Shown: piece after piece, positions 1 to 64,000 of the stretch
Layout: each line of letters begins with the position of its first letter
Position numbering within the stretch: the first letter of the stretch is position 1
Assembly: GCF_021800405.1 (NCBI RefSeq)
Contig: NZ_CP084550.1
Coordinates: forward strand, 1,798,001-1,862,000
Direction: 5' to 3'
DNA from: Arthrobacter sp. FW306-07-I
GTDB lineage: Bacteria; Actinomycetota; Actinomycetes; Actinomycetales; Micrococcaceae
Length of the DNA stretch: 64,000 bases
Program-made: the position numbers and the translations under genes
The notes under the pieces: generated by a model
What the model was told of the DNA's origin: nothing
Databases searched by the model: none
Seen by the model: the letters and a program-made list of their open reading frames with translations, nothing else

Positions 1-383
1 CCCCTCCGGAGCGTTCCCAGGGCAGCGCCGGAGGCGCCGGGCTGGTTCTCGATCTGCGCGAACGCGGCACGTTCGGCACGCCGGGACAGGATGAAGGTTG
101 CGGCCAGCAGGCCGAGCGGAATGCCGATGATCAGGCCGGTGATCCAGTTGTCCAGCCAGAAGCCCACCAGGAAGCTCACAGCCACAACGCCCAGGAAGAC
201 CAGGAGCATCAGCCACGGAACCATGGGGTCGTGGCGGCGGGTCATGGTGAAGACCTCGCCGATCTGCTTGAGCCTGCTGGGCTTCTTGGCCTTTGCTTCC
301 TTCGGCTTGCGCGTGAACATGCTGCGCTTCACCGCGCTTGAGCCCGCGGAGGAGGAGTTGCTGGAGTCAGGGGATTTCGCCAT
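1..383 (-). CDS. DUF4191 membrane protein, partial (C-terminus beyond window)
   Basis: The reverse strand reads from an ATG at 383 to the window edge without a stop, giving the first 127 residues. A Ser/Lys-rich cytoplasmic head (about residues 1-45) is followed by two hydrophobic helices (about 56-76 and 80-99) and a basic segment. This matches the actinobacterial DUF4191 family, which commonly sits just after lipA, as here. It is probably a small inner-membrane protein of unknown function. It follows a strong hairpin terminator after lipA and has its own -10 box nine bases before the ATG, so it is likely transcribed separately with almost no leader. The C-terminus is missing only because the window ends. 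Confidence 0.8.
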   Translation of the reverse strand, partial: MAKSPDSSNSSSAGSSAVKRSMFTRKPKEAKAKKPSRLKQIGEVFTMTRRHDPMVPWLMLLVFLGVVAVSFLVGFWLDNWITGLIIGIPLGLLAATFILSRRAERAAFAQIENQPGASGAALGTLRR

Positions 384-392
384 AGTGCCTCA

Positions 393-398
393 ATTCTA
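393..398 (-). promoter_or_regulatory. -10 box (TAGAAT) for the DUF4191 gene
   Basis: On the reverse strand TAGAAT lies nine bases before the ATG at 383. Transcription would begin about three bases before the start codon, so the mRNA would be nearly leaderless. No good -35 box is seen. The terminator at 413-450 directly upstream makes a separate promoter necessary. Confidence 0.5.
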
Positions 399-412
399 CG
401 TGACTTAAACGC

Positions 413-450
413 AAGGGCCGGACGCTGGAATCTTCCAGCGTCCGGCCCTT
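413..450 (-). terminator. Hairpin terminator after lipA
   Basis: Perfect 18-bp inverted repeat (413-430 and 433-450) separated by two bases, located 22 bases past the lipA stop on the reverse strand. The arms begin with AA and end with TT, so the transcript ends the stem in a short U run. It separates the lipB-lipA transcript from the DUF4191 gene. Confidence 0.85.
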
Positions 451-471
451 GGCCACTTCAAGAAACCGAGG

Positions 472-1491
472 TCAGGAGTGGGCGGCCAGGAGGGTGGCGG
501 CTTCCTGGCGGGTGGTGCCGGAGTCCTGGATGCCGTCGGCGATGTGGGCGAGTTCGGCGGGGATGTCGCGGCCTTTTTTGCGCATGGCGGTGGCCCAGAG
601 GCGGCCGGCGCGGTAGGAGGAGCGGACTAGGGGGCCGGACATGACGCCGAGGAAGCCGATTTCTTCGGCTTCGTGCTGGAGGTCGACGAATTCCTGGGGT
701 TTGACCCAGCGGTCCACGGGCAGGTGCCGCTCGCTGGGGCGCAGGTACTGGGTGATGGTGATCAGGTCGCACCCTGCTGCGTGGAGGTCGCGGAGGGCTT
801 CGGAGATTTCCTCGCGGGTTTCGCCCATGCCCAGGATGAGGTTGGATTTGGTGACCATCCCATGGGCCCGGCCCTGGGTGATGACGTCCAGGGAGCGGTC
901 GTAGCGGAACGCGGGCCGGATCCTTTTGAAGATCCGGGGCACGGTTTCGACGTTGTGGGCGAAGACTTCGGGTTTGGAGTCGCAGATCGCTTTGATGTGT
1001 TCGGGGTTGCCGGAGAAGTCGGGGATGAGCAGTTCGACGCCGGTGCCGGGGTTCAGTTCGTGGATCTTGCGGACGGTTTCGGCGTAGAGCCACACGCCTT
1101 CGTCTTCGAGGTCGTCGCGGGCGACGCCGGTAACGGTGGCGTACCGGAGCTGCATGGACTGGACGGAGCGGGCCACCTTGGTGGGTTCGAACCGGTCCAG
1201 GGGTGAGGGTTTTCCGGTGTCGATCTGGCAGAAGTCGCAGCGGCGGGTGCATTCGGAACCGCCGATCAGGAAGGTGGCTTCCTTGTCTTCCCAGCATTCG
1301 AAGATGTTGGGGCAGCCGGCTTCCTCGCAGACGGTGTGCAGGCCTTCCTTTTTCACCAGGTTCTTCAGCCCGACGAACTCCGGGCCCATTTGGACCTTGG
1401 CCTTGATCCATTCCGGTTTGCGCTCCACCGGGACCGCAGCATTGCGCTGCTCGATCCGCAGCATCTTCCGGCCTTCAGGTGCCAATGTCAC
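472..1491 (-). CDS. lipA: Lipoyl synthase LipA
   Basis: Radical-SAM enzyme that inserts two sulfur atoms into protein-bound octanoyl groups, completing the lipoyl cofactor of 2-oxoacid dehydrogenases and the glycine cleavage system. The 339-residue protein has both iron-sulfur motifs: the auxiliary cluster cysteines C55, C60 and C66 and the radical-SAM CxxxCxxC at C81, C85 and C88. The GTG start at 1491 overlaps the lipB stop as GTGA, and the N-terminus ([12 protein letters not shown]) matches the family in Actinobacteria, so it is preferred over the internal ATG nine codons later. Translationally coupled to lipB; the lipoylated E2 target is encoded 8 kb away. Confidence 0.97.
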
Positions 1492-2156
1492 AGTAGAGCT
1501 CCTTCAGGGCTCGAAACCAATGCTTCTTCATGTTTGCGGAATTCCGCTACGAACCGGTCCACGATGTCCGCGGGCGTGATCTCCCGCCCCGTTTCCAGGG
1601 ACATGGTGGTCACCCCGGCGTCGGTGATGCCGCAGGCAATGATCTGACCGTAGGGTGCCAGGTCGTTGCTGCAGTTGATCGCCACGCCGTGCATGGTGAC
1701 GCCGTTGAGCACGCGGATGCCGATGGCCGCGATCTTGCGGTCCGGGCCCTTGGCATCTGCCTTAATCCACACGCCGGCCCGCCCCTTGATGCGCTCTGCC
1801 TTGATGCCGTAATCCGCCAGGACGGTGATCATGATTTCTTCCAGGCGCTCCACATAATCCCGGATGCCGGAGCGGTTCTTCAGCTTCAGGATAGGGTATG
1901 CGATCAGTTGTCCCGGCCCATGCCAGGTGAGCTTGCCGCCGCGGTCCACCGGAACCACCGGTGTGCCGTCAAACGGGCGCTCATGGTCCTCTGTCAGCTT
2001 GCCGGCCGTGTAGACGGCGGCGTGCTCCAAAAGCAGGACTGTGCTGGGGGCAACTCCGGCGACAACTTTGTCATGGAGTTCGCGCTGGGCATCCCAGCCT
2101 TCCATGTAATCAACAAAGTTGGGGGCAAGACCCAGCTGTGAAAACTCAAGAGTCAT
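1488..2156 (-). CDS. lipB: Lipoyl(octanoyl) transferase LipB
   Basis: Transfers octanoate from acyl carrier protein to the lipoyl-domain lysine, the step before LipA. The 222-residue protein has the signature [13 protein letters not shown] (72-84) and the catalytic pair K141 ([10 protein letters not shown]) and C175 (IIACGIT), equivalent to the Lys/Cys dyad known from the M. tuberculosis enzyme. First gene of a lipB-lipA operon with a 4-base overlap. No Shine-Dalgarno precedes the ATG; instead a TAAGCT box lies seven bases upstream, so the mRNA is probably leaderless. Confidence 0.97.
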
Positions 2157-2163
2157 GGCATCC

Positions 2164-2169
2164 AGCTTA
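2164..2169 (-). promoter_or_regulatory. -10 box (TAAGCT) of the lipB-lipA operon
   Basis: TANNNT hexamer on the reverse strand, ending seven bases before the lipB ATG. This spacing puts the transcription start at or next to the start codon. The rest of the 135-base gap to the divergent kinase gene should hold that gene's promoter as well; a possible -10 (TAACTT, 2251-2256, + strand) is weak. Confidence 0.5.
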
Positions 2170-2291
2170 GACCCCGCAGCCGGGCTGGCCCGGTTTAGTG
2201 TCCAAGCTCACCGCCGTCCCCATTGTGACTGCTGCAATCGAGGCTGTGGATAACTTCTGCAGCCGGGCCGGGATTCGGCTAGACATGGACC

Positions 2292-4019
2292 ATGGACGAT
2301 GCACAGGCACCTGAGGTCCCCGGTTACGACGTCGGCCGGCTCCTGGGACGGGGCGGCAGCGCAGACGTGTGGCTGGCCAGGGAACGGCGGACCGGCAGGG
2401 ATGTAGCGCTCAAGTACTTCCGGACCGCCGGTAGCAGGACGAGGGGCAGCGCTGCCATCACCGAGGAGGAAATGCGGCGGGAGATCCGGATCCTTTCGGT
2501 CCTGGACCACCAGCACCTGATCAGCGCCCATGACGCCGTGCGCATTGGCGATGCGGGCGGCGGCACGGCGCTGACCATGGACTACGCTGCCGGAGGCTCC
2601 CTGGCGCGGCTGGTCGCGGCCCGCGGCAGGCTCACCGTGGGCGAGACCGTCACCGTCCTGACGCCCATCGCACAGGCCCTGGGCTACCTTCACGGCAAGG
2701 GGTTTACCCACTCCGATGTCTCCCCAGGGAACGTACTGTTTACCGGGCAGGGCAAACCCATGCTGTCGGACCTGGGCATTGCCCGGATGCTCGGGGATCC
2801 TGCCAGTCCGGAGACTGCAGGGACGGCCGGCTTCCTTGATCCGTCCCCGGTCGATGCCGTCCGCGCCGGACTGCAGCCTGAACGCGACGTCTACTCCGCT
2901 GCCGCGCTTGGCTGGTTCTGCCTGACAGGTGCTGCACCCGGCCGTACTGCCGACCGCCCGCCGCTGTCCCTCCTGGTTCCCGGCGTCCCCAAGGAGCTCG
3001 CGGCAGCCCTGGAAGCAGGACTGAACGAGGACCGGCGGCTGCGCCCCAATGCAGTGGCACTGGCTACGGCTGTGTACCGCAGTGCAGAACCGGAGCCGGT
3101 GGACCTCTCCGATGCCGTACACCCCACAGTCCTGCCTGAGCTGCTGACGCGGCGGCGCATTGCCCCTGGTACAAAGGGCGGCGGTATCCGGACCAAACTG
3201 CAGGCTTTGCGCCGCCGCATCGCGACGTCCCCTTGGAGCGCCTTGTCCTTTACCCTGTCATCCGGCATGCCGCCCGCGGGCCGGTCCAAACGCCAGTCCA
3301 TGGGCCAGCAACTGCCGCCTGTCGATAAGAAAGCCGCGCTTGTGCCGCAGGGGAAACATGCTGGAAGACCCGTCGCCGTCCCCCACGGGAAACACGCCGA
3401 CGGGCACGTAACCGGGCGGAGAACCCGGGCCAGGACTCTGGTACGTGCCCTCCTGCCGGCTATCGCCGCAGCGGCTGCCGGACTGTGGTGGCTGTCAGCC
3501 GTCGGACAGCCGCCGTGGTCAGAAACTGCCGCAACGGGTTCGCTGCCGGCAGCTGCGCGCCCGACCGAAACCGCTTCGGACGGAGGAACAGGAGCCGCCG
3601 CGCCGGTTGATCGCGCCAGGCAGGAGGCCCTTGCGGCTGATCCCGCCGTTGCTGTGGAGGGCCTGGCGGCGCTGCGGGACCACGCATTCAGCAGCGGCCG
3701 GCTTGAGCTGCTGGCGGACGTGAACGCGCCCGACTCCGCGGCAGCTGCAGCCGATGAGCGCATCGCCGCGCAGCTCCGCCCCACCGGGCACCGCCTGGCC
3801 GGCTTCACCACCACACTCGCCGAGGTGGCAACGGAAGGCGGTGCCACCCGGGACCATGCCGTCGTCCGGCTGGTGTCCGCCACCTCCGGCTACAGCACGG
3901 TTGACGCGGAGAACAGTGTGCTTGCCACCGGGGAACCCAGCCGGCCGCAGCCCCTTCGGTTGGTCCTGGTCTCCGTGGACGGCCAGTGGCGCGTCAGCGG
4001 GATCCTTGCCGGGCAGTGA
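2292..4019 (+). CDS. Membrane Ser/Thr protein kinase with altered motifs
   Basis: 575 residues. An N-terminal Hanks-type kinase domain (about 10-262) has a glycine loop (GRGGSADV, 19-26), VALK lysine K41, a helix-C glutamate in REIRIL (E64), catalytic D142, N147 and D160. Two signatures are altered: HRD reads H140-S-D and DFG reads D160-L-G; the usual GTxxYMAPE activation segment reads GTAGFLDP (about 177-184). The missing HRD arginine suggests regulation other than activation-loop phosphorylation. A linker with two PxGKHA-type repeats (about 352-371) leads to one membrane helix (about 384-405) and a 170-residue external domain with no PASTA repeats. Substrates are unknown. Divergent from lipB; no operon partner. 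Confidence 0.85.
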   Translation: MDDAQAPEVPGYDVGRLLGRGGSADVWLARERRTGRDVALKYFRTAGSRTRGSAAITEEEMRREIRILSVLDHQHLISAHDAVRIGDAGGGTALTMDYAAGGSLARLVAARGRLTVGETVTVLTPIAQALGYLHGKGFTHSDVSPGNVLFTGQGKPMLSDLGIARMLGDPASPETAGTAGFLDPSPVDAVRAGLQPERDVYSAAALGWFCLTGAAPGRTADRPPLSLLVPGVPKELAAALEAGLNEDRRLRPNAVALATAVYRSAEPEPVDLSDAVHPTVLPELLTRRRIAPGTKGGGIRTKLQALRRRIATSPWSALSFTLSSGMPPAGRSKRQSMGQQLPPVDKKAALVPQGKHAGRPVAVPHGKHADGHVTGRRTRARTLVRALLPAIAAAAAGLWWLSAVGQPPWSETAATGSLPAAARPTETASDGGTGAAAPVDRARQEALAADPAVAVEGLAALRDHAFSSGRLELLADVNAPDSAAAAADERIAAQLRPTGHRLAGFTTTLAEVATEGGATRDHAVVRLVSATSGYSTVDAENSVLATGEPSRPQPLRLVLVSVDGQWRVSGILAGQ

Positions 4020-4038
4020 TTCTTGCCGGGCAGTGATT
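4005..4038 (+). repeat. 17-bp tandem duplication over the kinase stop codon
   Basis: Two exact head-to-tail copies of a 17-bp unit (CTTGCCGGGCAGTGATT; 4005-4021 and 4022-4038), with a third degenerate start (CTGCCGG) after them. The first copy carries the kinase stop codon. It looks like a slippage duplication; because the stop is in copy one, the protein is unaffected. Confidence 0.9.
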
Positions 4039-4098
4039 CCTGCCGGACGGCGCATCTTCCGGCGGAAGGCCGCCACCCTCCAACCGGGGTCAGTTCAG

Positions 4099-5001
4099 CT
4101 AGGCCCGGCCGTCCTTGGCCGTCACCCAGCGTGCCGCCTCCTCCAGGCTCCCGTGCTGCCACCGGAAACCGGCGGATGACAGCGCTGCCGGCTCCATCCG
4201 CTGGCTGAACAGCAGGAGCTCCTCGCCCAGGCCCGGCATCACTGTGCGCAGCACAGGCGCCGGAACGCGCAACACGGCAGGCCGGTGCAGGGCGCGGGCC
4301 AGGGCCGCGACAATCGTGTTGACGTCAGCCTGCTCAGGTGCGGTCACGTTGACCGGACCGGAGACCGTGGAGTCGAGGAGGAAGAGGAAGGCAGCCGAAA
4401 CATCCGGAAGGGTGACCCAAGGCCAGAACTGGCGTCCGTTGCCAAAGGGCCCGCCAACGCCCAGCCGCAGCAGTGGCAGCAGCTTGCCAAGCGCTCCGCC
4501 CGAACGGCTGAAGACCACCCCCGTGCGTGCCAGCACCACGCGCACACCTGCCGGCGCCGCCAACGCCGCCTGCTCCCACTCGACGCAGATCTGCGCCAAG
4601 GTGCCGGAACCTGCAGGTGCGTCCTCTCGCAGGACCGTATTGCCGGCGTCGCCATAGTAACCAGACGCCGACTGGCTGATGAAGGTTTTCGGCGGCGTAT
4701 CCATGCGCGCCATGGCCTGCACCAAGGTCCTGGTGGGGCCCAACCGGGAGCTGAACAGCTCCTCCACCCGCTTCCGCGTCCAGGGCCTGTCGCCGATGCC
4801 GGCGCCGGAAAGGTTGACCACGGCGTCGGCGCCGGCCAGTGACGAGGGGTCGAGGACGCCCGCCGCCGGATCCCAGCGGACTTCGCTTGCGCCGGCAGGT
4901 GGCCGCCGGACCAGGGTCACTACGGAGTGGCCTGCATCGCGAAAGGCTGCGGACATGGAGGTGCCGATGAGCCCGGAGGCGCCGGCCATGACAATGTGCA
5001 T
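4099..5001 (-). CDS. TIGR01777 family NAD(P)-dependent epimerase-like protein (YfcH type)
   Basis: 300 residues, the usual family length. The N-terminus MHIVMAGASGLIGTSM contains the GxxGxxG nucleotide-binding loop of extended short-chain dehydrogenases, and the YxxxG region reads SASGYYGDAG (about 112-121). The C-terminal DUF1731 segment (RVPAPVLRTVMPGLGEELL, then SSAGFRW) is typical of TIGR01777. The substrate is unknown. From memory, the M. tuberculosis counterpart Rv2216 lies between dlaT and lipB, the same neighbourhood as here, hinting at an old link with lipoate or 2-oxoacid metabolism. Start ATG at 5001; divergent from the tricorn gene, 73 bases away. Confidence 0.88.
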   Translation of the reverse strand: MHIVMAGASGLIGTSMSAAFRDAGHSVVTLVRRPPAGASEVRWDPAAGVLDPSSLAGADAVVNLSGAGIGDRPWTRKRVEELFSSRLGPTRTLVQAMARMDTPPKTFISQSASGYYGDAGNTVLREDAPAGSGTLAQICVEWEQAALAAPAGVRVVLARTGVVFSRSGGALGKLLPLLRLGVGGPFGNGRQFWPWVTLPDVSAAFLFLLDSTVSGPVNVTAPEQADVNTIVAALARALHRPAVLRVPAPVLRTVMPGLGEELLLFSQRMEPAALSSAGFRWQHGSLEEAARWVTAKDGRA

Positions 5002-5062
5002 GGTCCATCACACCACGCCAGCGCGGGTTGTGTACCTCCCGCGGGGCAGGGGAGGGGTTGAC

Positions 5063-5068
5063 TATGAT
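5063..5068 (+). promoter_or_regulatory. -10 box (TATGAT) of the tricorn protease gene
   Basis: TATGAT followed by exactly six bases and the ATG at 5075, so transcription should start at the A of the start codon (leaderless). The G-rich stretch at 5045-5057 is too far from the ATG to act as a Shine-Dalgarno. Confidence 0.6.
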
Positions 5069-5074
5069 CGAACG

Positions 5075-8000
5075 ATGACCTCTTCGAGCTACTTCCGTTT
5101 CCCGCATTTGCACGGCGATCTGGTCACTTTCGTGGCCGAGGACGACGTGTGGATTGCGCCCCTGGACGGCGGCCGTGCCTGGCGCGTCTCGTCGCTCCAG
5201 CTGCCTGCCCGCAACCCGCGATTTACCCCCGACGGCAAGCGGCTGGTGTGGACCGTGGTGCAGGGAACGGCTCCGGAGGTGGTGTCAGCAGAGGTCGACG
5301 GCGGCGGGTACAGGCAGCTCACGTACTTTGGCCACAGCACTACAAAGGTCAAGGGATTCACCGCCGGGGGCGCCGTGGTGGTCACCAGCGCCTTCCGCCA
5401 GGCTGAAAGCCGGCACACCCACGCCTACAGCGTTCCGTTTGAAGGCGGCTGGGCGCAGGAACTTCCCTATGGCCCGGTGGAGTCAGTGGCGTATGGACCC
5501 GAAGTAGGCGATGAACGCCCCGTGGTGCTGGCGAGCGTGCTGTCCCGGGAACCGGCGTGGTGGAAGCGGTACCGCGGCGGCACGGCCGGGAAGCTGTGGA
5601 TCGACCGCGACGGCAACGGTGAGTTCGAGCGCCTCCTTCCCGACCTTGACGGCAACCTCACCGACCCCCTCTGGGTGGACGGCCGGATCGCCTTCCTGTC
5701 CGATCACGAAGGCTACGGCAATCTGTACTCGGTGCTTCCCGACGGAAAAGACCTGCGCCGGCACACCGACCACCAGGACTTCTACGTCCGGCACGCCGCC
5801 ACCGACGGCAAACGCGTCATCTTCGAGTCCGCCGGTGAACTCTGGGTACTCCCGGACCTCGGCTCGGAGGCGGAAAAGCTGGATATCACCCTCGGCTCGG
5901 CCTCGCAGACCAGGCGTCCTGCCCTTCTCGACGCCGTCAAGCACCTGGGCGCCGTTGCCCCGGACACAACAGGGGCCGCCAGCGCGGTGGAATCGCACGG
6001 GACCATTTCCTGGCTGCGGCACAAGGATGGGCCGTCCCGGATCGTCGAGGCCACGCCCGGAGTGCGGGGCCGCTTGCCCAGGCCCCTCGGCGACGGCCGG
6101 ATCGCCTACATCGCCGATCACGGCGGTGTTGAAGCCATCCACATCAAGGACATCGCAGCGCCCGTCCCGCACAACTCTGCCCAGGTGGCGGCAGGGAGCG
6201 GCAAGTCCGGCGCTCCAGCCGTAGCCCCCGATTCCCCGGACGCGGAAAAGCAGGACATCCAGGGGCTGGAAACGGTCAGCCTGCCCCAGCCCGTTCCTGC
6301 AGCCGGGGCTGCGGTGCTGGCGGGAAGTGCAGCACACGCTCCGGCAGACGACGAGCAGCAGGCCGACGTTGCGCCACAGGATACGGCCACCGCCGCGGAG
6401 GCCCTGCCGCCCGCAGTAGAGGCAGGCATCACTGTTCCCACGCCCTCGCGCGCCAGTTCCCTCGAACCCAGCCCGGATGGCCGGTGGATTGCCCTTGGGA
6501 CCTCCTTCGGCGACGTGCACGTCCTGGACACCCGCAGCGGCCACCTCAGCCCGGTGGCCAGCATCGGTGAAGGCAGCATTTCCGAATTGGCATGGTCGGC
6601 GGACTCCCGCTGGCTGGCGTGGTCCGAGCCCGTCACGTCCTTTGGCTCGCGCAGCCGGCTTCGGCTGGCCACTGTGGAGCAGCTCGACGCCGACCCCGTG
6701 GACGTCACCGACGGCCGCTTCCGCGATGCCTCACCGGCCTTCACTCCAGACGGCAAGTTCCTCGCCTTCCTGTCCAACCGCAGCTTCGACCCCGTGTACG
6801 ACGGGCATTCGTTCGACCTCTCCTTCCCCAGCCCCATCAAGCCGTACCTGGTGGCACTCGCCGCTGACACGCCGTCGCCCTTCGGTCCATCGGTTGACCC
6901 CGCCGGCGGGGAGCCGGAAGCGGACGCGGAGGGCACGGACGAGGGCGAGGCAGGGGAGAAGGACACTCCTGGCGTCCGAGTGGATGCGGAGGGCCTGGCG
7001 CACCGCGTCATCGGAGTTCCGGTTCCGCAGGGCAACTACAGCTCGCTGGCGGCCGTCGACGGCGCACTCCTCTGGCTCGATTCCGTCCTGGCAGGTGTGA
7101 CCGGCGACGGAAAGGCCAGCCAGGAGGACAAGGACGCCCGCCCAGGCCTGGTCCGCTACGACATCGTCCGGCGGAAGCAGACCACGCTGGTCGATGCAGT
7201 TGACAGCTACCGGCTGACCGGTGACCGCAGCAAGGTGGTGCTGGTTTCCGACAAGCAGGTGACCGTGGTGCCTTCGGACGCCAAGGCGGACGAGGAATCG
7301 GGCAAGCTGGTCAAGGTTGACCTGGGCCGGATCCGCGTCCTGCTGGACCCGCTCAGCGTCTGGGGCCAGGCATTCGACGAAGCCTGGCGGCTGCAGCGCG
7401 ACTTCTTCTGGACCGAAGACATGGCCGGGCAGGACTGGGATTCCATCCACGCCCGTTACCGCCCCATCGTGGAACGGCTGGGTTCGCATGACGACCTGGT
7501 GGACCTGCTGTGGGAACTGCACGGCGAACTGGGGACGTCCCACGCCTACGTTCGTCCGGCCGCCGTCACCGAACGCGGCAGCCGTGGACAGGGCCGCCTC
7601 GGTGCCGACCTCGCGCACACGGCCAATGGCTGGGAAATCACCCGGATCCTGGCCGGCGAGTCCTCCGATCCGCTGGCTACCTCCCCGTTGACCAGGCCCG
7701 GTGTAGGCGCCAAAGCGGGGGACATCCTGCTGGCGATTGACGGTGTCCCGCTGTCCGAAAGCACCACCCCGGCCATGCAGCTGGTGGGAGCGGCAGGCCG
7801 CGCGGTGGAGCTGACCCTCCTCAACGGTTCCGGGCACGGTGCTGCCGAAGGCACCCAACGCCGGGTCGCCGTCGTGCCTGTCAAGGATGAAGAGCGCCTC
7901 CGCTACCAGGAATGGGTCGCCGGCAACCGGCGGACCGTCCGTGAAGCCTCCAACGGAACCTTTGGCTACCTGCACATCCCGGACATGATGGCCAACGGCT

Positions 8001-8596
8001 GGGCGCAACTCCACCGTGACCTCGACACGGAAACAGCATTGGACGGCCTCATCGTGGACGTACGCCGCAACCGTGGCGGTCACACCTCGCAGCTCGTCGC
8101 GGAACTGATCGGCCGCAAGGTGACCGGGTGGAGCATGCCGCGCGGGGAGAAGCCGCGCACGTACCCGCACCACGCGCCGAGGGGGCCGGTGATCATCCTG
8201 GCTGACGAGTTTGCCGGATCCGACGGCGACATCATCACCCAGGTGTCAAAGCTCAGGGGCATCGGGCCGGTCATCGGCACGCGCACCTGGGGCGGTGTGG
8301 TGGGCATCGACAACCGGTTTGCGCTGGCGGACGGCACCGGAGTCACCCAGCCCCGCTATGCCAACTGGTTCAGCGGCGGCGTTGGCTGGAGCGTGGAGAA
8401 CTACGGCGTTGACCCCGACATCGAAGTGACCTACCCGCCGCACGCCTACGCGGCCGGTCGCGATCCCCAGCTGGAATACGGCATCGGGGCGCTCAAGGAG
8501 ATGATCCAGGAGCTGCCCACGGACCGGCCGCCGGCCCGCTCCGGCTACCGCAAGCTGTTGCCTGCGCCGCTGCCGGCCCGCCCGCAGGGACGCTAG
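5075..8596 (+). CDS. Tricorn protease homolog (S41 family)
   Basis: 1173-residue cytoplasmic protease that trims oligopeptides left by the proteasome or other ATP-dependent proteases. Order: N-terminal beta-propeller repeats (about 1-350), a second propeller (about 455-740), a C1 domain, a PDZ domain (about 845-920) and a C2 catalytic domain. The tricorn tetrad is visible: S822-H823 (GTSHAY), nucleophile S1049 (FAGSDGD) and E1117 (DPDIEV). Two Ala/Pro/acidic low-complexity inserts (about 371-452 and 604-637) interrupt the propellers. The reading frame stays open back to 4679, but that part is antisense to the epimerase gene; ATG 5075 has a -10 box at leaderless distance and fits the family start. 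Confidence 0.93.
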   Translation: MTSSSYFRFPHLHGDLVTFVAEDDVWIAPLDGGRAWRVSSLQLPARNPRFTPDGKRLVWTVVQGTAPEVVSAEVDGGGYRQLTYFGHSTTKVKGFTAGGAVVVTSAFRQAESRHTHAYSVPFEGGWAQELPYGPVESVAYGPEVGDERPVVLASVLSREPAWWKRYRGGTAGKLWIDRDGNGEFERLLPDLDGNLTDPLWVDGRIAFLSDHEGYGNLYSVLPDGKDLRRHTDHQDFYVRHAATDGKRVIFESAGELWVLPDLGSEAEKLDITLGSASQTRRPALLDAVKHLGAVAPDTTGAASAVESHGTISWLRHKDGPSRIVEATPGVRGRLPRPLGDGRIAYIADHGGVEAIHIKDIAAPVPHNSAQVAAGSGKSGAPAVAPDSPDAEKQDIQGLETVSLPQPVPAAGAAVLAGSAAHAPADDEQQADVAPQDTATAAEALPPAVEAGITVPTPSRASSLEPSPDGRWIALGTSFGDVHVLDTRSGHLSPVASIGEGSISELAWSADSRWLAWSEPVTSFGSRSRLRLATVEQLDADPVDVTDGRFRDASPAFTPDGKFLAFLSNRSFDPVYDGHSFDLSFPSPIKPYLVALAADTPSPFGPSVDPAGGEPEADAEGTDEGEAGEKDTPGVRVDAEGLAHRVIGVPVPQGNYSSLAAVDGALLWLDSVLAGVTGDGKASQEDKDARPGLVRYDIVRRKQTTLVDAVDSYRLTGDRSKVVLVSDKQVTVVPSDAKADEESGKLVKVDLGRIRVLLDPLSVWGQAFDEAWRLQRDFFWTEDMAGQDWDSIHARYRPIVERLGSHDDLVDLLWELHGELGTSHAYVRPAAVTERGSRGQGRLGADLAHTANGWEITRILAGESSDPLATSPLTRPGVGAKAGDILLAIDGVPLSESTTPAMQLVGAAGRAVELTLLNGSGHGAAEGTQRRVAVVPVKDEERLRYQEWVAGNRRTVREASNGTFGYLHIPDMMANGWAQLHRDLDTETALDGLIVDVRRNRGGHTSQLVAELIGRKVTGWSMPRGEKPRTYPHHAPRGPVIILADEFAGSDGDIITQVSKLRGIGPVIGTRTWGGVVGIDNRFALADGTGVTQPRYANWFSGGVGWSVENYGVDPDIEVTYPPHAYAAGRDPQLEYGIGALKEMIQELPTDRPPARSGYRKLLPAPLPARPQGR

Positions 8597-8606
8597 GAAC
8601 AACAAA

Positions 8607-8646
8607 AAGGCCCTGTCCTTCCGGTTTCCCGGAAGGACAGGGCCTT
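8607..8646. terminator. Bidirectional terminator between tricorn and osmC genes
   Basis: Perfect 18-bp stem (8607-8624 and 8629-8646) with a TTTC loop. An A run precedes it and TTCG follows, so it can terminate the convergent tricorn (+) and osmC (-) transcripts. Confidence 0.9.
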
Positions 8647-8678
8647 CGCGTTATGCAGGGCCGGTGGGCCCGGGACTG

Positions 8679-9107
8679 CTAGGACTGCAGCGTGGCGTCG
8701 AGGGTGATCTCGATGCCGGCCAGGGCCTGGGATACGGGGCAGCCCTTCTTGGCGGCCTCGGCAATGCGCTGGAACTCGTCCTGCGAGATGCCGGGGATGC
8801 GGGCGTTGAGGGTGAGGTGGCTGCCGGTGATGCCGGTGCCCGGCTGGAAACCAACCTCCGACTTGGTGTTGACCTCCTCGGGCGTGAAGCCGGCCTGGCT
8901 CAGTTCGTGGCTGAAGGCCATGGAGAAGCAGGCTGAATGGGCTGCGGCGATGAGCTCTTCCGGGCTGGTCTTGCCGCCGGCAGCTTCGGTGCGGGCCTTC
9001 CACGTGACATCGAAGGTGCCCAGGCCCGAGCTGTCCAGGGTGGTGTTGCCCGAGCCCTCGGTCAGGCTTCCGGTCCATACAGTGTGGGCGTTGCGTGTTG
9101 TAGCCAT
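8679..9107 (-). CDS. osmC: OsmC-family peroxiredoxin
   Basis: 142 residues, normal for OsmC. OsmC/Ohr proteins reduce organic hydroperoxides with a peroxidatic and a resolving cysteine; here C60 (HSACFSMAF) and C123 (KKGCPVS) occupy those positions. The start MATTRNAHTVW and the GGKTSPEELIAAAHSACF block fit OsmC rather than Ohr. In mycobacteria such enzymes can be re-reduced by the lipoylated E2/Lpd pair, and the E2 and Lpd genes lie directly upstream here; a functional link is an inference. The ATG at 9107 has a good Shine-Dalgarno (GAGGAGAG), which excludes the longer frame to 9197. Confidence 0.92.
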   Translation of the reverse strand: MATTRNAHTVWTGSLTEGSGNTTLDSSGLGTFDVTWKARTEAAGGKTSPEELIAAAHSACFSMAFSHELSQAGFTPEEVNTKSEVGFQPGTGITGSHLTLNARIPGISQDEFQRIAEAAKKGCPVSQALAGIEITLDATLQS

Positions 9108-9133
9108 GTCTCTCCTCAACGTCGGTTCGATCC

Positions 9134-9158
9134 GGGGCCGGCAGCCGCTGCCGGCCCC
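9134..9158 (-). terminator. GC hairpin between membrane-protein gene and osmC
   Basis: Perfect 11-bp stem (9134-9144 and 9148-9158) with a 3-base loop. It lies past the stop of the small membrane-protein gene and before osmC on the reverse strand. No U tract follows, so termination may be partial. Confidence 0.5.
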
Positions 9159-9243
9159 ACCGTTTCCCATCCTAGGGACCAGCCACCCCCGGTGCACGGG
9201 TTGTCCGCTCTCAGAGGATTATGACCGGCTCCCCGTCATGGGC

Positions 9244-9597
9244 TTACTGCCAGATGGTGGCAATGGCGATGTTAAGCAGCGCCAGGCCACCGACGCCGTG
9301 CGCGAGTCCGGTGGAGACGGGCTGCCCGTTCTTGACCTTGCGTGAGCCGATGACCGCCAGGACTGCCACCACGATGGCGATGACGAACTTGATGCCCAGC
9401 TTGGCGTAGTTCGGATTGGAGTCCGGCAGGAACGGGAGGATGCCCATCATGGCGATGCCGGTGAGCAGCTGCAGGAAGGCGCCGTCACGCTGGCGCGGAT
9501 GCACGGTGGGGGTCCGCATCGTGGCAATCCAGTAGCCCACGATCATGGCGGCCCCGACGACGTGCAGGAAGACCAGGATGTTGAAGAGAATGTTCAT
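9244..9597 (-). CDS. Small four-helix membrane protein, unknown function
   Basis: 117 residues with four predicted membrane helices (about 4-25, 41-57, 67-85 and 97-115). Helix 1 contains FLHVVGAAMIVGYW; an LHxxGA pattern of this sort occurs in some haem- or copper-related membrane proteins, but no family can be assigned. The start ATG at 9597 lacks a Shine-Dalgarno and has a TAAGCT box six bases upstream (leaderless). Just behind that box is a palindrome almost identical to the three BlaI-type operators of the cyd region, which suggests joint control with respiration genes (inference). Confidence 0.75.
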   Translation of the reverse strand: MNILFNILVFLHVVGAAMIVGYWIATMRTPTVHPRQRDGAFLQLLTGIAMMGILPFLPDSNPNYAKLGIKFVIAIVVAVLAVIGSRKVKNGQPVSTGLAHGVGGLALLNIAIATIWQ

Positions 9598-9603
9598 GGC
9601 TCC

Positions 9604-9635
9604 AGCTTAGCCAGTCATTTCTACCGCCTGTAGCA
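9604..9635 (-). promoter_or_regulatory. Leaderless promoter with BlaI-like operator
   Basis: On the reverse strand TAAGCT (9604-9609) ends six bases before the ATG at 9597. Immediately upstream, 9619-9635 reads TTCTAC-N5-GTAGCA, one base different from the TTCTAC-N5-GTAGAA sites at 24866-24995. The palindrome lies between the -10 and -35 positions, where a repressor would block polymerase. Confidence 0.5.
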
Positions 9636-9687
9636 AAGCCACGCGGTTCCCGGACCGCGGCGGGCTGGCGGGAGTTTGGGTTAAACC

Positions 9688-9742
9688 ACGACGACGGCCC
9701 CGGCTGCGGGAGGTTTCCCACCCGCGCCGGCGCCGCCGTCGT
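9688..9742 (-). terminator. Long imperfect hairpin after sucB
   Basis: Arms of about 22 bases (ACGACG...GCGGG against CCCGC...CGTCGT) with a few mismatches and a short loop, starting about 15 bases past the sucB stop. On the reverse strand it is followed by GGTTTAA. Probable intrinsic terminator. Confidence 0.6.
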
Positions 9743-9757
9743 TGGACCCTTTGTTGG

Positions 9758-11530
9758 TTACAGTCCCAGGTCCGCTTCGAACGCGCCTTCCTCCAGGCGT
9801 GCCTTCAGGGTCTGGAGGAACCGGCCTGCATCGGCGCCGTCCACCAGGCGGTGGTCGTACGTCAGGGACAGGTACATCATGGAGCGGATGGCGATCGAGT
9901 CATCGCCGTTTTCGTCAGCAACCACCACGGGGCGCTTGACGATGGCGCCGGTGCCCAGGATGCCGACCTGCGGCTGGTTGATGATCGGGGTATCGAACAG
10001 CGCTCCAACCGAACCGATGTTGGTAATGCTGAACGTGCCGCCGGACAGTTCATCCGGACCGATCTTGCCGTCGCGGGTGCGGGAAGCAACGTCGGCGATC
10101 TTGCCGGCCAGGCCGGCGAGATTCAGGTTACCGGCGTCCGCGATGACCGGAACCAGGAGGCCCTTGTCCGTGTCGACGGCGATCGCCAGGTGCTCGGCGT
10201 TGTGGTAGGTGATCTCCTGCTTTTCCTCGTCGTAGGCAGCGTTGAGCTTGGGGTGCTGCTTGAGGGCCTCGGCAACTGCCTTGGCGATGAAGGGCAGGAA
10301 GGTCAGCTTGGTGCCGTTCTGGGCCTGGAACGAGTTCTTGGCGCGGGCACGAAGCTTGGCGACCTTGGTCATGTCCACTTCGTGGACCTGGGTCAGCTGG
10401 GTGGAGATTTCCAGCGACTCGCGCATGCGCCGGGCGATGACCTGGCGGATGCGGGGAGCCTTCTGGGTGGTGCCGCGCAGCGACGAGGCTGCACCGGCTG
10501 CAGCCGGGGCGGACGCGGCGGGGGCTGCTGCCGGAGCAGCGGCGGGAGCGGGGGCAGCCTTGGCCTCGGCGGCGGCGATGACATCCTGCTTGCGGATGCG
10601 GCCGCCAACACCGGTGCCGGAGAGGCTGGAGATGTCCACGCCGTGCTGGTTGGCAAGCTTGCGGACCAGGGGGGTGACGTAGCCGGACTCGGATCCGCCG
10701 GCCGGAGCTGCTTCCTGGGCTGGCGGAGCAGCGGGAGCCTGGGCGGCGGGAGCCGGGGCAGCCTGCGGTGCAGCCTGCTCAGGGGCCTGCTGGGCAGGAA
10801 CAGCCTGGGCGGGAGCGGTCTGCGCGGGAGCGGACTCTGCCGGTGCGGGCTTGGGGGCTTCCTGCTGGGGAGCGGCGGGTGCAGCCTCCGGAGCCGCGGC
10901 AGCGGGAGCGCCCGAGCCGATGACGGCGAGTACGGAGCCCACCTCGGCCGTTTCGTCCTCGTTGACCCGGATTTCCTGCAGGGTGCCGGCAACGGGGGAG
11001 GGGATCTCGGTGTCCACCTTGTCGGTGGAGACTTCGAGCAGCGGCTCGTCAACGTCGACGGAATCGCCAATGGCCTTCAGCCAGCGGGTCACGGTGCCTT
11101 CGGTGACGCTTTCGCCGAGTGCGGGGAGGGTGACCTCGTGGCTTTCGCCGCCGCCTGCAGCGGGTGCTTCCTGGGCGGGTGCCTCCTGCGCGGGGGCTGC
11201 TTCGGCGGGTGCTTCCTGTGCGGGAGCAGCTGCAGGTGCCTCTTCGGCGGGGGCAGCCGCGGGAGCTTCAGCGGGTGCGGAACCGCCGCCGGAGCCGTCA
11301 CCGATGCGCACCAGCGGCGCACCTACCTCGGCGGTCTCATCTTCAGCGACCAGGATTTCTTCAATCACGCCAGCTACAGGAGAGGGGATTTCAGTGTCTA
11401 CTTTGTCGGTGGAGACTTCGAGCAGCGGCTCGTCCACCTCTACCCGGTCACCTACCTGCTTGAGCCAGCGGGTGACGGTTCCTTCGGTGACACTCTCACC
11501 GAGGGCGGGCAAGTTAACGGATTCAGACAT
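9758..11530 (-). CDS. sucB: Dihydrolipoamide acyltransferase (E2), 2-oxoglutarate/pyruvate dehydrogenase
   Basis: 590 residues. Two lipoyl domains (about 2-77 with K43; 131-206 with K171, both in [12 protein letters not shown]), Ala/Pro-rich swinging linkers (about 80-130 and 207-280), an E1/E3-binding domain (about 284-320, [14 protein letters not shown]) and a catalytic domain (about 355-590) with H560 and D564 in the HRLVDG motif. Transfers acyl groups from E1 to CoA. In Actinobacteria this E2 is often annotated SucB but serves pyruvate dehydrogenase (DlaT) or several complexes, so the substrate is uncertain. Start at ATG 11530 ([13 protein letters not shown]) with AAGGAG upstream. Directly downstream of lpdA; lipA and lipB, which make its cofactor, are in the same block. 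Confidence 0.93.
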
Positions 11531-11591
11531 GTCGTCCCCGTTCTCCTTATTGATCTTTAGTGCGAATGGTTGCTGCCTTGTTGGAAGCCTA

Positions 11592-11620
11592 GTGCACCCG
11601 GTCTGCGCGACCGGGTGCAC
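11592..11620 (-). terminator. Terminator between lpdA and sucB
   Basis: Perfect 12-bp stem (11592-11603 and 11609-11620) with a 5-base loop, 25 bases past the lpdA stop. It suggests that sucB is not simply co-transcribed with lpdA; a possible sucB -10 (TAAAGAT, reverse strand) lies in the 60 bases before the sucB start. Confidence 0.65.
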
Positions 11621-11644
11621 CGGGCCTGGTAATGCTGGCGAAAA

Positions 11645-13030
11645 TCAGCCGTGGAGCGGCTTGCCGGCCAGCGCCAGGTGGGCTTCGCCGAGGGCTTCGT
11701 TCTGGGTGGGGTGGGCGTGCACCAGCTGTGCCACATCCTCCGGGTAGGCTTCCCAGTTCACGATCAGCTGGGCCTCGCCCACCTGCTCGCCCATGCGGGC
11801 ACCGATCATGTGGACGCCCACCACGGGGCCGTCCTTCTGGCGGACCAGCTTGATCAGGCCCGAGGTGCCAAGGATGGAGCTCTTGCCGTTGCCGGCCAGG
11901 TTGTATTCCTGGGTCTGCACCTGGTCCTCGCCGAACTTTTCCTTGGCAGCCTTCTCGGTGTAGCCGACGGTGGCGATCTCTGGTTCGGAGTAGGTGACCT
12001 TGGGGATGTTGATGTCCTCGACCACCACGGGCTTCAGGCCGGCGATCTCCTCGGCCACGAAGATGCCCTGCTGGTAGCCGCGGTGGGCCAGCTGCACGCC
12101 GGGGACGATGTCACCGACGGCATAGATGTTGCCCACGCCGGTGTGCAGTCGCTCGTTGGTGATGACGAAGCCGCGGTCGATGGTGACGCCGGCTTCCTCG
12201 TAGCCCAGGTTGGCCGTGACGGGGCCACGGCCGACGGCGACCAGCAGCAGGTCCGCTTCGAAGGTCTTGCCGTCCACCAGGGTGACTTTGACGCCGTCGT
12301 CATTCTGCTCGACGCCCTGGAAGAAGACGCCGGTGGAGAACTTGATGCCGCGCTTCTTGAAGGCACGCTCGAAGTTCTTGACGATCGTGGCGTCCTCGTT
12401 GGGAACGAGGGAGGGCAGGCCTTCGACGATGGTCACGTCCACGCCGAACGACTTCCACACCGAGGCGAACTCGACGCCGATGACGCCGCCGCCCAGGATG
12501 ATGGCGCTCTTCGGAATGAAGTCCATGGTGAGGGCCTGGTCGGAGGTGATGACCTTGCCGCCGATTTCCAGGCCGGGAAGGGTGCGCGAGTAGGAGCCGG
12601 TGGCCAGGACGATGTTCTTGCCCTTGTAGGCGGTGCCGTTCACCACGATGGTGTCGGTGCCCTGCAGCTTGCCTTCACCCTCGATGACGGTGATGGCCTT
12701 CTTGGACTTGATCAGGCCCTGCAGGCCCTTGTACTTGCCGGCGATGATGCCGTCCTTGTACGCGTTGACGGCGTTGATATCGATGCCGTCGAGGGTGACG
12801 TTCACGCCGTACTTGGCGGAGTCACGGGCGTGGTCGGCCAGCTCTGCGGAGTGCAGCAGGGCCTTGGTGGGGATGCAGCCGTTGTGGAGGCAGGTGCCGC
12901 CCAGCTTGGCCTTCTCCACGAGGCCGACGGTGAGGCCGAGCTGTACCGCACGCAGCGCTGCAGCGTATCCGCCGCTGCCGCCACCGAGTACCAGGATGTC
13001 GAATTCTTGCGCAGTTGCCTGATCGGCCAC
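11645..13030 (-). CDS. lpdA: Dihydrolipoyl dehydrogenase (E3)
   Basis: FAD enzyme that re-oxidises dihydrolipoyl groups of E2 with NAD+. The 461-residue protein has the FAD loop LGGGSGGYAAA (15-25), the redox pair C47/C52 in GGTCLHNGCIPTK, a second nucleotide loop LGGGVIGVEFA (about 178-188) and the C-terminal H440-P...E445 catalytic dyad. Start is GTG at 13030 with GAGGGAG seven bases upstream. A terminator separates it from pepA behind and another from sucB ahead, so it appears to be its own transcript. Lpd may also feed electrons to peroxiredoxins such as the nearby OsmC. Confidence 0.96.
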   Translation of the reverse strand: MADQATAQEFDILVLGGGSGGYAAALRAVQLGLTVGLVEKAKLGGTCLHNGCIPTKALLHSAELADHARDSAKYGVNVTLDGIDINAVNAYKDGIIAGKYKGLQGLIKSKKAITVIEGEGKLQGTDTIVVNGTAYKGKNIVLATGSYSRTLPGLEIGGKVITSDQALTMDFIPKSAIILGGGVIGVEFASVWKSFGVDVTIVEGLPSLVPNEDATIVKNFERAFKKRGIKFSTGVFFQGVEQNDDGVKVTLVDGKTFEADLLLVAVGRGPVTANLGYEEAGVTIDRGFVITNERLHTGVGNIYAVGDIVPGVQLAHRGYQQGIFVAEEIAGLKPVVVEDINIPKVTYSEPEIATVGYTEKAAKEKFGEDQVQTQEYNLAGNGKSSILGTSGLIKLVRQKDGPVVGVHMIGARMGEQVGEAQLIVNWEAYPEDVAQLVHAHPTQNEALGEAHLALAGKPLHG

Positions 13031-13102
13031 TTAAACGCTCCCTCGCGTGAACGATGACGCGATCAGCGCGCATCATCTGGTCTTGGAACTTGCACTGCCG
13101 TG

Positions 13103-13164
13103 ATTATGTCAGCAGGGCAACTCTCTTGCATTTGTGACTACCGTGGTTCACCTTAGCGAACCAC
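13103..13164 (-). promoter_or_regulatory. lpdA promoter with upstream palindrome
   Basis: On the reverse strand a CATAAT -10 box (13103-13108) would start transcription near 13096, giving a leader of about 65 bases before the lpdA GTG. About 35 bases upstream is a perfect inverted repeat GTGGTTC-N8-GAACCAC (13143-13149 and 13158-13164), a good candidate operator for an unidentified regulator. Confidence 0.4.
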
Positions 13165-13216
13165 CTATCCATGCTCCACCTTGGCACTGCGTTTGTGGAG
13201 CGCTTGTGTCCAGTGT

Positions 13217-13263
13217 CACGCGGCCCTGTGGCACAGGAATCACCTGCGCCGCAGGGCCGCGTG
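13217..13263 (-). terminator. Strong hairpin after pepA
   Basis: 21-base arms (13217-13237 and 13243-13263) with two non-Watson-Crick positions and a 5-base loop, located 27 bases past the pepA stop. No U tract, but the stem is very stable. Confidence 0.7.
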
Positions 13264-13290
13264 GCAGTGGCTGTAACTGCCCAGGGGCAC

Positions 13291-14814
13291 CTAGGAGGCG
13301 GCCAGGATGTCCTCCACGTAGGCAACCAGGGTACGGACGGTGCAGCCGGTGCCCTGCTTGTGCGTGTAGCCGTACGGGCTGCCATTATTAAAGGAAGGTC
13401 CTGCAATATCGATGTGCGCCCAGGGGATCTGTTCGCCTGCCTTGTCCTTACCCACGAACTCGCGCAGGAACACGGCGGCGGTCATCATTCCGCCGTGGCG
13501 TTCGCCGATGTTGGCCAGGTCGGCCACCTGGGAGTCCAGGGTGGGTCGCAGTTCCTCCGGCAGGGGCATGGGCCAGACCAGCTCGCCTGCACGGTCCGCC
13601 GCCGCCTTGAGCGCGCCCGTGACGCTGTCCGAGCCCATGACGCCGGCGGTGCGGTTGCCGAGGGCGATCAGCTGCGCGCCGGTGAGGGTTGCGACGTCGA
13701 TGATGGCGTCCGGGTATTCGCGGCTCGCGGCGACAATGCCGTCCGCCATGACCAGGCGGCCCTCGGCGTCGGTATTGAGGACCTCCACCGTCTTGCCACC
13801 GAACATGGTCAGGACGTCGGCAGGACGTGAGGCGCCGCCCCCGGGCATGTTCTCTGCGATGCAGAGCCAGGCGGTCGCTTTAACGGGCAGGCCCAGGCCG
13901 GCGATGGCCAGGACAGTGTTAAGTACGACGGCGGCACCGGCCATGTCGCTCTTCATGTCGCCCATGTTGAGGGCCGGCTTAAGGGAGATTCCGCCGGTGT
14001 CGAAGGTGATCCCCTTGCCCACGAGGGCGACCTTGGCAGTGGCCTTGGCGGGGGAGTATTCGACCTTGACCAGCCGCGGCTGGCGCGTGGATCCCTTGCC
14101 CACGCCCATGATGCCGCCGAAACCTTCCTTCTCGAGGCGCTTCTCGTCCCAGACCGTGACTTTGACGGGCAGTCCCTTGGCCAGGTCCTTGGCGGCCTCG
14201 GCGAACGATTCGGGGTATAGGTGGCTCGGCGGGGTGTTGACCAGGGACCGGGTGGCGTTAACAGCCTTGGCCACTAGGCCGGCCCGCTTCAGCGCCACCT
14301 CCAGCTCCGGGGTGCCGGCCAGTTCGGTGAAGATGACGGCATTGCGCACCGGGTCCTTAAGTCCGTCGGAGGAAGACCGGAACTCGGTGAAGGAGTAGGC
14401 GCCCAGCGCGGCGCCCTCGGCGACGGCCGTGACGTCCTGCACCGTCGCCGTCGGGAATGCCAAAGTGACCGTGGGCAGGCCGGCCAGCTGCCGGACGGCC
14501 GATCCTGCTGCCCGGCGGAGCGACTCGCCCGTGAGCGGTCCGGTGGCGGGAACCTTGCCGACGCCGGCCAGGACCAGGATGCCTGCCCCGGTTTCGGGCA
14601 GCCCCGGCAGGCGGACCAGCTGGTCCGCGGCGCCGGTGACACCCAGCGCCTTGAGCGAGTCCCCGAGGGCCTCCGCGGACTTCGCCGTCAGGGGGTTCTC
14701 CAACAGGACGGGGCCGTCGGTTCCCTGGCCCACTCCGATGACCACTGCGTCACTGGGGTTCTTCTTAAGGTCCCGCGCGACGGTACTAAGGTTGACTTCA
14801 GTATTCTTGACCAC
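13291..14814 (-). CDS. pepA: Leucyl aminopeptidase (M17)
   Basis: 507 residues. Cytosolic di-metal exopeptidase that removes N-terminal residues from peptides. The catalytic half has the metal/lysine block GKGITFDTGGISLKP (about 272-286) and the M17 signature NTDAEGRL (about 349-356). The N-terminal half is the macro-like domain of the family. Start is GTG at 14814 with GAGGA about ten bases upstream. M. tuberculosis pepB occupies the same position relative to dlaT and lipB (from memory). It could finish peptides released by the tricorn protease encoded 5 kb away (inference). Confidence 0.95.
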   Translation of the reverse strand: MVKNTEVNLSTVARDLKKNPSDAVVIGVGQGTDGPVLLENPLTAKSAEALGDSLKALGVTGAADQLVRLPGLPETGAGILVLAGVGKVPATGPLTGESLRRAAGSAVRQLAGLPTVTLAFPTATVQDVTAVAEGAALGAYSFTEFRSSSDGLKDPVRNAVIFTELAGTPELEVALKRAGLVAKAVNATRSLVNTPPSHLYPESFAEAAKDLAKGLPVKVTVWDEKRLEKEGFGGIMGVGKGSTRQPRLVKVEYSPAKATAKVALVGKGITFDTGGISLKPALNMGDMKSDMAGAAVVLNTVLAIAGLGLPVKATAWLCIAENMPGGGASRPADVLTMFGGKTVEVLNTDAEGRLVMADGIVAASREYPDAIIDVATLTGAQLIALGNRTAGVMGSDSVTGALKAAADRAGELVWPMPLPEELRPTLDSQVADLANIGERHGGMMTAAVFLREFVGKDKAGEQIPWAHIDIAGPSFNNGSPYGYTHKQGTGCTVRTLVAYVEDILAAS

Positions 14815-15070
14815 AGGGATGAGTCCTCAATTCTCGAAACGTTCGGGCAGGGATGCATGTTGGGCGCTCTGCCATGGTGGCCCGGATCCGGCCGTTCTGG
14901 ACGGTTCCCGGGTGCGTGCAAGCCCGCCTGGCAGGCCAGTTCCGATCGTAGCCCTTCCCCGGCACCGCGGGAGAATTTCCTGAGAGGTGCGCCACACCGG
15001 CCGATGGAATGCCGGGTGTCCCTGCCGCGTTATGAATGATGTCCACCCGCACCCCTGAAAGGAACATGCC

Positions 15071-16009
15071 GTGCTTGAACGGATTTCCGGCTCCCTGCTG
15101 GACCCCGACGCGCTTTATGCCAGCAACATCGAGCTGTTCCACAGCCCGGAACTCCAGGGGCTGAACCTGGTGATGGGTTTCACCGGATTTGCCGATGCCG
15201 GCCACGTGGTGAAGCAGATCAATGCAGAGCTGCTGGACTCCCTCGATGCCCAGCCCGTTGCGGTCTTCGATGCCGACCAGCTGATCGACTACAGGTCACG
15301 GCGCCCGCACCTGAGCTTCGTCGAGGACCACATCCAGGACTACCAGGAGCCCCGGCTGGCCCTTTACCGGCTGGTTGACGGACTGGGAAAGCCGTTCCTG
15401 CTCCTGGCCGGCTTCGAGCCCGACCTGCAGTGGGAACGCTTCGCCCGCGCCGTCGTAAACATCGTGGAGAAGCTGGACGTCAACCTCGTCACCTGGATCC
15501 ACTCCATCCCCATGCCCGTGCCACATACCCGCCCCGTGGGGGTGACGGTGCAAGGGAACCGGCCCGAACTCATCGAGGGCATCTCAGTGTGGAAGCCCAC
15601 CGTTGAAGTTCCCGCCGCCGTCGGCCACATCCTGGAGCTGCGGCTGGTGGAAGCCGGACGCAACGTCGCCGGTTACGTCATCCACGTGCCCCACTACCTT
15701 GCCGAGGCCGAGTACCCCACTGCCGCCGTCGCCGGTCTGGAGTACCTTGGCGCCGCCACGTCCCTGATGCTGCCCACCGACCGGCTCCGCGAATCGGGCC
15801 GCGAGGTCAGCCGCCAGATCGCCGAGCAGATCGAAACGTCTGAGGAAGTCCAGCAGGTGGTGTCCCGCCTCGAAACCCGGTACGACGAAAAATCGGACGG
15901 CATCGTGCGCCGGTCGCTTTTGGCCAACGAGAACGACGAGCTGCCCGACGCCGACGACCTCGGCGCCGCCGTGGAGGCCTACCTGGCCAGGGAGAACCCG
16001 GGGCAGTAG
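15071..16009 (+). CDS. PAC2-family protein (proteasome assembly chaperone-like fold)
   Basis: 312 residues, typical of the actinobacterial PAC2 family, which shares its fold with eukaryotic proteasome assembly chaperone 2. Family hallmarks include LVMGFTGFADAGHVVKQI (about 36-53), LLLAGFEPDLQWERF and IPMPVPHTRP. The biochemical role in bacteria is unknown. GTG start at 15071 follows AAAGGA by seven bases; the ATG five bases earlier is out of frame. Divergent from pepA across a 256-base gap in which I see no other gene, and followed by an MFS transporter gene after 48 bases. Confidence 0.88.
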   Translation: MLERISGSLLDPDALYASNIELFHSPELQGLNLVMGFTGFADAGHVVKQINAELLDSLDAQPVAVFDADQLIDYRSRRPHLSFVEDHIQDYQEPRLALYRLVDGLGKPFLLLAGFEPDLQWERFARAVVNIVEKLDVNLVTWIHSIPMPVPHTRPVGVTVQGNRPELIEGISVWKPTVEVPAAVGHILELRLVEAGRNVAGYVIHVPHYLAEAEYPTAAVAGLEYLGAATSLMLPTDRLRESGREVSRQIAEQIETSEEVQQVVSRLETRYDEKSDGIVRRSLLANENDELPDADDLGAAVEAYLARENPGQ

Positions 16010-16057
16010 CGCTGGTCACAACTTCCGGGAAAGCGGCGTCCCGCCGGGCATAATGTA

Positions 16058-17407
16058 GTGGTGACTGCACCCCGCGCCTGGCTTATCTGGACCATTGGAA
16101 TTTTCGGGTACCTGGTGGCCGTGGCGCAGCGGACCTCGTTCGGCGTGGTGGGCCTTGAAGCCACGGAGCGCTTCCACGCCACGGCGTCCGCCATCTCCTT
16201 TTTCACTGTCCTGCAGCTGCTGGTCTACGCCGGGCTCCAGATTCCCGTGGGCCTGTTGGTGGACCGGCTTGGTTCGCGGGTGATGATTGCCGGCGGTGCG
16301 GTCCTGATGGGGCTGGGACAGCTGCAGCTGGCGTTTGCGGACAGTATTCCCGGGGGAGTCCTGGGCCGTGTCCTGGTGGGTGCCGGCGATGCAATGACGT
16401 TCATCTCCGTCATCCGGCTGATCCCGCTGTGGTTCGCCCCCGCCCGCGTCCCGCTCGTGACCCAGCTCACCGGTATGTCCGGCCAGCTGGGACAGCTGTT
16501 CAGTGTCCTGCCCTTCGCCATGGTCCTGCACCTGTCCGGCTGGACCCCCGCTTTCCTGATGCTGGCAGGGATGTCCGCGCTCGCCGTCGTACTGGTGGTC
16601 CTGCTGCTCCAGGACGCTCCCCCTGGCACCGAGCGGCCGCAGGCCCGCCAGGGGCTCCGGGCAACGGGGGCATCGCTGGCCCGGGCCTGGCGGCAGCCCG
16701 GCACGCGGCTGGGGATGTGGAGCCATTTCACCATCCAGTTCAGCGGCACCGTTTTTGCCATGACCTGGGGCTACCCGTTCCTGATTTCCGGGCAGGGCCT
16801 GGACGCAGGCACTGTTGCCGCCCTGATGGCGCTCTATGTCGCCGCGGCCATGGCGGCGGGCCCCTTCATCGGACGTTTCGTCTCGCGCCACCCACTGCGC
16901 CGCTCCACCATGGTGCTGCTGATTGCCGGCGCCACCGCAGTGGCCTGGGCTGCGGTACTGATCCTGCCCGGGCGGGCTCCGCTGTGGCTGCTGGCGGGAC
17001 TGGTGGTGGTGCTTGCCATCGGCGGCCCCGGTTCGATGATCGGCTTCGATTTCGCCCGGACGTTTAATCCGGCACACCGGATCGGCACCGCCACCGGGAT
17101 CGTGAACGTTGGCGGCTTCATTGCTGCCCTGGTGTCCATCTTCCTTATCGGCCTGGTGCTGGACCTCCTCTACGCCACCGGATTCTCGCAGGGGGTGCTG
17201 TACGGTTTGGATCCCTTCCGGCTGGCCCTGAGCGTCCAGTTCCTGCTCCTGGCCCTGGGCGCCGCCGCCATCGTGGCCTCGCGGCGGAAGGTGCGCCGGC
17301 AGATGGCCGCCCAGGGGATTGTGGTGCCGCCGCTGCGCAGTGCCCTGGCCCGGCAGCGCCGGGAAAGCCTGGCGCGCCGCCGCCAGCCAGTGCGCAGCGA
17401 CGACTGA
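16058..17407 (+). CDS. MFS transporter
   Basis: 449 residues with about 12 hydrophobic helices. The loop between helices 2 and 3 has the MFS motif GLLVDRLGSRVMIAGG, and the early segment AVAQRTSFGVVGLEA resembles the nitrate/nitrite and sugar-phosphate-like MFS groups. The substrate cannot be told. The C-terminus is basic. The start is one of two consecutive GTG codons (16058 or 16061). No Shine-Dalgarno is seen; TAATGT at 16051-16056 may be a -10 box for a nearly leaderless mRNA. It may also be read from the PAC2 gene upstream. Confidence 0.85.
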   Translation: MVTAPRAWLIWTIGIFGYLVAVAQRTSFGVVGLEATERFHATASAISFFTVLQLLVYAGLQIPVGLLVDRLGSRVMIAGGAVLMGLGQLQLAFADSIPGGVLGRVLVGAGDAMTFISVIRLIPLWFAPARVPLVTQLTGMSGQLGQLFSVLPFAMVLHLSGWTPAFLMLAGMSALAVVLVVLLLQDAPPGTERPQARQGLRATGASLARAWRQPGTRLGMWSHFTIQFSGTVFAMTWGYPFLISGQGLDAGTVAALMALYVAAAMAAGPFIGRFVSRHPLRRSTMVLLIAGATAVAWAAVLILPGRAPLWLLAGLVVVLAIGGPGSMIGFDFARTFNPAHRIGTATGIVNVGGFIAALVSIFLIGLVLDLLYATGFSQGVLYGLDPFRLALSVQFLLLALGAAAIVASRRKVRRQMAAQGIVVPPLRSALARQRRESLARRRQPVRSDD

Positions 17408-17513
17408 GGCATGCCTGTTCCTTCCTCTGCCACTGTTCCTCCACCGGACTGTTTGCCCACATAGCTGAACTGAGCCCTGCCAGCCCGTGCTGTGGTCGGA
17501 GAAAGCTGGAGCC

Positions 17514-18866
17514 ATGACAGCTCCAGAACGATTAACAGTCCGCGGGCCGGAAGACATTCTTGGCTTCATTCCACACAGCCTGGGGTACTGGCCGGCTTCC
17601 AGCCTGGTGGCCATGACGCTGCACGGCACTACCCTTGGCGCCACACTGCGGCTTGACCTTCCGACACCTGCAGGGCAGGCCGCTCCTTTCGGGTTCGCCG
17701 ACGCCGTCCGCCGTTACCTTGAGTCGGACCAGGATGCCGACGGCGCGCTGCTGGCCGTCTTCACCAGCGACGCAGGAATGGTCCCGCCGAGTGCCTACGA
17801 CCTCCTGATTTCCACCGTGCAGTGTTCCCTCGAGCAGGCCGGGATGCCGGTGCGTGCTGCCTGGTTCGTGGGCGATGTCTATTGGCGGGATGCCCTGTGC
17901 AGCGACGGTTCGTGTTGTCCGCTGCCGGGGCGGCCCGTGCAGGAGATCAGGGACAGCATGCTGAACGCCGAGATGGTCTACCGCGGCAGCAGCGTGGGGC
18001 CGGCGCCAAGGTCAGGCAGCGTGCCGGAAGCGCCGGTGCCTGCCATGCACCTGGCAGCGGTCCGTGAAGCACAGGCCGGCTGGGAGGAGGAGTTGGGCGG
18101 GCTGTCCCGAAGCCGCGCGCAGTTCTCTGCCGTGCTCGGCTTCTGGCAGATGCTGCTGGACCGGACCCCACCGGTTGCCTGGCTGCCTGATATCGAGCGG
18201 GATGCCTTTCTTCGGGCCACGCTGCTGGTTCCCACGTGGCGGGACGCCGTGATGGTGATGGCTGCGGCGGGCAGGAACGCTGCGGAAGCCGGGGCTGAAC
18301 AGTTCAAGGTATTTGCTGACGGAAATGGCGGGGGCGGTGCCGATGAGGCCGTCGTGTCCCTGCCGGTGCTGCCGCCGAACCCACACCGGGCCTCGGCGGC
18401 GGGCAAACCGGGGGCGGCAGCGGCGGAAGAGGCGGGAGGAAGGGCTCCTGCCCTGGGGCCGCCGCGCCGGACGGGGAACGGGGCCCCTTTACGCTCCGTT
18501 CCTGCCGGGAGTGGCACCCCGGTCGGCCCCGGTCCCGTTCCTGCCGGGTACGGCGAGGTGCTTATGGGCGTGGCGCCGAACGTCCCCGACTGGGAAGGCC
18601 TGGACGCGCTGGACCGGATCCTGGGAAATCTGGCTGTGCTGGGTGGGCAGGCTGCCGCGGCGGCGTTGACCATGCGTGGCTGGGTGGCATGGTGCCGCGG
18701 CCGGGGTTCCTATGCTGCTGCACACCTGGGACAGGCCCTCGAACTTGACCCGGATTACCGGCTTGCGGAACTCCTGCTGGACCTCGTTGGCAGGGGCACG
18801 CTCTGTGGCTGGGCGGCGAGAAAGGAGGCCGCCTGGCAGAAGTTCGGGGAGGACACTGCCGGGTGA
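17514..18866 (+). CDS. DUF4192 protein
   Basis: 450 residues, predicted cytoplasmic. The N-terminal motif RGPEDILGFIPHSLGYWPASSLVAMTL is characteristic of DUF4192, a family found widely in Actinobacteria and without known function. Residues about 270-345 are a low-complexity Ala/Pro/Gly linker that is also very GC-rich; the C-terminal part (LAVLGGQAAAAALTMRGWVAWCRGRGSYA...) resembles a helical repeat. The start at ATG 17514 (MTAPERLTVRG) has GGAG three bases upstream. It lies alone in front of sigA with a 106-base gap to the MFS gene behind it. Confidence 0.85.
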   Translation: MTAPERLTVRGPEDILGFIPHSLGYWPASSLVAMTLHGTTLGATLRLDLPTPAGQAAPFGFADAVRRYLESDQDADGALLAVFTSDAGMVPPSAYDLLISTVQCSLEQAGMPVRAAWFVGDVYWRDALCSDGSCCPLPGRPVQEIRDSMLNAEMVYRGSSVGPAPRSGSVPEAPVPAMHLAAVREAQAGWEEELGGLSRSRAQFSAVLGFWQMLLDRTPPVAWLPDIERDAFLRATLLVPTWRDAVMVMAAAGRNAAEAGAEQFKVFADGNGGGGADEAVVSLPVLPPNPHRASAAGKPGAAAAEEAGGRAPALGPPRRTGNGAPLRSVPAGSGTPVGPGPVPAGYGEVLMGVAPNVPDWEGLDALDRILGNLAVLGGQAAAAALTMRGWVAWCRGRGSYAAAHLGQALELDPDYRLAELLLDLVGRGTLCGWAARKEAAWQKFGEDTAG

Positions 18867-19195
18867 AAGTGGGAGCTGTGAGGGGCGCCCGGCCGGAGTA
18901 AGGAGCGGGATGCGCCGCCCGGCATGGGCAAGACCTTCAGCAGGTGGCCGGACCGGATCGAAGCGGGGGAGGCCGGATCCAGGCAAATCATGAGACAATA
19001 GATGCCGAGACCCGGTTGGGTCCGTGCATCGAGTGCTTGGAATGGGCCCGCAAGGGAACATTACAGCCGCTCCGGGAGTTGTCTTAAGTGACTCTGCCGG
19101 CCGTGGTGGCGCTTGGTTTTCATCACGGACTTGACAGGGTCATAGTGGTGTTGCCCGTATGGTGATTCCACAGACCACCGCTAGAAAGGTTTTCT
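18867..19195 (+). other. 329-base gap before sigA: promoter region and a possible 29-codon ORF
   Basis: No confident gene. A possible 29-codon ORF runs from ATG 19002 to a TGA ending at 19091, with a GACAAT -10-like box at 18994-18999 just before it and a short hairpin (GACCC-GGTT-GGGTC) inside. A TTGACA -35 box lies at 19131-19136, but the best -10 partner (TATGGT, 19158-19163) is 21 bases away, which is too long. The region probably contains one or more sigA promoters. Confidence 0.4.
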
Positions 19196-20503
<1,308 letters not shown>

Positions 20504-20532
20504 GTCCACCGGACTCCACTTACGGGACCCTG

Positions 20533-20585
20533 CAGGGGCCGTGCCGAACCCACCTTCGGGTGGCTCCGGCACGGCCCCTGTTTTT
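20533..20585 (+). terminator. sigA terminator
   Basis: Perfect 14-bp outer stem (CAGGGGCCGTGCCG at 20533-20546 with its complement at 20567-20580), a nested CCACC-TTCG-GGTGG hairpin at its tip, then TTTTT. Classic intrinsic terminator 30 bases past the sigA stop. Confidence 0.95.
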
Positions 20586-20632
20586 CGCTGCTTTTTCGCG
20601 CCGCGAACTTCGCGGTGGCATGTGGTTAAACG

Positions 20633-20669
20633 CCTGCGGGGCCCTTCCGTAGTGGAAGGGCCCCGCAGG
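20633..20669 (-). terminator. Terminator of the DUF7455 gene
   Basis: Perfect 16-bp stem (20633-20648 and 20654-20669) with a 5-base loop, 24 bases past the stop of the reverse-strand gene; GTTT follows on that strand. Confidence 0.85.
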
Positions 20670-20692
20670 GTTCGTTGTTACCGATGCCTCAT

Positions 20693-20914
20693 CTAGTCGA
20701 TTTCCACGGCAGCTTTCTCGTGAAGCTTTCCCGTCTCATCGTGCCAGTCGGAGCTCAACGGCTTGAGCGTCGCCTCGACTGCACGGGCGTGGTGGCCGCA
20801 GAACAGCAGCTCACCGCCGGAGGACTCGAGTACAACCCGCACATATGCCTGGGCTCCGCAACGGTCGCACCGGTCGAGTGCGTTGAGCGTGCGGTCTGCC
20901 ACTGCTGTTGTCAT
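20693..20914 (-). CDS. DUF7455 small zinc-ribbon-like protein
   Basis: 73 residues. A CxxC pair (RCDRCGAQAYVRV, about 16-19) and a second cysteine/histidine group (LFCGHHA, about 38-43) suggest a single bound zinc. It belongs to the actinobacterial DUF7455 family, often found beside sigA or topoisomerase genes; no function is known. ATG at 20914 with a strong AAGGAGG Shine-Dalgarno. Upstream on its strand is an AT-rich stretch with TATATA/TATAGA, a likely -10, overlapped by the palindrome TAGAT-N6-ATCTA (20929-20944). Confidence 0.85.
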   Translation of the reverse strand: MTTAVADRTLNALDRCDRCGAQAYVRVVLESSGGELLFCGHHARAVEATLKPLSSDWHDETGKLHEKAAVEID

Positions 20915-21170
20915 GTCGGCCTCCTTAGTAGATCAGTACATCTATATAACCAGCATTCGTATCCAAACCATCGCAAGGATGGGGCAAGTTCGCTGTGCGC
21001 GTAGCCGCAAGGTTCAATCAAGAATGGGCAAGTTCCGCCCATCACTGGGGCTGGTGGCGTGCCGCACAGCCGCGGGCGGGTGTGGCAGACGGCTCCAGCC
21101 GCCGCAGCCGATTACCCTAGAAGATGCGGTTCCAGCGCCGCGCACACGTCCCTGAAGGAGTTCATCACCA

Positions 21171-23279
<2,109 letters not shown>

Positions 23280-23384
23280 CAGCGGCGTACGGCCTCGCAA
23301 TTGGGGGCAGGGCGGCTGGCACCTGGCTGGGAAGGCGCCGGAGGGTACCGCGGGGCCCGCTGGACAGGGCCCGACGGCGGCTGG

Positions 23385-24374
23385 TCAGCCGAGCAGTCCG
23401 GGAACCAGCAGAAGTGCGGTGGGCAGCGCGAGCAGCAGGACGCTGCCTGCCATGACGGCGCTGCGGACGGCGGAAGGAAGCGGAGGCTGGGGCGTCAGCA
23501 GGCGGCTGACCCGGGAAGCTGCGGTACGGACAGCGTCCGAGCCGGCTCCGCCTGATGCTGACTCAAGCCCGGACAGGGCCAGCGTGGGCGAGGAGGGCCG
23601 GACACCGGCGCCGGCCTCCGCGGCTGAACCGCTGGCCACGATGGCGATGGCCTTGATGAGGGTGGCTTTGCTCTCGGTCCGCAGGGCCACGTCATCGGCC
23701 AGCATCTCGATGAGGGAGTTCACGGACTCCTGGGCAAGCCGGGTGGTGGGCAGCCACGGGAGGGCCTGCCGCCACGCGGCGAAGGCCCAGAGCAGGAGGT
23801 GGTGCCGCTGGTTGAGGTGGGCGTTCTCGTGAATCAGCACCGCCCGAAGCTCTGCCGGTTCGAGCGCCGCCATCAGGCCGTCCGATAGCACCGTCACCGA
23901 ACGCGCGCCGCCCGGAAGGCAGTACGCCACGGGTGAGTCGTGGCTGATGACCAGGGTTCCGGCGTCCTGGCCGGAGGGTGACGCCAGCAGGGCCAGCATT
24001 TCGCGGTGCCGCCGCCGCTGGCGCTGGATTTTGTAGTACGTCAGCAGCAGGGTGAACACCAGATGGACGGAGAGCAGGGCAGCAGCGGACAGGGCAAAGA
24101 TGTGCCAGAACCCCAGCGCGGTGGTGGGCGCGTTGAAAAATACCATGCCGGCGAGGCCGCGGAGGCCTGCAATCAGGTTGTCTCCAATAGGTTCCAGGCC
24201 GTAGACCAGCATGGCGCCGATCATTGACAACCCACCTGCAAGCGCGATCGCCTGCCACAACAGCATGGCCGTGAACGGCGACCTGGCCGGCCACTGGGCC
24301 CGGGACAGGAGGATCGGCACCGGCCACGCCAGGATTATCGCAAGGACCGCCAGCAGGTATGAGGCCCAGAACAT
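23385..24374 (-). CDS. M56 membrane metalloprotease (BlaR1/MecR1-like)
   Basis: 329 residues with three or four N-terminal membrane helices (about 2-22, 34-58, 72-80 and 90-113), a cytoplasmic/peripheral zinc-protease part with H182-E-N-A-H186 (an HExxH motif), and a C-terminal helix (about 304-326). It has no penicillin-binding sensor domain, unlike full BlaR1. M56 proteins cleave or inactivate the partner BlaI repressor after a signal. The partner gene lies six bases upstream, so the two form an operon facing cydA. M. tuberculosis Rv1846c-Rv1845c (BlaI-BlaR type) is organised the same way, and BlaI there is reported to control respiration-linked genes. Confidence 0.88.
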   Translation of the reverse strand: MFWASYLLAVLAIILAWPVPILLSRAQWPARSPFTAMLLWQAIALAGGLSMIGAMLVYGLEPIGDNLIAGLRGLAGMVFFNAPTTALGFWHIFALSAAALLSVHLVFTLLLTYYKIQRQRRRHREMLALLASPSGQDAGTLVISHDSPVAYCLPGGARSVTVLSDGLMAALEPAELRAVLIHENAHLNQRHHLLLWAFAAWRQALPWLPTTRLAQESVNSLIEMLADDVALRTESKATLIKAIAIVASGSAAEAGAGVRPSSPTLALSGLESASGGAGSDAVRTAASRVSRLLTPQPPLPSAVRSAVMAGSVLLLALPTALLLVPGLLG

Positions 24375-24380
24375 GGTGTG

Positions 24381-24764
24381 CTAGACGCGGCCCAGCAGTT
24401 TGCGCAGCGTCTCGGCTTCACCTTCGGACACCGACCCGATGAAGCGGGCCAGGACGGCCTCGCGGTCCGGTGCTGACCCGAGGACCTCATGCATGAGTTC
24501 CGCGGTGTGGTCTGCGCGGCTGGACACCGCCTGGTAGCGGTGGGGACGGGTGCCGCGTTCGCGTTCCACCAGCCCCTTCTTCTCCAGGCGTGAAAGTACG
24601 GTCAGTACCGTTGTGACGGCCAGTTCCTTGCCTTCATGGCCCGGCCCGCCCTGTGCCGCCGACGTGCGCGCCAACTGGTCCCTCAGGGTATTGGCCGTAG
24701 CCGCTTCCTGGCCCGCCCAGAGCAGGTCCATGACCGCCCGTTCCAGTTCACCAAGACTAGCCAT
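24381..24764 (-). CDS. blaI: BlaI/MecI-family transcriptional repressor
   Basis: 127 residues. Winged helix-turn-helix DNA-binding domain (about 1-80; LGELERAVMDLLWAGQEAATANTLRD, then TTVLTVLSRLEKKGLVERERGTRPHRY) followed by a helical dimerisation part. BlaI proteins bind dyad operators and leave DNA when cut by their M56 partner. ATG 24764 follows AAAGGA. A perfect palindrome at 24865-24883 lies in its own promoter region and two more lie before cydA, so it probably represses itself and the cyd operon. Binding is inferred from position and symmetry. Confidence 0.9.
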   Translation of the reverse strand: MASLGELERAVMDLLWAGQEAATANTLRDQLARTSAAQGGPGHEGKELAVTTVLTVLSRLEKKGLVERERGTRPHRYQAVSSRADHTAELMHEVLGSAPDREAVLARFIGSVSEGEAETLRKLLGRV

Positions 24765-24864
24765 TTCACTTTTCCTTTATTTCCCCGCGCCGCGCACTTT
24801 CGGTGCACGGTTACGTCCCACTGTTGTTCAACTACAGAACTAATTTACCCCGAAACCGGCCAAC

Positions 24865-24883
24865 GTTCTACATGGAGTAGAAC
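24865..24883. promoter_or_regulatory. Candidate BlaI operator 1 (blaI promoter)
   Basis: Perfect dyad GTTCTAC-ATGGA-GTAGAAC, about 100 bases before the blaI start. On the reverse strand it overlaps the -35 position of a possible blaI promoter whose -10 would be TAAATT, 18 bases further on. Confidence 0.65.
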
Positions 24884-24954
24884 ATCTGGCGCGGCGTGGC
24901 CCGACGCGGGATGCTAGGGGAGGGCGGGAGGGTTTTCATCCGCCGTCAAGGATG

Positions 24955-24971
24955 TTCTACACTTTGTAGAA
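24955..24971. promoter_or_regulatory. Candidate BlaI operator 2 (cydA promoter)
   Basis: Perfect dyad TTCTAC-ACTTT-GTAGAA, centred 62 bases before the cydA ATG. Same consensus as operators 1 and 3; its centre is 24 bases from that of operator 3, just over two helical turns. Confidence 0.65.
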
Positions 24972-24978
24972 GTTGGAG

Positions 24979-24995
24979 TTCTACGAAGCGTAGAA
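24979..24995. promoter_or_regulatory. Candidate BlaI operator 3 (cydA promoter)
   Basis: Perfect dyad TTCTAC-GAAGC-GTAGAA, centred 38 bases before the cydA ATG, at or near the expected transcription start. No clear -10/-35 pair can be named in this stretch. Confidence 0.65.
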
Positions 24996-25024
24996 AACTG
25001 CATCGGCTAACAGTAGGGACCGCC

Positions 25025-26629
25025 ATGGACGCCTTGGAAATCGCACGCTGGCAATTCGGAATCACCACCGTCTACCACTTCATGATGGTGCCGCTGACCA
25101 TCGGCCTGGGCCTCGTGGTGGCCGTCATCCAGACAGCCTGGTACCGCACCGGCAAGCCCGAATACCTGCGCATGACCAAGTTCTGGGGAAAGCTGTTCCT
25201 CATCAACTTCATCATGGGCGTGGCCACGGGCATCGTGCAGGAGTTCCAGTTCGGCATGGCCTGGAGCGAGTACAGCCGCTTCGTGGGGGATGTGTTCGGG
25301 GCGCCCCTGGCCCTGGAAGCGCTCCTGGCCTTCTTCGTGGAGTCCACCTTCCTCGGCCTGTGGATCTTCGGCTGGAAGCAGCTCAAGCCGGCCATCCACC
25401 TGGCCTGCCTCTGGGTGGCCGTCATCGGATCAGCACTCTCCGCCTACTTCATCATCGTGGCGAACAGCTGGATGCAGCACCCGGTAGGGGTGGAAATGAT
25501 CAACGGCCGGCCCGTCATGACCGACGCCTGGGCCGTCTTCACCAACAACACCGCGCTTGTGGCCGTTCCGCACACCCTGTTCGGCGCCCTCGCCGTGGCA
25601 GGCGGCTTCCTCCTGGGCATCGCCTGGTACCACCTGTGGCGGCGGCGGCACGACGGCGTTGACACCGTGGGTGCAGACGGCCGGGTGATCCCCGGTGAAG
25701 ACGTCCGCATTCCCGGCCGCGACCGCGCCGATCACAACGTCTGGATCCGTTCCCTGCGCATCGGTGCCGTGGTCGCCATGATCTCGTTCGCCGGCACCGC
25801 CGTCACCGGCGACCTCCAGGGCAAGCTGATGTTCCAGCAGCAGCCCATGAAGATGGCCGCGGCGGAGGCCGCCTGCCACGACGGTACCGGCTTCTCCGTC
25901 CTGAGCGTCGGGAACGTCGGCTCCAGGAACTGCGACGACGTGGTGGCCGTAATCGAGGTTCCGGGCATCCTGTCCTTCCTGGCCAAGGGCGACTTCACCA
26001 CCGAGGTCAAGGGCGTCAACACCCTGCTGCCGGAGTACCAGGCCAATTACGGAACCCACCTGCCGGACAACCCGATCTACGGCGAGCGCGCAGGCCAGGA
26101 AATCCAGTACGTCCCTGTCATGGAAGTCACCTACTGGGGCTTCCGGATGATGATCGGCTTTGGCGGCCTCGCCGCCCTGGCAGCACTGGTGGCCCTCTGG
26201 CTCACCCGCAAGGGGACCGTGCCGGAATCCCGGTGGCTCATGCGTCTGGCAGTCTTCGGCATCCTGGCCCCCTTCGGCGCCAATGCCGCCGGCTGGATCT
26301 TCACCGAGATGGGCCGCCAGCCCTTCGTCGTGGCGCCCAACCCGGACCCCAGCGGAATCGACCAGGTGTTCATGTTCACCGCCGCCGCCGTATCCCCGGG
26401 TGTCTCCGCAGGGGAACTCATTGCCTCGCTGGTGGCACTGACCGCCGTGTACGCCGTCCTGCTGGTGGTGGAAGTCAAGCTGCTGGTCAAGTACATCCGC
26501 GGGGGTGTGGTGTCCGCGATGCCGGAACTCGGCCACGCACCGGCGGACGAGAACGAGGACGAAACACCCGGTTCCGGCGGCAACACCGGGCCCAAACCTG
26601 CCGACGACGTCCTGGCCTTCGCCTACTAG
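25025..26629 (+). CDS. cydA: Cytochrome bd ubiquinol/menaquinol oxidase subunit I
   Basis: 534 residues, nine or so membrane helices. Subunit I of the high-affinity bd oxidase carries the haems and the quinol site. Visible ligands: H18 in TTVYHFMMV (haem of the bd site), H183 in VPHTLFG and M375 or M376 in FRMMIG (haem b558), and the GRQPF motif near 429. The quinol loop is short, as in most non-enteric enzymes. The start is ATG 25025 (MDALEIARWQFG) with TAGGGA upstream; the open frame back to 24896 runs through the operators and is not coding. First gene of cydA-cydB-cydDC, controlled by the divergent BlaI-type operators (inference). Confidence 0.96.
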   Translation: MDALEIARWQFGITTVYHFMMVPLTIGLGLVVAVIQTAWYRTGKPEYLRMTKFWGKLFLINFIMGVATGIVQEFQFGMAWSEYSRFVGDVFGAPLALEALLAFFVESTFLGLWIFGWKQLKPAIHLACLWVAVIGSALSAYFIIVANSWMQHPVGVEMINGRPVMTDAWAVFTNNTALVAVPHTLFGALAVAGGFLLGIAWYHLWRRRHDGVDTVGADGRVIPGEDVRIPGRDRADHNVWIRSLRIGAVVAMISFAGTAVTGDLQGKLMFQQQPMKMAAAEAACHDGTGFSVLSVGNVGSRNCDDVVAVIEVPGILSFLAKGDFTTEVKGVNTLLPEYQANYGTHLPDNPIYGERAGQEIQYVPVMEVTYWGFRMMIGFGGLAALAALVALWLTRKGTVPESRWLMRLAVFGILAPFGANAAGWIFTEMGRQPFVVAPNPDPSGIDQVFMFTAAAVSPGVSAGELIASLVALTAVYAVLLVVEVKLLVKYIRGGVVSAMPELGHAPADENEDETPGSGGNTGPKPADDVLAFAY

Positions 26630-26644
26630 CAGAGGAAACAAACA

Positions 26645-27694
26645 ATGGAACTGCTTCCCACCATATGGTTCATCGCCATCGCGGTGCTGTGGACCGGCTA
26701 CCTCTTCCTGGAAGGCTTCGACCTGGGGGTCGGGATGCTGATGAAGCTCTTCGCCCGCAACAACACCGAGCGCCGGGTACTGCTGAACACCATCGGGCCT
26801 GTGTGGGACGGCAACGAGGTGTGGCTGCTGACCGCCGGCGGCGCCACCTTCGCCGCCTTTCCCCTCTGGTACGCCTCGCTGTTCTCCGCGCTCTACCTCC
26901 CCCTCCTGGTGGTGCTGCTGGCCCTGATCTTCCGGGCGGTCGCATTCGAATACCGGGGCAAAGTGGACACGGACAGCTGGCGGAACCGCTGGGACTGGGC
27001 CATCGCGCTGGGCTCCTTCTTCGCGGCGTTCGGCGTGGGCGCCGCCCTGGCCCTCACCACCACCGGGCTTCCGCTGAATGCCAACGGCGACCGGGAAGGC
27101 GGCCCCATGGCCTGGTTCAGCGGCTACGCCCTGCTGGGCGGCCTTGCCGTCGTGGGCTTCTCACTCCTCCATGCCCTGGCCTTCCTGGCCCTCAAGACCG
27201 ACGGCGACGTCCGCCACCGTGCCCGCCGGTGGTTCGTGCGGCTGCTGCCGGTCCTGCTCCTGCCCATCGCCGCATGGGCCCTTGCCATCCAGTTCCTGGA
27301 CGGCAAGCCGTGGACCTGGGCCGCCGTCGTACTGGCCGTTGGCGCTGCCGCCACCGCCTGGCTGCTGGCCCGGAACGGCTCCGAGGGCAGGGCCTTCCTG
27401 GCCCTTGGCGCCTTCCTGATCCTGGGCACCGCATCCATCTTCGGGGCCGTGTTCCCGGTGGTGCTGCCCTCCACGCTGGACAGCGCCTTTGACCTCACCA
27501 TCTCCAACGCTTCATCCTCGGACTACACCCTGGGGCTGATGAGCATTGTGGCGGCCTTTGGGCTTCCCCTGGTGATCGCCTACCAGGCCTGGACCTACTG
27601 GGTGTTCCGCCGCCGCGTCAGCGCTGCGCACATTCCCGAAGCCCACAGCTTCCTCCCTGCCATCGCCGCCAAAGCCTTCACCACCAAGGGCTGA
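26645..27694 (+). CDS. cydB: Cytochrome bd oxidase subunit II
   Basis: 349 residues, about eight or nine membrane helices. The N-terminus ([23 protein letters not shown], about 8-30) is the family signature, followed by [20 protein letters not shown]. It completes the bd oxidase with CydA. The start codon follows AGAGGAAA, and the gene begins 15 bases after cydA, so the two are co-transcribed. The C-terminal [13 protein letters not shown] segment ends the last helix. Confidence 0.96.
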
Positions 27695-27695
27695 C

Positions 27696-30600
27696 GTGCG
27701 GCCAACCTTCCCCACAGGCCCGGCCACCCGGTCCGCAATCTACTGGCTGGGACTGCTGGCCGCGCTCAAGGCCCTGTCCCTGATCCTCATCGGCCAGGCG
27801 GTGGCCTCCGTCCTGGCCGGCCTCGCCGAGGGGAACGAGGCCTGGGCACAGCAGCTCACTCCAGGTGCCGTCGGCGTCGTCCTCCGCTCCCTGACCGTCT
27901 GGGGGCAGGCCGTCGCCGCCCGCCGCGCAGCCCTGGGGGTCAAGGAGGAGCTTCGCGCCGAACTGTTGGAGCGGGCCTTGCGAAGCGGGGTGCGGGGAAC
28001 CGGTCCCGGCGACGGCGGCCTGGCCGTCCTGGCCACCCGCGGCCTGGATGCGCTGGACAGCTACTACACCCAGTTCCTCCCGGCGCTGGTCAACTGCGCC
28101 GCCGTTCCGCTGTTGCTCGGGGCCCGGATCCTCTTCGCAGACTGGGTCAGCGCGCTGGTCATCGTGCTGACGGTCCCGTTGATCCCGGTGTTCATGGTGC
28201 TGATCGGCCGCTACACCGAAGACAACGTGCGGCAGGCCCAGGCCTCGCTGGCGCGGCTGTCCGGCCACATGCTGGAGCTCGCCAAGGGCCTGCCGGTCCT
28301 GGTGGGACTGGGCCGGGCCACCGCGCAGCGCAAGGCCCTGGAGGAGATCTCCGAGGAATACCGCTCGCGCACCATGGGCACCCTCCGGACCGCGTTCCTG
28401 TCCGCCCTGGCCCTGGAACTCATCGCCACCATCTCGGTGGCCGTGGTGGCGGTCTTCATTGGCGTCCGGCTGGTCCACGGCGGCATGCCGCTGGAGGCGG
28501 GCCTGCTGGCACTCCTCCTGGCCCCGGACTGCTACCTTCCGCTGCGGGAACTGGGCACCGCCCACCACGCCAGCGACGACGGCCGGGTGGCGCTCGCGGA
28601 AACAGCCGCCGTGACGGATGCGCCTGAACCGGCGCCGTTGCCGGCCGCCAAGGCCGGCAGGCCGGGCGCGCCGCTGGAGGTCACCGCCCTCACGGTGACC
28701 TATCCCGGGCGGTCCGGAGCCGCCGTCGGACCCCTCTCCTTCACCGCACCCCAGGACAGGATCACCGCCCTGGACGGGCCCAGCGGCGCCGGCAAGAGCA
28801 CTGTCCTGGGTGTACTGGCCGGCACCATCGGCAACGGCGGCGAACCGGATGCGGCAGGAACCAGCATTACCGGGTACATCAACGGCCTGGACCGTGGCGC
28901 CGTGGCCTGGGTGCCGCAGCATCCGGTCATGGTCGCCGGAAAGGTCCTGGACGAGGTGCTGCTGTACCTCTCACCGGACGCCAGGCACGGCCCGGACCGG
29001 TTCACGGCCGAAAGCGCCGCCCGCGGCTGCCTGGAACGCGCAGGAGCCGGCCACCTCGCCGGGAAGCACCAGGCGGAGCTGAGCCCGGGTGAGCTGCGGC
29101 GCGTGGCACTGGCCCGAGGCCTGGCCCGGATCGACGCTGGTGCCACCCTCCTGCTGCTGGACGAGCCCACGGCGCACCTGGACGACGCCTCGGCCGTCAT
29201 CGTCGAGAACGCCATCCGGCGGCTCCGCGGCGAGGTCACCGTGATCCTGGTGGCCCACAACCAGCGCACCCGGCAGCTGGCAGACGTCCTGGTGCCGGTC
29301 GGCCCTGCCGGTACGACACCGGAGGTACCGCATGCCGGCATTTCCGCGCTCCTGGCAGACAACGCCGGCACCGCCGGCAGCACAAGGTCGAATGGCACGC
29401 CCGCCACAGACACCGGCGTCGACGGCGGAACGGACGCCAGGCGCGTCAGGCCCGTCCGCCCCGCCCGGAGTGCCGCTCCTAGTGCCGATCCCCGGGCCGC
29501 CCGCCTCCTGGCCGCGCTCCTGGCACCGGTCCGGGGCAAGTTCGCGGCGGCGGCCTTCGTCGGCACCCTGGCGGCCGTCTTCGCCGTCGCGCTTTCCGGC
29601 CTGTCTGGCTGGCTCATCATCCGGGCCAGCGAGCAGCCGCCCATCCTCTACCTCCTGACGGCCATTGTCGGCGTCCGGTTCTTTGGCATCGGCCGCGCCG
29701 TGTTCCGCTATTGGGAGCGGCTGCTGCTGCACGATGCCGTGTTCGCCGCCCTGACCCGCCTGCGCGGACGGCTGTGGGAGTCCCTGAGCCGCAGGGCGCT
29801 GTCGCTGCGCCGGCTCCTGCAGGGCGGCAACGTGCTGGGTACGGTGATCGACGACGTCGACACCGTCCGCGACCTCCTGCCGCGCGTGGTCCTGCCGCCG
29901 GTCACGGCGCTTGCGGTGTCCGTCCTTGCCGTGGCCGCCACCGGAACCTTGGTGCCGGCCGCCCTTCCCGCAGTGGTTGGGGCTGCGGTCAGTGGCCTGC
30001 TGCTGGCGCCCGCAGCCGCCCTGTGGGGTGACCGGAAGTCCGCCAGTGCCGAGCAGGCCCTGCGCTCCGGCGTCCTGCGCCGCGTCACGGCAGCCCTGGA
30101 CGCACGGGCCGAACTGCACGCCAACGGTGTGGCGCCCCGCGTCCTTGACGCATTGCTGGCCGAGGACCGGGACGCCACCCGCGCCTCCCAGCGGTCCGCC
30201 TGGGCCGACGGGCTGGGACACGCCGTCGCCACGGCCGCCTGCGGTGCTGCCGCGTTGGCTGCAGCCTGGCTGGCCGGGCCCGAAGTCCTTGCAGCCAGGG
30301 TTGCCCCGGCCATCGCGGCCGTGGTGGTCCTCCTGCTGCTGGCGCTGGTGGAACCCTTCGCAGCAATGACGACGGCGGTGCGCCAGTTCCCGGCGCTCCG
30401 TGCCGTCATGCGCCGGGTGGGGGAGTCGGGGGCGCTTGAAGAAGGCGGCGACGCGTCCGACGGGTTGCAGCCCGTTCCCGCCAGGGCCGGCGGTGCGCCA
30501 GGCATCGAACTGGTGGACCTGGCTGCGGCCTGGCCGGGTGGCTCCCCGGTCTTCTCGGGCGTGGATGCGGAGGCAGCACCCGGGCGCTGGCTGGCGGTCA

Positions 30601-31154
30601 CCGGACCCTCAGGCTCCGGCAAATCCACGCTGCTCTCGGTGCTGCTGGGTTTCCTGCCGCCCGCTTCCGGCCAGGTGAGGGTGACCGGCCGGGCGGCGTG
30701 GTGCCCGCAGGATGCACACCTGTTCGACTCCACCATCCGCGGCAACCTGCTGCTGGGCAGGCCGTCCACCGGCGGCGCCTCTGCGGGACGTGACGAAGAG
30801 CTGGACGCCGTCCTGGCCGCCGTCGGACTGGCCGGGCTGGTTGGCCGGCTGCCGGCGGGGCTGGACACGCGGATCGGCCCGGGGGGTGCTTTCCTGAGCG
30901 GCGGCGAGCGCCAGCGCCTGGCTGTGGCCCGGACCCTGCTGACCGGTGCGGAGGTGATCCTGCTGGATGAGCCCACCGCCCACCTGGACGCGGAGTCCGC
31001 CGCCGCCATGCTCGCGGACCTGCGTTCCGGGCTGCGGGACCGCACGGTGGTGCTGGTCACCCACAACCCGGCGGACATCCAGGCCGGTGACGGGCGCCTT
31101 GACCTGTCGGAATTCTCGGGACAGGCGCGGGCACCGCTGGCGCGTTTGCGCTGA
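27696..31154 (+). CDS. cydDC: Fused CydDC ABC exporter (thiol/haem-type, bd oxidase assembly)
   Basis: 1152 residues: one polypeptide holding both half-transporters that are separate (CydD and CydC) in E. coli. Order: TM domain 1 (about 10-295), ATPase 1 (about 325-545; Walker A K367 in GPSGAGKST, signature LSPGE), a variable linker (about 560-600), TM domain 2 (about 603-895), ATPase 2 (about 925-1140; Walker A K976 in GPSGSGKST, signature LSGGE, then [10 protein letters not shown]). CydDC exports reduced thiols and is needed for haem-ligated bd oxidase. The LSPGE signature in site 1 suggests unequal ATPase sites. GTG start one base after cydB's stop, so translationally coupled. The fusion is common in Actinobacteria. 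Confidence 0.93.
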
Positions 31155-31199
31155 CGCCCCTCCCGTTAAAGCCGGAAAGGGGCCGGGAAGCCTGTATCC

Positions 31200-31718
31200 C
31201 TAGCCGTTGACGTCGTGCAGGTGATGGAAGACGTCGTGCAGGAAGTATTGGGAGAGCGTCAGGACGGTGAACTCCGAGCCGTTGCTGCGCAGCCCTTTGC
31301 GTCCCCAGTCCTCTTCGGGGACGCCGGCGAACGACTCGGCCGCCTCGTGTCCTTCTGCCGCCAGTTCCGGGCCCACTTCCGACGGGTCGGCGTTGGCGTA
31401 GTCCTTTTCGACCGCTGTCCGGTCCTGGTCCCAGTCCGCGAAGCGGGCATCATCCGCCGTGAGCATCAGGTTCAGCCGCTGGACGAACAGGGTGAAGACG
31501 TCCCGCACGTGGCAGGCGTACTCAACCGCGGACCAGGTGTCGTCGTTGGGGCGCTGGGTCGCGTCCGGCCGGCGCAGGACGGCCAGCCATCGCGGAATCA
31601 TGCTTTCGATGCTGCCCGGGACCGTTGCCGGTGTGGCTGAGGAGGCGTTGAAGGAGCATTCCGGGCAGGGGCGGGACAGGACCCAGGTCCAGTCCTTGGC
31701 ATCGGGAACGATAGGCAT
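31200..31718 (-). CDS. DinB/DUF664-like putative metal-dependent protein
   Basis: 172 residues. The pattern of the DinB four-helix family is visible: W-S-A-V-E-Y-A-C-H-V-R-D (about 62-73) and a C-terminal LSQYFLHDVFHHLHDV with spaced histidines (about 156-171), which would bind a metal. Several members are thiol-dependent transferases, but substrate and role here are unknown. An N-terminal CPECSF segment adds two cysteines. ATG 31718; no Shine-Dalgarno, but TAGACT is six bases upstream (leaderless). Divergent from the ABC gene. Confidence 0.75.
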   Translation of the reverse strand: MPIVPDAKDWTWVLSRPCPECSFNASSATPATVPGSIESMIPRWLAVLRRPDATQRPNDDTWSAVEYACHVRDVFTLFVQRLNLMLTADDARFADWDQDRTAVEKDYANADPSEVGPELAAEGHEAAESFAGVPEEDWGRKGLRSNGSEFTVLTLSQYFLHDVFHHLHDVNG

Positions 31719-31724
31719 GGGAGC

Positions 31725-31781
31725 AGTCTAAGCGGTGCGGGCCAAAAGACTCTGGGATGGACGCAGCGGCCCGGCTAGCGT
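31725..31781. promoter_or_regulatory. Back-to-back leaderless promoters
   Basis: Reverse strand: TAGACT (31725-31730) with six bases to the DinB-type ATG. Forward strand: TAGCGT (31776-31781) with six bases to the ABC gene ATG. The 69-base gap thus appears to hold two diverging promoters with mirrored geometry and no Shine-Dalgarno for either gene. Confidence 0.55.
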
Positions 31782-31787
31782 CGCAGC

Positions 31788-32786
31788 ATGAGCCCGGAAA
31801 CGAGCATGGGCGCGCAAAGCACGGACGGGGAAAGCATGGTGCGGCTGGCCGGCCTGACCAAGCGGTTTGGCCGGAACACAGCGCTCGACGATGTCAGCCT
31901 CACCATCGGGCCAGGCGAGGTGTTTGGCTACCTGGGCCCGAACGGGGCAGGCAAAACCACCACCATCCGCCTCCTGATGGGGATGCTGCGGCCTTCGGCG
32001 GGAACAGCGGCCGTACTGGGACTGGATGCCTGGCGGCAGTCGCGGGACGTCCACCGCCTGGTGGGCTACGTGCCCGGCGAGCCGGCGCTGTACGACCGCC
32101 TCACCGGCAACCAGCACGTCGCCTACTGCTCCCACCTGCGGCACCGCGACGACCGGAAAGGGGCAGCGGAGGTCGCGGTCCGGCTGGACCTGGACCTGGA
32201 CCGGCCGGCCCGCACGTTGTCGCGCGGGAACCGCCAGAAGCTCGCCGTGGTCCTGGCCGTGATGTCGCGGCCACGGCTGCTGGTGCTGGACGAACCAACG
32301 AGCGGAATCGATCCGCTGGTGCAGCAGGTTTTCCATTCCATCCTGCGTGAGCACACTGCCGACGGCGGTTCAGCCTTGTTCTCCTCCCACGTCCTGGGCG
32401 AGGTGGAGCGTGTGGCGGACCGAATCGGAGTGGTGCGCGGTGGAAAACTGGTGGCGGTGGAACGGTTGCAGGACCTTGCCGCCCGCTCCCTGCACCGGGT
32501 GCGGGCCCGTTTCACCGACGGGGTCTCTGCGGCGGAGTTTGCCGGTGTTCCCGGGGTGCGGGATCTGCAGGTTGACGGCCGCACGTTGAGCTGCAACGCC
32601 CCGCAGGCCGCCCTGGATGCACTGCTCAAGCTGGTCAGCGCCAGGGAAGTGGAGGACTTCGAATGTTCCGAGGCCCCGCTGGAGGAGATGTTCCTGAGCT
32701 ACTACGGGATTGACCAGCAACCCGGCCACGCGTCCGCCGCCGAGACGGAAAGCGTGTCCGGAACGGCGGTGGGCCATGCTGGCTAA
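31788..32786 (+). CDS. ABC transporter ATP-binding protein
   Basis: 332 residues. A standard ABC-2-type ATPase: Walker A GPNGAGKTT (about 47-55), signature LSRGNRQKLAVV (about 143-154), Walker B LLVLDEPTSGIDP (about 163-175), and a C-terminal DUF4162-like domain (about 240-310). Drug or antibiotic resistance exporters of this type are common. It works with the permease encoded next, whose start lies inside this gene. Leaderless start at ATG 31788. The substrate is unknown. Confidence 0.9.
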   Translation: MSPETSMGAQSTDGESMVRLAGLTKRFGRNTALDDVSLTIGPGEVFGYLGPNGAGKTTTIRLLMGMLRPSAGTAAVLGLDAWRQSRDVHRLVGYVPGEPALYDRLTGNQHVAYCSHLRHRDDRKGAAEVAVRLDLDLDRPARTLSRGNRQKLAVVLAVMSRPRLLVLDEPTSGIDPLVQQVFHSILREHTADGGSALFSSHVLGEVERVADRIGVVRGGKLVAVERLQDLAARSLHRVRARFTDGVSAAEFAGVPGVRDLQVDGRTLSCNAPQAALDALLKLVSAREVEDFECSEAPLEEMFLSYYGIDQQPGHASAAETESVSGTAVGHAG

Positions 32787-33576
32787 CGTCCTGCTGAAGA
32801 CGCTCCGGGACCAGGGGAGGGTGCTGCTGGCATGGGCCGTCTCCCTGGCGCTGATTGTGGCCACGTACGCAGCCATCTGGCCGTCCGTGAAGTCGCAGCC
32901 GTCCATGAGTGACTTCATCGACCAAATGCCGGAGGCGTTCCGGTCGCTGTTCGCCACATCCAGCGCCGACATGTCCACTCCCACGGGCTATATCCAGGTG
33001 GAGCTGCTGTCCTTCATGGGGCCGATCGCCGTGCTGATCTACGCCATCAGCGCCGGGGCCGGGTCGATTGGCGGGGAAGAGGACCGGCACACCATGGACC
33101 TGCTGCTTGGCAACCCGGTGGGCCGGGGCAGGGTGGTGGTGGACAAGTTCTTCGCCATGGTGCTGGGCACCTTCCTGCTGGCCGCCGTGATGGGGCTGTC
33201 GCTGGTGATTGAGGGCAACATGGCGGACCTTGTCCTGCCGCCGGACAAGGTGGCTGCCGCCATGCTGCACCTGGCACTGCTGGGCGTGGTTTTCGGATCC
33301 CTGGCCCTCGGCTTGTCGGCGTCCACAGGGCGGACCGGCCTCAGCCGCGGAATTCCCGCCGTGCTGGCGGTTCTTGCCTACATCGTCAACGCGCTTGCAC
33401 CGCTGGTGGAGGCCTTCCGCCGGATCCAAAAGGCCTCACCGTTCTACCAGTACGTTGGCCAGGACCCGTTGCGGAAGGGGCCCGCGTGGGACAGCGTGCT
33501 GGTGTCCGCCCTCACCATTGCGGTGCTGTTGGCGCTCGCCGTCGCGGGCTTTCGGCGCAGGGACGTGGCGGGTTGA
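32776..33576 (+). CDS. ABC-2-type transporter permease
   Basis: 266 residues with six membrane helices and the pattern EEDRHTMDLLLGNPVGRGRVVVDKF (about 95-119) seen in ABC-2 permeases; one subunit usually forms a dimer with two ATPases. The start at ATG 32776 overlaps the ATPase gene by 11 bases, so translation is coupled. An earlier in-frame start (32710) is possible but would put a charged, Arg/Pro-rich 22-residue tail before helix 1 inside the upstream gene. Ends at a hairpin shared with parC. Confidence 0.85.
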   Translation: MLANVLLKTLRDQGRVLLAWAVSLALIVATYAAIWPSVKSQPSMSDFIDQMPEAFRSLFATSSADMSTPTGYIQVELLSFMGPIAVLIYAISAGAGSIGGEEDRHTMDLLLGNPVGRGRVVVDKFFAMVLGTFLLAAVMGLSLVIEGNMADLVLPPDKVAAAMLHLALLGVVFGSLALGLSASTGRTGLSRGIPAVLAVLAYIVNALAPLVEAFRRIQKASPFYQYVGQDPLRKGPAWDSVLVSALTIAVLLALAVAGFRRRDVAG

Positions 33577-33606
33577 GCGCAGCTGCACTGTTGGATGCGG
33601 CTGCGC
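33577..33606. terminator. Bidirectional hairpin between permease gene and parC
   Basis: 11-bp stem (33577-33587 and 33596-33606) with one wobble pair and an 8-base loop, in the 46-base gap between convergent genes. Confidence 0.6.
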
Positions 33607-33622
33607 CTCAGTCCCGCCCGCA

Positions 33623-36139
33623 CTAGTCGTCCTCGGATGCTCCGTCCGGCCAGGCCATGGCCGGGCCCACCGCTTCCACGGCCTGGGAGAGCGGGACGCC
33701 CGATCCGTCACGGCGGCCGTGCTCCTGGGGCAGGGACCTTGCCACGCCGGCGGCGGATGACGCCTTCGCCGGGCCGTGTCCTGCCCAGGCGAGCAGCAGC
33801 ATGTCCTCGCCTTTCAGGAAACGGTGTGACCGAACCCCGGCGGTGGCGCGTCCCTTGGCCGGGTATTCGGAGAAGGCGGTGACCTTCGCCGTGCCTGGAG
33901 CCGTGCCAGGGAGGGCGCCGTTGGTCCCGGCGATGGTTACCACGACGGCGGCCTCGTCCTTGGGCTGCACGGCACCGAAGAAGATCACCTGGTCACCCGC
34001 GGCCAGTTTGATTCCCGCCACGCCGCCGGCGGTACGCCCCTGGGGACGGACGGCGGATGCGGGGAACTTCAGCAGCTGGGCCTCCCGGGTGAGGAACACC
34101 AGGTCGACGTCGTCTGCGCTGGCCGGAGCCACGCCCACCACGAAGTCCTTGTCCTTGAGGGTGATGACTTCCCAGTCCTCGCGGTTCAGCGGATAGTCCG
34201 GCTGGACGCGTTTCACCACGCCCTGGGCGGTGCCGATGGCCAGGACCTCGTCCAGGCGCACGAACGCCACCAGGGACTCGCCCTTCACCAGGGTGAGGAA
34301 CTCCTTGGCCGGAACGCCGCCGGCGAGGTTGGGCAGCCCGGCCATGGGCGCGAGCACGGGCATGTCCATGACCTGCAGCCGGAGCATGCGGCCCAGCGAG
34401 GTGACGGCCGCAATCTCGCCCCGGGCCGACGTCTTCACCACCGAGGTGTAGACGTCGTGCTTGCTGCGGGGACCGGCCTCGGCCAGCGGTTCCTGGTTGC
34501 TGGTGCGGGCCACCTGCCCGGAGGCTGTGAGGATGGCCCAGCAGGGGTCGTCCGCAATCTCCAGGGACAGTGGAGTGGGCTTGCCCTTCTTCCCGTTGGC
34601 CCCGGCAAGTTCGGCGGCCACGGTGGGGGAGACGGCCTCGGATTCCAGCAGGACGGTCCTGCGGGGCGTACCGTGCTCCTCGGCGATGGCGCCGAGTTCG
34701 TCGGAGACCACCGTGCGCAGCAGTTCCTCGGAGTCCAGGATTGCCTGCAGCTCGGCGATCTCGCGGCGCAGTTCGTCCTGTTCCTTTTCCAGCTCGATCC
34801 GGGAGTACTTGGTGAGCTGGCGCAGGCGCAGTTCCAGGATGTAGTTGGCCTGGACCTCGGTGAGGTCGTAGATGGACATCAGCCGTTCACGGGCCGCAGC
34901 AGCCTCGTCCGAGGACCGGATGATCTGGATGACCTCGTCGATGTCCACGATGGCGATGAGGAGGCCCTCCACCAGGTGCAGCCGGTCCTTCTTCTTCCCC
35001 AGGCGGAACACGGTCCGGCGGCGGACCACGTTGATGCGGTGGTTGACGTAGACGGACAAGAGGTCCACCAAGCCCAGAGTCTGCGGCTGGCCGTCCACCA
35101 GGGTGACGTTGTTGATGCCGAAGGAGTCCTCCATCGGCGTGTACCGGTAAAGCTGCTGCAGCACGGCGTTGGGGTTGAAGCCGTTCTTGAGCTCGATGAC
35201 CAGCCGGAGCCCGTGCTTGCGGTCGGTCAGGTCCACGATGTCGCTGATGCCGGTCAGCTTCTTGGCGTTGACCGCGTCCTTGATCTTTTCGATCACCTTT
35301 TCCGGGCCCACCATGTACGGCAGTTCCGTGACCACCAGGCCGGTGCGGCGCGCGGAAAGTTGTTCGATCTCCACCTTGGCGCGGGTCTTGAAGGATCCAC
35401 GGCCGGTGGCGTAGGCGTCGCGGATGCCGTCCAGGCCGACGATCCGGCCGCCGCTGGGCAGGTCCGGGCCCGGAACGAACCGCATGAGGTCATCCAGGGT
35501 GGCGTCCGGGTTGGCGATCAGGTGCCGGGCGGCGGAGATGACTTCCACCAGGTTGTGCGGGGCCATGTTGGTGGCCATGCCGACGGCGATGCCGGTGGCG
35601 CCGTTGACCAGCAGGTTGGGGAAAGCGGCAGGCAGGACGTCCGGCTGGGTGAGCTGGTTGTCGTAGTTCGGGACGAAGTCCACCACGTCTTCGTCGAGGT
35701 GGTTGGTGAGCGTGAGGGCGGCCGCCGCCAGCCTCGCTTCCGTGTACCGCGGTGCTGCGGGGCCGTCGTCGAGCGAGCCGAAGTTGCCGTGCCCGTCAAT
35801 CAGGGGGAGGCGCAGCGAGAAGTCCTGCGCCATGCGCACCATGGCGTCGTAAATGGCGGCGTCGCCGTGTGGGTGCAGCTTTCCCATGACCTCGCCCACC
35901 ACGCGGGCGCTCTTGACGTGGCCGCGGTCGGGGCGCAGGCCCATGTCGCTCATCATGTAGAGGATGCGCCGCTGCACCGGCTTGAGCCCGTCACGGGCGT
36001 CCGGGAGCGCGCGCGAGTAGATCACTGAGTACGCGTACTCCAGGAACGAGCCCTGCATCTCGGAGGTGACATCGATATCGACGATGTTTTCCGTGTAGTT
36101 CTCGTCTGCGATGGGGGCTGGACTTTGGCGGCGGGCCAT
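33623..36139 (-). CDS. parC: DNA topoisomerase IV subunit A (GyrA/ParC type)
   Basis: 838 residues. Breakage-reunion domain with [15 protein letters not shown] (48-61), the quinolone-pocket region [15 protein letters not shown] (91-105) and catalytic tyrosine Y132 in PRYTEARL. The C-terminal third has the repeated beta-propeller blades. I see no GyrA-box (QRRGGKG) motif, which gyrase needs for supercoiling; this supports ParC over GyrA. The partner parE gene is 10 kb away and points towards this one. ATG 36139 with AGAAGGA about 16 bases before it. Confidence 0.85.
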
Positions 36140-36204
36140 GGGGTGTGGTGAATCCTTCTGGGGTTACTGCGCAGCCGTTGGGGTGTGCTGCGGGAGTTTT
36201 TGGC

Positions 36205-36217
36205 TAGGCTAAGCCTA
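36205..36217 (+). promoter_or_regulatory. Leaderless promoter of the pat-type gene in a perfect palindrome
   Basis: TAGGCT (36205-36210) is a -10 box six bases before the ATG. It is also the left arm of a perfect 13-bp dyad TAGGCT-A-AGCCTA, whose right arm ends on the A of the start codon. A protein bound there would cover both the promoter and the translation start. Confidence 0.45.
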
Positions 36218-38901
36218 TGGTGGATCGGCCCGGGGACGGCGAATATCCGGAACATTGGGAAGCCGATGTCGTCCTGCGGGACGGCGGAACAGCGCATTTG
36301 CGGCCCATCCACCCGTCGGACGCGGATGCTGTCCAGGCCTTCCATGCCGGGCAGTCGCAGAATTCAATCTACATGCGCTTCTTCGCCTTCAAGGCCAGGC
36401 TGTCCGCCAAGGAGCTCAAGCGCTTCACCGAGGTGGACTACAAGGACCGCGTGGCGTTCGTCATCACCATCCACGGGGAAATCATCGGCATCGGACGCTA
36501 CGACCGCCTCCCCAACCCCACAGAGGCCGAGGTGGCCTTCAACATCGCCGACGCCCACCAGGGAAGGGGCATCGGCTCCATCCTGCTCGAACACCTGGCC
36601 GCCGCTGCGCACGAAAACGGGATCCGGAAGTTCACCGCAGAGGTGCTGCCGGAAAACCGGAAGATGCTGATGGTCTTCTCCGACGCCGGCTACGACGTCA
36701 AGCGCCACTTCGACGACGGCGTCGTGAGCCTCGAGTTCAACATCGACCCCACCGAAAAATCGCGGGCCGTCATGGAATCCCGCGAGCACCGCGCAGAGGC
36801 GAGAAGCGTCCGGGAGCTGCTGGCGCCGTCGTCCGTTGCTGTAATCGGTGCCAGCCGCAGGTGGGGGACCGTGGGGTACCAGCTGCTGGAACACATCATC
36901 GAGGGCGGCTTCCACGGCTCCGTCTACGCCATCAACCCGGAAGCGCTGGAGCTCGCGGGCATGATGTCCTACGGCAAGCTCTCAGAGGTCCCCGAACCCG
37001 TCCAGCTGGCCATCATCGCCGTCCCCTACGAGGAGGTGGCCGGGGTTGTGGCGGAGTGCGCCGCTGCGGGCGTTAAGGGCGTCGTGATCGCCTCGGCAGG
37101 CTTCGCGGACGACGGCGAACGCGGCCTGCTGCGGCAGCGCGCCCTGGTGCGCCAGGCCAGGGCGAACGGCATGCGGGTGATCGGGCCGGCGTCGCTCGGC
37201 ATCGCCAACACCCACCCCGACGTGGCGTTGAACGCCTCCATGGCCCCCACCATGCCGCTGCGCGGCGGCCTGGGCCTGTTCAGCCAGTCCGCGGCCATCG
37301 GCGTCTCGCTTTACGCCGCCTCCAGCCGGCGCCGGGTGGGAGTGTCCAGCCTGCTCTCGGCAGGCAACCGGGCGGACGTTTCGGGCAATGACATGATGCA
37401 GTACTGGGAGGACGACGCCGATACCTCCGCCGTGGGCCTGTACCTTGAGTCGATCGGCAACCCCCGCAAGTTCTCCCGCATCGCCCGCCGGCTGGCCCGC
37501 ACCAAGCCCGTGATCGTGGCGAAGTCGGACACCATGGGCCTGCGGCTGCCGCCCGGCCATGCCGTCCGGACCACCCAGGCACCGGCCGGGGCGCTGGATG
37601 CCATGCTCCGGCAATCGGGCGTGATCCGGGTGGAAACCGTGGAGCAGCTGGTGGACGTGGCGCAGGTGGTCTCCGGCCGGCCGCTTCCCGCGGGACCGGA
37701 TGTTGCCATCTTCAGCAACTCCCAGGCGCTGGGCAATGTGGTGGCGGACAGTGCTGTGGCCCACGGGCTGGGGGTGGCGCAGGTGGTCTCCGGACTGGAC
37801 CTCGACGCCGGCCAGTCGGTGGCACTTCCCGCACTGCGGAAGGCCCTCCTCGATGCCCTGGCCTCCGATGCCGTGCATGCCGCCGTCGCTGCCCTGCTGC
37901 CGGCCCGCGGACTGACACCCGATGCCGTGGCGCAGGTCCTGGCCGAATGTTCGGCCAGCGCCCGCAAACCGGTGGTGGCCGCTTTCACCGGCATCCTGGA
38001 CCCGGCCATCAATGTGGAAGGCCTGTTGGGGGCGGACGGCTGCACCGTCCCCTGCTATTCCAACCCCGGAGCCGCCGTCGCCGCGCTCGCCGCCGTGGTG
38101 CGGTACGCGGAGTGGGCCGCCCGCGACCAGGGGCAGTTTGTGGAACCCGCAGGCTGCGACCCGCGGCAGGCCGAGGCTGAGCTCGACGAACTGCTGCGGG
38201 ACGTCACCGGTGACCAGCTCAAGCAGCTGGAACCGGCGGCGACTGCTTCCCTGCTGGGGCACTACGGCATCTCGGTCCTGCCCTCCCTGCCCTTCAGCAC
38301 CCCTGATGAGGCCGTGGCGGCCGCTGACGCACTGGGCTGGCCGGTGGTGCTGAAGACCACCGCCCCGGCCCTCCGCCACCGCCTGGATCTTGGCGGGGTG
38401 CGCCTGGGCATCGAGGATGAACAGTCGCTGCGCCAAAACGTGGTGCAGATGCGGCGGGCGCTCGCAGCCTACGGAGACCCTGCGCTCGAAGTGCAGGCGA
38501 TGGCGCCGGTGGGGCAGGCGTGCACCTTCCGTGCCATCGAGGATCCGCTGCTGGGCCCCGTCATCTCGTTCGGCCTTGCCGGTGACGCCGTCAACCTGCT
38601 CGACGACTGGGCGCACCGCGTCCCGCCGCTCTCCGCCGCCGACGTGCACGACTTCATCCGTTCCCCCCGGGCGTCCCGAAAGCTCTTCGGCTACCAGGGC
38701 CTGCCGCCCGTTGATGTCGCTGCCCTGGAGGACCTTGCCGGGCGGCTGGCCTGGATGAAGGACAACCATCCGGAGATCGCGCTGGTGGAGTTTAACCCGG
38801 TTTTGTGCGGCACCACCGGGGTGACCATTCTCGCCGCCGACGTGCGGATCGGCAACGCCGCGCAGCGCACGGACAGCGCGCGACGGGCCATGCTGGGCTG
38901 A
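36217..38901 (+). CDS. GNAT acetyltransferase fused to NDP-forming acyl-CoA synthetase-like domains (protein acetyltransferase, Pat type)
   Basis: 894 residues. N-terminal GNAT domain (about 20-180, acetyl-CoA loop QGRGIGS near 114-120), then a CoA-binding Rossmann domain (about 200-330), a ligase-CoA domain (about 340-640) and an ATP-grasp domain (about 670-890). This is the layout of actinobacterial Pat enzymes that acetylate acyl-CoA synthetases to switch them off. The phosphohistidine of true ADP-forming ligases (usually in SHTGALAG) is not seen; the matching stretch reads RTTQAPAGALDAM, so the ligase part is likely a sensor without activity (tentative alignment). Leaderless start. It does not overlap its neighbours. 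Confidence 0.87.
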   Translation: MVDRPGDGEYPEHWEADVVLRDGGTAHLRPIHPSDADAVQAFHAGQSQNSIYMRFFAFKARLSAKELKRFTEVDYKDRVAFVITIHGEIIGIGRYDRLPNPTEAEVAFNIADAHQGRGIGSILLEHLAAAAHENGIRKFTAEVLPENRKMLMVFSDAGYDVKRHFDDGVVSLEFNIDPTEKSRAVMESREHRAEARSVRELLAPSSVAVIGASRRWGTVGYQLLEHIIEGGFHGSVYAINPEALELAGMMSYGKLSEVPEPVQLAIIAVPYEEVAGVVAECAAAGVKGVVIASAGFADDGERGLLRQRALVRQARANGMRVIGPASLGIANTHPDVALNASMAPTMPLRGGLGLFSQSAAIGVSLYAASSRRRVGVSSLLSAGNRADVSGNDMMQYWEDDADTSAVGLYLESIGNPRKFSRIARRLARTKPVIVAKSDTMGLRLPPGHAVRTTQAPAGALDAMLRQSGVIRVETVEQLVDVAQVVSGRPLPAGPDVAIFSNSQALGNVVADSAVAHGLGVAQVVSGLDLDAGQSVALPALRKALLDALASDAVHAAVAALLPARGLTPDAVAQVLAECSASARKPVVAAFTGILDPAINVEGLLGADGCTVPCYSNPGAAVAALAAVVRYAEWAARDQGQFVEPAGCDPRQAEAELDELLRDVTGDQLKQLEPAATASLLGHYGISVLPSLPFSTPDEAVAAADALGWPVVLKTTAPALRHRLDLGGVRLGIEDEQSLRQNVVQMRRALAAYGDPALEVQAMAPVGQACTFRAIEDPLLGPVISFGLAGDAVNLLDDWAHRVPPLSAADVHDFIRSPRASRKLFGYQGLPPVDVAALEDLAGRLAWMKDNHPEIALVEFNPVLCGTTGVTILAADVRIGNAAQRTDSARRAMLG

Positions 38902-38942
38902 CGCGGTTAGCAAGTGACCGGGCGATCTGTGAAAATGGGGGC

Positions 38943-39686
38943 ATGAGCTTCCAGCCTCCCGCGTCGGCGCCCGAAACGCCCGGCAATGAAAACCAGGCCG
39001 TCCGCCACCACAGCTCACACAACCACGGAGTGCAGGGCCAGAGCCTGGAAGACGCACTGCAGAAGGCAGGGTTCTACCCGCGCCTTGTCTCGGACGTCGT
39101 CGACGACGCACTGGACGGCCGGGACTGCGTGGCCCACCTGGTGCACCTGGAGACCCACTTCGACCGGGCCGAGGTCCGCCGCCACATCACCGTGCTGGTC
39201 CTCACTGCGGACATGCTGGTGATCACCCACGTGGACGACCAGCAACTGGACGAGGCGGGGGAGCAGATCGTCGCCCAGATCTCCACCGAGTCCGTTCCCG
39301 TGGCCCAAATCCGGTCCGTGGTCCTGAGCTACATGTACGCCCAGCCGCAGAACTACAAGCCGTCGGACCCCGTCCGCGAACTGACCCTGTCCATCGCGTG
39401 GTCCGGCGGCCAACGGCTGGACATGGGGCCGGCCAGCTGCGGCGATCCGCAGTGCGAAGCGGACCACGGCTACACAGGAACCATCGCGCAGGAAGACATC
39501 GTGCTCCGCATCAGCGCCGAGGCGGATGGCCTTCGGGCCGTGCAGGACGCCAAGCTATTTGCCCGGGCCTTGCGGGCAGTCAATACCGGCTCCGCCGCGC
39601 CGGTCCCGCATGTGCAGTCCATGGGCCCCCGGACGCGCTCCGGAGTGTTTGGCAACCGGCTCAGCCGCGGGCACCAGCAGCGCTGA
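38943..39686 (+). CDS. DUF5998 protein
   Basis: 247 residues. A conserved, mostly hydrophilic actinobacterial protein without a known function. Conserved-looking blocks include LEDALQKAGFYPRLVSDVVDDALDG (about 36-60), HLETHFDRAEVRRHITVLVLT and a C-terminal ALRAVNTG. The GDPQCEADHGYTG segment has one cysteine and one histidine, too little for a metal call. The ATG at 38943 is preceded by GGGGG. The gene begins an operon with the phosphodiesterase and thymidine kinase genes (1-base gap, then an 8-base overlap). Confidence 0.82.
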   Translation: MSFQPPASAPETPGNENQAVRHHSSHNHGVQGQSLEDALQKAGFYPRLVSDVVDDALDGRDCVAHLVHLETHFDRAEVRRHITVLVLTADMLVITHVDDQQLDEAGEQIVAQISTESVPVAQIRSVVLSYMYAQPQNYKPSDPVRELTLSIAWSGGQRLDMGPASCGDPQCEADHGYTGTIAQEDIVLRISAEADGLRAVQDAKLFARALRAVNTGSAAPVPHVQSMGPRTRSGVFGNRLSRGHQQR

Positions 39687-39687
39687 G

Positions 39688-40902
39688 ATGCCGGAAGACC
39701 CCAACCACTCAGTACAAGCCCCCGACCTTCCGCCCGCTCCCGCCTATGGGCACCGCTCCATCGCCGAAGTGCTCACCAGCGCGGCAGCCAGCCTTGGCGT
39801 GGACAGCTTCGCCAACACCCTCGGCCTCCCCTCCGCCGCCAAAATCTGCGTTGTGCTCGCGGACGGCCTGGGCCGGAACCTCCTGAAGCAAAAGGCCGCG
39901 CACACACCCTTCCTGCGCTCGGTGGTGCAGGAAGGACAGGGCGAGGTTCCGGTGTGGCTGGACTCCGCCTTTCCCTCCACCACCGCCGCGGCATTGTCGA
40001 GCTTTGGGACCGGTCTTCCGGCCGGCCAGCACGGCATGGTGGGCTATGACGTGCTGGACCCGGACCAGGACAAGGTAGTCAACCTGCTGGGAAACTGGGA
40101 TCCGGGTGTCGATCCGTCGACGTGGCAGCCTTTCCCCACGGTTTTTGAACGGATCGCCGAAGAGGTGGATGTCAGCACTGTCAGCCTTGCCCAGTTCGAC
40201 AGTTCGCCCATGACCCGGGCAGCGCTTCGGGGCGGCAGGTTCATCTCCGGGACAACCTCCCACGCGCGGACCGCCGCAGCGGCAGAGGCCATGGCCGGCT
40301 CCGGCCGGTCCCTGATGTATTTTTACGTCAATGAACTCGACAAGGCAGGGCACCGCTACGGCTGCAAGTCCGAACAGTGGGAACACCAGCTGGAAGAGCT
40401 CGACGCCACCGTCAAGCGGCTTAGCTCCTCCCTGCCAGCCGGCACCACCATCCTGCTGACTGCGGACCACGGGATGCTGGACGTCCCCGAGTCGCAGCGT
40501 ATTGATTTCTCCAAGGATCCGGATTTGGTGGACGGAGTCCGCCACACGGCCGGTGAACCGCGCATGGTGCACCTGTACCTCGACGAGGGGTACGTGGAGT
40601 CCGCCGCCGGTGCCCGCGACCGGCTCTTGGCCGCGTGGAAAGCCCGGTTCGGTGACCGGGTGTGGGCCTTCACCAAGGAGGAGGCCGTTGCCGGTGGGCT
40701 CTTTGGTGACGTGCGGCCTGCTGTTGAAGGCAGGATCGGTGACGTCATGATCGCGGCGCGTGACGCCGTCGCGCTTTACGACGGTCGGCGCATGCGGCCC
40801 ACGGCCATGGAAGTGGTGGGCCAGCACGGCTCGCTGACGAAGGCCGAGCGGGAGGTTCCGCTGCTCTGCTTTACCGCCCAGGGAAGGAACCGTCGTGGCT
40901 GA
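39688..40902 (+). CDS. Alkaline-phosphatase-superfamily nucleotide pyrophosphatase/phosphodiesterase
   Basis: 404 residues. Family features: first metal aspartate in VVLADGLGRNLL, nucleophile threonine in FPSTTAAALSSFGTG (the second T of STT), then metal ligands in ELDKAGHRYG and LTADHGMLD. Such enzymes split nucleotide phosphodiesters, but the natural substrate is open. No signal peptide is visible, so it appears cytoplasmic. The start ATG 39688 follows the DUF5998 stop by one base (TGAGATG), favouring coupling; the frame is open further back to 39526 inside the previous gene. Confidence 0.87.
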   Translation: MPEDPNHSVQAPDLPPAPAYGHRSIAEVLTSAAASLGVDSFANTLGLPSAAKICVVLADGLGRNLLKQKAAHTPFLRSVVQEGQGEVPVWLDSAFPSTTAAALSSFGTGLPAGQHGMVGYDVLDPDQDKVVNLLGNWDPGVDPSTWQPFPTVFERIAEEVDVSTVSLAQFDSSPMTRAALRGGRFISGTTSHARTAAAAEAMAGSGRSLMYFYVNELDKAGHRYGCKSEQWEHQLEELDATVKRLSSSLPAGTTILLTADHGMLDVPESQRIDFSKDPDLVDGVRHTAGEPRMVHLYLDEGYVESAAGARDRLLAAWKARFGDRVWAFTKEEAVAGGLFGDVRPAVEGRIGDVMIAARDAVALYDGRRMRPTAMEVVGQHGSLTKAEREVPLLCFTAQGRNRRG

Positions 40903-41623
40903 GCTGATCTTCTTCTCCGGCACCATGGATTGCGGCAAATCCACCCTGGCCCTGCAGATGGACTACAACCACCGGGCCCGCGGGCGCGGCGGCGTACGGT
41001 TCAGCCGCAACGACCGCGCCGGCGAGTCCCGGATCTCAAGCCGCCTCGGCCTGGAGACGGATGCCGTGGAGGTGCTGGACAGCACGGACTTCTGGGAGGA
41101 AGTCATGGTCCGGCGCACGCAAGGCCAGCGGGTTGACTACCTGATCTGCGACGAAGCCCAGTTCTATACTCCCGAGCAGGTGGAGCAGTTGGCCAAGGTG
41201 GTGGACGAGATCGATGTGGACGTCTTCGCTTTCGGCATCACCGCCGACTTCCGAACCCGGTTGTTCCCGGGTTCGCAGCGCCTGATAGAGCTCGCCGACC
41301 GGGTGCAGGTGCTTCAAGTGGAGGCGCTGTGCTGGTGTGGCCGCAGGGCCACACACAATGCCAGGACGGTCGACGGCGTCATGGTCACCGAGGGCGCGCA
41401 GGTGGTGGTTGGCGACGTGGACATGGTGGTCGAGGCCGCCGCCCCGGAGGCCGGGCACCTTCCGGTGGTGGGATACGAGACGCTGTGCCGGCGCCACTTC
41501 ATGCGGCGGGTCACGGCGCACGGTGCGTCCCTAATGGCGCAGCAGGATCAGCTGCTGCCGTTCGACGTGGACGCGTGCCTCTGGCGGGGTTCGGGTGGGC
41601 TGGGCGACAGCCGCGCAACATAA
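40895..41623 (+). CDS. tdk: Thymidine kinase
   Basis: 242 residues; phosphorylates thymidine with ATP for salvage into dTMP. Walker A SGTMDCGKST (8-17), catalytic E87 in ICDEAQFY, and a C-terminal lasso region with the zinc cysteines LCWCGRR (about 148-154) and LCRRHF. It lacks the N-terminal tail of enteric enzymes. The GTG start overlaps the previous gene by eight bases, with GGAAGGAA upstream. Together with dut, encoded 5 kb away, it contributes to dTTP supply. Confidence 0.93.
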   Translation: MAELIFFSGTMDCGKSTLALQMDYNHRARGRGGVRFSRNDRAGESRISSRLGLETDAVEVLDSTDFWEEVMVRRTQGQRVDYLICDEAQFYTPEQVEQLAKVVDEIDVDVFAFGITADFRTRLFPGSQRLIELADRVQVLQVEALCWCGRRATHNARTVDGVMVTEGAQVVVGDVDMVVEAAAPEAGHLPVVGYETLCRRHFMRRVTAHGASLMAQQDQLLPFDVDACLWRGSGGLGDSRAT

Positions 41624-41689
41624 TGCTTCTTCCTCGACGCTAATTCCCCTATTCTTTGGAGAAACCGGCGCGAAGGTAACGGGGGAGCG

Positions 41690-42049
41690 ATGCGGGAGTT
41701 CATTGGGGCCCTGCCCCAACCACTGAAAAGCCTATACCTCGTGTTTTTCCTGGTTTTCATCGTGAACATGATTGCCGTGGCCTTCAAACTTGTTGAATAC
41801 GTCCGCTGGACGTCTGGCAGCATGGGCGTCGTCCTATTCCTGTTGGGCCTGTGCGTGATCGCCAACATCAACGGGGCTGCCAGCGGGTTAGTGGAGGGCA
41901 TTAAGAATTACCACCCCTTTGGTGTGGATTACTCCAAGTCCTTGCTGGCTTCGATGTTTTTTGTGCGCGTTTTTGGAGTAATGGCGCTGGTTGTGGGAGC
42001 AGGCTTTTTCTATCTGGGCTTTTTTGCTCCCGGGTTTAGCCTCAGTTGA
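41690..42049 (+). CDS. Small membrane protein, unknown
   Basis: 119 residues with three or four membrane helices (about 14-36, 45-65 and 87-114). No known family is recognised. The gene is visibly less GC-rich than its neighbours, with many T-ending codons. ATG 41690 has a GGGGGAG Shine-Dalgarno, and TATTCT (near 41650) may be a -10 box. Lies between tdk and an HNH endonuclease-like gene, in what looks like an inserted segment. Confidence 0.6.
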   Translation: MREFIGALPQPLKSLYLVFFLVFIVNMIAVAFKLVEYVRWTSGSMGVVLFLLGLCVIANINGAASGLVEGIKNYHPFGVDYSKSLLASMFFVRVFGVMALVVGAGFFYLGFFAPGFSLS

Positions 42050-42189
42050 GGGTCGGGGAACGAGGATGCTACCTGCTGGCATAGCTGCATGGTGCGCTTC
42101 AATTGTCGGTAACTGTGCAGGCAGAAGCAGCTACTGCAGGTCTTAAGTGCCAAAGTCTGATTGTCGTACCCCTTTGTCATGATGGGTTT

Positions 42190-43638
42190 ATGGGAAAGGC
42201 GGCGGTGGCCAAGGCTTATGCGGACATCCGGGCTGCCCTTGCTGTGCTTGGTGCTGAGGTGGATGGGTGCGGGTCTGACGCGTTTTCGGTGGCTGATCCG
42301 TTGGCTGGGTTGGCTGATGGGTGCCTGGACATTCTTGCCGGTGCCCGGGAGGTTGAAGCCGGGTTGGCGGGGTTGAAGGCGAAGGCCGCGGTGAGGTACG
42401 CGGAGAGCGCATGCGCTGTTGCCGGGCCGGGTGTGCCGGTGCAGGCGCAGGAGATGGCGGTCGCTGCTGAGATTGGGTGTGTGCTGGCGTTGGGGCCCCG
42501 GGCGGCGTCGTCGTTCCTGGCGACTTCGCACGCCCTGATGTCGTCGTTGCCGCGGACCCTTGCGGGGCTGCAGGCGGGGACGTTGTCGTGGCAGCACGCG
42601 GTGGTGATGGCCGATGAAGCGGTGTGCCTGGATGCTGCCGGGGCGGCAGCGTTGGAGGCTCATTTCTTGGACCCGGATGCCCAGGATCCGGCGAGGGGAT
42701 GCCCGGTGGGGGAGATGCCAGCGCATCGGTTCAGGGTCAAGGCCCGGACGTGGCGGGAACGCCACCACGCCGAGAGCATCGAAGTGCGCCATGCCAAGGG
42801 GGTGGCGGATCGGCGGGTTGAGTTCCGGCCGGACCAGGACGGGATGGCGTGGCTGTCCGCGTGTTTGCCGGCGGAGCAGGCGTTGGCCGGGTGGAACCGG
42901 CTCACCGCAATGTCCCGGAGCATGCAGGGTCCGGAGGAGTCCCGGACCATGTCCCAGTTGCGGGCCGACAACTTCGCCGAGGTGTTCCTCGGCAGCGGCA
43001 GTGGCCACGGCGGGGCGCGTGACAGCGGCAGTGCTGACGTTGAAGGTGCCGGCGCCGGACGGGAAGACTTGCCTTCACCGATCCGGGCCCAGGTTCTGGT
43101 TACGGTTCCTGTGTTCTCCCTGATGGGCTTGACCGATGAACCGGCCATGCTCGACGGGTACGGGCCGATCCCGCCGTCGATGGCCCGGGACCTGGTGGCG
43201 AACGGCGCCGGGTCGTTTTACCGGGTGTTGGTGGATCCGCGGGATGGGGCGCCGCTGGAGATCGGCCGGAAGAGTTACCGGGTGACCGGGGCGATGCGGG
43301 CCTGGCTGAGGATGCGGGACGGAAAGTGCCCGTTTCCGGGCTGCAGCAACAACTCCCTGGACAACGACGCCGACCACATCCTCGCCTGGCACAAGGGCGG
43401 CACCACCGGGATCAGCAACCTGGGACAACCCTGCCCGAAACACCACAAACTCCGGCACACCACCGGATGGAAACCCACCCCGGCCGCGAAGAACGAGCCG
43501 CCCGGCTGGATTTCACCCACCGGCCGGCATTACCCCAGCGAGCACCAGGACTGGGAACCAACACACTGGCCTCGTTGTACCCTGCCCGGCGAACACAGCA
43601 TCCTCGAGGAAGCCCTCGAGGAGCATCTCGTCTTGTAA
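42190..43638 (+). CDS. DUF222 / 13E12-repeat protein with C-terminal HNH nuclease domain
   Basis: 482 residues from ATG 42190. N-terminal DUF222 helical region (about 1-330) and a C-terminal HNH domain (about 375-430) with CPFPGC, then DADHILAWHKGG, an asparagine (ISNLGQ) and KHHKLRH, the expected metal and catalytic positions. These 13E12-type proteins are multi-copy in mycobacteria and many other Actinobacteria and behave like mobile or selfish genes; their targets are unknown. Codon choice differs from neighbours (many GGG, GCG and GTG codons). A TTG start at 42103 is open but has no support; ATG 42190 has CATGAT six bases before it, a leaderless-type -10. Confidence 0.85.
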   Translation: MGKAAVAKAYADIRAALAVLGAEVDGCGSDAFSVADPLAGLADGCLDILAGAREVEAGLAGLKAKAAVRYAESACAVAGPGVPVQAQEMAVAAEIGCVLALGPRAASSFLATSHALMSSLPRTLAGLQAGTLSWQHAVVMADEAVCLDAAGAAALEAHFLDPDAQDPARGCPVGEMPAHRFRVKARTWRERHHAESIEVRHAKGVADRRVEFRPDQDGMAWLSACLPAEQALAGWNRLTAMSRSMQGPEESRTMSQLRADNFAEVFLGSGSGHGGARDSGSADVEGAGAGREDLPSPIRAQVLVTVPVFSLMGLTDEPAMLDGYGPIPPSMARDLVANGAGSFYRVLVDPRDGAPLEIGRKSYRVTGAMRAWLRMRDGKCPFPGCSNNSLDNDADHILAWHKGGTTGISNLGQPCPKHHKLRHTTGWKPTPAAKNEPPGWISPTGRHYPSEHQDWEPTHWPRCTLPGEHSILEEALEEHLVL

Positions 43639-43643
43639 TCGTG

Positions 43644-43679
43644 CCACTCCGGAGTGGTGCCGCATTCGGGGCTGCGGCA
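43644..43679. terminator. Twin hairpins between HNH and reductase genes
   Basis: A perfect CCACTCC/GGAGTGG palindrome (43644-43657) and a 7-bp stem TGCCGCA/TGCGGCA with an 8-base loop (43658-43679) fill the gap between these convergent genes. Likely terminators. Confidence 0.5.
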
Positions 43680-43692
43680 GCACAAATTCTCG

Positions 43693-44298
43693 CTAGGCCA
43701 CCCGGCGGTAGCGGACGTGGGTGGCGAGTGGGGAATGTAGCACCTCGACAGGTTCGAAGTCGAAGGACTCAATCCCGTCGAAGATCCGCTCGCCCGAGCC
43801 GAGCAGAACCGGCGCGATGTCGAGGGTGAGCTCGTCGATAACGCCCGCCTTCAACGCCTGCCGGACAGTGGAGGCGCCGCCCGCGATGTCCACCCCTTTG
43901 CTGCCGGCGGCATCGAGTGCTGCCGCATAGGCTGCGTCGAAGCCCCCGGTGACAAAGTGGAAAGGCGTCCCGCCCTCCATCTGGATCGGGTCATGCGCAT
44001 AATGGGTCAGCACGAACACCGGAGCGTGGTACGGCGGTTCCGGCCCCCACCAGCCCGTCCAGTCACCATCCCACTCGCCACGGATAGGGCCAAACATGTT
44101 CCGGCCCATCACATACGCTCCCCGGGGGCGCATGAGCCATCCGGTTGCGGTCTCGTCGGCATCGTTGGCCCGAGGATCGCCAATGTGCCAGCCATGCAGT
44201 TCCAGCCCGCGCTTACCCAAGGGGTTTTCGCGGCTCTGGTCAGGCCCGGCGACGAAGCCGTCCAGCGACATGGACATGTGGCAGGTAGTGTCCGACAC
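43693..44298 (-). CDS. RibD C-terminal / dihydrofolate reductase-family protein
   Basis: 201 residues. MSMSLDGFVAGPDQ near the start, YVMGRNMFG, the nucleotide-binding VDIAGGASTVRQALKAGVIDELTLDIAPVLLGSG region, and C-terminal beta strands fit the DHFR-like RibD C-terminal family. Members are usually NADPH-dependent, but the substrate is unknown; a true folate role is not implied. GTG start at 44298 with GGAGG six bases upstream; longer frames lack a ribosome site. A third gene of the likely accessory segment. Confidence 0.85.
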   Translation of the reverse strand: MSDTTCHMSMSLDGFVAGPDQSRENPLGKRGLELHGWHIGDPRANDADETATGWLMRPRGAYVMGRNMFGPIRGEWDGDWTGWWGPEPPYHAPVFVLTHYAHDPIQMEGGTPFHFVTGGFDAAYAAALDAAGSKGVDIAGGASTVRQALKAGVIDELTLDIAPVLLGSGERIFDGIESFDFEPVEVLHSPLATHVRYRRVA

Positions 44299-44393
44299 AG
44301 GGAACCTCCGTACTTGCAGCTTCTGACCGAGAGCGTGCGGGGATCGTAGCACGCAGCGCAGCAGGAACACCCCTTACGGCGGGAGGAAAAGCC

Positions 44394-45713
44394 CTAGTCG
44401 CTCCGGGTGCCGAAGACGATTTCATCCCAGGACGGCACGCTGGACCGCTTCGGCCGGGCAGGGCGCTCCGGTGCCTCGGTCTCAGGCAGCTGCCCAGTGG
44501 CAGGTGCAGCGTCGTCCTCTTTGGCAGGGCGGCGCGGGTTGCTGCCCAACAGTTCATCCAGCCCGGCTCCGCCAGTATTCTCGGACCCCGAGCCGGCTGC
44601 GGAACCGGAGGGATTCTTCGGGGACGCCGCAATGGTGATTTCCCTGGTATCTGTGCTCACGCCGTCGTGGAGCCGCAGACCATCGTCGTGACCCTCCCGG
44701 TGCTGCGGAAGCAGGCTGAGCCTCGAAAGCATCGACGGCCTGGTGTCCCTGCGCCGGATGAAGGAATCGCCTTGGGCCGCGGGCGCGTCCCGCTGGTCGT
44801 CCCGTGGCTCTGGTTCCTCTGCCTCAGGTTCGGCGGCCACTTCGGAAGGACGGGGGTGCGCGGCCGGTACGCCATGCGTGAGGAGCAGTGCAAGTGCGTC
44901 GTCGGAATCCTCGTCCACACCCAGCCGCTGCCCGCGCCGTGACCGGAGCATGTCCAGCAGGCCATCGGGTTCCTTGCCGGCATCCTGGGCAGGGCCGGCC
45001 TGGGCACCGGAAGAGGCCTTGGACGTATCAGCGTCAGTCTCGAAATCGAAGGGGCGGTCTGAAACTGCAGTGAGCCTGCGCGCGGGAACAGGACCGTCCA
45101 ACGGCTCAAGTTCACTCAGCTGCTGCGCCCAGCGGTTGGTGTTCTGCAGCGACTTCCGTGCGGGGTTGAACGTCCACAGGGCCGGAGGTTCTTCGCCGAT
45201 TCCGGACGTCCCGCCGGGCTTGGCCTCGAAGCTTGCCGAGACCGTCCACGTGCCGTCCTGGCGCCGCCACGAATCCCATTCCACGGTTCCGGGGTCAATG
45301 CCGTGGGCTGACAGGCGGTGGGCCACCATGTCATCCAGGGTCGCCGGGTTGTCGCCGAAGGCGGACCGGTAGACGTCGTGGCCGGGGGAGGGCGCCGCAA
45401 CTTCCACTTTCCGGGCCTGCTGGGCAACATACTCCCGCTCCGCCAGGACGGGGCCTTCATAGCGCTCCACCTTGGCCAACGGCATCCCGGACAACTCGGC
45501 GACGTCCGCAGCGGTGGCACCGGCACGGATGCGGGCCTGGATGTCCCTGGGAGACATGGGAACAGCTGGCCGTTCCGCGCGCGGTTTTGCCGTAGACCGG
45601 CTGGCCGTCCTGAGTGCTTCATCGATCGGCAGCTGGAACATCTCGCCGCCGGCCCCGCTCAACAGGACATGCGTCCCGTCGTCGTGCACGCCTACAAGCC
45701 GTAGATCCTGCAT
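44394..45713 (-). CDS. sepH: SepH cell-division regulator (DUF3071)
   Basis: 439 residues. N-terminal DUF3071 with a helix-turn-helix (DIQARIRAGATAADVAELSGMPLAKVERYEGPV, about 57-89) and the conserved end motif PSWDEIVFG at the C-terminus; a long acidic, disordered middle (about 245-410). SepH binds FtsZ and stimulates its assembly at septa in Streptomyces and mycobacteria. Start at ATG 45713 (MQDLRLVGVHDDG) after GGAGG. A TAGTAA -10-like box lies about 26 bases upstream on its strand. Confidence 0.92.
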   Translation of the reverse strand: MQDLRLVGVHDDGTHVLLSGAGGEMFQLPIDEALRTASRSTAKPRAERPAVPMSPRDIQARIRAGATAADVAELSGMPLAKVERYEGPVLAEREYVAQQARKVEVAAPSPGHDVYRSAFGDNPATLDDMVAHRLSAHGIDPGTVEWDSWRRQDGTWTVSASFEAKPGGTSGIGEEPPALWTFNPARKSLQNTNRWAQQLSELEPLDGPVPARRLTAVSDRPFDFETDADTSKASSGAQAGPAQDAGKEPDGLLDMLRSRRGQRLGVDEDSDDALALLLTHGVPAAHPRPSEVAAEPEAEEPEPRDDQRDAPAAQGDSFIRRRDTRPSMLSRLSLLPQHREGHDDGLRLHDGVSTDTREITIAASPKNPSGSAAGSGSENTGGAGLDELLGSNPRRPAKEDDAAPATGQLPETEAPERPARPKRSSVPSWDEIVFGTRSD

Positions 45714-45876
45714 ACAAATCCTCCACCCTGGCATTACTATCAACCGAAACTCTGCCACTCGGAGGCGCGGATTTGGCTCAAGGAGCAGGGCGCGCCGTCA
45801 TTTTCCGCTGTATCCCCAGGGATAAAGGGGGAGGTCACAGGACTTCGGAGGTCCCGGCGCCGGGATCCCGGGGTCG

Positions 45877-46365
45877 TCAGCGCCGCGTCAGGGCCGCAGT
45901 CAGTTGATCCGGATGACGGGTGGAGGCGAGCCAGTACGGGGTACGGTCGGCAGGGTCAGTGATCTCGATCTTCACCACGGGATCGATCCAGCCGCGGATG
46001 CACAGGTAGGCGAGGCCGTTCAACCGGGTCCCGCGCTCGGCCGTCGCCTCGCCGCCGGTGAACTGCTGCACGCTGCCCACAAACCGGCGTTCAATGGTGG
46101 CCCTTCCAACGGTGAGCGCGTCCCCGGTCACCGTAATGGCGGGGGTAGAGAGAACCAGGAGGACAGTGATGATGGCGAAGAGCACCAGCGCCGCCGTGTA
46201 ACCCGCCGCCATGCTGATGGGGGCGAAGACCAGGATGCCCGCTGCGGAGACGCCGGCTGCGATGATCCAGATCCAGGCGTTGGGCCACAGTTTTTCCCTG
46301 TAGACAACAGGCTCCCCGGCTGAGGGCGTGCTTGGTACGGATGCGTGCGGGCTTGATTCGGGCAT
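45877..46365 (-). CDS. DUF3093 membrane protein
   Basis: 162 residues. Two membrane helices (about 32-50 and 53-74) followed by a soluble domain with RAFVGSVQQF-like and GWIDPVVKIEITDPADRTPYWLASTRHPDQL segments; this end motif is characteristic of DUF3093. Function unknown. M. tuberculosis has this family divergent from dut (Rv2698, from memory), the same arrangement as here. ATG 46365 with AAAGGTGG upstream. A GC palindrome past its stop (45852-45865) may terminate it. Confidence 0.85.
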   Translation of the reverse strand: MPESSPHASVPSTPSAGEPVVYREKLWPNAWIWIIAAGVSAAGILVFAPISMAAGYTAALVLFAIITVLLVLSTPAITVTGDALTVGRATIERRFVGSVQQFTGGEATAERGTRLNGLAYLCIRGWIDPVVKIEITDPADRTPYWLASTRHPDQLTAALTRR

Positions 46366-46516
46366 AGCCCAAGCTTTCCACCTTTGGCTGGGTATTTCAC
46401 CTTGGGCCACCCTGCTCCCGCAACCCTGCCCCGGCCGCCCGTGCCGGCCCCTGGACAGCCCCGCGCCCAAGTGCTGCCTAGGCTCGATTTGGGGGCGCGG
46501 GCTAGAGTGAGTGACT

Positions 46517-47035
46517 GTGACTGATCATCCCGCAACGGTAGACCTTGTCCCGGACGCAGCATCGCCCGCTGCTGCTGCCCCCACCCTGCAGGTGCAGTTG
46601 AAGATGCTGGATCCGGAGCTGGAAGCCCCCTCCTACGCGCATCCGGGCGACGCCGGCGCCGACCTTCGCGCCCGGGAGGACGTGGTCCTCTTGCCCGGGG
46701 AGCGCAAGCTTGTTCCCACCGGCGTGGCCATTGCACTGCCTGACGGCTTCGTGGCGCTGATCCACCCCCGGTCCGGCCTGGCCACCAAGCATGGCCTCAC
46801 GATCGTCAATGCTCCCGGCACCGTGGACGCGGGATATCGAGGCGAGATTTCGGTAACCCTGCTGAATACCGATTCGACCCAGCCGATAGAGCTGCGGCGC
46901 GGCGATAGAATTGCCCAAATGGTCATCCAGCGGGTGGAGTACGCCCAGTTCATTCCTGTCAGTGACCTGAGCGAATCCGTGCGCGGCACCGGGGGCTTCG
47001 GCTCCACCGGCGGGTTCAACGTACCCGGGGCCTGA
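46517..47035 (+). CDS. dut: dUTP pyrophosphatase (dUTPase)
   Basis: 172 residues. Hydrolyses dUTP to dUMP, keeping uracil out of DNA and feeding dTMP synthesis. The five trimeric dUTPase motifs appear in order: [47 protein letters not shown] and [10 protein letters not shown]. The GTG at 46517 (MTDHPATV) is chosen over GTG 46511: TAGAGT (46503-46508) is eight bases before it, giving a leader of at most about two bases, and no Shine-Dalgarno is present. An N-terminal stretch of about 20 residues precedes the core. Confidence 0.94.
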
Positions 47036-47140
47036 CCCCGGCTGCACCCGCTGCCACGCCAGCACGCACGACGGCGGGACCTCCAGGGCCCGGCCGGCAG
47101 GTTTCAGAACTGGCACATTTGAAGAATTAAGGAGTCACCC

Positions 47141-47854
47141 ATGGTCTTTGGGTTCGGCAGGAAAGCAAAGAAGGACGAACCGGCGGAGCCGGTGGAAGAG
47201 CTGACGCTCGCGGAGGCCGGCGAAGACGCCCCCGCCCCCGACGCCCGCCGCCAGCACGGCCCGTTCGACGAGTCCGAAATCACCAGCACCGACGGTTTCG
47301 TGGACCTGGGCGCCCTGCTGATCACGCCGAGCGAGGGCCTTCAACTCCGGCTCGAAGTGGAAGAGGCAACACAGCGGGTCGTGGCAGTGACCCTTGACCT
47401 GAACGGCTCCAGCCTTCAGCTGCAGGCTTTCGCCGCCCCCAAGACGGAGACGCTCTGGGACGAGATCCGCGAACAGATCGGCCAGTCGGTCGGTGCGCAG
47501 GGCGGCCAGGTTGAAGAGGTGGAAGGGGCATTCGGTACCGAACTGGTGGCCAAGCTTCCCGCAGGGCTCCCGGACGGAAGCCAGGGCTACCGTGTGGCCC
47601 GGTTCATCGGTGTGGACGGCCCCCGCTGGTTCCTGCGCGGCGTCCTGGGTGGACCTGCGGCACTGGAACGCCCCGCTGCGGAACCGCTTGAAGCCCTGTT
47701 CCGGCAGGTTGTGGTGGTTCGCGGTGACAGCCCCATGCCGCCGCGTGATCTTTTGCAGCTGCGGCTGCCCAAGGACGCCTCCACTACTCCTCCGCCCGCC
47801 GCGCCCACCCTGGAGGAGCCCGAACGTGGTCCAGAAATCACCCAGATCGGCTGA
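47141..47854 (+). CDS. DUF3710 protein
   Basis: 237 residues, cytoplasmic. An acidic N-terminal tail (MVFGFGRKAKKDEP...) leads to a beta-rich domain with DLGALLITPSEGLQLRLEVE and GYRVARFIGVDGPRWFLRGVLGG, typical of DUF3710 (M. tuberculosis Rv2696c region). No activity is known. Good AAGGAG Shine-Dalgarno eight bases before ATG. The next gene starts inside it, so the two are co-translated. Confidence 0.88.
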   Translation: MVFGFGRKAKKDEPAEPVEELTLAEAGEDAPAPDARRQHGPFDESEITSTDGFVDLGALLITPSEGLQLRLEVEEATQRVVAVTLDLNGSSLQLQAFAAPKTETLWDEIREQIGQSVGAQGGQVEEVEGAFGTELVAKLPAGLPDGSQGYRVARFIGVDGPRWFLRGVLGGPAALERPAAEPLEALFRQVVVVRGDSPMPPRDLLQLRLPKDASTTPPPAAPTLEEPERGPEITQIG

Positions 47855-48209
47855 TTCCCACCCCGACGAGGCGGCCACGGGACGTGGCGGCCTCACGCCG
47901 TTGCGGCAGCTTCCGGACAGGGGACGTGTCCTCTGCCAGGGGCACATCGAATCAGTGACCTTCGTTCCGGCCGACCGGGCCCCCGAGTTCAGCGCCATCG
48001 TCACTGAGGACGACGCTGGCCGCCCTGCTACAGGGGTGGGCCGCGGAAGGCCCCCACGGCTCCGGGTTGTCTGGCTGGGCCGGCGGCGCGTGCCGGGCAT
48101 CCAAGCGGGCGCCGAGATCCGGGTAGAGGGAATGCTGGCCCGCGGCAAGGACGTGCCCACCATCTTCAATCCCCGTTACGAGATACTGTCCCGCCAGGAG
48201 AACGAATGA
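47826..48209 (+). CDS. OB-fold nucleic-acid-binding domain protein
   Basis: 127 residues. The family (M. tuberculosis Rv2694c-like) has an OB-fold pattern: GRVLCQGHIESVTFVPADRAPEFSAIV, LRVVWLGRRRVPGIQAGAEIRVEGML, then FNPRYEIL; many members are annotated only as OB-fold domain proteins. Start is GTG 47826, 29 bases inside DUF3710, supported by GGAGGAG eight bases before it within the upstream gene. Its stop overlaps the DUF3159 start (ATGA). Confidence 0.82.
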   Translation: MVQKSPRSADSHPDEAATGRGGLTPLRQLPDRGRVLCQGHIESVTFVPADRAPEFSAIVTEDDAGRPATGVGRGRPPRLRVVWLGRRRVPGIQAGAEIRVEGMLARGKDVPTIFNPRYEILSRQENE

Positions 48210-48988
48210 GCGAGCACCAGCCCGAGCAGCCGAACGGCTCTGCAGGCCCCGCCGGGAGGCCGCAGGAGGGAAGGCCGCAGGCTGCAGGACAGTCCCCGGT
48301 TGCAGGACAGTCCCCAGTTGCCGGCCTGGCCGCAGAGTATGCAGCCAAGGCCGGACTCCACCGCACCCATGACGGCCGCGTGGACGTCCTGCGCAGCGCC
48401 GGGGGAGTGCAGGGCATTGCCGAAAGCATTGTTCCTGGCCTGGTGTTCCTGGTGGCTTTCACCGTCACCCGCGAACTTACGTTGTCCCTGGTGGCGGCCC
48501 TGGCATCGGCGGCCGTGTTCACTGTTGTCCGCCTGGTCCAGCGCCGGCCCCTCACCCAGGCCTTGGCCGGCGTGGCAGGCGTCGGCATTTCGGCCTGGTT
48601 GGCCAACACCACCGGCAAAGCCGAAGACTTCTACCTGCCGGGCTTCTTCACCAACGCAGCCTACATCCTGGCGATGGTTATCTCGATCGCAGTCAAGTGG
48701 CCTGTGGCCGGACTGCTCTTCGGCTTCATCCGGAATGAGGGCGTGGAATGGCGCAAGGATCCGGACCGCGTCAAGGCCTACCGCCTGGGCACCTGGATCA
48801 TTGTTGCCGTCCTGGCACTCCGGCTCATCGTGCAGGTGCCCCTGTACCTGATGGGCACTGACGGCCTGGCCGCCCTCGCCACCACCCGGTTGATCATGGG
48901 TGCACCCCTGTACATCCTCGGGATCTGGGTGGCCTGGCTCGTGACCCGGCCGGCTCCGGCGGAACCCGAAGCCGACCAGGAAAGCTGA
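48206..48988 (+). CDS. DUF3159 membrane protein
   Basis: 260 residues. A disordered N-terminus (1-55) with the duplicated AGQSPV pair, then six membrane helices (from about 72 onwards), a typical DUF3159 layout with LRSAGGVQGIAESIVPGLVFLVAF and WRKDPDRVKAYRLGTWI. Function unknown; in M. tuberculosis it lies next to ceoC, as here. ATG 48206 overlaps the previous stop (ATGA), so it is the last gene of a four-gene run from dut, with tight coupling of the last three. Confidence 0.87.
   Translation: MSEHQPEQPNGSAGPAGRPQEGRPQAAGQSPVAGQSPVAGLAAEYAAKAGLHRTHDGRVDVLRSAGGVQGIAESIVPGLVFLVAFTVTRELTLSLVAALASAAVFTVVRLVQRRPLTQALAGVAGVGISAWLANTTGKAEDFYLPGFFTNAAYILAMVISIAVKWPVAGLLFGFIRNEGVEWRKDPDRVKAYRLGTWIIVAVLALRLIVQVPLYLMGTDGLAALATTRLIMGAPLYILGIWVAWLVTRPAPAEPEADQES
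48283..48318 (+). repeat. Two 18-bp tandem repeats in the DUF3159 gene
   Basis: TGCAGGACAGTCCCCGGT at 48283-48300 and its copy at 48301-48318 with one change. It is in frame and duplicates six residues of the disordered N-terminus. Confidence 0.9.
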
Positions 48989-49081
48989 CCCACCGAAGAA
49001 ACTGGCACCAGAACGCGCCCCGCGCCGGCACCCAATGTCGGCTGACGCCCAGCACCCGGCACCAAAGGCGGCGCCGGAAAC

Positions 49082-49837
49082 CTAGCCGTCGAAGCCGTCG
49101 TCGTCCGTGGCATGCCCGTGGCTGGCGCCGGCGGGCGTGCTGCTGTCCGCCGGCACGTGGCCGGCGTCGATGCTGCCGGGGGCAGAGGAGAGCAGCTCCC
49201 GGAGCCGGTCCTCAGCGGCGATGGTGGTGACGAAGAAGAGCTCGTCGCCGCCGTCGATCACGTCGTCCCTGCTGGGGGTGATGGGTGCCTGGTCCCGGAG
49301 GATGGCCACCAGGGTGGCGTCCTCGGGCCAGTGGATATCGCCCACCGTCATGCCGATCACGTGCGAATCGTGCGGGACGGTGAATTCCACCAGCGACGCA
49401 ACCCCGGTCTGCAGCGTCAGGAGCCGGACCAGGTCGCCGATCTCCACCGCCTCCTCCACGAGGGCGGTCATGAGCTGCGGAGTGTTGACAGCGACGTCCA
49501 CGCCCCAGGAGTCGTTGAACATCCAGTCGTTCTTCGGGTTGTTCACCCGGCCCACGGTGCGGCCTACACCGAACTCCGTTTTCGCCAGCAGGGACACCAC
49601 CAGGTTGACCTTGTCATCGCCTGTGGCGGAAACCACCACATCGGCGTCCTCCACCTTGGCGCCCTGCAGGGTGGAAAGCTCGCAGGCATCGCCCACCAGC
49701 CAATGGGCGCCACGCAGGCCGCTGCGGCCGATCACCTCGGGCTTGAGGTCGATCAGCAGGATCTCGTGCTTGTGCGCCAGCAGTTCCCGGGCGATGGATG
49801 AACCGACGCTGCCTGCGCCGACGATAACGACTTTCAC
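49082..49837 (-). CDS. ceoC: TrkA-family potassium channel/transporter regulator (CeoC-like)
   Basis: 251 residues. RCK-N Rossmann domain (1-125; VIVGAGSVGSSIARELL) with NAD(H)/nucleotide loop and an RCK-C domain (about 135-215), ending in an Asp/His-rich tail. TrkA proteins gate K+ transporters. Its GTG start overlaps the stop of the CeoB-like gene (GTGA), and the divergent KimA-like permease lies upstream of that gene. In M. tuberculosis CeoB and CeoC form the K+ regulation pair. Confidence 0.88.
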   Translation of the reverse strand: MKVVIVGAGSVGSSIARELLAHKHEILLIDLKPEVIGRSGLRGAHWLVGDACELSTLQGAKVEDADVVVSATGDDKVNLVVSLLAKTEFGVGRTVGRVNNPKNDWMFNDSWGVDVAVNTPQLMTALVEEAVEIGDLVRLLTLQTGVASLVEFTVPHDSHVIGMTVGDIHWPEDATLVAILRDQAPITPSRDDVIDGGDELFFVTTIAAEDRLRELLSSAPGSIDAGHVPADSSTPAGASHGHATDDDGFDG

Positions 49838-50508
49838 TGGTACTCCTTGGCGGGGGCTTTGGCGAGGACCTGGGCGATGTGGGCGCTGCGGTCCACTTGC
49901 AGCATGGCGTGCACGGTGTCGCCGTCCTGGTATGCGGTCCCGGCATCGGGAAGGATGCCCTCGCCAAAGCGGGTGAGGTAGGCGACGCGGACATCCGCGG
50001 CCTTTTCGATGCTGCTGATCCGGTGCCCGATCCAGCCGGCGTCGAGGTCAAGTTCGGCCAGGACCAGGCGTCCGGACGGTTCACGGAAGTCGCCCGCGAG
50101 GTGCTGTTCGGGAAGGATGCGCCGCAGCACCTGGTCCGCGCTCCAGCGGACGGCGGCCACCGTGGGGATGCCCAGGCGCTGGTAGATCTCAGCACGTCCG
50201 GGATCGTAGATGCGCGCGACGACATGCGGCACGTGGAAGGTTTCCCGGGCAACCCGCGTTGCAAGGATATTGGAGTTGTCGCCGCTGGAAACGGCAGCGA
50301 AGGCATAGGCCTCGCCCACTCCTGCCTGCTTGAGGGTTTCGCGGTCAAAGCCCACTCCGGTGACCTTACGGCCGGTGAAGCCCTGGCGGAGCCGGCGGAA
50401 AGCGCGGTCGTCCTGGTCGATGATGGCCACGGAATGCCCGGCATCCTCCAGCGTATGCGCCAGCGTTGCCCCCACCCGGCCACATCCCATGATCACGAAA
50501 TGCGCCAC
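49834..50508 (-). CDS. ceoB: TrkA-family potassium regulator (CeoB-like)
   Basis: 224 residues. RCK-N domain (1-120; FVIMGCGRVGATLAHTLEDAGHSV, a clear dinucleotide loop) and RCK-C domain (about 135-215; LAELDLDAGWIGHRISSIE). Companion of the downstream CeoC-like protein; the genes overlap by four bases. GTG 50508 with GAGGAGA before it. The gene is divergent from the KimA-like permease across 118 bases, so a shared regulatory region is likely. It may control that transporter or a Trk-type channel elsewhere. Confidence 0.88.
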   Translation of the reverse strand: MAHFVIMGCGRVGATLAHTLEDAGHSVAIIDQDDRAFRRLRQGFTGRKVTGVGFDRETLKQAGVGEAYAFAAVSSGDNSNILATRVARETFHVPHVVARIYDPGRAEIYQRLGIPTVAAVRWSADQVLRRILPEQHLAGDFREPSGRLVLAELDLDAGWIGHRISSIEKAADVRVAYLTRFGEGILPDAGTAYQDGDTVHAMLQVDRSAHIAQVLAKAPAKEYQ

Positions 50509-50591
50509 CGTATCTCCTCTTTATGTATGTCAGGATCGTGCAGCTAGAACTCTACCGGCATGGCCCCCGTTCGGCCCGGCCCGGCCCCGTC

Positions 50592-50620
50592 ATGACATCG
50601 CCCGCGAATCAGACTAGCTT
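50592..50620 (+). promoter_or_regulatory. Leaderless sigma-70 promoter of the kimA-like gene
   Basis: ATGACA at 50592-50597 (-35, one base from TTGACA), a 17-base spacer, TAGCTT at 50615-50620 (-10), then six bases to the GTG at 50627. This is the clearest promoter in the window, with both boxes and standard spacing. Confidence 0.6.
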
Positions 50621-50626
50621 TGTGGG

Positions 50627-52603
50627 GTGTTGACAATACTGAACGCCGTCAAACGCGTGCTGGTGGGCCGCCCTTTCCGGAACGACCGCCTGTCCCATAC
50701 CCTGCTCCCGAAGAAGATCGCACTTCCGATCTTTGCATCCGACGCCTTGTCCTCCGTGGCCTATGCTCCGGATGAGATCCTGCTGACCCTGGCCCTGGCC
50801 GGTGTCAGTGCCGTGGCCATCTCGCCGTTGGTGGGCCTGGCCGTCATGGTGGTGCTGCTCACCGTGGTCGCTTCCTACCGGCAGAACGTACACGCATACC
50901 CTTCGGGCGGCGGCGACTACGAGATCGCCAATGAAAACCTCGGCAAGTTCGCCGGCCTGACGGTGGCGTCGGCCCTTCTGGTGGACTACGTCCTGACGGT
51001 GGCCGTGTCCATGTCGTCCGCCGCCGCCTACCTCACCACTGCAGTACCGTCGCTGCATGGTGAGCAGGCCGTGATAGCGACCATCGGCGTCGTCATCCTT
51101 GCCCTGGTGAACCTGCGCGGCATCAAGGAAGCGGGCAGCGTCTTCGCCGTCCCCACCTATATCTTCATGGCCTCCATCCTTGGCATGACCGCTGTGGGCA
51201 TGTTCCAGGCCGCAACAGGGCAGCTGGGGGAGGCGCCGTCGGCGGCCTTCACCATCGTCCCGGCGGAGGGCTTCGACCAGGGCCTGGTGGGCCTGGCCGG
51301 TGCCTTCCTGCTGCTCCGGGCCTTTTCCTCCGGCGCCGCGGCGCTCACGGGCGTGGAAGCGATCAGCAACGGCGTTCCCAACTTCCGGCACCCCAAGAGC
51401 AAGAACGCGGCCACCACGCTGCTGCTCCTGGGCGTCATCGGCGCAGCCATGCTGGCCGGCATCATCTATCTTGCCAACGCCACCAAGGTCCACATTGTGC
51501 TGGACCCCGCCACGGAATTCCTGTTGGACGGGAAGCCGCTGCCGGAGGGCTACGTCCAGAACCCTGCCATCTCTCAGATCGCCCAGACCATCTTCGGCGC
51601 AGGCAGCATTCCCTTCTATATCGTCGTTGCCGCCACCGGCGTCATCCTGGTGTTCGCGTCCAACACCGCCTTCAACGGCTTCCCCGTGCTGGGCTCCATC
51701 CTGGCCCAGGACGGCTACCTGCCCCGCCAGCTCCGCACCCGCGGCGACCGCCTCGCCTTCAGCAACGGTGTGCTGGCCCTCGCCGCCGGCGCCCTGGTGC
51801 TCATCATTTCGTTCGACGCCGACGTGACCAAGCTCATCCAGCTCTACATCGTGGGTGTCTTCATCTCCTTCACCCTCAGCCAACTGGGCATGATCCGGCA
51901 CTGGGGAAGGGAACTGAAACTCGCCAAGGACAAGGCTGTGCGGCGGCGGATGCTGAAGTCACGCACCATCAACACGATCGGTTTCGGCATGACCGGCCTG
52001 GTGCTGGTGATCGTCCTCATCACCAAGTTCGAGCAGGGTGCCTGGATCGCCCTGCTGGCCATGTTCGTCCTGTTCCTGATCATGTGGAGCATTCGGGCGC
52101 ACTACGACAACGTGGCCAAGGAACTCGCGGTGGATGAGGATTCCTCGCCGCGGGCGCTCCCCACCCGGGTGCACGCGGTCCTGCTGGTGTCGCACGTCCG
52201 CAAGCCCGTCCTGCGTGCCCTTGCCTACGCCCGTGCTTCCCGGCCGTCGCGGCTTGATGCCATCACGGTGGACATCGACCCGGAGGAAACGGCGCACACC
52301 ATTTCCGACTGGGACAAGCTCGAAATCCCGGTGCCCCTGACCGTCCTGGCCAGCCCCTACCGGGAAACGGTTACGCCCATCATGGACTACGTCAAGCAGA
52401 TGCGCCTGGACTCCCCGAGGGACCTCATCGTGGTGTACATCCCCGAATACGTCGTGGGCAAGTGGTGGGAGCAGCTGGTGCACAACCAGACGGCCCTGCG
52501 CATCAAGACCCGCCTCCACTTCGAACCGGGCGTCATGGTGGCCAGCGTGCCCTGGCAGCTCAAATCATCCGAAGAAGCCAAGAACCTCCAGGACGTGCAG
52601 TGA
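50627..52603 (+). CDS. APC-superfamily permease, KimA-like potassium importer
   Basis: 658 residues: 12 membrane helices (about 30-480) and a soluble C-terminal domain. Sequence blocks such as SDALSSVAYAPDEIL, SYRQNVHAYPSGGGDYEIA, LLVDYVLTVAVSMS, AFSSGAAALTGVEAISNGVPNF and the end HNQTALRIKTRL resemble my recollection of B. subtilis KimA, a proton-coupled K+ importer regulated by c-di-AMP. Database annotation would likely be amino acid permease. Two RCK K+-regulator genes divergent next door support a K+ role (inference). GTG start, leaderless promoter. The stop overlaps the start of the methyltransferase gene (GTGA). Confidence 0.82.
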   Translation: MLTILNAVKRVLVGRPFRNDRLSHTLLPKKIALPIFASDALSSVAYAPDEILLTLALAGVSAVAISPLVGLAVMVVLLTVVASYRQNVHAYPSGGGDYEIANENLGKFAGLTVASALLVDYVLTVAVSMSSAAAYLTTAVPSLHGEQAVIATIGVVILALVNLRGIKEAGSVFAVPTYIFMASILGMTAVGMFQAATGQLGEAPSAAFTIVPAEGFDQGLVGLAGAFLLLRAFSSGAAALTGVEAISNGVPNFRHPKSKNAATTLLLLGVIGAAMLAGIIYLANATKVHIVLDPATEFLLDGKPLPEGYVQNPAISQIAQTIFGAGSIPFYIVVAATGVILVFASNTAFNGFPVLGSILAQDGYLPRQLRTRGDRLAFSNGVLALAAGALVLIISFDADVTKLIQLYIVGVFISFTLSQLGMIRHWGRELKLAKDKAVRRRMLKSRTINTIGFGMTGLVLVIVLITKFEQGAWIALLAMFVLFLIMWSIRAHYDNVAKELAVDEDSSPRALPTRVHAVLLVSHVRKPVLRALAYARASRPSRLDAITVDIDPEETAHTISDWDKLEIPVPLTVLASPYRETVTPIMDYVKQMRLDSPRDLIVVYIPEYVVGKWWEQLVHNQTALRIKTRLHFEPGVMVASVPWQLKSSEEAKNLQDVQ

Positions 52604-54003
52604 CCAGCAGGACGCCCACAGCCACCCAGCACCAAGTTGGTGAGGCCGGCCACACCGGTGAAGAGGCGGTGCTCGACGTCGGGCCCGTTGCCCACGGCGG
52701 GCACTGCGTGGCCCGGCATGAGGGCCGCGTGGTCTTTGTCCGCCACGCCATTCCGGGCGAAAAGGTCCGGGTCCGGCTGACCGATGCGGAGGACGGCGCC
52801 AAATTCTGGCGCGCAGATGCCATCGGGGTGCTGGAAGCCTCCCCGGACCGGGTGGAACACTTCTGGCGTCCGGCCGATTCCCTGCGCGCCTGGAGCCATG
52901 GCCACCCGCCGGTTGGCGGCGCCGAATTCGGCCACATCGCCCTGGCCCGGCAGCGCAGCCTCAAGGCGGACGTGCTGGCCGAGCAACTCACCCGGCTGGC
53001 CGGCTTCGAGCAGGTGCCGTCCGTGTGGACGGGTGGCGTGGAAGCGGTAGGGGACAGGAACGACGGCGGCACGGGCCTTGCGTGGCGCACACGCGCCAGC
53101 TTCTCGGTCACCCCCGGCGGCAGGCTGGGGATGCACGCCCACCGCTCCGACCACATCATCCCCGTGCGGGAGATGCCCTTGGCCAGCGAAGCAATCAATG
53201 GCCTGGGCCTGTGGAACCTGGACCTGCAAGGGGTGGAGCGCGTTGAGGTAGCCGCCCCCGCCAACGGTTCGCGCCCCCTGGTGCTCCTCGCCCCGGCTCC
53301 CGGAACCAAGGAAAAACGGTTGCGGGCCATCGCCGCGGAAGTGCCGGATGAGGCCTCCGTCGCTGCCTTTGATCCGCTGACCGGGCAGGTGACCCAACTC
53401 CGGGGACGCACCTGGGTGCAGGAGTCCGCCGTCGGCCACGAATACCGCGTAACCGGCGAAGGCTTCTGGCAGATCCACCGCGACGCGCCCGGGGCCCTTG
53501 TGGGGGCCGTCACGGAATTCCTGCGGCAAGGGGACCCCCTGCAAGGGGACTTCCTGCACCCGGGTGCGGTGGTTGCAGACCTCTACGCGGGTGCCGGGCT
53601 CTTCACTGCCGTCCTGGCCGATGCGGTGGGGGAGACGGGGTCCGTGCTCTCCGTGGAAGGGGCGCCGGGAACCAGCCGTGACGCACGGAAAAACCTGCAT
53701 TCCGCCGCGCAGGTGGAGGTGGTGCAGGGCCGCGTGGAGCGGGTCCTGCGCCAAAAGCCGCGGAATTTCGACGCCCTGGTCCTCGACCCGCCCCGGGCAG
53801 GTGCCGGGAAGGCTGTCGTGGGACAACTGGTCGCATCGCAGCCCCGCGCCATTACATACGTGTCCTGCGACCCGGCGTCGTTTGCCCGTGACCTCGGTTA
53901 CTTCCGTCGCTCCGGATGGGAATTGGTAGGCCTGCGCGCCTTCGATCTGTACCCCCACACCCACCACCTTGAGACGGTGGCGCTGCTTACTCCGGGTCGG
54001 TGA
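52600..54003 (+). CDS. TrmA/RlmD-family 23S rRNA (uracil-5-)-methyltransferase
   Basis: 467 residues. TRAM domain (about 20-80, GPVAHGGHCVARHEGRVVFVRHAIPGEKV), a central domain, and a C-terminal SAM-dependent domain with motif I DLYAGAGLF (about 326-334), LDPPRAGAG (about 398-406), catalytic C423 in SCDPASFARDL and base E458 in HLETVALL. The four cysteines that hold an iron-sulfur cluster in E. coli RlmD are absent, so it resembles the cluster-free RlmCD type. GTG start overlapping the permease stop. M. tuberculosis has a TrmA-like gene next to the permease as well. Confidence 0.87.
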   Translation: MTSRTPTATQHQVGEAGHTGEEAVLDVGPVAHGGHCVARHEGRVVFVRHAIPGEKVRVRLTDAEDGAKFWRADAIGVLEASPDRVEHFWRPADSLRAWSHGHPPVGGAEFGHIALARQRSLKADVLAEQLTRLAGFEQVPSVWTGGVEAVGDRNDGGTGLAWRTRASFSVTPGGRLGMHAHRSDHIIPVREMPLASEAINGLGLWNLDLQGVERVEVAAPANGSRPLVLLAPAPGTKEKRLRAIAAEVPDEASVAAFDPLTGQVTQLRGRTWVQESAVGHEYRVTGEGFWQIHRDAPGALVGAVTEFLRQGDPLQGDFLHPGAVVADLYAGAGLFTAVLADAVGETGSVLSVEGAPGTSRDARKNLHSAAQVEVVQGRVERVLRQKPRNFDALVLDPPRAGAGKAVVGQLVASQPRAITYVSCDPASFARDLGYFRRSGWELVGLRAFDLYPHTHHLETVALLTPGR

Positions 54004-54018
54004 TGGGGCCGGGGTTTT

Positions 54019-54042
54019 GGACTACGATGGCGGTAGTAGTCC
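54019..54042 (+). promoter_or_regulatory. Inverted repeat upstream of acnA
   Basis: GGACTAC (54019-54025) and GTAGTCC (54036-54042) separated by ten bases, with a central TACGAT that could be a -10 box. It lies 145 bases before the acnA start, close to the end of the methyltransferase gene. A candidate operator; the regulator is unknown. Confidence 0.3.
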
Positions 54043-54168
54043 CACGTCGCGCCCGAATTCTCGGCCGGCCGTGTGCAATTTTCGGGCCCTGTAACTACTT
54101 AGGGCGTCCTAACTAGCAGGCGGTCAACCGCGCGACAAAGATGAAACTGTTGCGAGAGGAGTCCTGCG

Positions 54169-56982
54169 ATGAGCACTGTGGACAGCTTCGGTTCAAAAGG
54201 CAAACTTAATGTAGCCGGAACCGAATACGAAATTTTCCGGTTGAACTCCGTTGAAGGTGCAGAAAACCTTCCGTTCAGCCTCAAGGTATTGCTTGAAAAC
54301 CTGTTGAGGACCGAGGACGGCGCGAACATCACTGCCGATCACGTTCGCGCTTTGGCAGGCTGGGATCCCAATGCGGAGCCCAATACAGAAATCCAGTTCA
54401 CGCCGGCACGCGTGATCATGCAGGACTTCACTGGCGTCCCCTGCGTGGTCGACCTTGCCACCATGCGTGAAGCGGTCAAGGACCTGGGCGGCGACCCCAA
54501 GCGGGTCAACCCGCTGGCACCGGCCGAAATGGTCATCGACCACTCCGTCCAGATCGACGCTTTCGGCAACGCCGGGGCGCTGGAGCGCAACATGGAGATC
54601 GAATACCAGCGCAACGGTGAGCGTTACCAGTTCCTGCGCTGGGGCCAGACCGCATTCGACGACTTCAAGGTGGTTCCCCCGGGAACCGGCATCGTGCACC
54701 AGGTCAACATCGAATACCTGGCCCGCACCGTGATGACCCGTGAAGTGGACGGTGCGCTCCGCGCCTACCCCGACACCTGCGTCGGCACCGACTCGCACAC
54801 CACCATGGTCAACGGCCTGGGTGTGCTGGGCTGGGGCGTTGGCGGCATCGAAGCCGAGGCAGCGATGCTCGGCCAGCCCGTCTCCATGCTGATCCCGCGC
54901 GTCGTGGGCTTCAAGCTCAGCGGCAGCATCCCCGCCGGCGCCACCGCCACCGACGTGGTGCTGACCATCACCGAGATGCTGCGCAAGCACGGCGTGGTGG
55001 GCAAGTTCGTTGAGTTCTACGGCGAAGGCGTGGCCGCGGTGCCGCTGGCAAACCGCGCCACCATCGGCAACATGAGCCCCGAGTTTGGCTCCACCGCTGC
55101 CATGTTCCCCATCGACGACGTCACCCTGGACTACCTGCGCCTCACCGGCCGCCCGGACCAGAACGTCGCCCTCGTCGAGGCGTACGCCAAGGAACAGGGC
55201 CTCTGGCACGATCCTTCCCGCGACATCAAGTTCTCCGAGTACCTGGAACTGGACCTGTCCACGGTTGTTCCGTCGATCTCCGGCCCCAAGCGCCCGCAGG
55301 ACCGCATCATCCTTTCCGAGTCCAAGGCCCAGTTCCGCGAGGACCTCCGCAACTACGTCAAGGTGGACCTCGCTGACGGCAGCCTGGACGAAGCGATCGA
55401 CGAGAGCTTCCCGGCCTCCGACTCGCCGTCGTTCACCGCCACGGCCACCCACCTCTCCGAGGAAGCCCCGCACGCCCACGGACCGAAGTCCAATGGCCGC
55501 CCCTCCAAGAAGGTAGCGGTCAAGACCGCCGACGGCCGCGAATTCGAACTGGACCACGGCGCGGTGTCGATCGCTTCGATCACCTCCTGCACCAACACGT
55601 CCAACCCCTCCGTTATGCTGGCCGCCGCACTGCTGGCACGCAACGCCGTGGAGAAGGGACTCACTGCCAAGCCGTGGGTCAAGACCTCCGTGGCTCCCGG
55701 TTCCAAGGTGGTCACCGACTACTACAACAAGTCGGGCCTGACCCCCTACCTGGAGAAGCTGGGCTTCTTCATCGTGGGCTACGGCTGCGCCACCTGCATC
55801 GGCAACTCCGGACCGCTCGACGCAGAGATCTCCGAGGCCATCCAGGCCAACGACCTCTCGGTCACTGCAGTCCTCTCGGGCAACCGAAACTTCGAAGGCC
55901 GCATCAACCCGGACGTCAAGATGAACTACCTGGCCTCCCCGCCGCTGGTCATCGCCTACGCCCTGGCCGGCACCATGGACTTCGACTTCGAAGCCGACCC
56001 CCTGGGCCAGGACGAAGCAGGCAACGACGTCTTCCTGAAGGACATCTGGCCCAACCCGGTTGAGGTCCAGCAGGTCATCGATTCCTCGATCGACAAGGAC
56101 ATGTTCGCCAAGGGCTACGAGGGCGTCTTCGAAGGCGACGACCGCTGGAAGGCGCTGGACACCCCCGCAGGTGACACCTTCGCCTGGGACGAGAAGTCCA
56201 CCTACGTCCGGAAGCCCCCGTACTTCGAGGGTATGCAGGCGCAGCCGGAACCGGTCAAGGACATCACCGGTGCCCGCGTGCTCCTGAAGCTCGGCGACTC
56301 CGTCACCACCGACCACATCTCCCCGGCCGGTTCGTTCAAGTCCGACACCCCCGCCGGCCAGTACTTGCTGGCCAATGGCGTGGAGCGCAAGGACTTCAAC
56401 TCCTACGGCTCGCGTCGTGGCAACCACGAAGTGATGATCCGCGGTACGTTCGCGAACATCCGCATCAAGAACCAGCTCCTGGACGGCGTTGAGGGCGGCT
56501 TTACCCGCGACTTCACGCAGGCAGACGGCCCCCAGGCCTACGTCTACGACGCCGCCCAGAACTACCAGGCAGCCGGCACCCCGCTGGTGGTCCTGGCAGG
56601 CAAGGAGTACGGTTCCGGATCATCCCGTGACTGGGCCGCCAAGGGCACCGCGCTGCTGGGCGTCAAGGCCGTCATCGCCGAGAGCTACGAGCGTATCCAC
56701 CGCTCCAACCTCATCGGCATGGGCGTCCTGCCGCTGCAGTTCCCGGCCGGCGAGAACGCTGCCAGCCTGGGCCTGACCGGCACCGAAACCTTCTCGGTTG
56801 AGGGCGTCACCGCCCTTAACGAGGGCACCACGCCCAGGACCCTGAAGGTCACCGCCACCGCCGAGGACGGCTCATCGAAGACGTTCGACGCCGTCCTGCG
56901 CATCGACACCCCGGGTGAAGCGGACTACTACCGCAACGGCGGCATCCTGCAGTACGTGCTGCGCCAGATTTCCGCCAACTAG
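54169..56982 (+). CDS. acnA: Aconitate hydratase A
   Basis: 937 residues; [4Fe-4S] enzyme of the TCA cycle converting citrate to isocitrate. The cluster ligands are C474 ([11 protein letters not shown]) and C540 and C543 ([10 protein letters not shown]). The C-terminal swivel domain has [11 protein letters not shown]. An acidic/Gly-rich loop (about 408-450) interrupts the core, as in other actinobacterial enzymes. ATG 54169 with GAGAGGAG upstream. Ends at a strong terminator. A Corynebacterium-type acnR is not next to it. Confidence 0.96.
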
Positions 56983-57009
56983 CGGGCTCTGCCAGCAGGC
57001 AGCATCCTC

Positions 57010-57054
57010 CCGAAGCCCCGGCCGGTCACCGACCAGCCGGGGCTTCGGCTTTTC
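57010..57054 (+). terminator. acnA terminator
   Basis: Perfect 13-bp stem (57010-57022 and 57036-57048) with a 13-base loop, then CTTTTC. Intrinsic terminator 27 bases past the acnA stop; it implies an independent dxs promoter (TAGAGT at 57085-57090 is a possible -10). Confidence 0.9.
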
Positions 57055-57124
57055 AGCCACGTCCGGCCCTGCGAACCGAGGCGTTAGAGTTAAACGGCAC
57101 GTCTACCATCCGAAGGAGGGGTCA

Positions 57125-59098
57125 TTGGGAATCTTGGACACCATCCGGAATCCGCAGGACCTGAACGAGTTGACCGAGGAACAGCTGGAACAGCTGGCTT
57201 CGGAGATCAGGGACTTCCTGATCACGAACGTCTCCCAGACGGGCGGCCACCTCGGGCCCAACCTCGGCGTCGTGGAACTGACGCTGGCCGTGCACCGCAT
57301 CTTCGAATCTCCCCGTGACAGCATCGTCTTTGATACGGGCCACCAGTCCTACGTGCACAAGCTCCTCACCGGGCGCCAGGACTTCAGCACCCTCCGGCAG
57401 GAAGGCGGCCTCTCCGGCTACCCTGCCCGGGCCGAATCCGAACACGACATCGTGGAAAGCTCCCACGCGTCATCGTCCCTGTCCTGGGCCGACGGCATCT
57501 CCCGCGCCCGCCAGCTCATCGGTGAAGGTGACCGGCACGTGGTGGCCATCGTGGGTGACGGCGCCCTCACCGGCGGCATGGCCTGGGAGGCCATCAACAA
57601 CATCGCAGCCGACAAGAAGCGCCGCGTGGTGATCGTGGTCAACGACAACGGCCGCTCCTATGCACCCACCGTGGGCGGATTTGCTGACTACCTTGCCTCA
57701 CTTCGCCCCACCATCGACTCCTTCCGCGCCGCCCCTGCCTACGAGGGCGCCCTGGACTGGTGGAAGAAGAGGCTGCAGAACGGCGGCCCCGTAGGCCAGT
57801 TCACCTACAAGAGCCTGCATGCCATGAAAAAGGGCATCAAGGACTGGTGGGCACCGCAGGGCATGTTCGAGGACCTCGGCATGAAATACATCGGCCCCGT
57901 GGACGGCCACAACCTCCAGGCGATGGAGAATGCACTGTCCACTGCGAAGAACTACGGCGGCCCGGTCATCGTTCACGCGATGACGGAAAAGGGCCACGGC
58001 TACGCTCCGGCCCGCGCCCATGAAGCCGACCAGTTCCACGCCGTCGGCATCATCGACCCCGAAACCGGCGAGCCCACCGGCACGGGCAGCGCACAGTCCT
58101 GGACCTCGGTGTTCGCGGACGAGATCGCCGCCATCGCCGACGAACGCGACGACATCGTCGGCATCACCGGGGCCATGCTGATCCCGGTGGGCCTGCACAA
58201 GTTTGCAGCCAAGCACCCCAAACGGGTCATCGACGTCGGCATCGCCGAACAACATGCCCTGACCGCCGCCGCAGGCATGGCCTTCGGCGGGCTGCACCCC
58301 GTCGTGGCCGTCTACGCCACGTTCCTGAACCGCGCCTTCGACCAGCTGCTCATGGATGTCGCCCTCCACAAGGCAGGCGTCACCATCGTCCTGGACCGCG
58401 CCGGCGTCACCGGACCCGACGGTGCCAGCCATCACGGCATGTGGGACATGGCCATGGTCCAGATCGTTCCCGGACTGCACCTGGCCGCGCCCCGTGACGC
58501 CACCCGGCTCCGCGAGGAACTCCGCGAGGCCGTTGCCATCAGTGACGCTCCCAGCGTGGTGCGGTTCTCCAAAGGATCCGTCGGCCCGGCAGTGGAGGCC
58601 CTGGAACGGCTCAGCGACGGCGTGGACGTCCTGGCCCGCCGTCCCTCCGGCTCCACCGAAAATGACGTGCTGATCGTCAGCGTCGGGGCCATGTCGGAGC
58701 TGGCCCTCGATGTCTCCAACCGGCTCGGCGCCCAAGGCATCAGCACCACCGTGGTGGACCCCCGTTGGGTCCTCCCGGTCCGCCGCTCCATCATTGCGCT
58801 GGCCTCACACCACCGCCTGGTGATCTGCATCGAAGACGGCGTCCGGGCCGGCGGCGTGGGCTCCCGCATCCGCCAGGAAATGCGGGCGGCAGGAGTGGAC
58901 ACCGCCCTGAACGAGGTGGGCCTGCCCGTCGAGTTCCTGGACCACGGCACCCGCAACCAGGTGCTGGAGCGTGTCGGGCTCACCGCCCAGCAGATCACGC
59001 ACGACGTCGTGGCGCAGGTCCTGGGCACGAAGGTTCCGTTTGCGCGTCCCCTCCCCGGGCAGCAGCACCCCACCACCGGCAGCCTTCCGATCCTGTGA
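57125..59098 (+). CDS. dxs: 1-deoxy-D-xylulose-5-phosphate synthase
   Basis: 657 residues; thiamine diphosphate enzyme making DXP from pyruvate and glyceraldehyde 3-phosphate, entry to the MEP isoprenoid pathway. Motifs: [17 protein letters not shown] (about 36-52), the TPP motif [16 protein letters not shown] (about 145-160) with the following NDN, and [19 protein letters not shown] (about 422-440). The start is TTG 57125 with AAGGAGGG at 57113-57120; upstream ATG or GTG codons in frame lie in the previous gene's tail or terminator. The stop overlaps the next gene's start (GTGA). Confidence 0.95.
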
Positions 59099-59715
59099 GG
59101 GACGAGGACGAACTGAAGTATCCCGGCCCTGCCGGGGAGTCCGGACCGGTTCTGCACACCACCACGACCAGGGTCCCCAACGGACTGCAGCCGGGCCAGC
59201 TGGTGGTTTCCCGGAACCGCAAGTGGAACGGGAAGGCCCACTGGGTGGTGCCCGGGCAGTACATCGGCGAAGACCAGCACGGATGGTGGATCTTCCAAGG
59301 CACCAACGAGTTCTGCTCCCGCCCCGGCGCTGCCTTCTACACGCGCTCCGACGCGGTCCTGCTGGTGCCGCGCCAGGGTGACTGGGTGGCCACGTTCTAC
59401 GACTCAGCCCACCCGGGCGGCGTCCGCGTGTACATTGATCTCGCCGTCGGCCACGAGTGGACGCACATCCGTCCCACCGTGACCGAGTTCCATGTGATCG
59501 ACATGGACCTCGACGTTATCCGGACCGACAGCCGCGGTGTCTTCATCGACGACCAGGACGAATTCGCGGAACACAGCGTCTCCATGCACTACCCGGAGCG
59601 GCTGATCCAGGACATCCAGGCCGCAGCGGACGATCTCTACCACGCAGTAAAGGCGCAGCAGGCGCCCTTCGACGGCACCGACGTCGACTGGTTTACCAAA
59701 GGACGCAACATATGA
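59095..59715 (+). CDS. DUF402 protein
   Basis: 206 residues. The DUF402 domain, a compact beta-barrel found in some nucleotide phosphatases and RNA-binding proteins, is recognisable: [47 protein letters not shown] and then DQDEFAEHS. Aspartates such as those in DMDLDVI could bind metal, as in known members. GTG start overlapping dxs. The last codons overlap the unknown gene next. Confidence 0.82.
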
Positions 59716-60272
59716 GCGGCATTGTCAGGGTCTACAAGCGCGACGACGAGGGCGCCCTCCAGTTCAGGGAGGCCTGGTTCGACGAGGACTACTCCCAGTT
59801 CGTGATGAATTTCGGTGCCGTGGGGCACCAGAGCAAGACGGAGGAGACCGACGTCCCCGACGCCGCTGCTGCCGACGCGCTCCTGGACGCCTTCGCGGCC
59901 CAGTGCGCCGAGGACGGCTACGTCGAAATCCCCAATGAGGAGCAGTCCTGGGTGGTGGCCCAGTTCGCCCTCAAGACCAAGGAAGGCACGGAGCGGGACC
60001 GCTACCTGGAGCAGAAGGCCAAGGACGCGCTGATCAGCCACCTGGCATGGCGCGGCCTGGGCACGGTGGAACGCTCCGAGTTCACCGACTACAAGCTCAA
60101 CATCTTCTGCCTGTGCCCGGATGTGAACAAAGCGGTCAATGCCATCAAGGTCTGCATCCGCGGCGAGGACCTGGACTTCACCAAGCTCAGCATCGGTGCC
60201 GCTCCCTACAATGACCCGGACCATTTCAAACTCAAGCACTCAGCCAAGCCCGCCGGCGGCTTCAGCCTCTAG
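59712..60272 (+). CDS. Unknown conserved-looking cytoplasmic protein
   Basis: 186 residues, no signal or membrane helix. I do not recognise a family. It begins [22 protein letters not shown] and has a C-terminal region with KLNIFCLCPDVNKAVNAIKVCIRG, containing three cysteines that might bind metal. The ATG at 59712 overlaps the DUF402 stop (ATGA), so it is translated with DUF402 and dxs; the three form a coupled run. Confidence 0.7.
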   Translation: MSGIVRVYKRDDEGALQFREAWFDEDYSQFVMNFGAVGHQSKTEETDVPDAAAADALLDAFAAQCAEDGYVEIPNEEQSWVVAQFALKTKEGTERDRYLEQKAKDALISHLAWRGLGTVERSEFTDYKLNIFCLCPDVNKAVNAIKVCIRGEDLDFTKLSIGAAPYNDPDHFKLKHSAKPAGGFSL

Positions 60273-60281
60273 GAGACAGCC

Positions 60282-61259
60282 TTGACCAGTTACCGCCGCC
60301 TCGGAAAATCAGGCCTTACCGTCTCCACCGTGGGACTTGGCTGCAACAACCTGGGCCGGGCGAACACCGCCACGGAGTCGCAGGACGCAACTGACGCCGT
60401 CGTCCATGCCGCCCTCGACGCCGGCATCACCCTGTTCGACGTCGCAGACACTTACGGCCGGGAACCTGGCCTCAGCGAGACCATGCTCGGCAAGGCCCTC
60501 GGCGCCCGGCGTGGCGACGTGGTCCTGGCCACCAAGTTTGGGATGGACGCCAAAGGCGCCAATGGCCCGGACTTCGGCGCCCGCGGCTCCCGGCGTTACA
60601 TCATGGAGGCGGTGGAAGCCTCGCTGCGCCGGCTGGGCACCGACTGGATTGACCTGTACCAGTTCCACACCCCGGACCCGCTGACTCCCATCGATGAGAC
60701 CCTGGCAGCGCTGGACACCCTGGTCCGCAGCGGCAAGGTCCGCTACATCGGGCACTCCAACCGGTCCGGCTGGCAGATTGCCCAGGCGGAGTACGTGGCC
60801 CGGGAACTGGGCACTGAACGCTTCATCTCCTCGCAGAACCACTACAACCTCCTGGACCGGCGCGCCGAACTCGAAGTGACCCCGGCCGCCGAGGAGTTCG
60901 GCCTGGGCGTGCTGCCGTACTTCCCGCTGGCCAACGGGCTGCTCACCGGCAAGTACGCGCCGGGCCACGCGCCAGAGGGGTCCCGCCTCAGCCACACCCG
61001 CACCAACCTGGTGAACGACGCCGACTGGGACCAGTTGGGCCAGTACAGCGCCTTCGCCAAGGAGCGCGGCCTGACGGAAATTGAGGTGGCTTTCTCCTGG
61101 CTCGCCGCCCAGCCCTCGGTGGCCAGCGTCATCGCCGGCGCCACCAGGCCGGAGCAGGTCAGGCAGAACGCGGAAGCGGCCAACTGGGTCCCCACCCCGG
61201 ACGAGCTCGCCGCCCTGGATGAGATCTTCCCCGCAGTGCCCAAGGTGGCGCTCTTCTAG
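60282..61259 (+). CDS. Aldo/keto reductase
   Basis: 325 residues, TIM-barrel NADPH-dependent oxidoreductase. The catalytic tetrad is visible: D and Y in VADTYGREPG, K in VLATKFGMD and H in YQFHTPDPLTP. The C-terminal SVIAGATRPEQVRQNAEA binds NADP(H). The N-terminus MTSYRRLGKSGLTVSTVGLG fits the general AKR subgroup (YajO/Gfo-like), so the physiological substrate is open. TTG start at 60282 with AGGAGA five to six bases upstream. Confidence 0.9.
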   Translation: MTSYRRLGKSGLTVSTVGLGCNNLGRANTATESQDATDAVVHAALDAGITLFDVADTYGREPGLSETMLGKALGARRGDVVLATKFGMDAKGANGPDFGARGSRRYIMEAVEASLRRLGTDWIDLYQFHTPDPLTPIDETLAALDTLVRSGKVRYIGHSNRSGWQIAQAEYVARELGTERFISSQNHYNLLDRRAELEVTPAAEEFGLGVLPYFPLANGLLTGKYAPGHAPEGSRLSHTRTNLVNDADWDQLGQYSAFAKERGLTEIEVAFSWLAAQPSVASVIAGATRPEQVRQNAEAANWVPTPDELAALDEIFPAVPKVALF

Positions 61260-61265
61260 GCAGCC

Positions 61266-62291
61266 GTGCCCGCCTACCTGCTGGATGTCGATACCGGCAT
61301 CGACGACGCCCTGGCGCTTGCCTACCTTGCCGCCCTCCCGGACACCGAATTCGTGGCGGTGACGGCCACGCCGGGGAACGTGGACGCGGACCAGGTGGCC
61401 CGCAACACCCTGGCGCTGCTGGAACTGTGCGGCCGGCCCGGAGTAGAGGTGGCGGTAGGGGCGCGCAAGCCGCTGTCCATCCCGCTGCTCACCACCCCCG
61501 AAACCCACGGACCCCAGGGCATCGGCTACGCCGTGCTGCCTGAACCATCGGGGCAGCTCAGCACCCGGAACGCCGTGGACCTCTGGATCGAACACGCCAG
61601 GGCCCGGCCGGGGGAACTCACTGCGCTGATCACGGCCCCGCTGACCAACTTCGCCCTGGCGCTGCGGAAGGAACCGGAACTTCCCGATCTCCTGGCCAAG
61701 GTGGTGATCATGGGTGGTGCCTTCTACCACCAGGGCAACACCACGCCCACGGCCGAGTGGAACACCCACGTGGATCCCCACGCCGCGAAGGAGGTGTACG
61801 CCGCATACCGGGGCCGGCCGGAGGAGAAGCTGCCCATAGTCTGCTCTTTGGACACCACGGAGCGCATGGAGTTGCACCCTGCCCACGTCCAGGCGCTTGC
61901 CGAGGCCGCCGGGGCCACCGTCCCTGAACTGGTTCTCCCCGAAGACCCGGAGGGCCGGCGCAGCACCTCCGACAACAGCCTGGTCAGGCACCTGTCGGAT
62001 GCGCTCCGCTTCTACTTCGAATTCCACCGGCATTACGACCAGGGGTACCTGGCCCACGTCCACGATTTTTTCGCCGCCGGAGTCGCCGCCGGCACGCTCG
62101 AGTACACCGCCCGGCCCGCCACCGTGGACGTGGAAACGGACTCACCGCTCCTGGTGGGGACCACCGTGGCTGACTTCCGCGGGCTCTGGGGCGCGCCGCC
62201 GAACGCCCGGGTGGTGTCCGGGAACAACCCCCGGCAGGCCTTTGGTGAGCTGGTGTCCGCCGTCGGGAGACTGGCCCGCCGCGTGGGGTAG
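61266..62291 (+). CDS. Nucleoside hydrolase
   Basis: 341 residues; hydrolyses N-glycosidic bonds of ribonucleosides to base plus ribose. The calcium motif DVDTGIDDALAL is at residues 7-18, with the NxxGNxxxxQ-like ATPGNVDADQVARN (about 35-48) and LTNFALALRKEPEL. A typical C-terminal HxxD (EWNTHVDPHAAKE about 160-172) completes the site. GTG start, six bases after the AKR stop, so the two form an operon. An ECF transporter S component follows, possibly linked to nucleoside or base uptake (inference). Confidence 0.9.
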   Translation: MPAYLLDVDTGIDDALALAYLAALPDTEFVAVTATPGNVDADQVARNTLALLELCGRPGVEVAVGARKPLSIPLLTTPETHGPQGIGYAVLPEPSGQLSTRNAVDLWIEHARARPGELTALITAPLTNFALALRKEPELPDLLAKVVIMGGAFYHQGNTTPTAEWNTHVDPHAAKEVYAAYRGRPEEKLPIVCSLDTTERMELHPAHVQALAEAAGATVPELVLPEDPEGRRSTSDNSLVRHLSDALRFYFEFHRHYDQGYLAHVHDFFAAGVAAGTLEYTARPATVDVETDSPLLVGTTVADFRGLWGAPPNARVVSGNNPRQAFGELVSAVGRLARRVG

Positions 62292-62370
62292 CCGGAGGGC
62301 AGGCGAACAGGGGTAAAACGGGCTGCACCGGGTGGTGGTCCTCCACGGGACGCTGCCGGGGAATGGCCGG

Positions 62371-62492
62371 TAGAATGGGCACCGGACCGGCCCGGCGCAG
62401 TTGCCGCCGGCTGCTGCCGAGGTGACATAGGCAGCCACACTCCGGCCCGGTACTGGCCGGGCCACTGCCTGCACCCCAAAGGAACATTCCCC
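62371..62492 (+). promoter_or_regulatory. Structured leader of the ECF transporter gene
   Basis: TAGAAT (62371-62376) is a likely -10 box; transcription would start near 62383 and leave a leader of about 110 bases. Within it, 62421-62475 can fold into one long stem of three parts: GGTG/CACC, AGGCAG/CTGCCT and GGCCCGG/CCGGGCC, with internal loops and a TACTGG apical loop. A second hairpin lies before it. AAAGGAA precedes the ATG. It may be a riboswitch; no known class matches. Confidence 0.4.
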
Positions 62493-63347
62493 ATGTCATC
62501 GCCCTCTCTGACGCTCCCGTCACAGGAACGCTCACCGGCGCGCCGCCGCCTGCTGGAGATCCTCGGCGCCCTGGCCATCGCCGCCACCTACATCTACCTT
62601 GTGCTCAACCAGCCGGCCGATATCACCGGCGGCCCGGGCAGCGCGTCCGCCCTGATTGCCCTCACCGGCTTCCTTGCGGGGGCCGTCCTGCTGATCGTCG
62701 CCGTCCTGCCCACCCTGCCCGCGTCCACCCTGGTGCTGATCCCCGTGGCCCTGGTCCTCAACATCGTGCTGGGGCAGTTTGTCGGCAGCACCCTGGTGCC
62801 CTTCTACCTCGATGCCATCGGCACGGTGCTGATCGCAGTCCTGGCCGGACCGGCAGCCGGCGCAGCCACCGGTGCCCTCAGCAGCATCGTCTGGTCCTTC
62901 TTCAACCCCACGGTGCTGCCGTTCGCTGCCGGCGCCGCGCTCATCGGTTGCCTGGCAGGACTAGCGGCACGCTACGGACTGTTCCGCCGTTTCTACCTGG
63001 CTCCGATCGCCGGCTTCATCACCGGGATCGTCGCGGGCGTGGTCTCCGCTCCGGTGGCCGCCTTCGTTTTCGGCGGAACCTCCGGTGTGGCGACGGGCGC
63101 CATCGTCAGCGCCTTCCGGGCCATGGGGGACAGCCTGCTGGGTGCCATCACGAAGCAGGCCTTGATCTCCGATCCCATGGACAAGGCGATCGTGTTCACC
63201 ATCGTCGCCATCCTGGCCTACGCGCTGCCCCGCCGGGCACGCCAGCAGTTCCCGTTCATCCGGCGCCACCGAGTCCTTGCCGGAGACGCCTCGTCTGCCG
63301 AGGCCCGCACGGACGCCCCGGCCCCGGGTACAGCTGCGAAAGGCTGA
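62493..63347 (+). CDS. ECF transporter S component, substrate unknown
   Basis: 284 residues with six membrane helices, ending in a basic/acidic tail. The run LVPFYLDAIGTVLIAVLAGPAAGAATG (about 105-130), with a small-residue helix before it, is the ECF S-component style. S components pick the vitamin or metabolite; the T component (EcfT) and two ATPases energise it. The EcfT gene follows nine bases later and a nucleoside hydrolase lies upstream, so a nucleoside-related or thiamine-related substrate is possible but not shown. The leader before it is heavily structured. Confidence 0.8.
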   Translation: MSSPSLTLPSQERSPARRRLLEILGALAIAATYIYLVLNQPADITGGPGSASALIALTGFLAGAVLLIVAVLPTLPASTLVLIPVALVLNIVLGQFVGSTLVPFYLDAIGTVLIAVLAGPAAGAATGALSSIVWSFFNPTVLPFAAGAALIGCLAGLAARYGLFRRFYLAPIAGFITGIVAGVVSAPVAAFVFGGTSGVATGAIVSAFRAMGDSLLGAITKQALISDPMDKAIVFTIVAILAYALPRRARQQFPFIRRHRVLAGDASSAEARTDAPAPGTAAKG

Positions 63348-63356
63348 CCGGACCCT

Positions 63357-64000
63357 GTGACAGCATCCCCGGCAGGCAGGACCGCGGCGGGCGCCAGGCG
63401 GACGCGGCTTAATCCGCTGACCCTGCTGGCGGCTGCCGGCAGCACGGCGGCCATTACGACGGCGGCAGCAAGCTGGCAGCTGTCAGTCGCCGTGGTTGCC
63501 GCGTCGCTTGGCCTGTCGCTGGCAGGTGGCACAGCCCGCCGCGTGCTGCCGGCGGCCGCAGCGGTCCTGGTTCCGCTTGGCCTGTCACTGCTTGTCCTGC
63601 ACGGATTGTTTTTCCCTGAAGGCCGCACGGTCCTGGCCGAGTGGGGACCTGCCCGCATCACGGCAGAGGGCCTGGACTTCGCGGGCCGGCGGATCCTGCA
63701 GCTGGCCGCCGTCGTTCTGGCGCTGCTGCTGTTTTCCTTCAGCGTTAGGGTGCCTGACCTTGTGGCCGCGTTGTCCGCCCGCGGCGTGCAGGGCCGGTTC
63801 GCATTCGTGCTGGCGTCCACCCTGACCTTGCTGCCTGCCATCACCGCACGCGCACAACGGATCCGGCAGGCCCAGGAATCACGTGGCCTGGTGGTCACCC
63901 GCAGCCTGGTGTCCCGGGTTGACGCGTTCCGGCTGCAGGCCGTCCCCCTGGTGCTGTCGCTGATCGAGGATGCCGGAACCAGGGCGGCGGCTTTGGAGGC
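63357..64000 (+). CDS. ECF transporter T component (EcfT), partial at window end
   Basis: 214 residues from GTG 63357 to the edge, no stop. Membrane helices (about 22-38, 43-60, 63-84, 112-132) precede a cytoplasmic coupling part. The first Ala-Arg-Gly coupling motif appears as QAQESRGL (about 170-177), and the last residues seen, TRAAALEA, are the beginning of the second. The family is normally about 240-270 residues, so only the C-terminus is missing. The ATPase genes should follow beyond the window. Starts nine bases after the S component, so an operon. Confidence 0.8.
   Translation, partial: MTASPAGRTAAGARRTRLNPLTLLAAAGSTAAITTAAASWQLSVAVVAASLGLSLAGGTARRVLPAAAAVLVPLGLSLLVLHGLFFPEGRTVLAEWGPARITAEGLDFAGRRILQLAAVVLALLLFSFSVRVPDLVAALSARGVQGRFAFVLASTLTLLPAITARAQRIRQAQESRGLVVTRSLVSRVDAFRLQAVPLVLSLIEDAGTRAAALE

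Follow-up and report, generated by a model that had tools for sequence, protein, structure and literature searches.

Genes and operators at the blaI-cyd locus

The window, by which we mean the whole 64,000-nucleotide stretch of Arthrobacter sp. FW306-07-I DNA that was analyzed, contains a blaI-type repressor gene (24381-24764, minus strand) that faces a cytochrome bd operon. Its product, a winged-helix protein of 127 amino acids, belongs to Pfam family PF03965 (Penicillinase_R), which it matches at 74.8 bits (the cut-off is 22.6), and a sequence search of solved structures returned 2g9w, MecI, and BlaI as relatives. The nearest of them, with an E value of 3.3e-28, is PDB 2g9w, which we take to be BlaI (Rv1846c) of the Mycobacterium tuberculosis BlaI/BlaR (Rv1845c) pair. 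A second Penicillinase_R match in the same genome (G000:C1:536476-536625, locus L137) is weak and partial, at 23.3 bits against the same cut-off of 22.6. Only 6 bases separate blaI from the gene that follows it on the minus strand (23385-24374), which encodes a BlaR-like membrane zinc protease of 329 amino acids with an HENAH motif; because of this short gap, the two genes probably form one operon with the protease second.

The facing genes lie on the plus strand and comprise cydA (25025-26629), for cytochrome bd subunit I (PF01654, E value of 2.6e-153), and cydB (26645-27694), for subunit II (PF02322 and TIGR00203). Immediately 3' of cydB, a single reading frame of 1152 amino acids (27696-31154, plus strand) fuses cydD and cydC, with TIGR02857 spanning residues 12-533 and TIGR02868 spanning residues 605-1125.

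The sequence-only reading of this DNA had placed three perfect TTCTAC-N5-GTAGAA dyads between blaI and cydA, and they are present at exactly the coordinates it gave. O1 (24866-24882) stands 101 bases away from the start codon of blaI, O2 (24955-24971) and O3 (24979-24995) lie 53 and 29 bases, respectively, from that of cydA, and O3 starts 24 bases after O2, as had been claimed. O1 sits at blaI's own promoter, the place of a dyad operator in BlaI/MecI systems, and an operator on this side is retained where cydA is absent. Elsewhere in the window, a one-mismatch copy, TTCTACCGCCTGTAGCA (9619-9635), lies 21 bases from the start codon of a gene for a 117-amino-acid membrane protein without a Pfam match (9244-9597, minus strand). 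Orthologous genes in other genomes have perfect operators, and the gene is a probable further target of BlaI. These orthologs come from other genera, with perfect operators at loci L156 and L217 and, by reading, at L145 and L158 as well. The 117-amino-acid protein gene also adjoins a 2-oxoglutarate dehydrogenase E2-like gene.

Among 63 loci left after dereplication, the motif TANNNT occupies a fixed position within O2 in 59 (as TACACT in 54) and the corresponding position within O3 in 7. A TTGACA-like element (at least four of six bases) is commonest at a spacer of 16-19 bases from it, in 32 of the 63 loci, with other bins holding 1-15. The likely -10 element of cydA is therefore TACACT at 24958-24963 on the plus strand, inside O2. 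Since a strict sigma-70 scan of 24700-25060 returned no promoter, this assignment comes from conservation. In such an arrangement, O2 probably covers the core promoter and O3 the 5' end of the transcript, in keeping with repression.

In Streptomyces and M. smegmatis, the same actinobacterial operon is under the control of Rex and CRP (PMC7739888); those regulators are unrelated to BlaI in both protein family and operator. CRP-type control was considered here and set aside, as the blaI-cydA interval contains no CRP-type site and such sites are not enriched in the window.

Conservation of the divergent arrangement

Operator conservation in other Arthrobacter cyd loci had been suggested as a check, and the operators prove to be conserved. 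We read 110 loci, made up of the best 30 of a family search, which includes the source genome, and the best 80 of 166 named loci from Arthrobacter, Pseudarthrobacter, and related records; some species may be represented in both sets. In 107 of the 110, cydA is divergent from blaI and operators are kept: three perfect copies in 95 loci, two in 10, and two plus a mismatched one in 2. The 3 loci without cydA all keep a single operator on the blaI side. A protease-gene relative stands beside blaI in every one of the 110.

Spacing is conserved too. Of the 107 divergent loci, 105 have their two cydA operators spaced by 23-26 bases, and in the other 2 the far site is the mismatched one. Between the near operator and the cydA start there are 9-58 bases in these 107 loci, and where all three operators are perfect (95 loci), O1 is 55-115 bases away from the blaI start. 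The more distant genomes G016 and G064 have their near operator farther from cydA, at 202 and 78 bases, respectively. An alignment of 42 dereplicated intergenic regions, drawn from those 81 (of 107) that are 235-300 bases long, has its long invariant runs at the operators and at the bases next to O2, while most other columns vary.

Operators across the genome and their dependence on BlaI

A search of the genome for the dyad had also been proposed, together with the question of whether hits cluster at respiratory genes; largely, they do. In the 4.56-Mb genome, TTCTAC-N{2,14}-GTAGAA has 8 matches over the 13 spacers tested, and all 8 have the 5-base spacer; a reversed control pattern over the same spacers gives 7 matches, 3 of them at spacer 5. 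Across 120 genomes of the family, the perfect pattern matches 565 times versus 50 for the reversed control. With up to two mismatches, the pattern is not enriched over its control (80 versus 187), so two-mismatch matches were dropped and sites with zero or one mismatch were retained.

Three of the eight perfect sites are those between blaI and cydA. The other five lie upstream of the following: the flavohemoglobin gene hmp, which adjoins an Rrf2-type regulator gene; hemQ-hemH; a cytochrome c maturation operon (phosphatase-like, TlpA-like, ResB, and CcsA-type genes) with YceI on the opposite side; a flavin-oxidase-like gene that faces a permease-like gene; and a gene for a small membrane protein. 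Neither a beta-lactamase nor a PBP2a gene was recognized, by Pfam or by reading, beside any of the eight. The genome also has eight one-mismatch copies, two of them inside reading frames and six upstream of genes, namely, sucC (at 196 bases), a membrane protein gene, the 117-amino-acid protein gene in the window, an ABC-ctaA operon, qcrC, and the gene before atpB. The names atpI, truncated hemoglobin, permease, phosphatase, and small membrane protein were given by position or by reading rather than from a Pfam result. The set includes the cydA and atp targets of an M. tuberculosis-type regulon, with two perfect sites at the former and, at the latter, a site that has one mismatch here and is perfect in genome G008.

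The presence of the sites depends on that of BlaI. Among the 120 family genomes, 97 encode BlaI at an E value of 1e-30 or better; all 97 have at least one perfect site and 95 have at least two, for 540 sites versus 46 for the reversed control. Another 11 genomes have a weaker BlaI match and 24 sites among them, with one genome lacking any. The remaining 12 have no BlaI match, and 11 of these have no perfect site, while the other has one. A cydA match is found in 8 of the 12 BlaI-less genomes (7 near full length and one short), and there the best site within 300 bases upstream of cydA has at least three mismatches. In genome G035, blaI and cydA are on different contigs and operators are kept at both.

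In one genus, g3, a BlaI match is absent from all six sampled genomes (G002, G033, G059, G081, G101, and G118), and cydA is near full length in five of them, with only a short match in G033, so that cyd is mostly present where the regulator is absent.

It might be supposed that the dyads belong to another regulator and that their nearness to blaI is incidental, given that hmp adjoins an Rrf2-type regulator gene and that binding by this BlaI is a prediction. We find this hardly credible, for the sites are missing from nearly all BlaI-less genomes, stay with blaI when cydA is elsewhere, and, as described below, change with the recognition helix of BlaI.

The predicted regulon in related genera

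For a wider view of targets, we used the source genome and 18 genomes from 18 further genera. Their 128 perfect sites include 119 that were classified, 33 at blaI or cydA and 86 elsewhere. Targets among the 86 are led by hmp (13 sites), hemQ (11), a membrane protein of the type found at locus L130 (9), and a copper-associated membrane gene (6). These are followed by an ABC gene of a ctaA-type operon (5), flavin-oxidase-type genes (5), cytochrome c maturation genes (4), hemA, CopC, and truncated hemoglobin (3 each), the 117-amino-acid protein and ctaC (2 each), and qcrC, atpI, SURF1, sdhC, LDH, and CRP (1 each); 14 of the 86 sites have no recognized target. By our count, 54 of the 86 sites serve genes for heme, cytochromes, oxidase assembly, copper, NO, or ATP synthase. 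Assigned targets that are not obviously respiratory are the flavin-oxidase type (5), the membrane protein (9), LDH (1), and CRP (1). Recurrence between genera is marked, with hmp in 13 of 19 genomes, hemQ in 11, and the ctaA-type operon in 5. Judged from these sequences, the predicted regulon reaches far wider than cyd.

Some of these labels are soft. Copper-associated genes were named from DUF1775 or PCuAC neighbors or from 29-34% identity, and truncated hemoglobin was named by reading. Also, the queries for ctaC, SURF1, sdhC, CopC, truncated hemoglobin, copper-associated genes, LDH, and CRP came from the same loci that they named, so a 100% row for one of them serves as a label, not as an independent recovery.

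L130 encodes two small membrane proteins that have no firm family assignment (4519-4890 and 4987-5577). The first of them has a perfect operator in 9 of the 19 genomes and may for that reason be a respiratory part. For the flavin oxidase-like (Pyridox_ox_2) gene at L127 (3543-3977), 5 of the 19 genomes have an operator at a distance of 10-69 bases.

The distance from site to start codon varies widely, from about zero (two values are slightly negative, at extrapolated starts) to 257 bases, and a single mode of action is consequently not certain. Such variation would suit a BlaI that acts as an activator, or with mixed effects, at distant targets. This is, in our judgment, very unlikely: members of the family act as repressors in the systems described in PMC12565901 and PMC9834060, and O2 covers what is likely the cydA -10 element.

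The pair could instead answer to cell-envelope damage, with the protease or BlaI sensing wall turnover products and respiration being adjusted downstream. Two reports make this worth weighing. First, a peptidoglycan dipeptide binds BlaI/MecI directly in Bacillus licheniformis (PMC3305447). Second, amoxicillin-clavulanate induces both blaI-blaR and cydAB in M. tuberculosis (PMC5473688). However, no beta-lactamase or known wall-synthesis gene is among the assigned targets in the 19-genome set, where 14 sites are unassigned and the site counted for sdhC (L247) is nearer, by reading, to a mannose-1-phosphate guanylyltransferase-like (sugar-nucleotide) gene, at 66 bases. The protease, moreover, has no penicillin-binding domain. 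We therefore regard an envelope signal as fairly unlikely.

BlaI-cyd linkage beyond the family and operator-helix covariation

In the wider class, BlaI is found at an E value of 1e-12 or better in 151 of 256 genomes, and we read 48 loci from outside the family (28 best and 20 hand-picked). Again, cydA is often the neighbor: it is divergent from blaI in 27 of the 48, which come from seven families (f4, 8/8; f6, 1/1; f24, 11/19; f26, 3/3; f33, 2/4; f35, 1/1; f45, 1/1), and lies downstream on the same strand at one f41 locus. There is no cydA match at the other 20, and none of the loci from f2, f3, f10, f23, and f25 has cydA beside blaI. Meanwhile, a protease-gene relative is beside blaI at all but one (L305) of the 48.

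In f24 (L268-L270, L273-L279, and L285), the protein divergent from blaI is CydA-like and 28-33% identical to the source CydA, and its gene has two or three perfect operators at L278, L279, and L285; going by this identity, it may be a different bd-type oxidase. Six genomes of f4 and f24, each with at least one site, hold 12 perfect sites in all: 8 at blaI-cyd, 1 at hmp, 1 at hemE, and 2 without a recognized gene. As the sites are mostly at blaI-cyd, the regulon looks small outside the family.

Two genomes of f10 have an operator of another type, TAC[T/G]AC-N5-GT[A/C]GTA, the first at blaI and cydA and the second at cydA and atpB. The first genome is mycobacteria-like, and its BlaI closely resembles PDB 2g9w along its length. 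The TAC-type pattern has 17 matches in five genomes versus 8 for a reversed control, and several of the matches lack a recognized target; the count includes G295, in which BlaI is not established and the one match has no recognized gene. A TAC-type operator also lies 28 bases upstream of the gene for a 120-amino-acid protein in f26 (L328) that resembles the 117-amino-acid protein by eye.

These operator types track the protein. A comparison of 25 BlaI proteins, 23 of which had an operator by the rule used, places Leu54 in the recognition helix of clades with TTCTAC operators (f1, f4, and f24) and Met54 in that of clades with TACTAC or TACGAC and some TCCTAC halves (f10, f23, f26, f33, f35, and f45). 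A perfect TTCTAC-N5-GTAGAA is found in none of 12 Met54-clade genomes. By this comparison, the operator sequence changes with the BlaI recognition helix, through few independent events, since the comparisons are at the level of clades. A tree of 53 BlaI proteins puts the cyd link on both sides of its midpoint, with 8 changes against a shuffled mean of 15.9; its support is too poor for it to date the link.

The membrane protease and a predicted BlaI cut site

The partner of BlaI had been described as an M56 protein without a penicillin-binding domain. The second half of that description holds, as does the HENAH site: there is no Pfam match to such a sensor domain in the 329 residues and no SxxK or K[TS]G motif. 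The family assignment is less firm, with Peptidase_M56 scoring 21.5 bits, under its cut-off of 31, and Peptidase_M48 scoring 38.1 bits, above its cut-off of 20.3; NCBI labels many of the homologs M56 family metallopeptidase. Catalytic motifs like those of BlaR1 are in place, namely, H182ENAH and E223MLAD227 (E-x-x-[AC]-D), and the H-to-E spacing of 41 equals that of BlaR1, whose zinc ligands are H201 and E242 (PMC9834060). Hydropathy indicates four hydrophobic stretches. A structure model was too poor for use (mean pLDDT of 44), and a sequence search of solved structures gave no match to the protease up to an E value of 1.

In BlaI itself, Phe108 is invariant in all 11 proteins compared and aligns with MecI Phe102, so that Arg107-Phe108 corresponds to MecI residues 101-102. 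PMC9834060 gives the Asn101-Phe102 bond as the site at which Staphylococcus aureus BlaI is cut; the P1 residue is thus Arg here versus Asn there.

A reading in which BlaI represses and is released by a small ligand (e.g., heme, a metal, or a redox change) would dispense with cleavage by the protease. It draws on a target set that is rich in heme and copper genes and on a transposon screen in which M. tuberculosis blaR was needed for heme use (PMC7058343), a link that runs via BlaR. We give it little credence, however, because a protease relative accompanies blaI at 110 of 110 close and 47 of 48 other loci, and HEXXH plus E-x-x-[AC]-D is intact in all 120 protease homologs listed, 119 of which have HENAH.

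A model for respiratory control by BlaI and a sensorless protease

We think it likely that BlaI and the sensorless, BlaR1-like protease make up an autoregulated system that is dedicated to respiration and whose regulon is derepressed by BlaI cleavage. In this model, BlaI dimers would bind TTCTAC-N5-GTAGAA. Through O1, they would control the blaI-protease operon, and the pair bound at O2, on the -10 element of cydA, and at O3, just past the start point, would block RNA polymerase. The same repressor would act in the source and related genomes on a wider set, including hmp, hemQ-hemH, hemA, qcrCAB, ctaA, ctaC, and genes for cytochrome c maturation, copper delivery, atp, and sucC. We infer that the protease, once activated, most likely by respiratory or membrane state, would cut BlaI between Arg107 and Phe108 and so derepress the regulon. 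The trigger is probably linked to respiration, because the predicted targets are cytochrome bd and many other respiration genes.

Likenesses to the BlaR1-BlaI and MecR1-MecI systems of S. aureus and B. licheniformis include the winged-helix repressor, dyad operators, autoregulation (predicted here), a neighboring gluzincin membrane protease with HEXXH and ExxxD, and Phe at the cut-site equivalent. In contrast, the system described here has no penicillin-binding sensor and no beta-lactamase or PBP2a target that we found, and its predicted targets are mostly respiratory.

The closest parallel is in M. tuberculosis. There, BlaI is reported to bind the promoters of cytochrome bd and ATP synthase (PMC5473688, citing Sala 2009), and mycobacterial BlaR likewise lacks an extracellular sensor domain, its trigger being described as unknown in PMC5473688. 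Other sources add an electrophoretic mobility shift assay in which BlaI bound to the Rv1303-atp promoter (PMC12565901) and place blaI within the regulon of the iron regulator IdeR (PMC7924339). BlaI and cydA are named together in a gene table and in a review, where BlaI is a regulator of the atp operon; the search behind this did not catch the spelling cydAB. The use of BlaI on cydAB, which the sequence-only reading had called unfamiliar, therefore has a precedent, because the M. tuberculosis binding is in print.

Nevertheless, the two systems differ. In M. tuberculosis, blaI is apart from cyd (Rv1846c versus Rv1623c), and cydA is absent at all four f10 loci. Also, blaC is a BlaI target there, and the operator in two M. 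tuberculosis-related genomes is of the TAC type instead of TTCTAC-N5-GTAGAA. The heme, bc1, hmp, and copper targets predicted here find no mention for M. tuberculosis BlaI in the available portions of PMC5473688, PMC12565901, PMC7058343, and PMC7924339. We found no report of such a regulon outside mycobacteria in a literature search that covered mostly titles and the starts of abstracts, and in that same literature we found no precedent for the conserved blaI-cyd linkage, the wider regulon, or the operator-helix covariation.

A broader proposal is tentative, and we hold it to be possible but somewhat doubtful. The original role of actinobacterial BlaI and its sensorless protease, and a widespread one, might be the control of respiration, with cytochrome bd at the center. 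The pair would read the state of the respiratory membrane and free its regulon by proteolysis, a regulon that in Micrococcaceae would span both terminal oxidase branches, heme, copper, NO defense, and ATP synthase. Control of beta-lactamase in mycobacteria would then be a later add-on.

Implications

These results give a family familiar from antibiotic resistance a predicted role in regulating respiration. They also single out membrane proteins of no known function as predicted respiratory parts. The predicted regulon sharpens the question of what the signal is: a conserved target list in which genes for respiration, heme, copper, and NO predominate indicates where to seek the trigger of a BlaR that has no sensor domain, and soil bacteria offer a ready reporter for that search in a cydA promoter with two operators.
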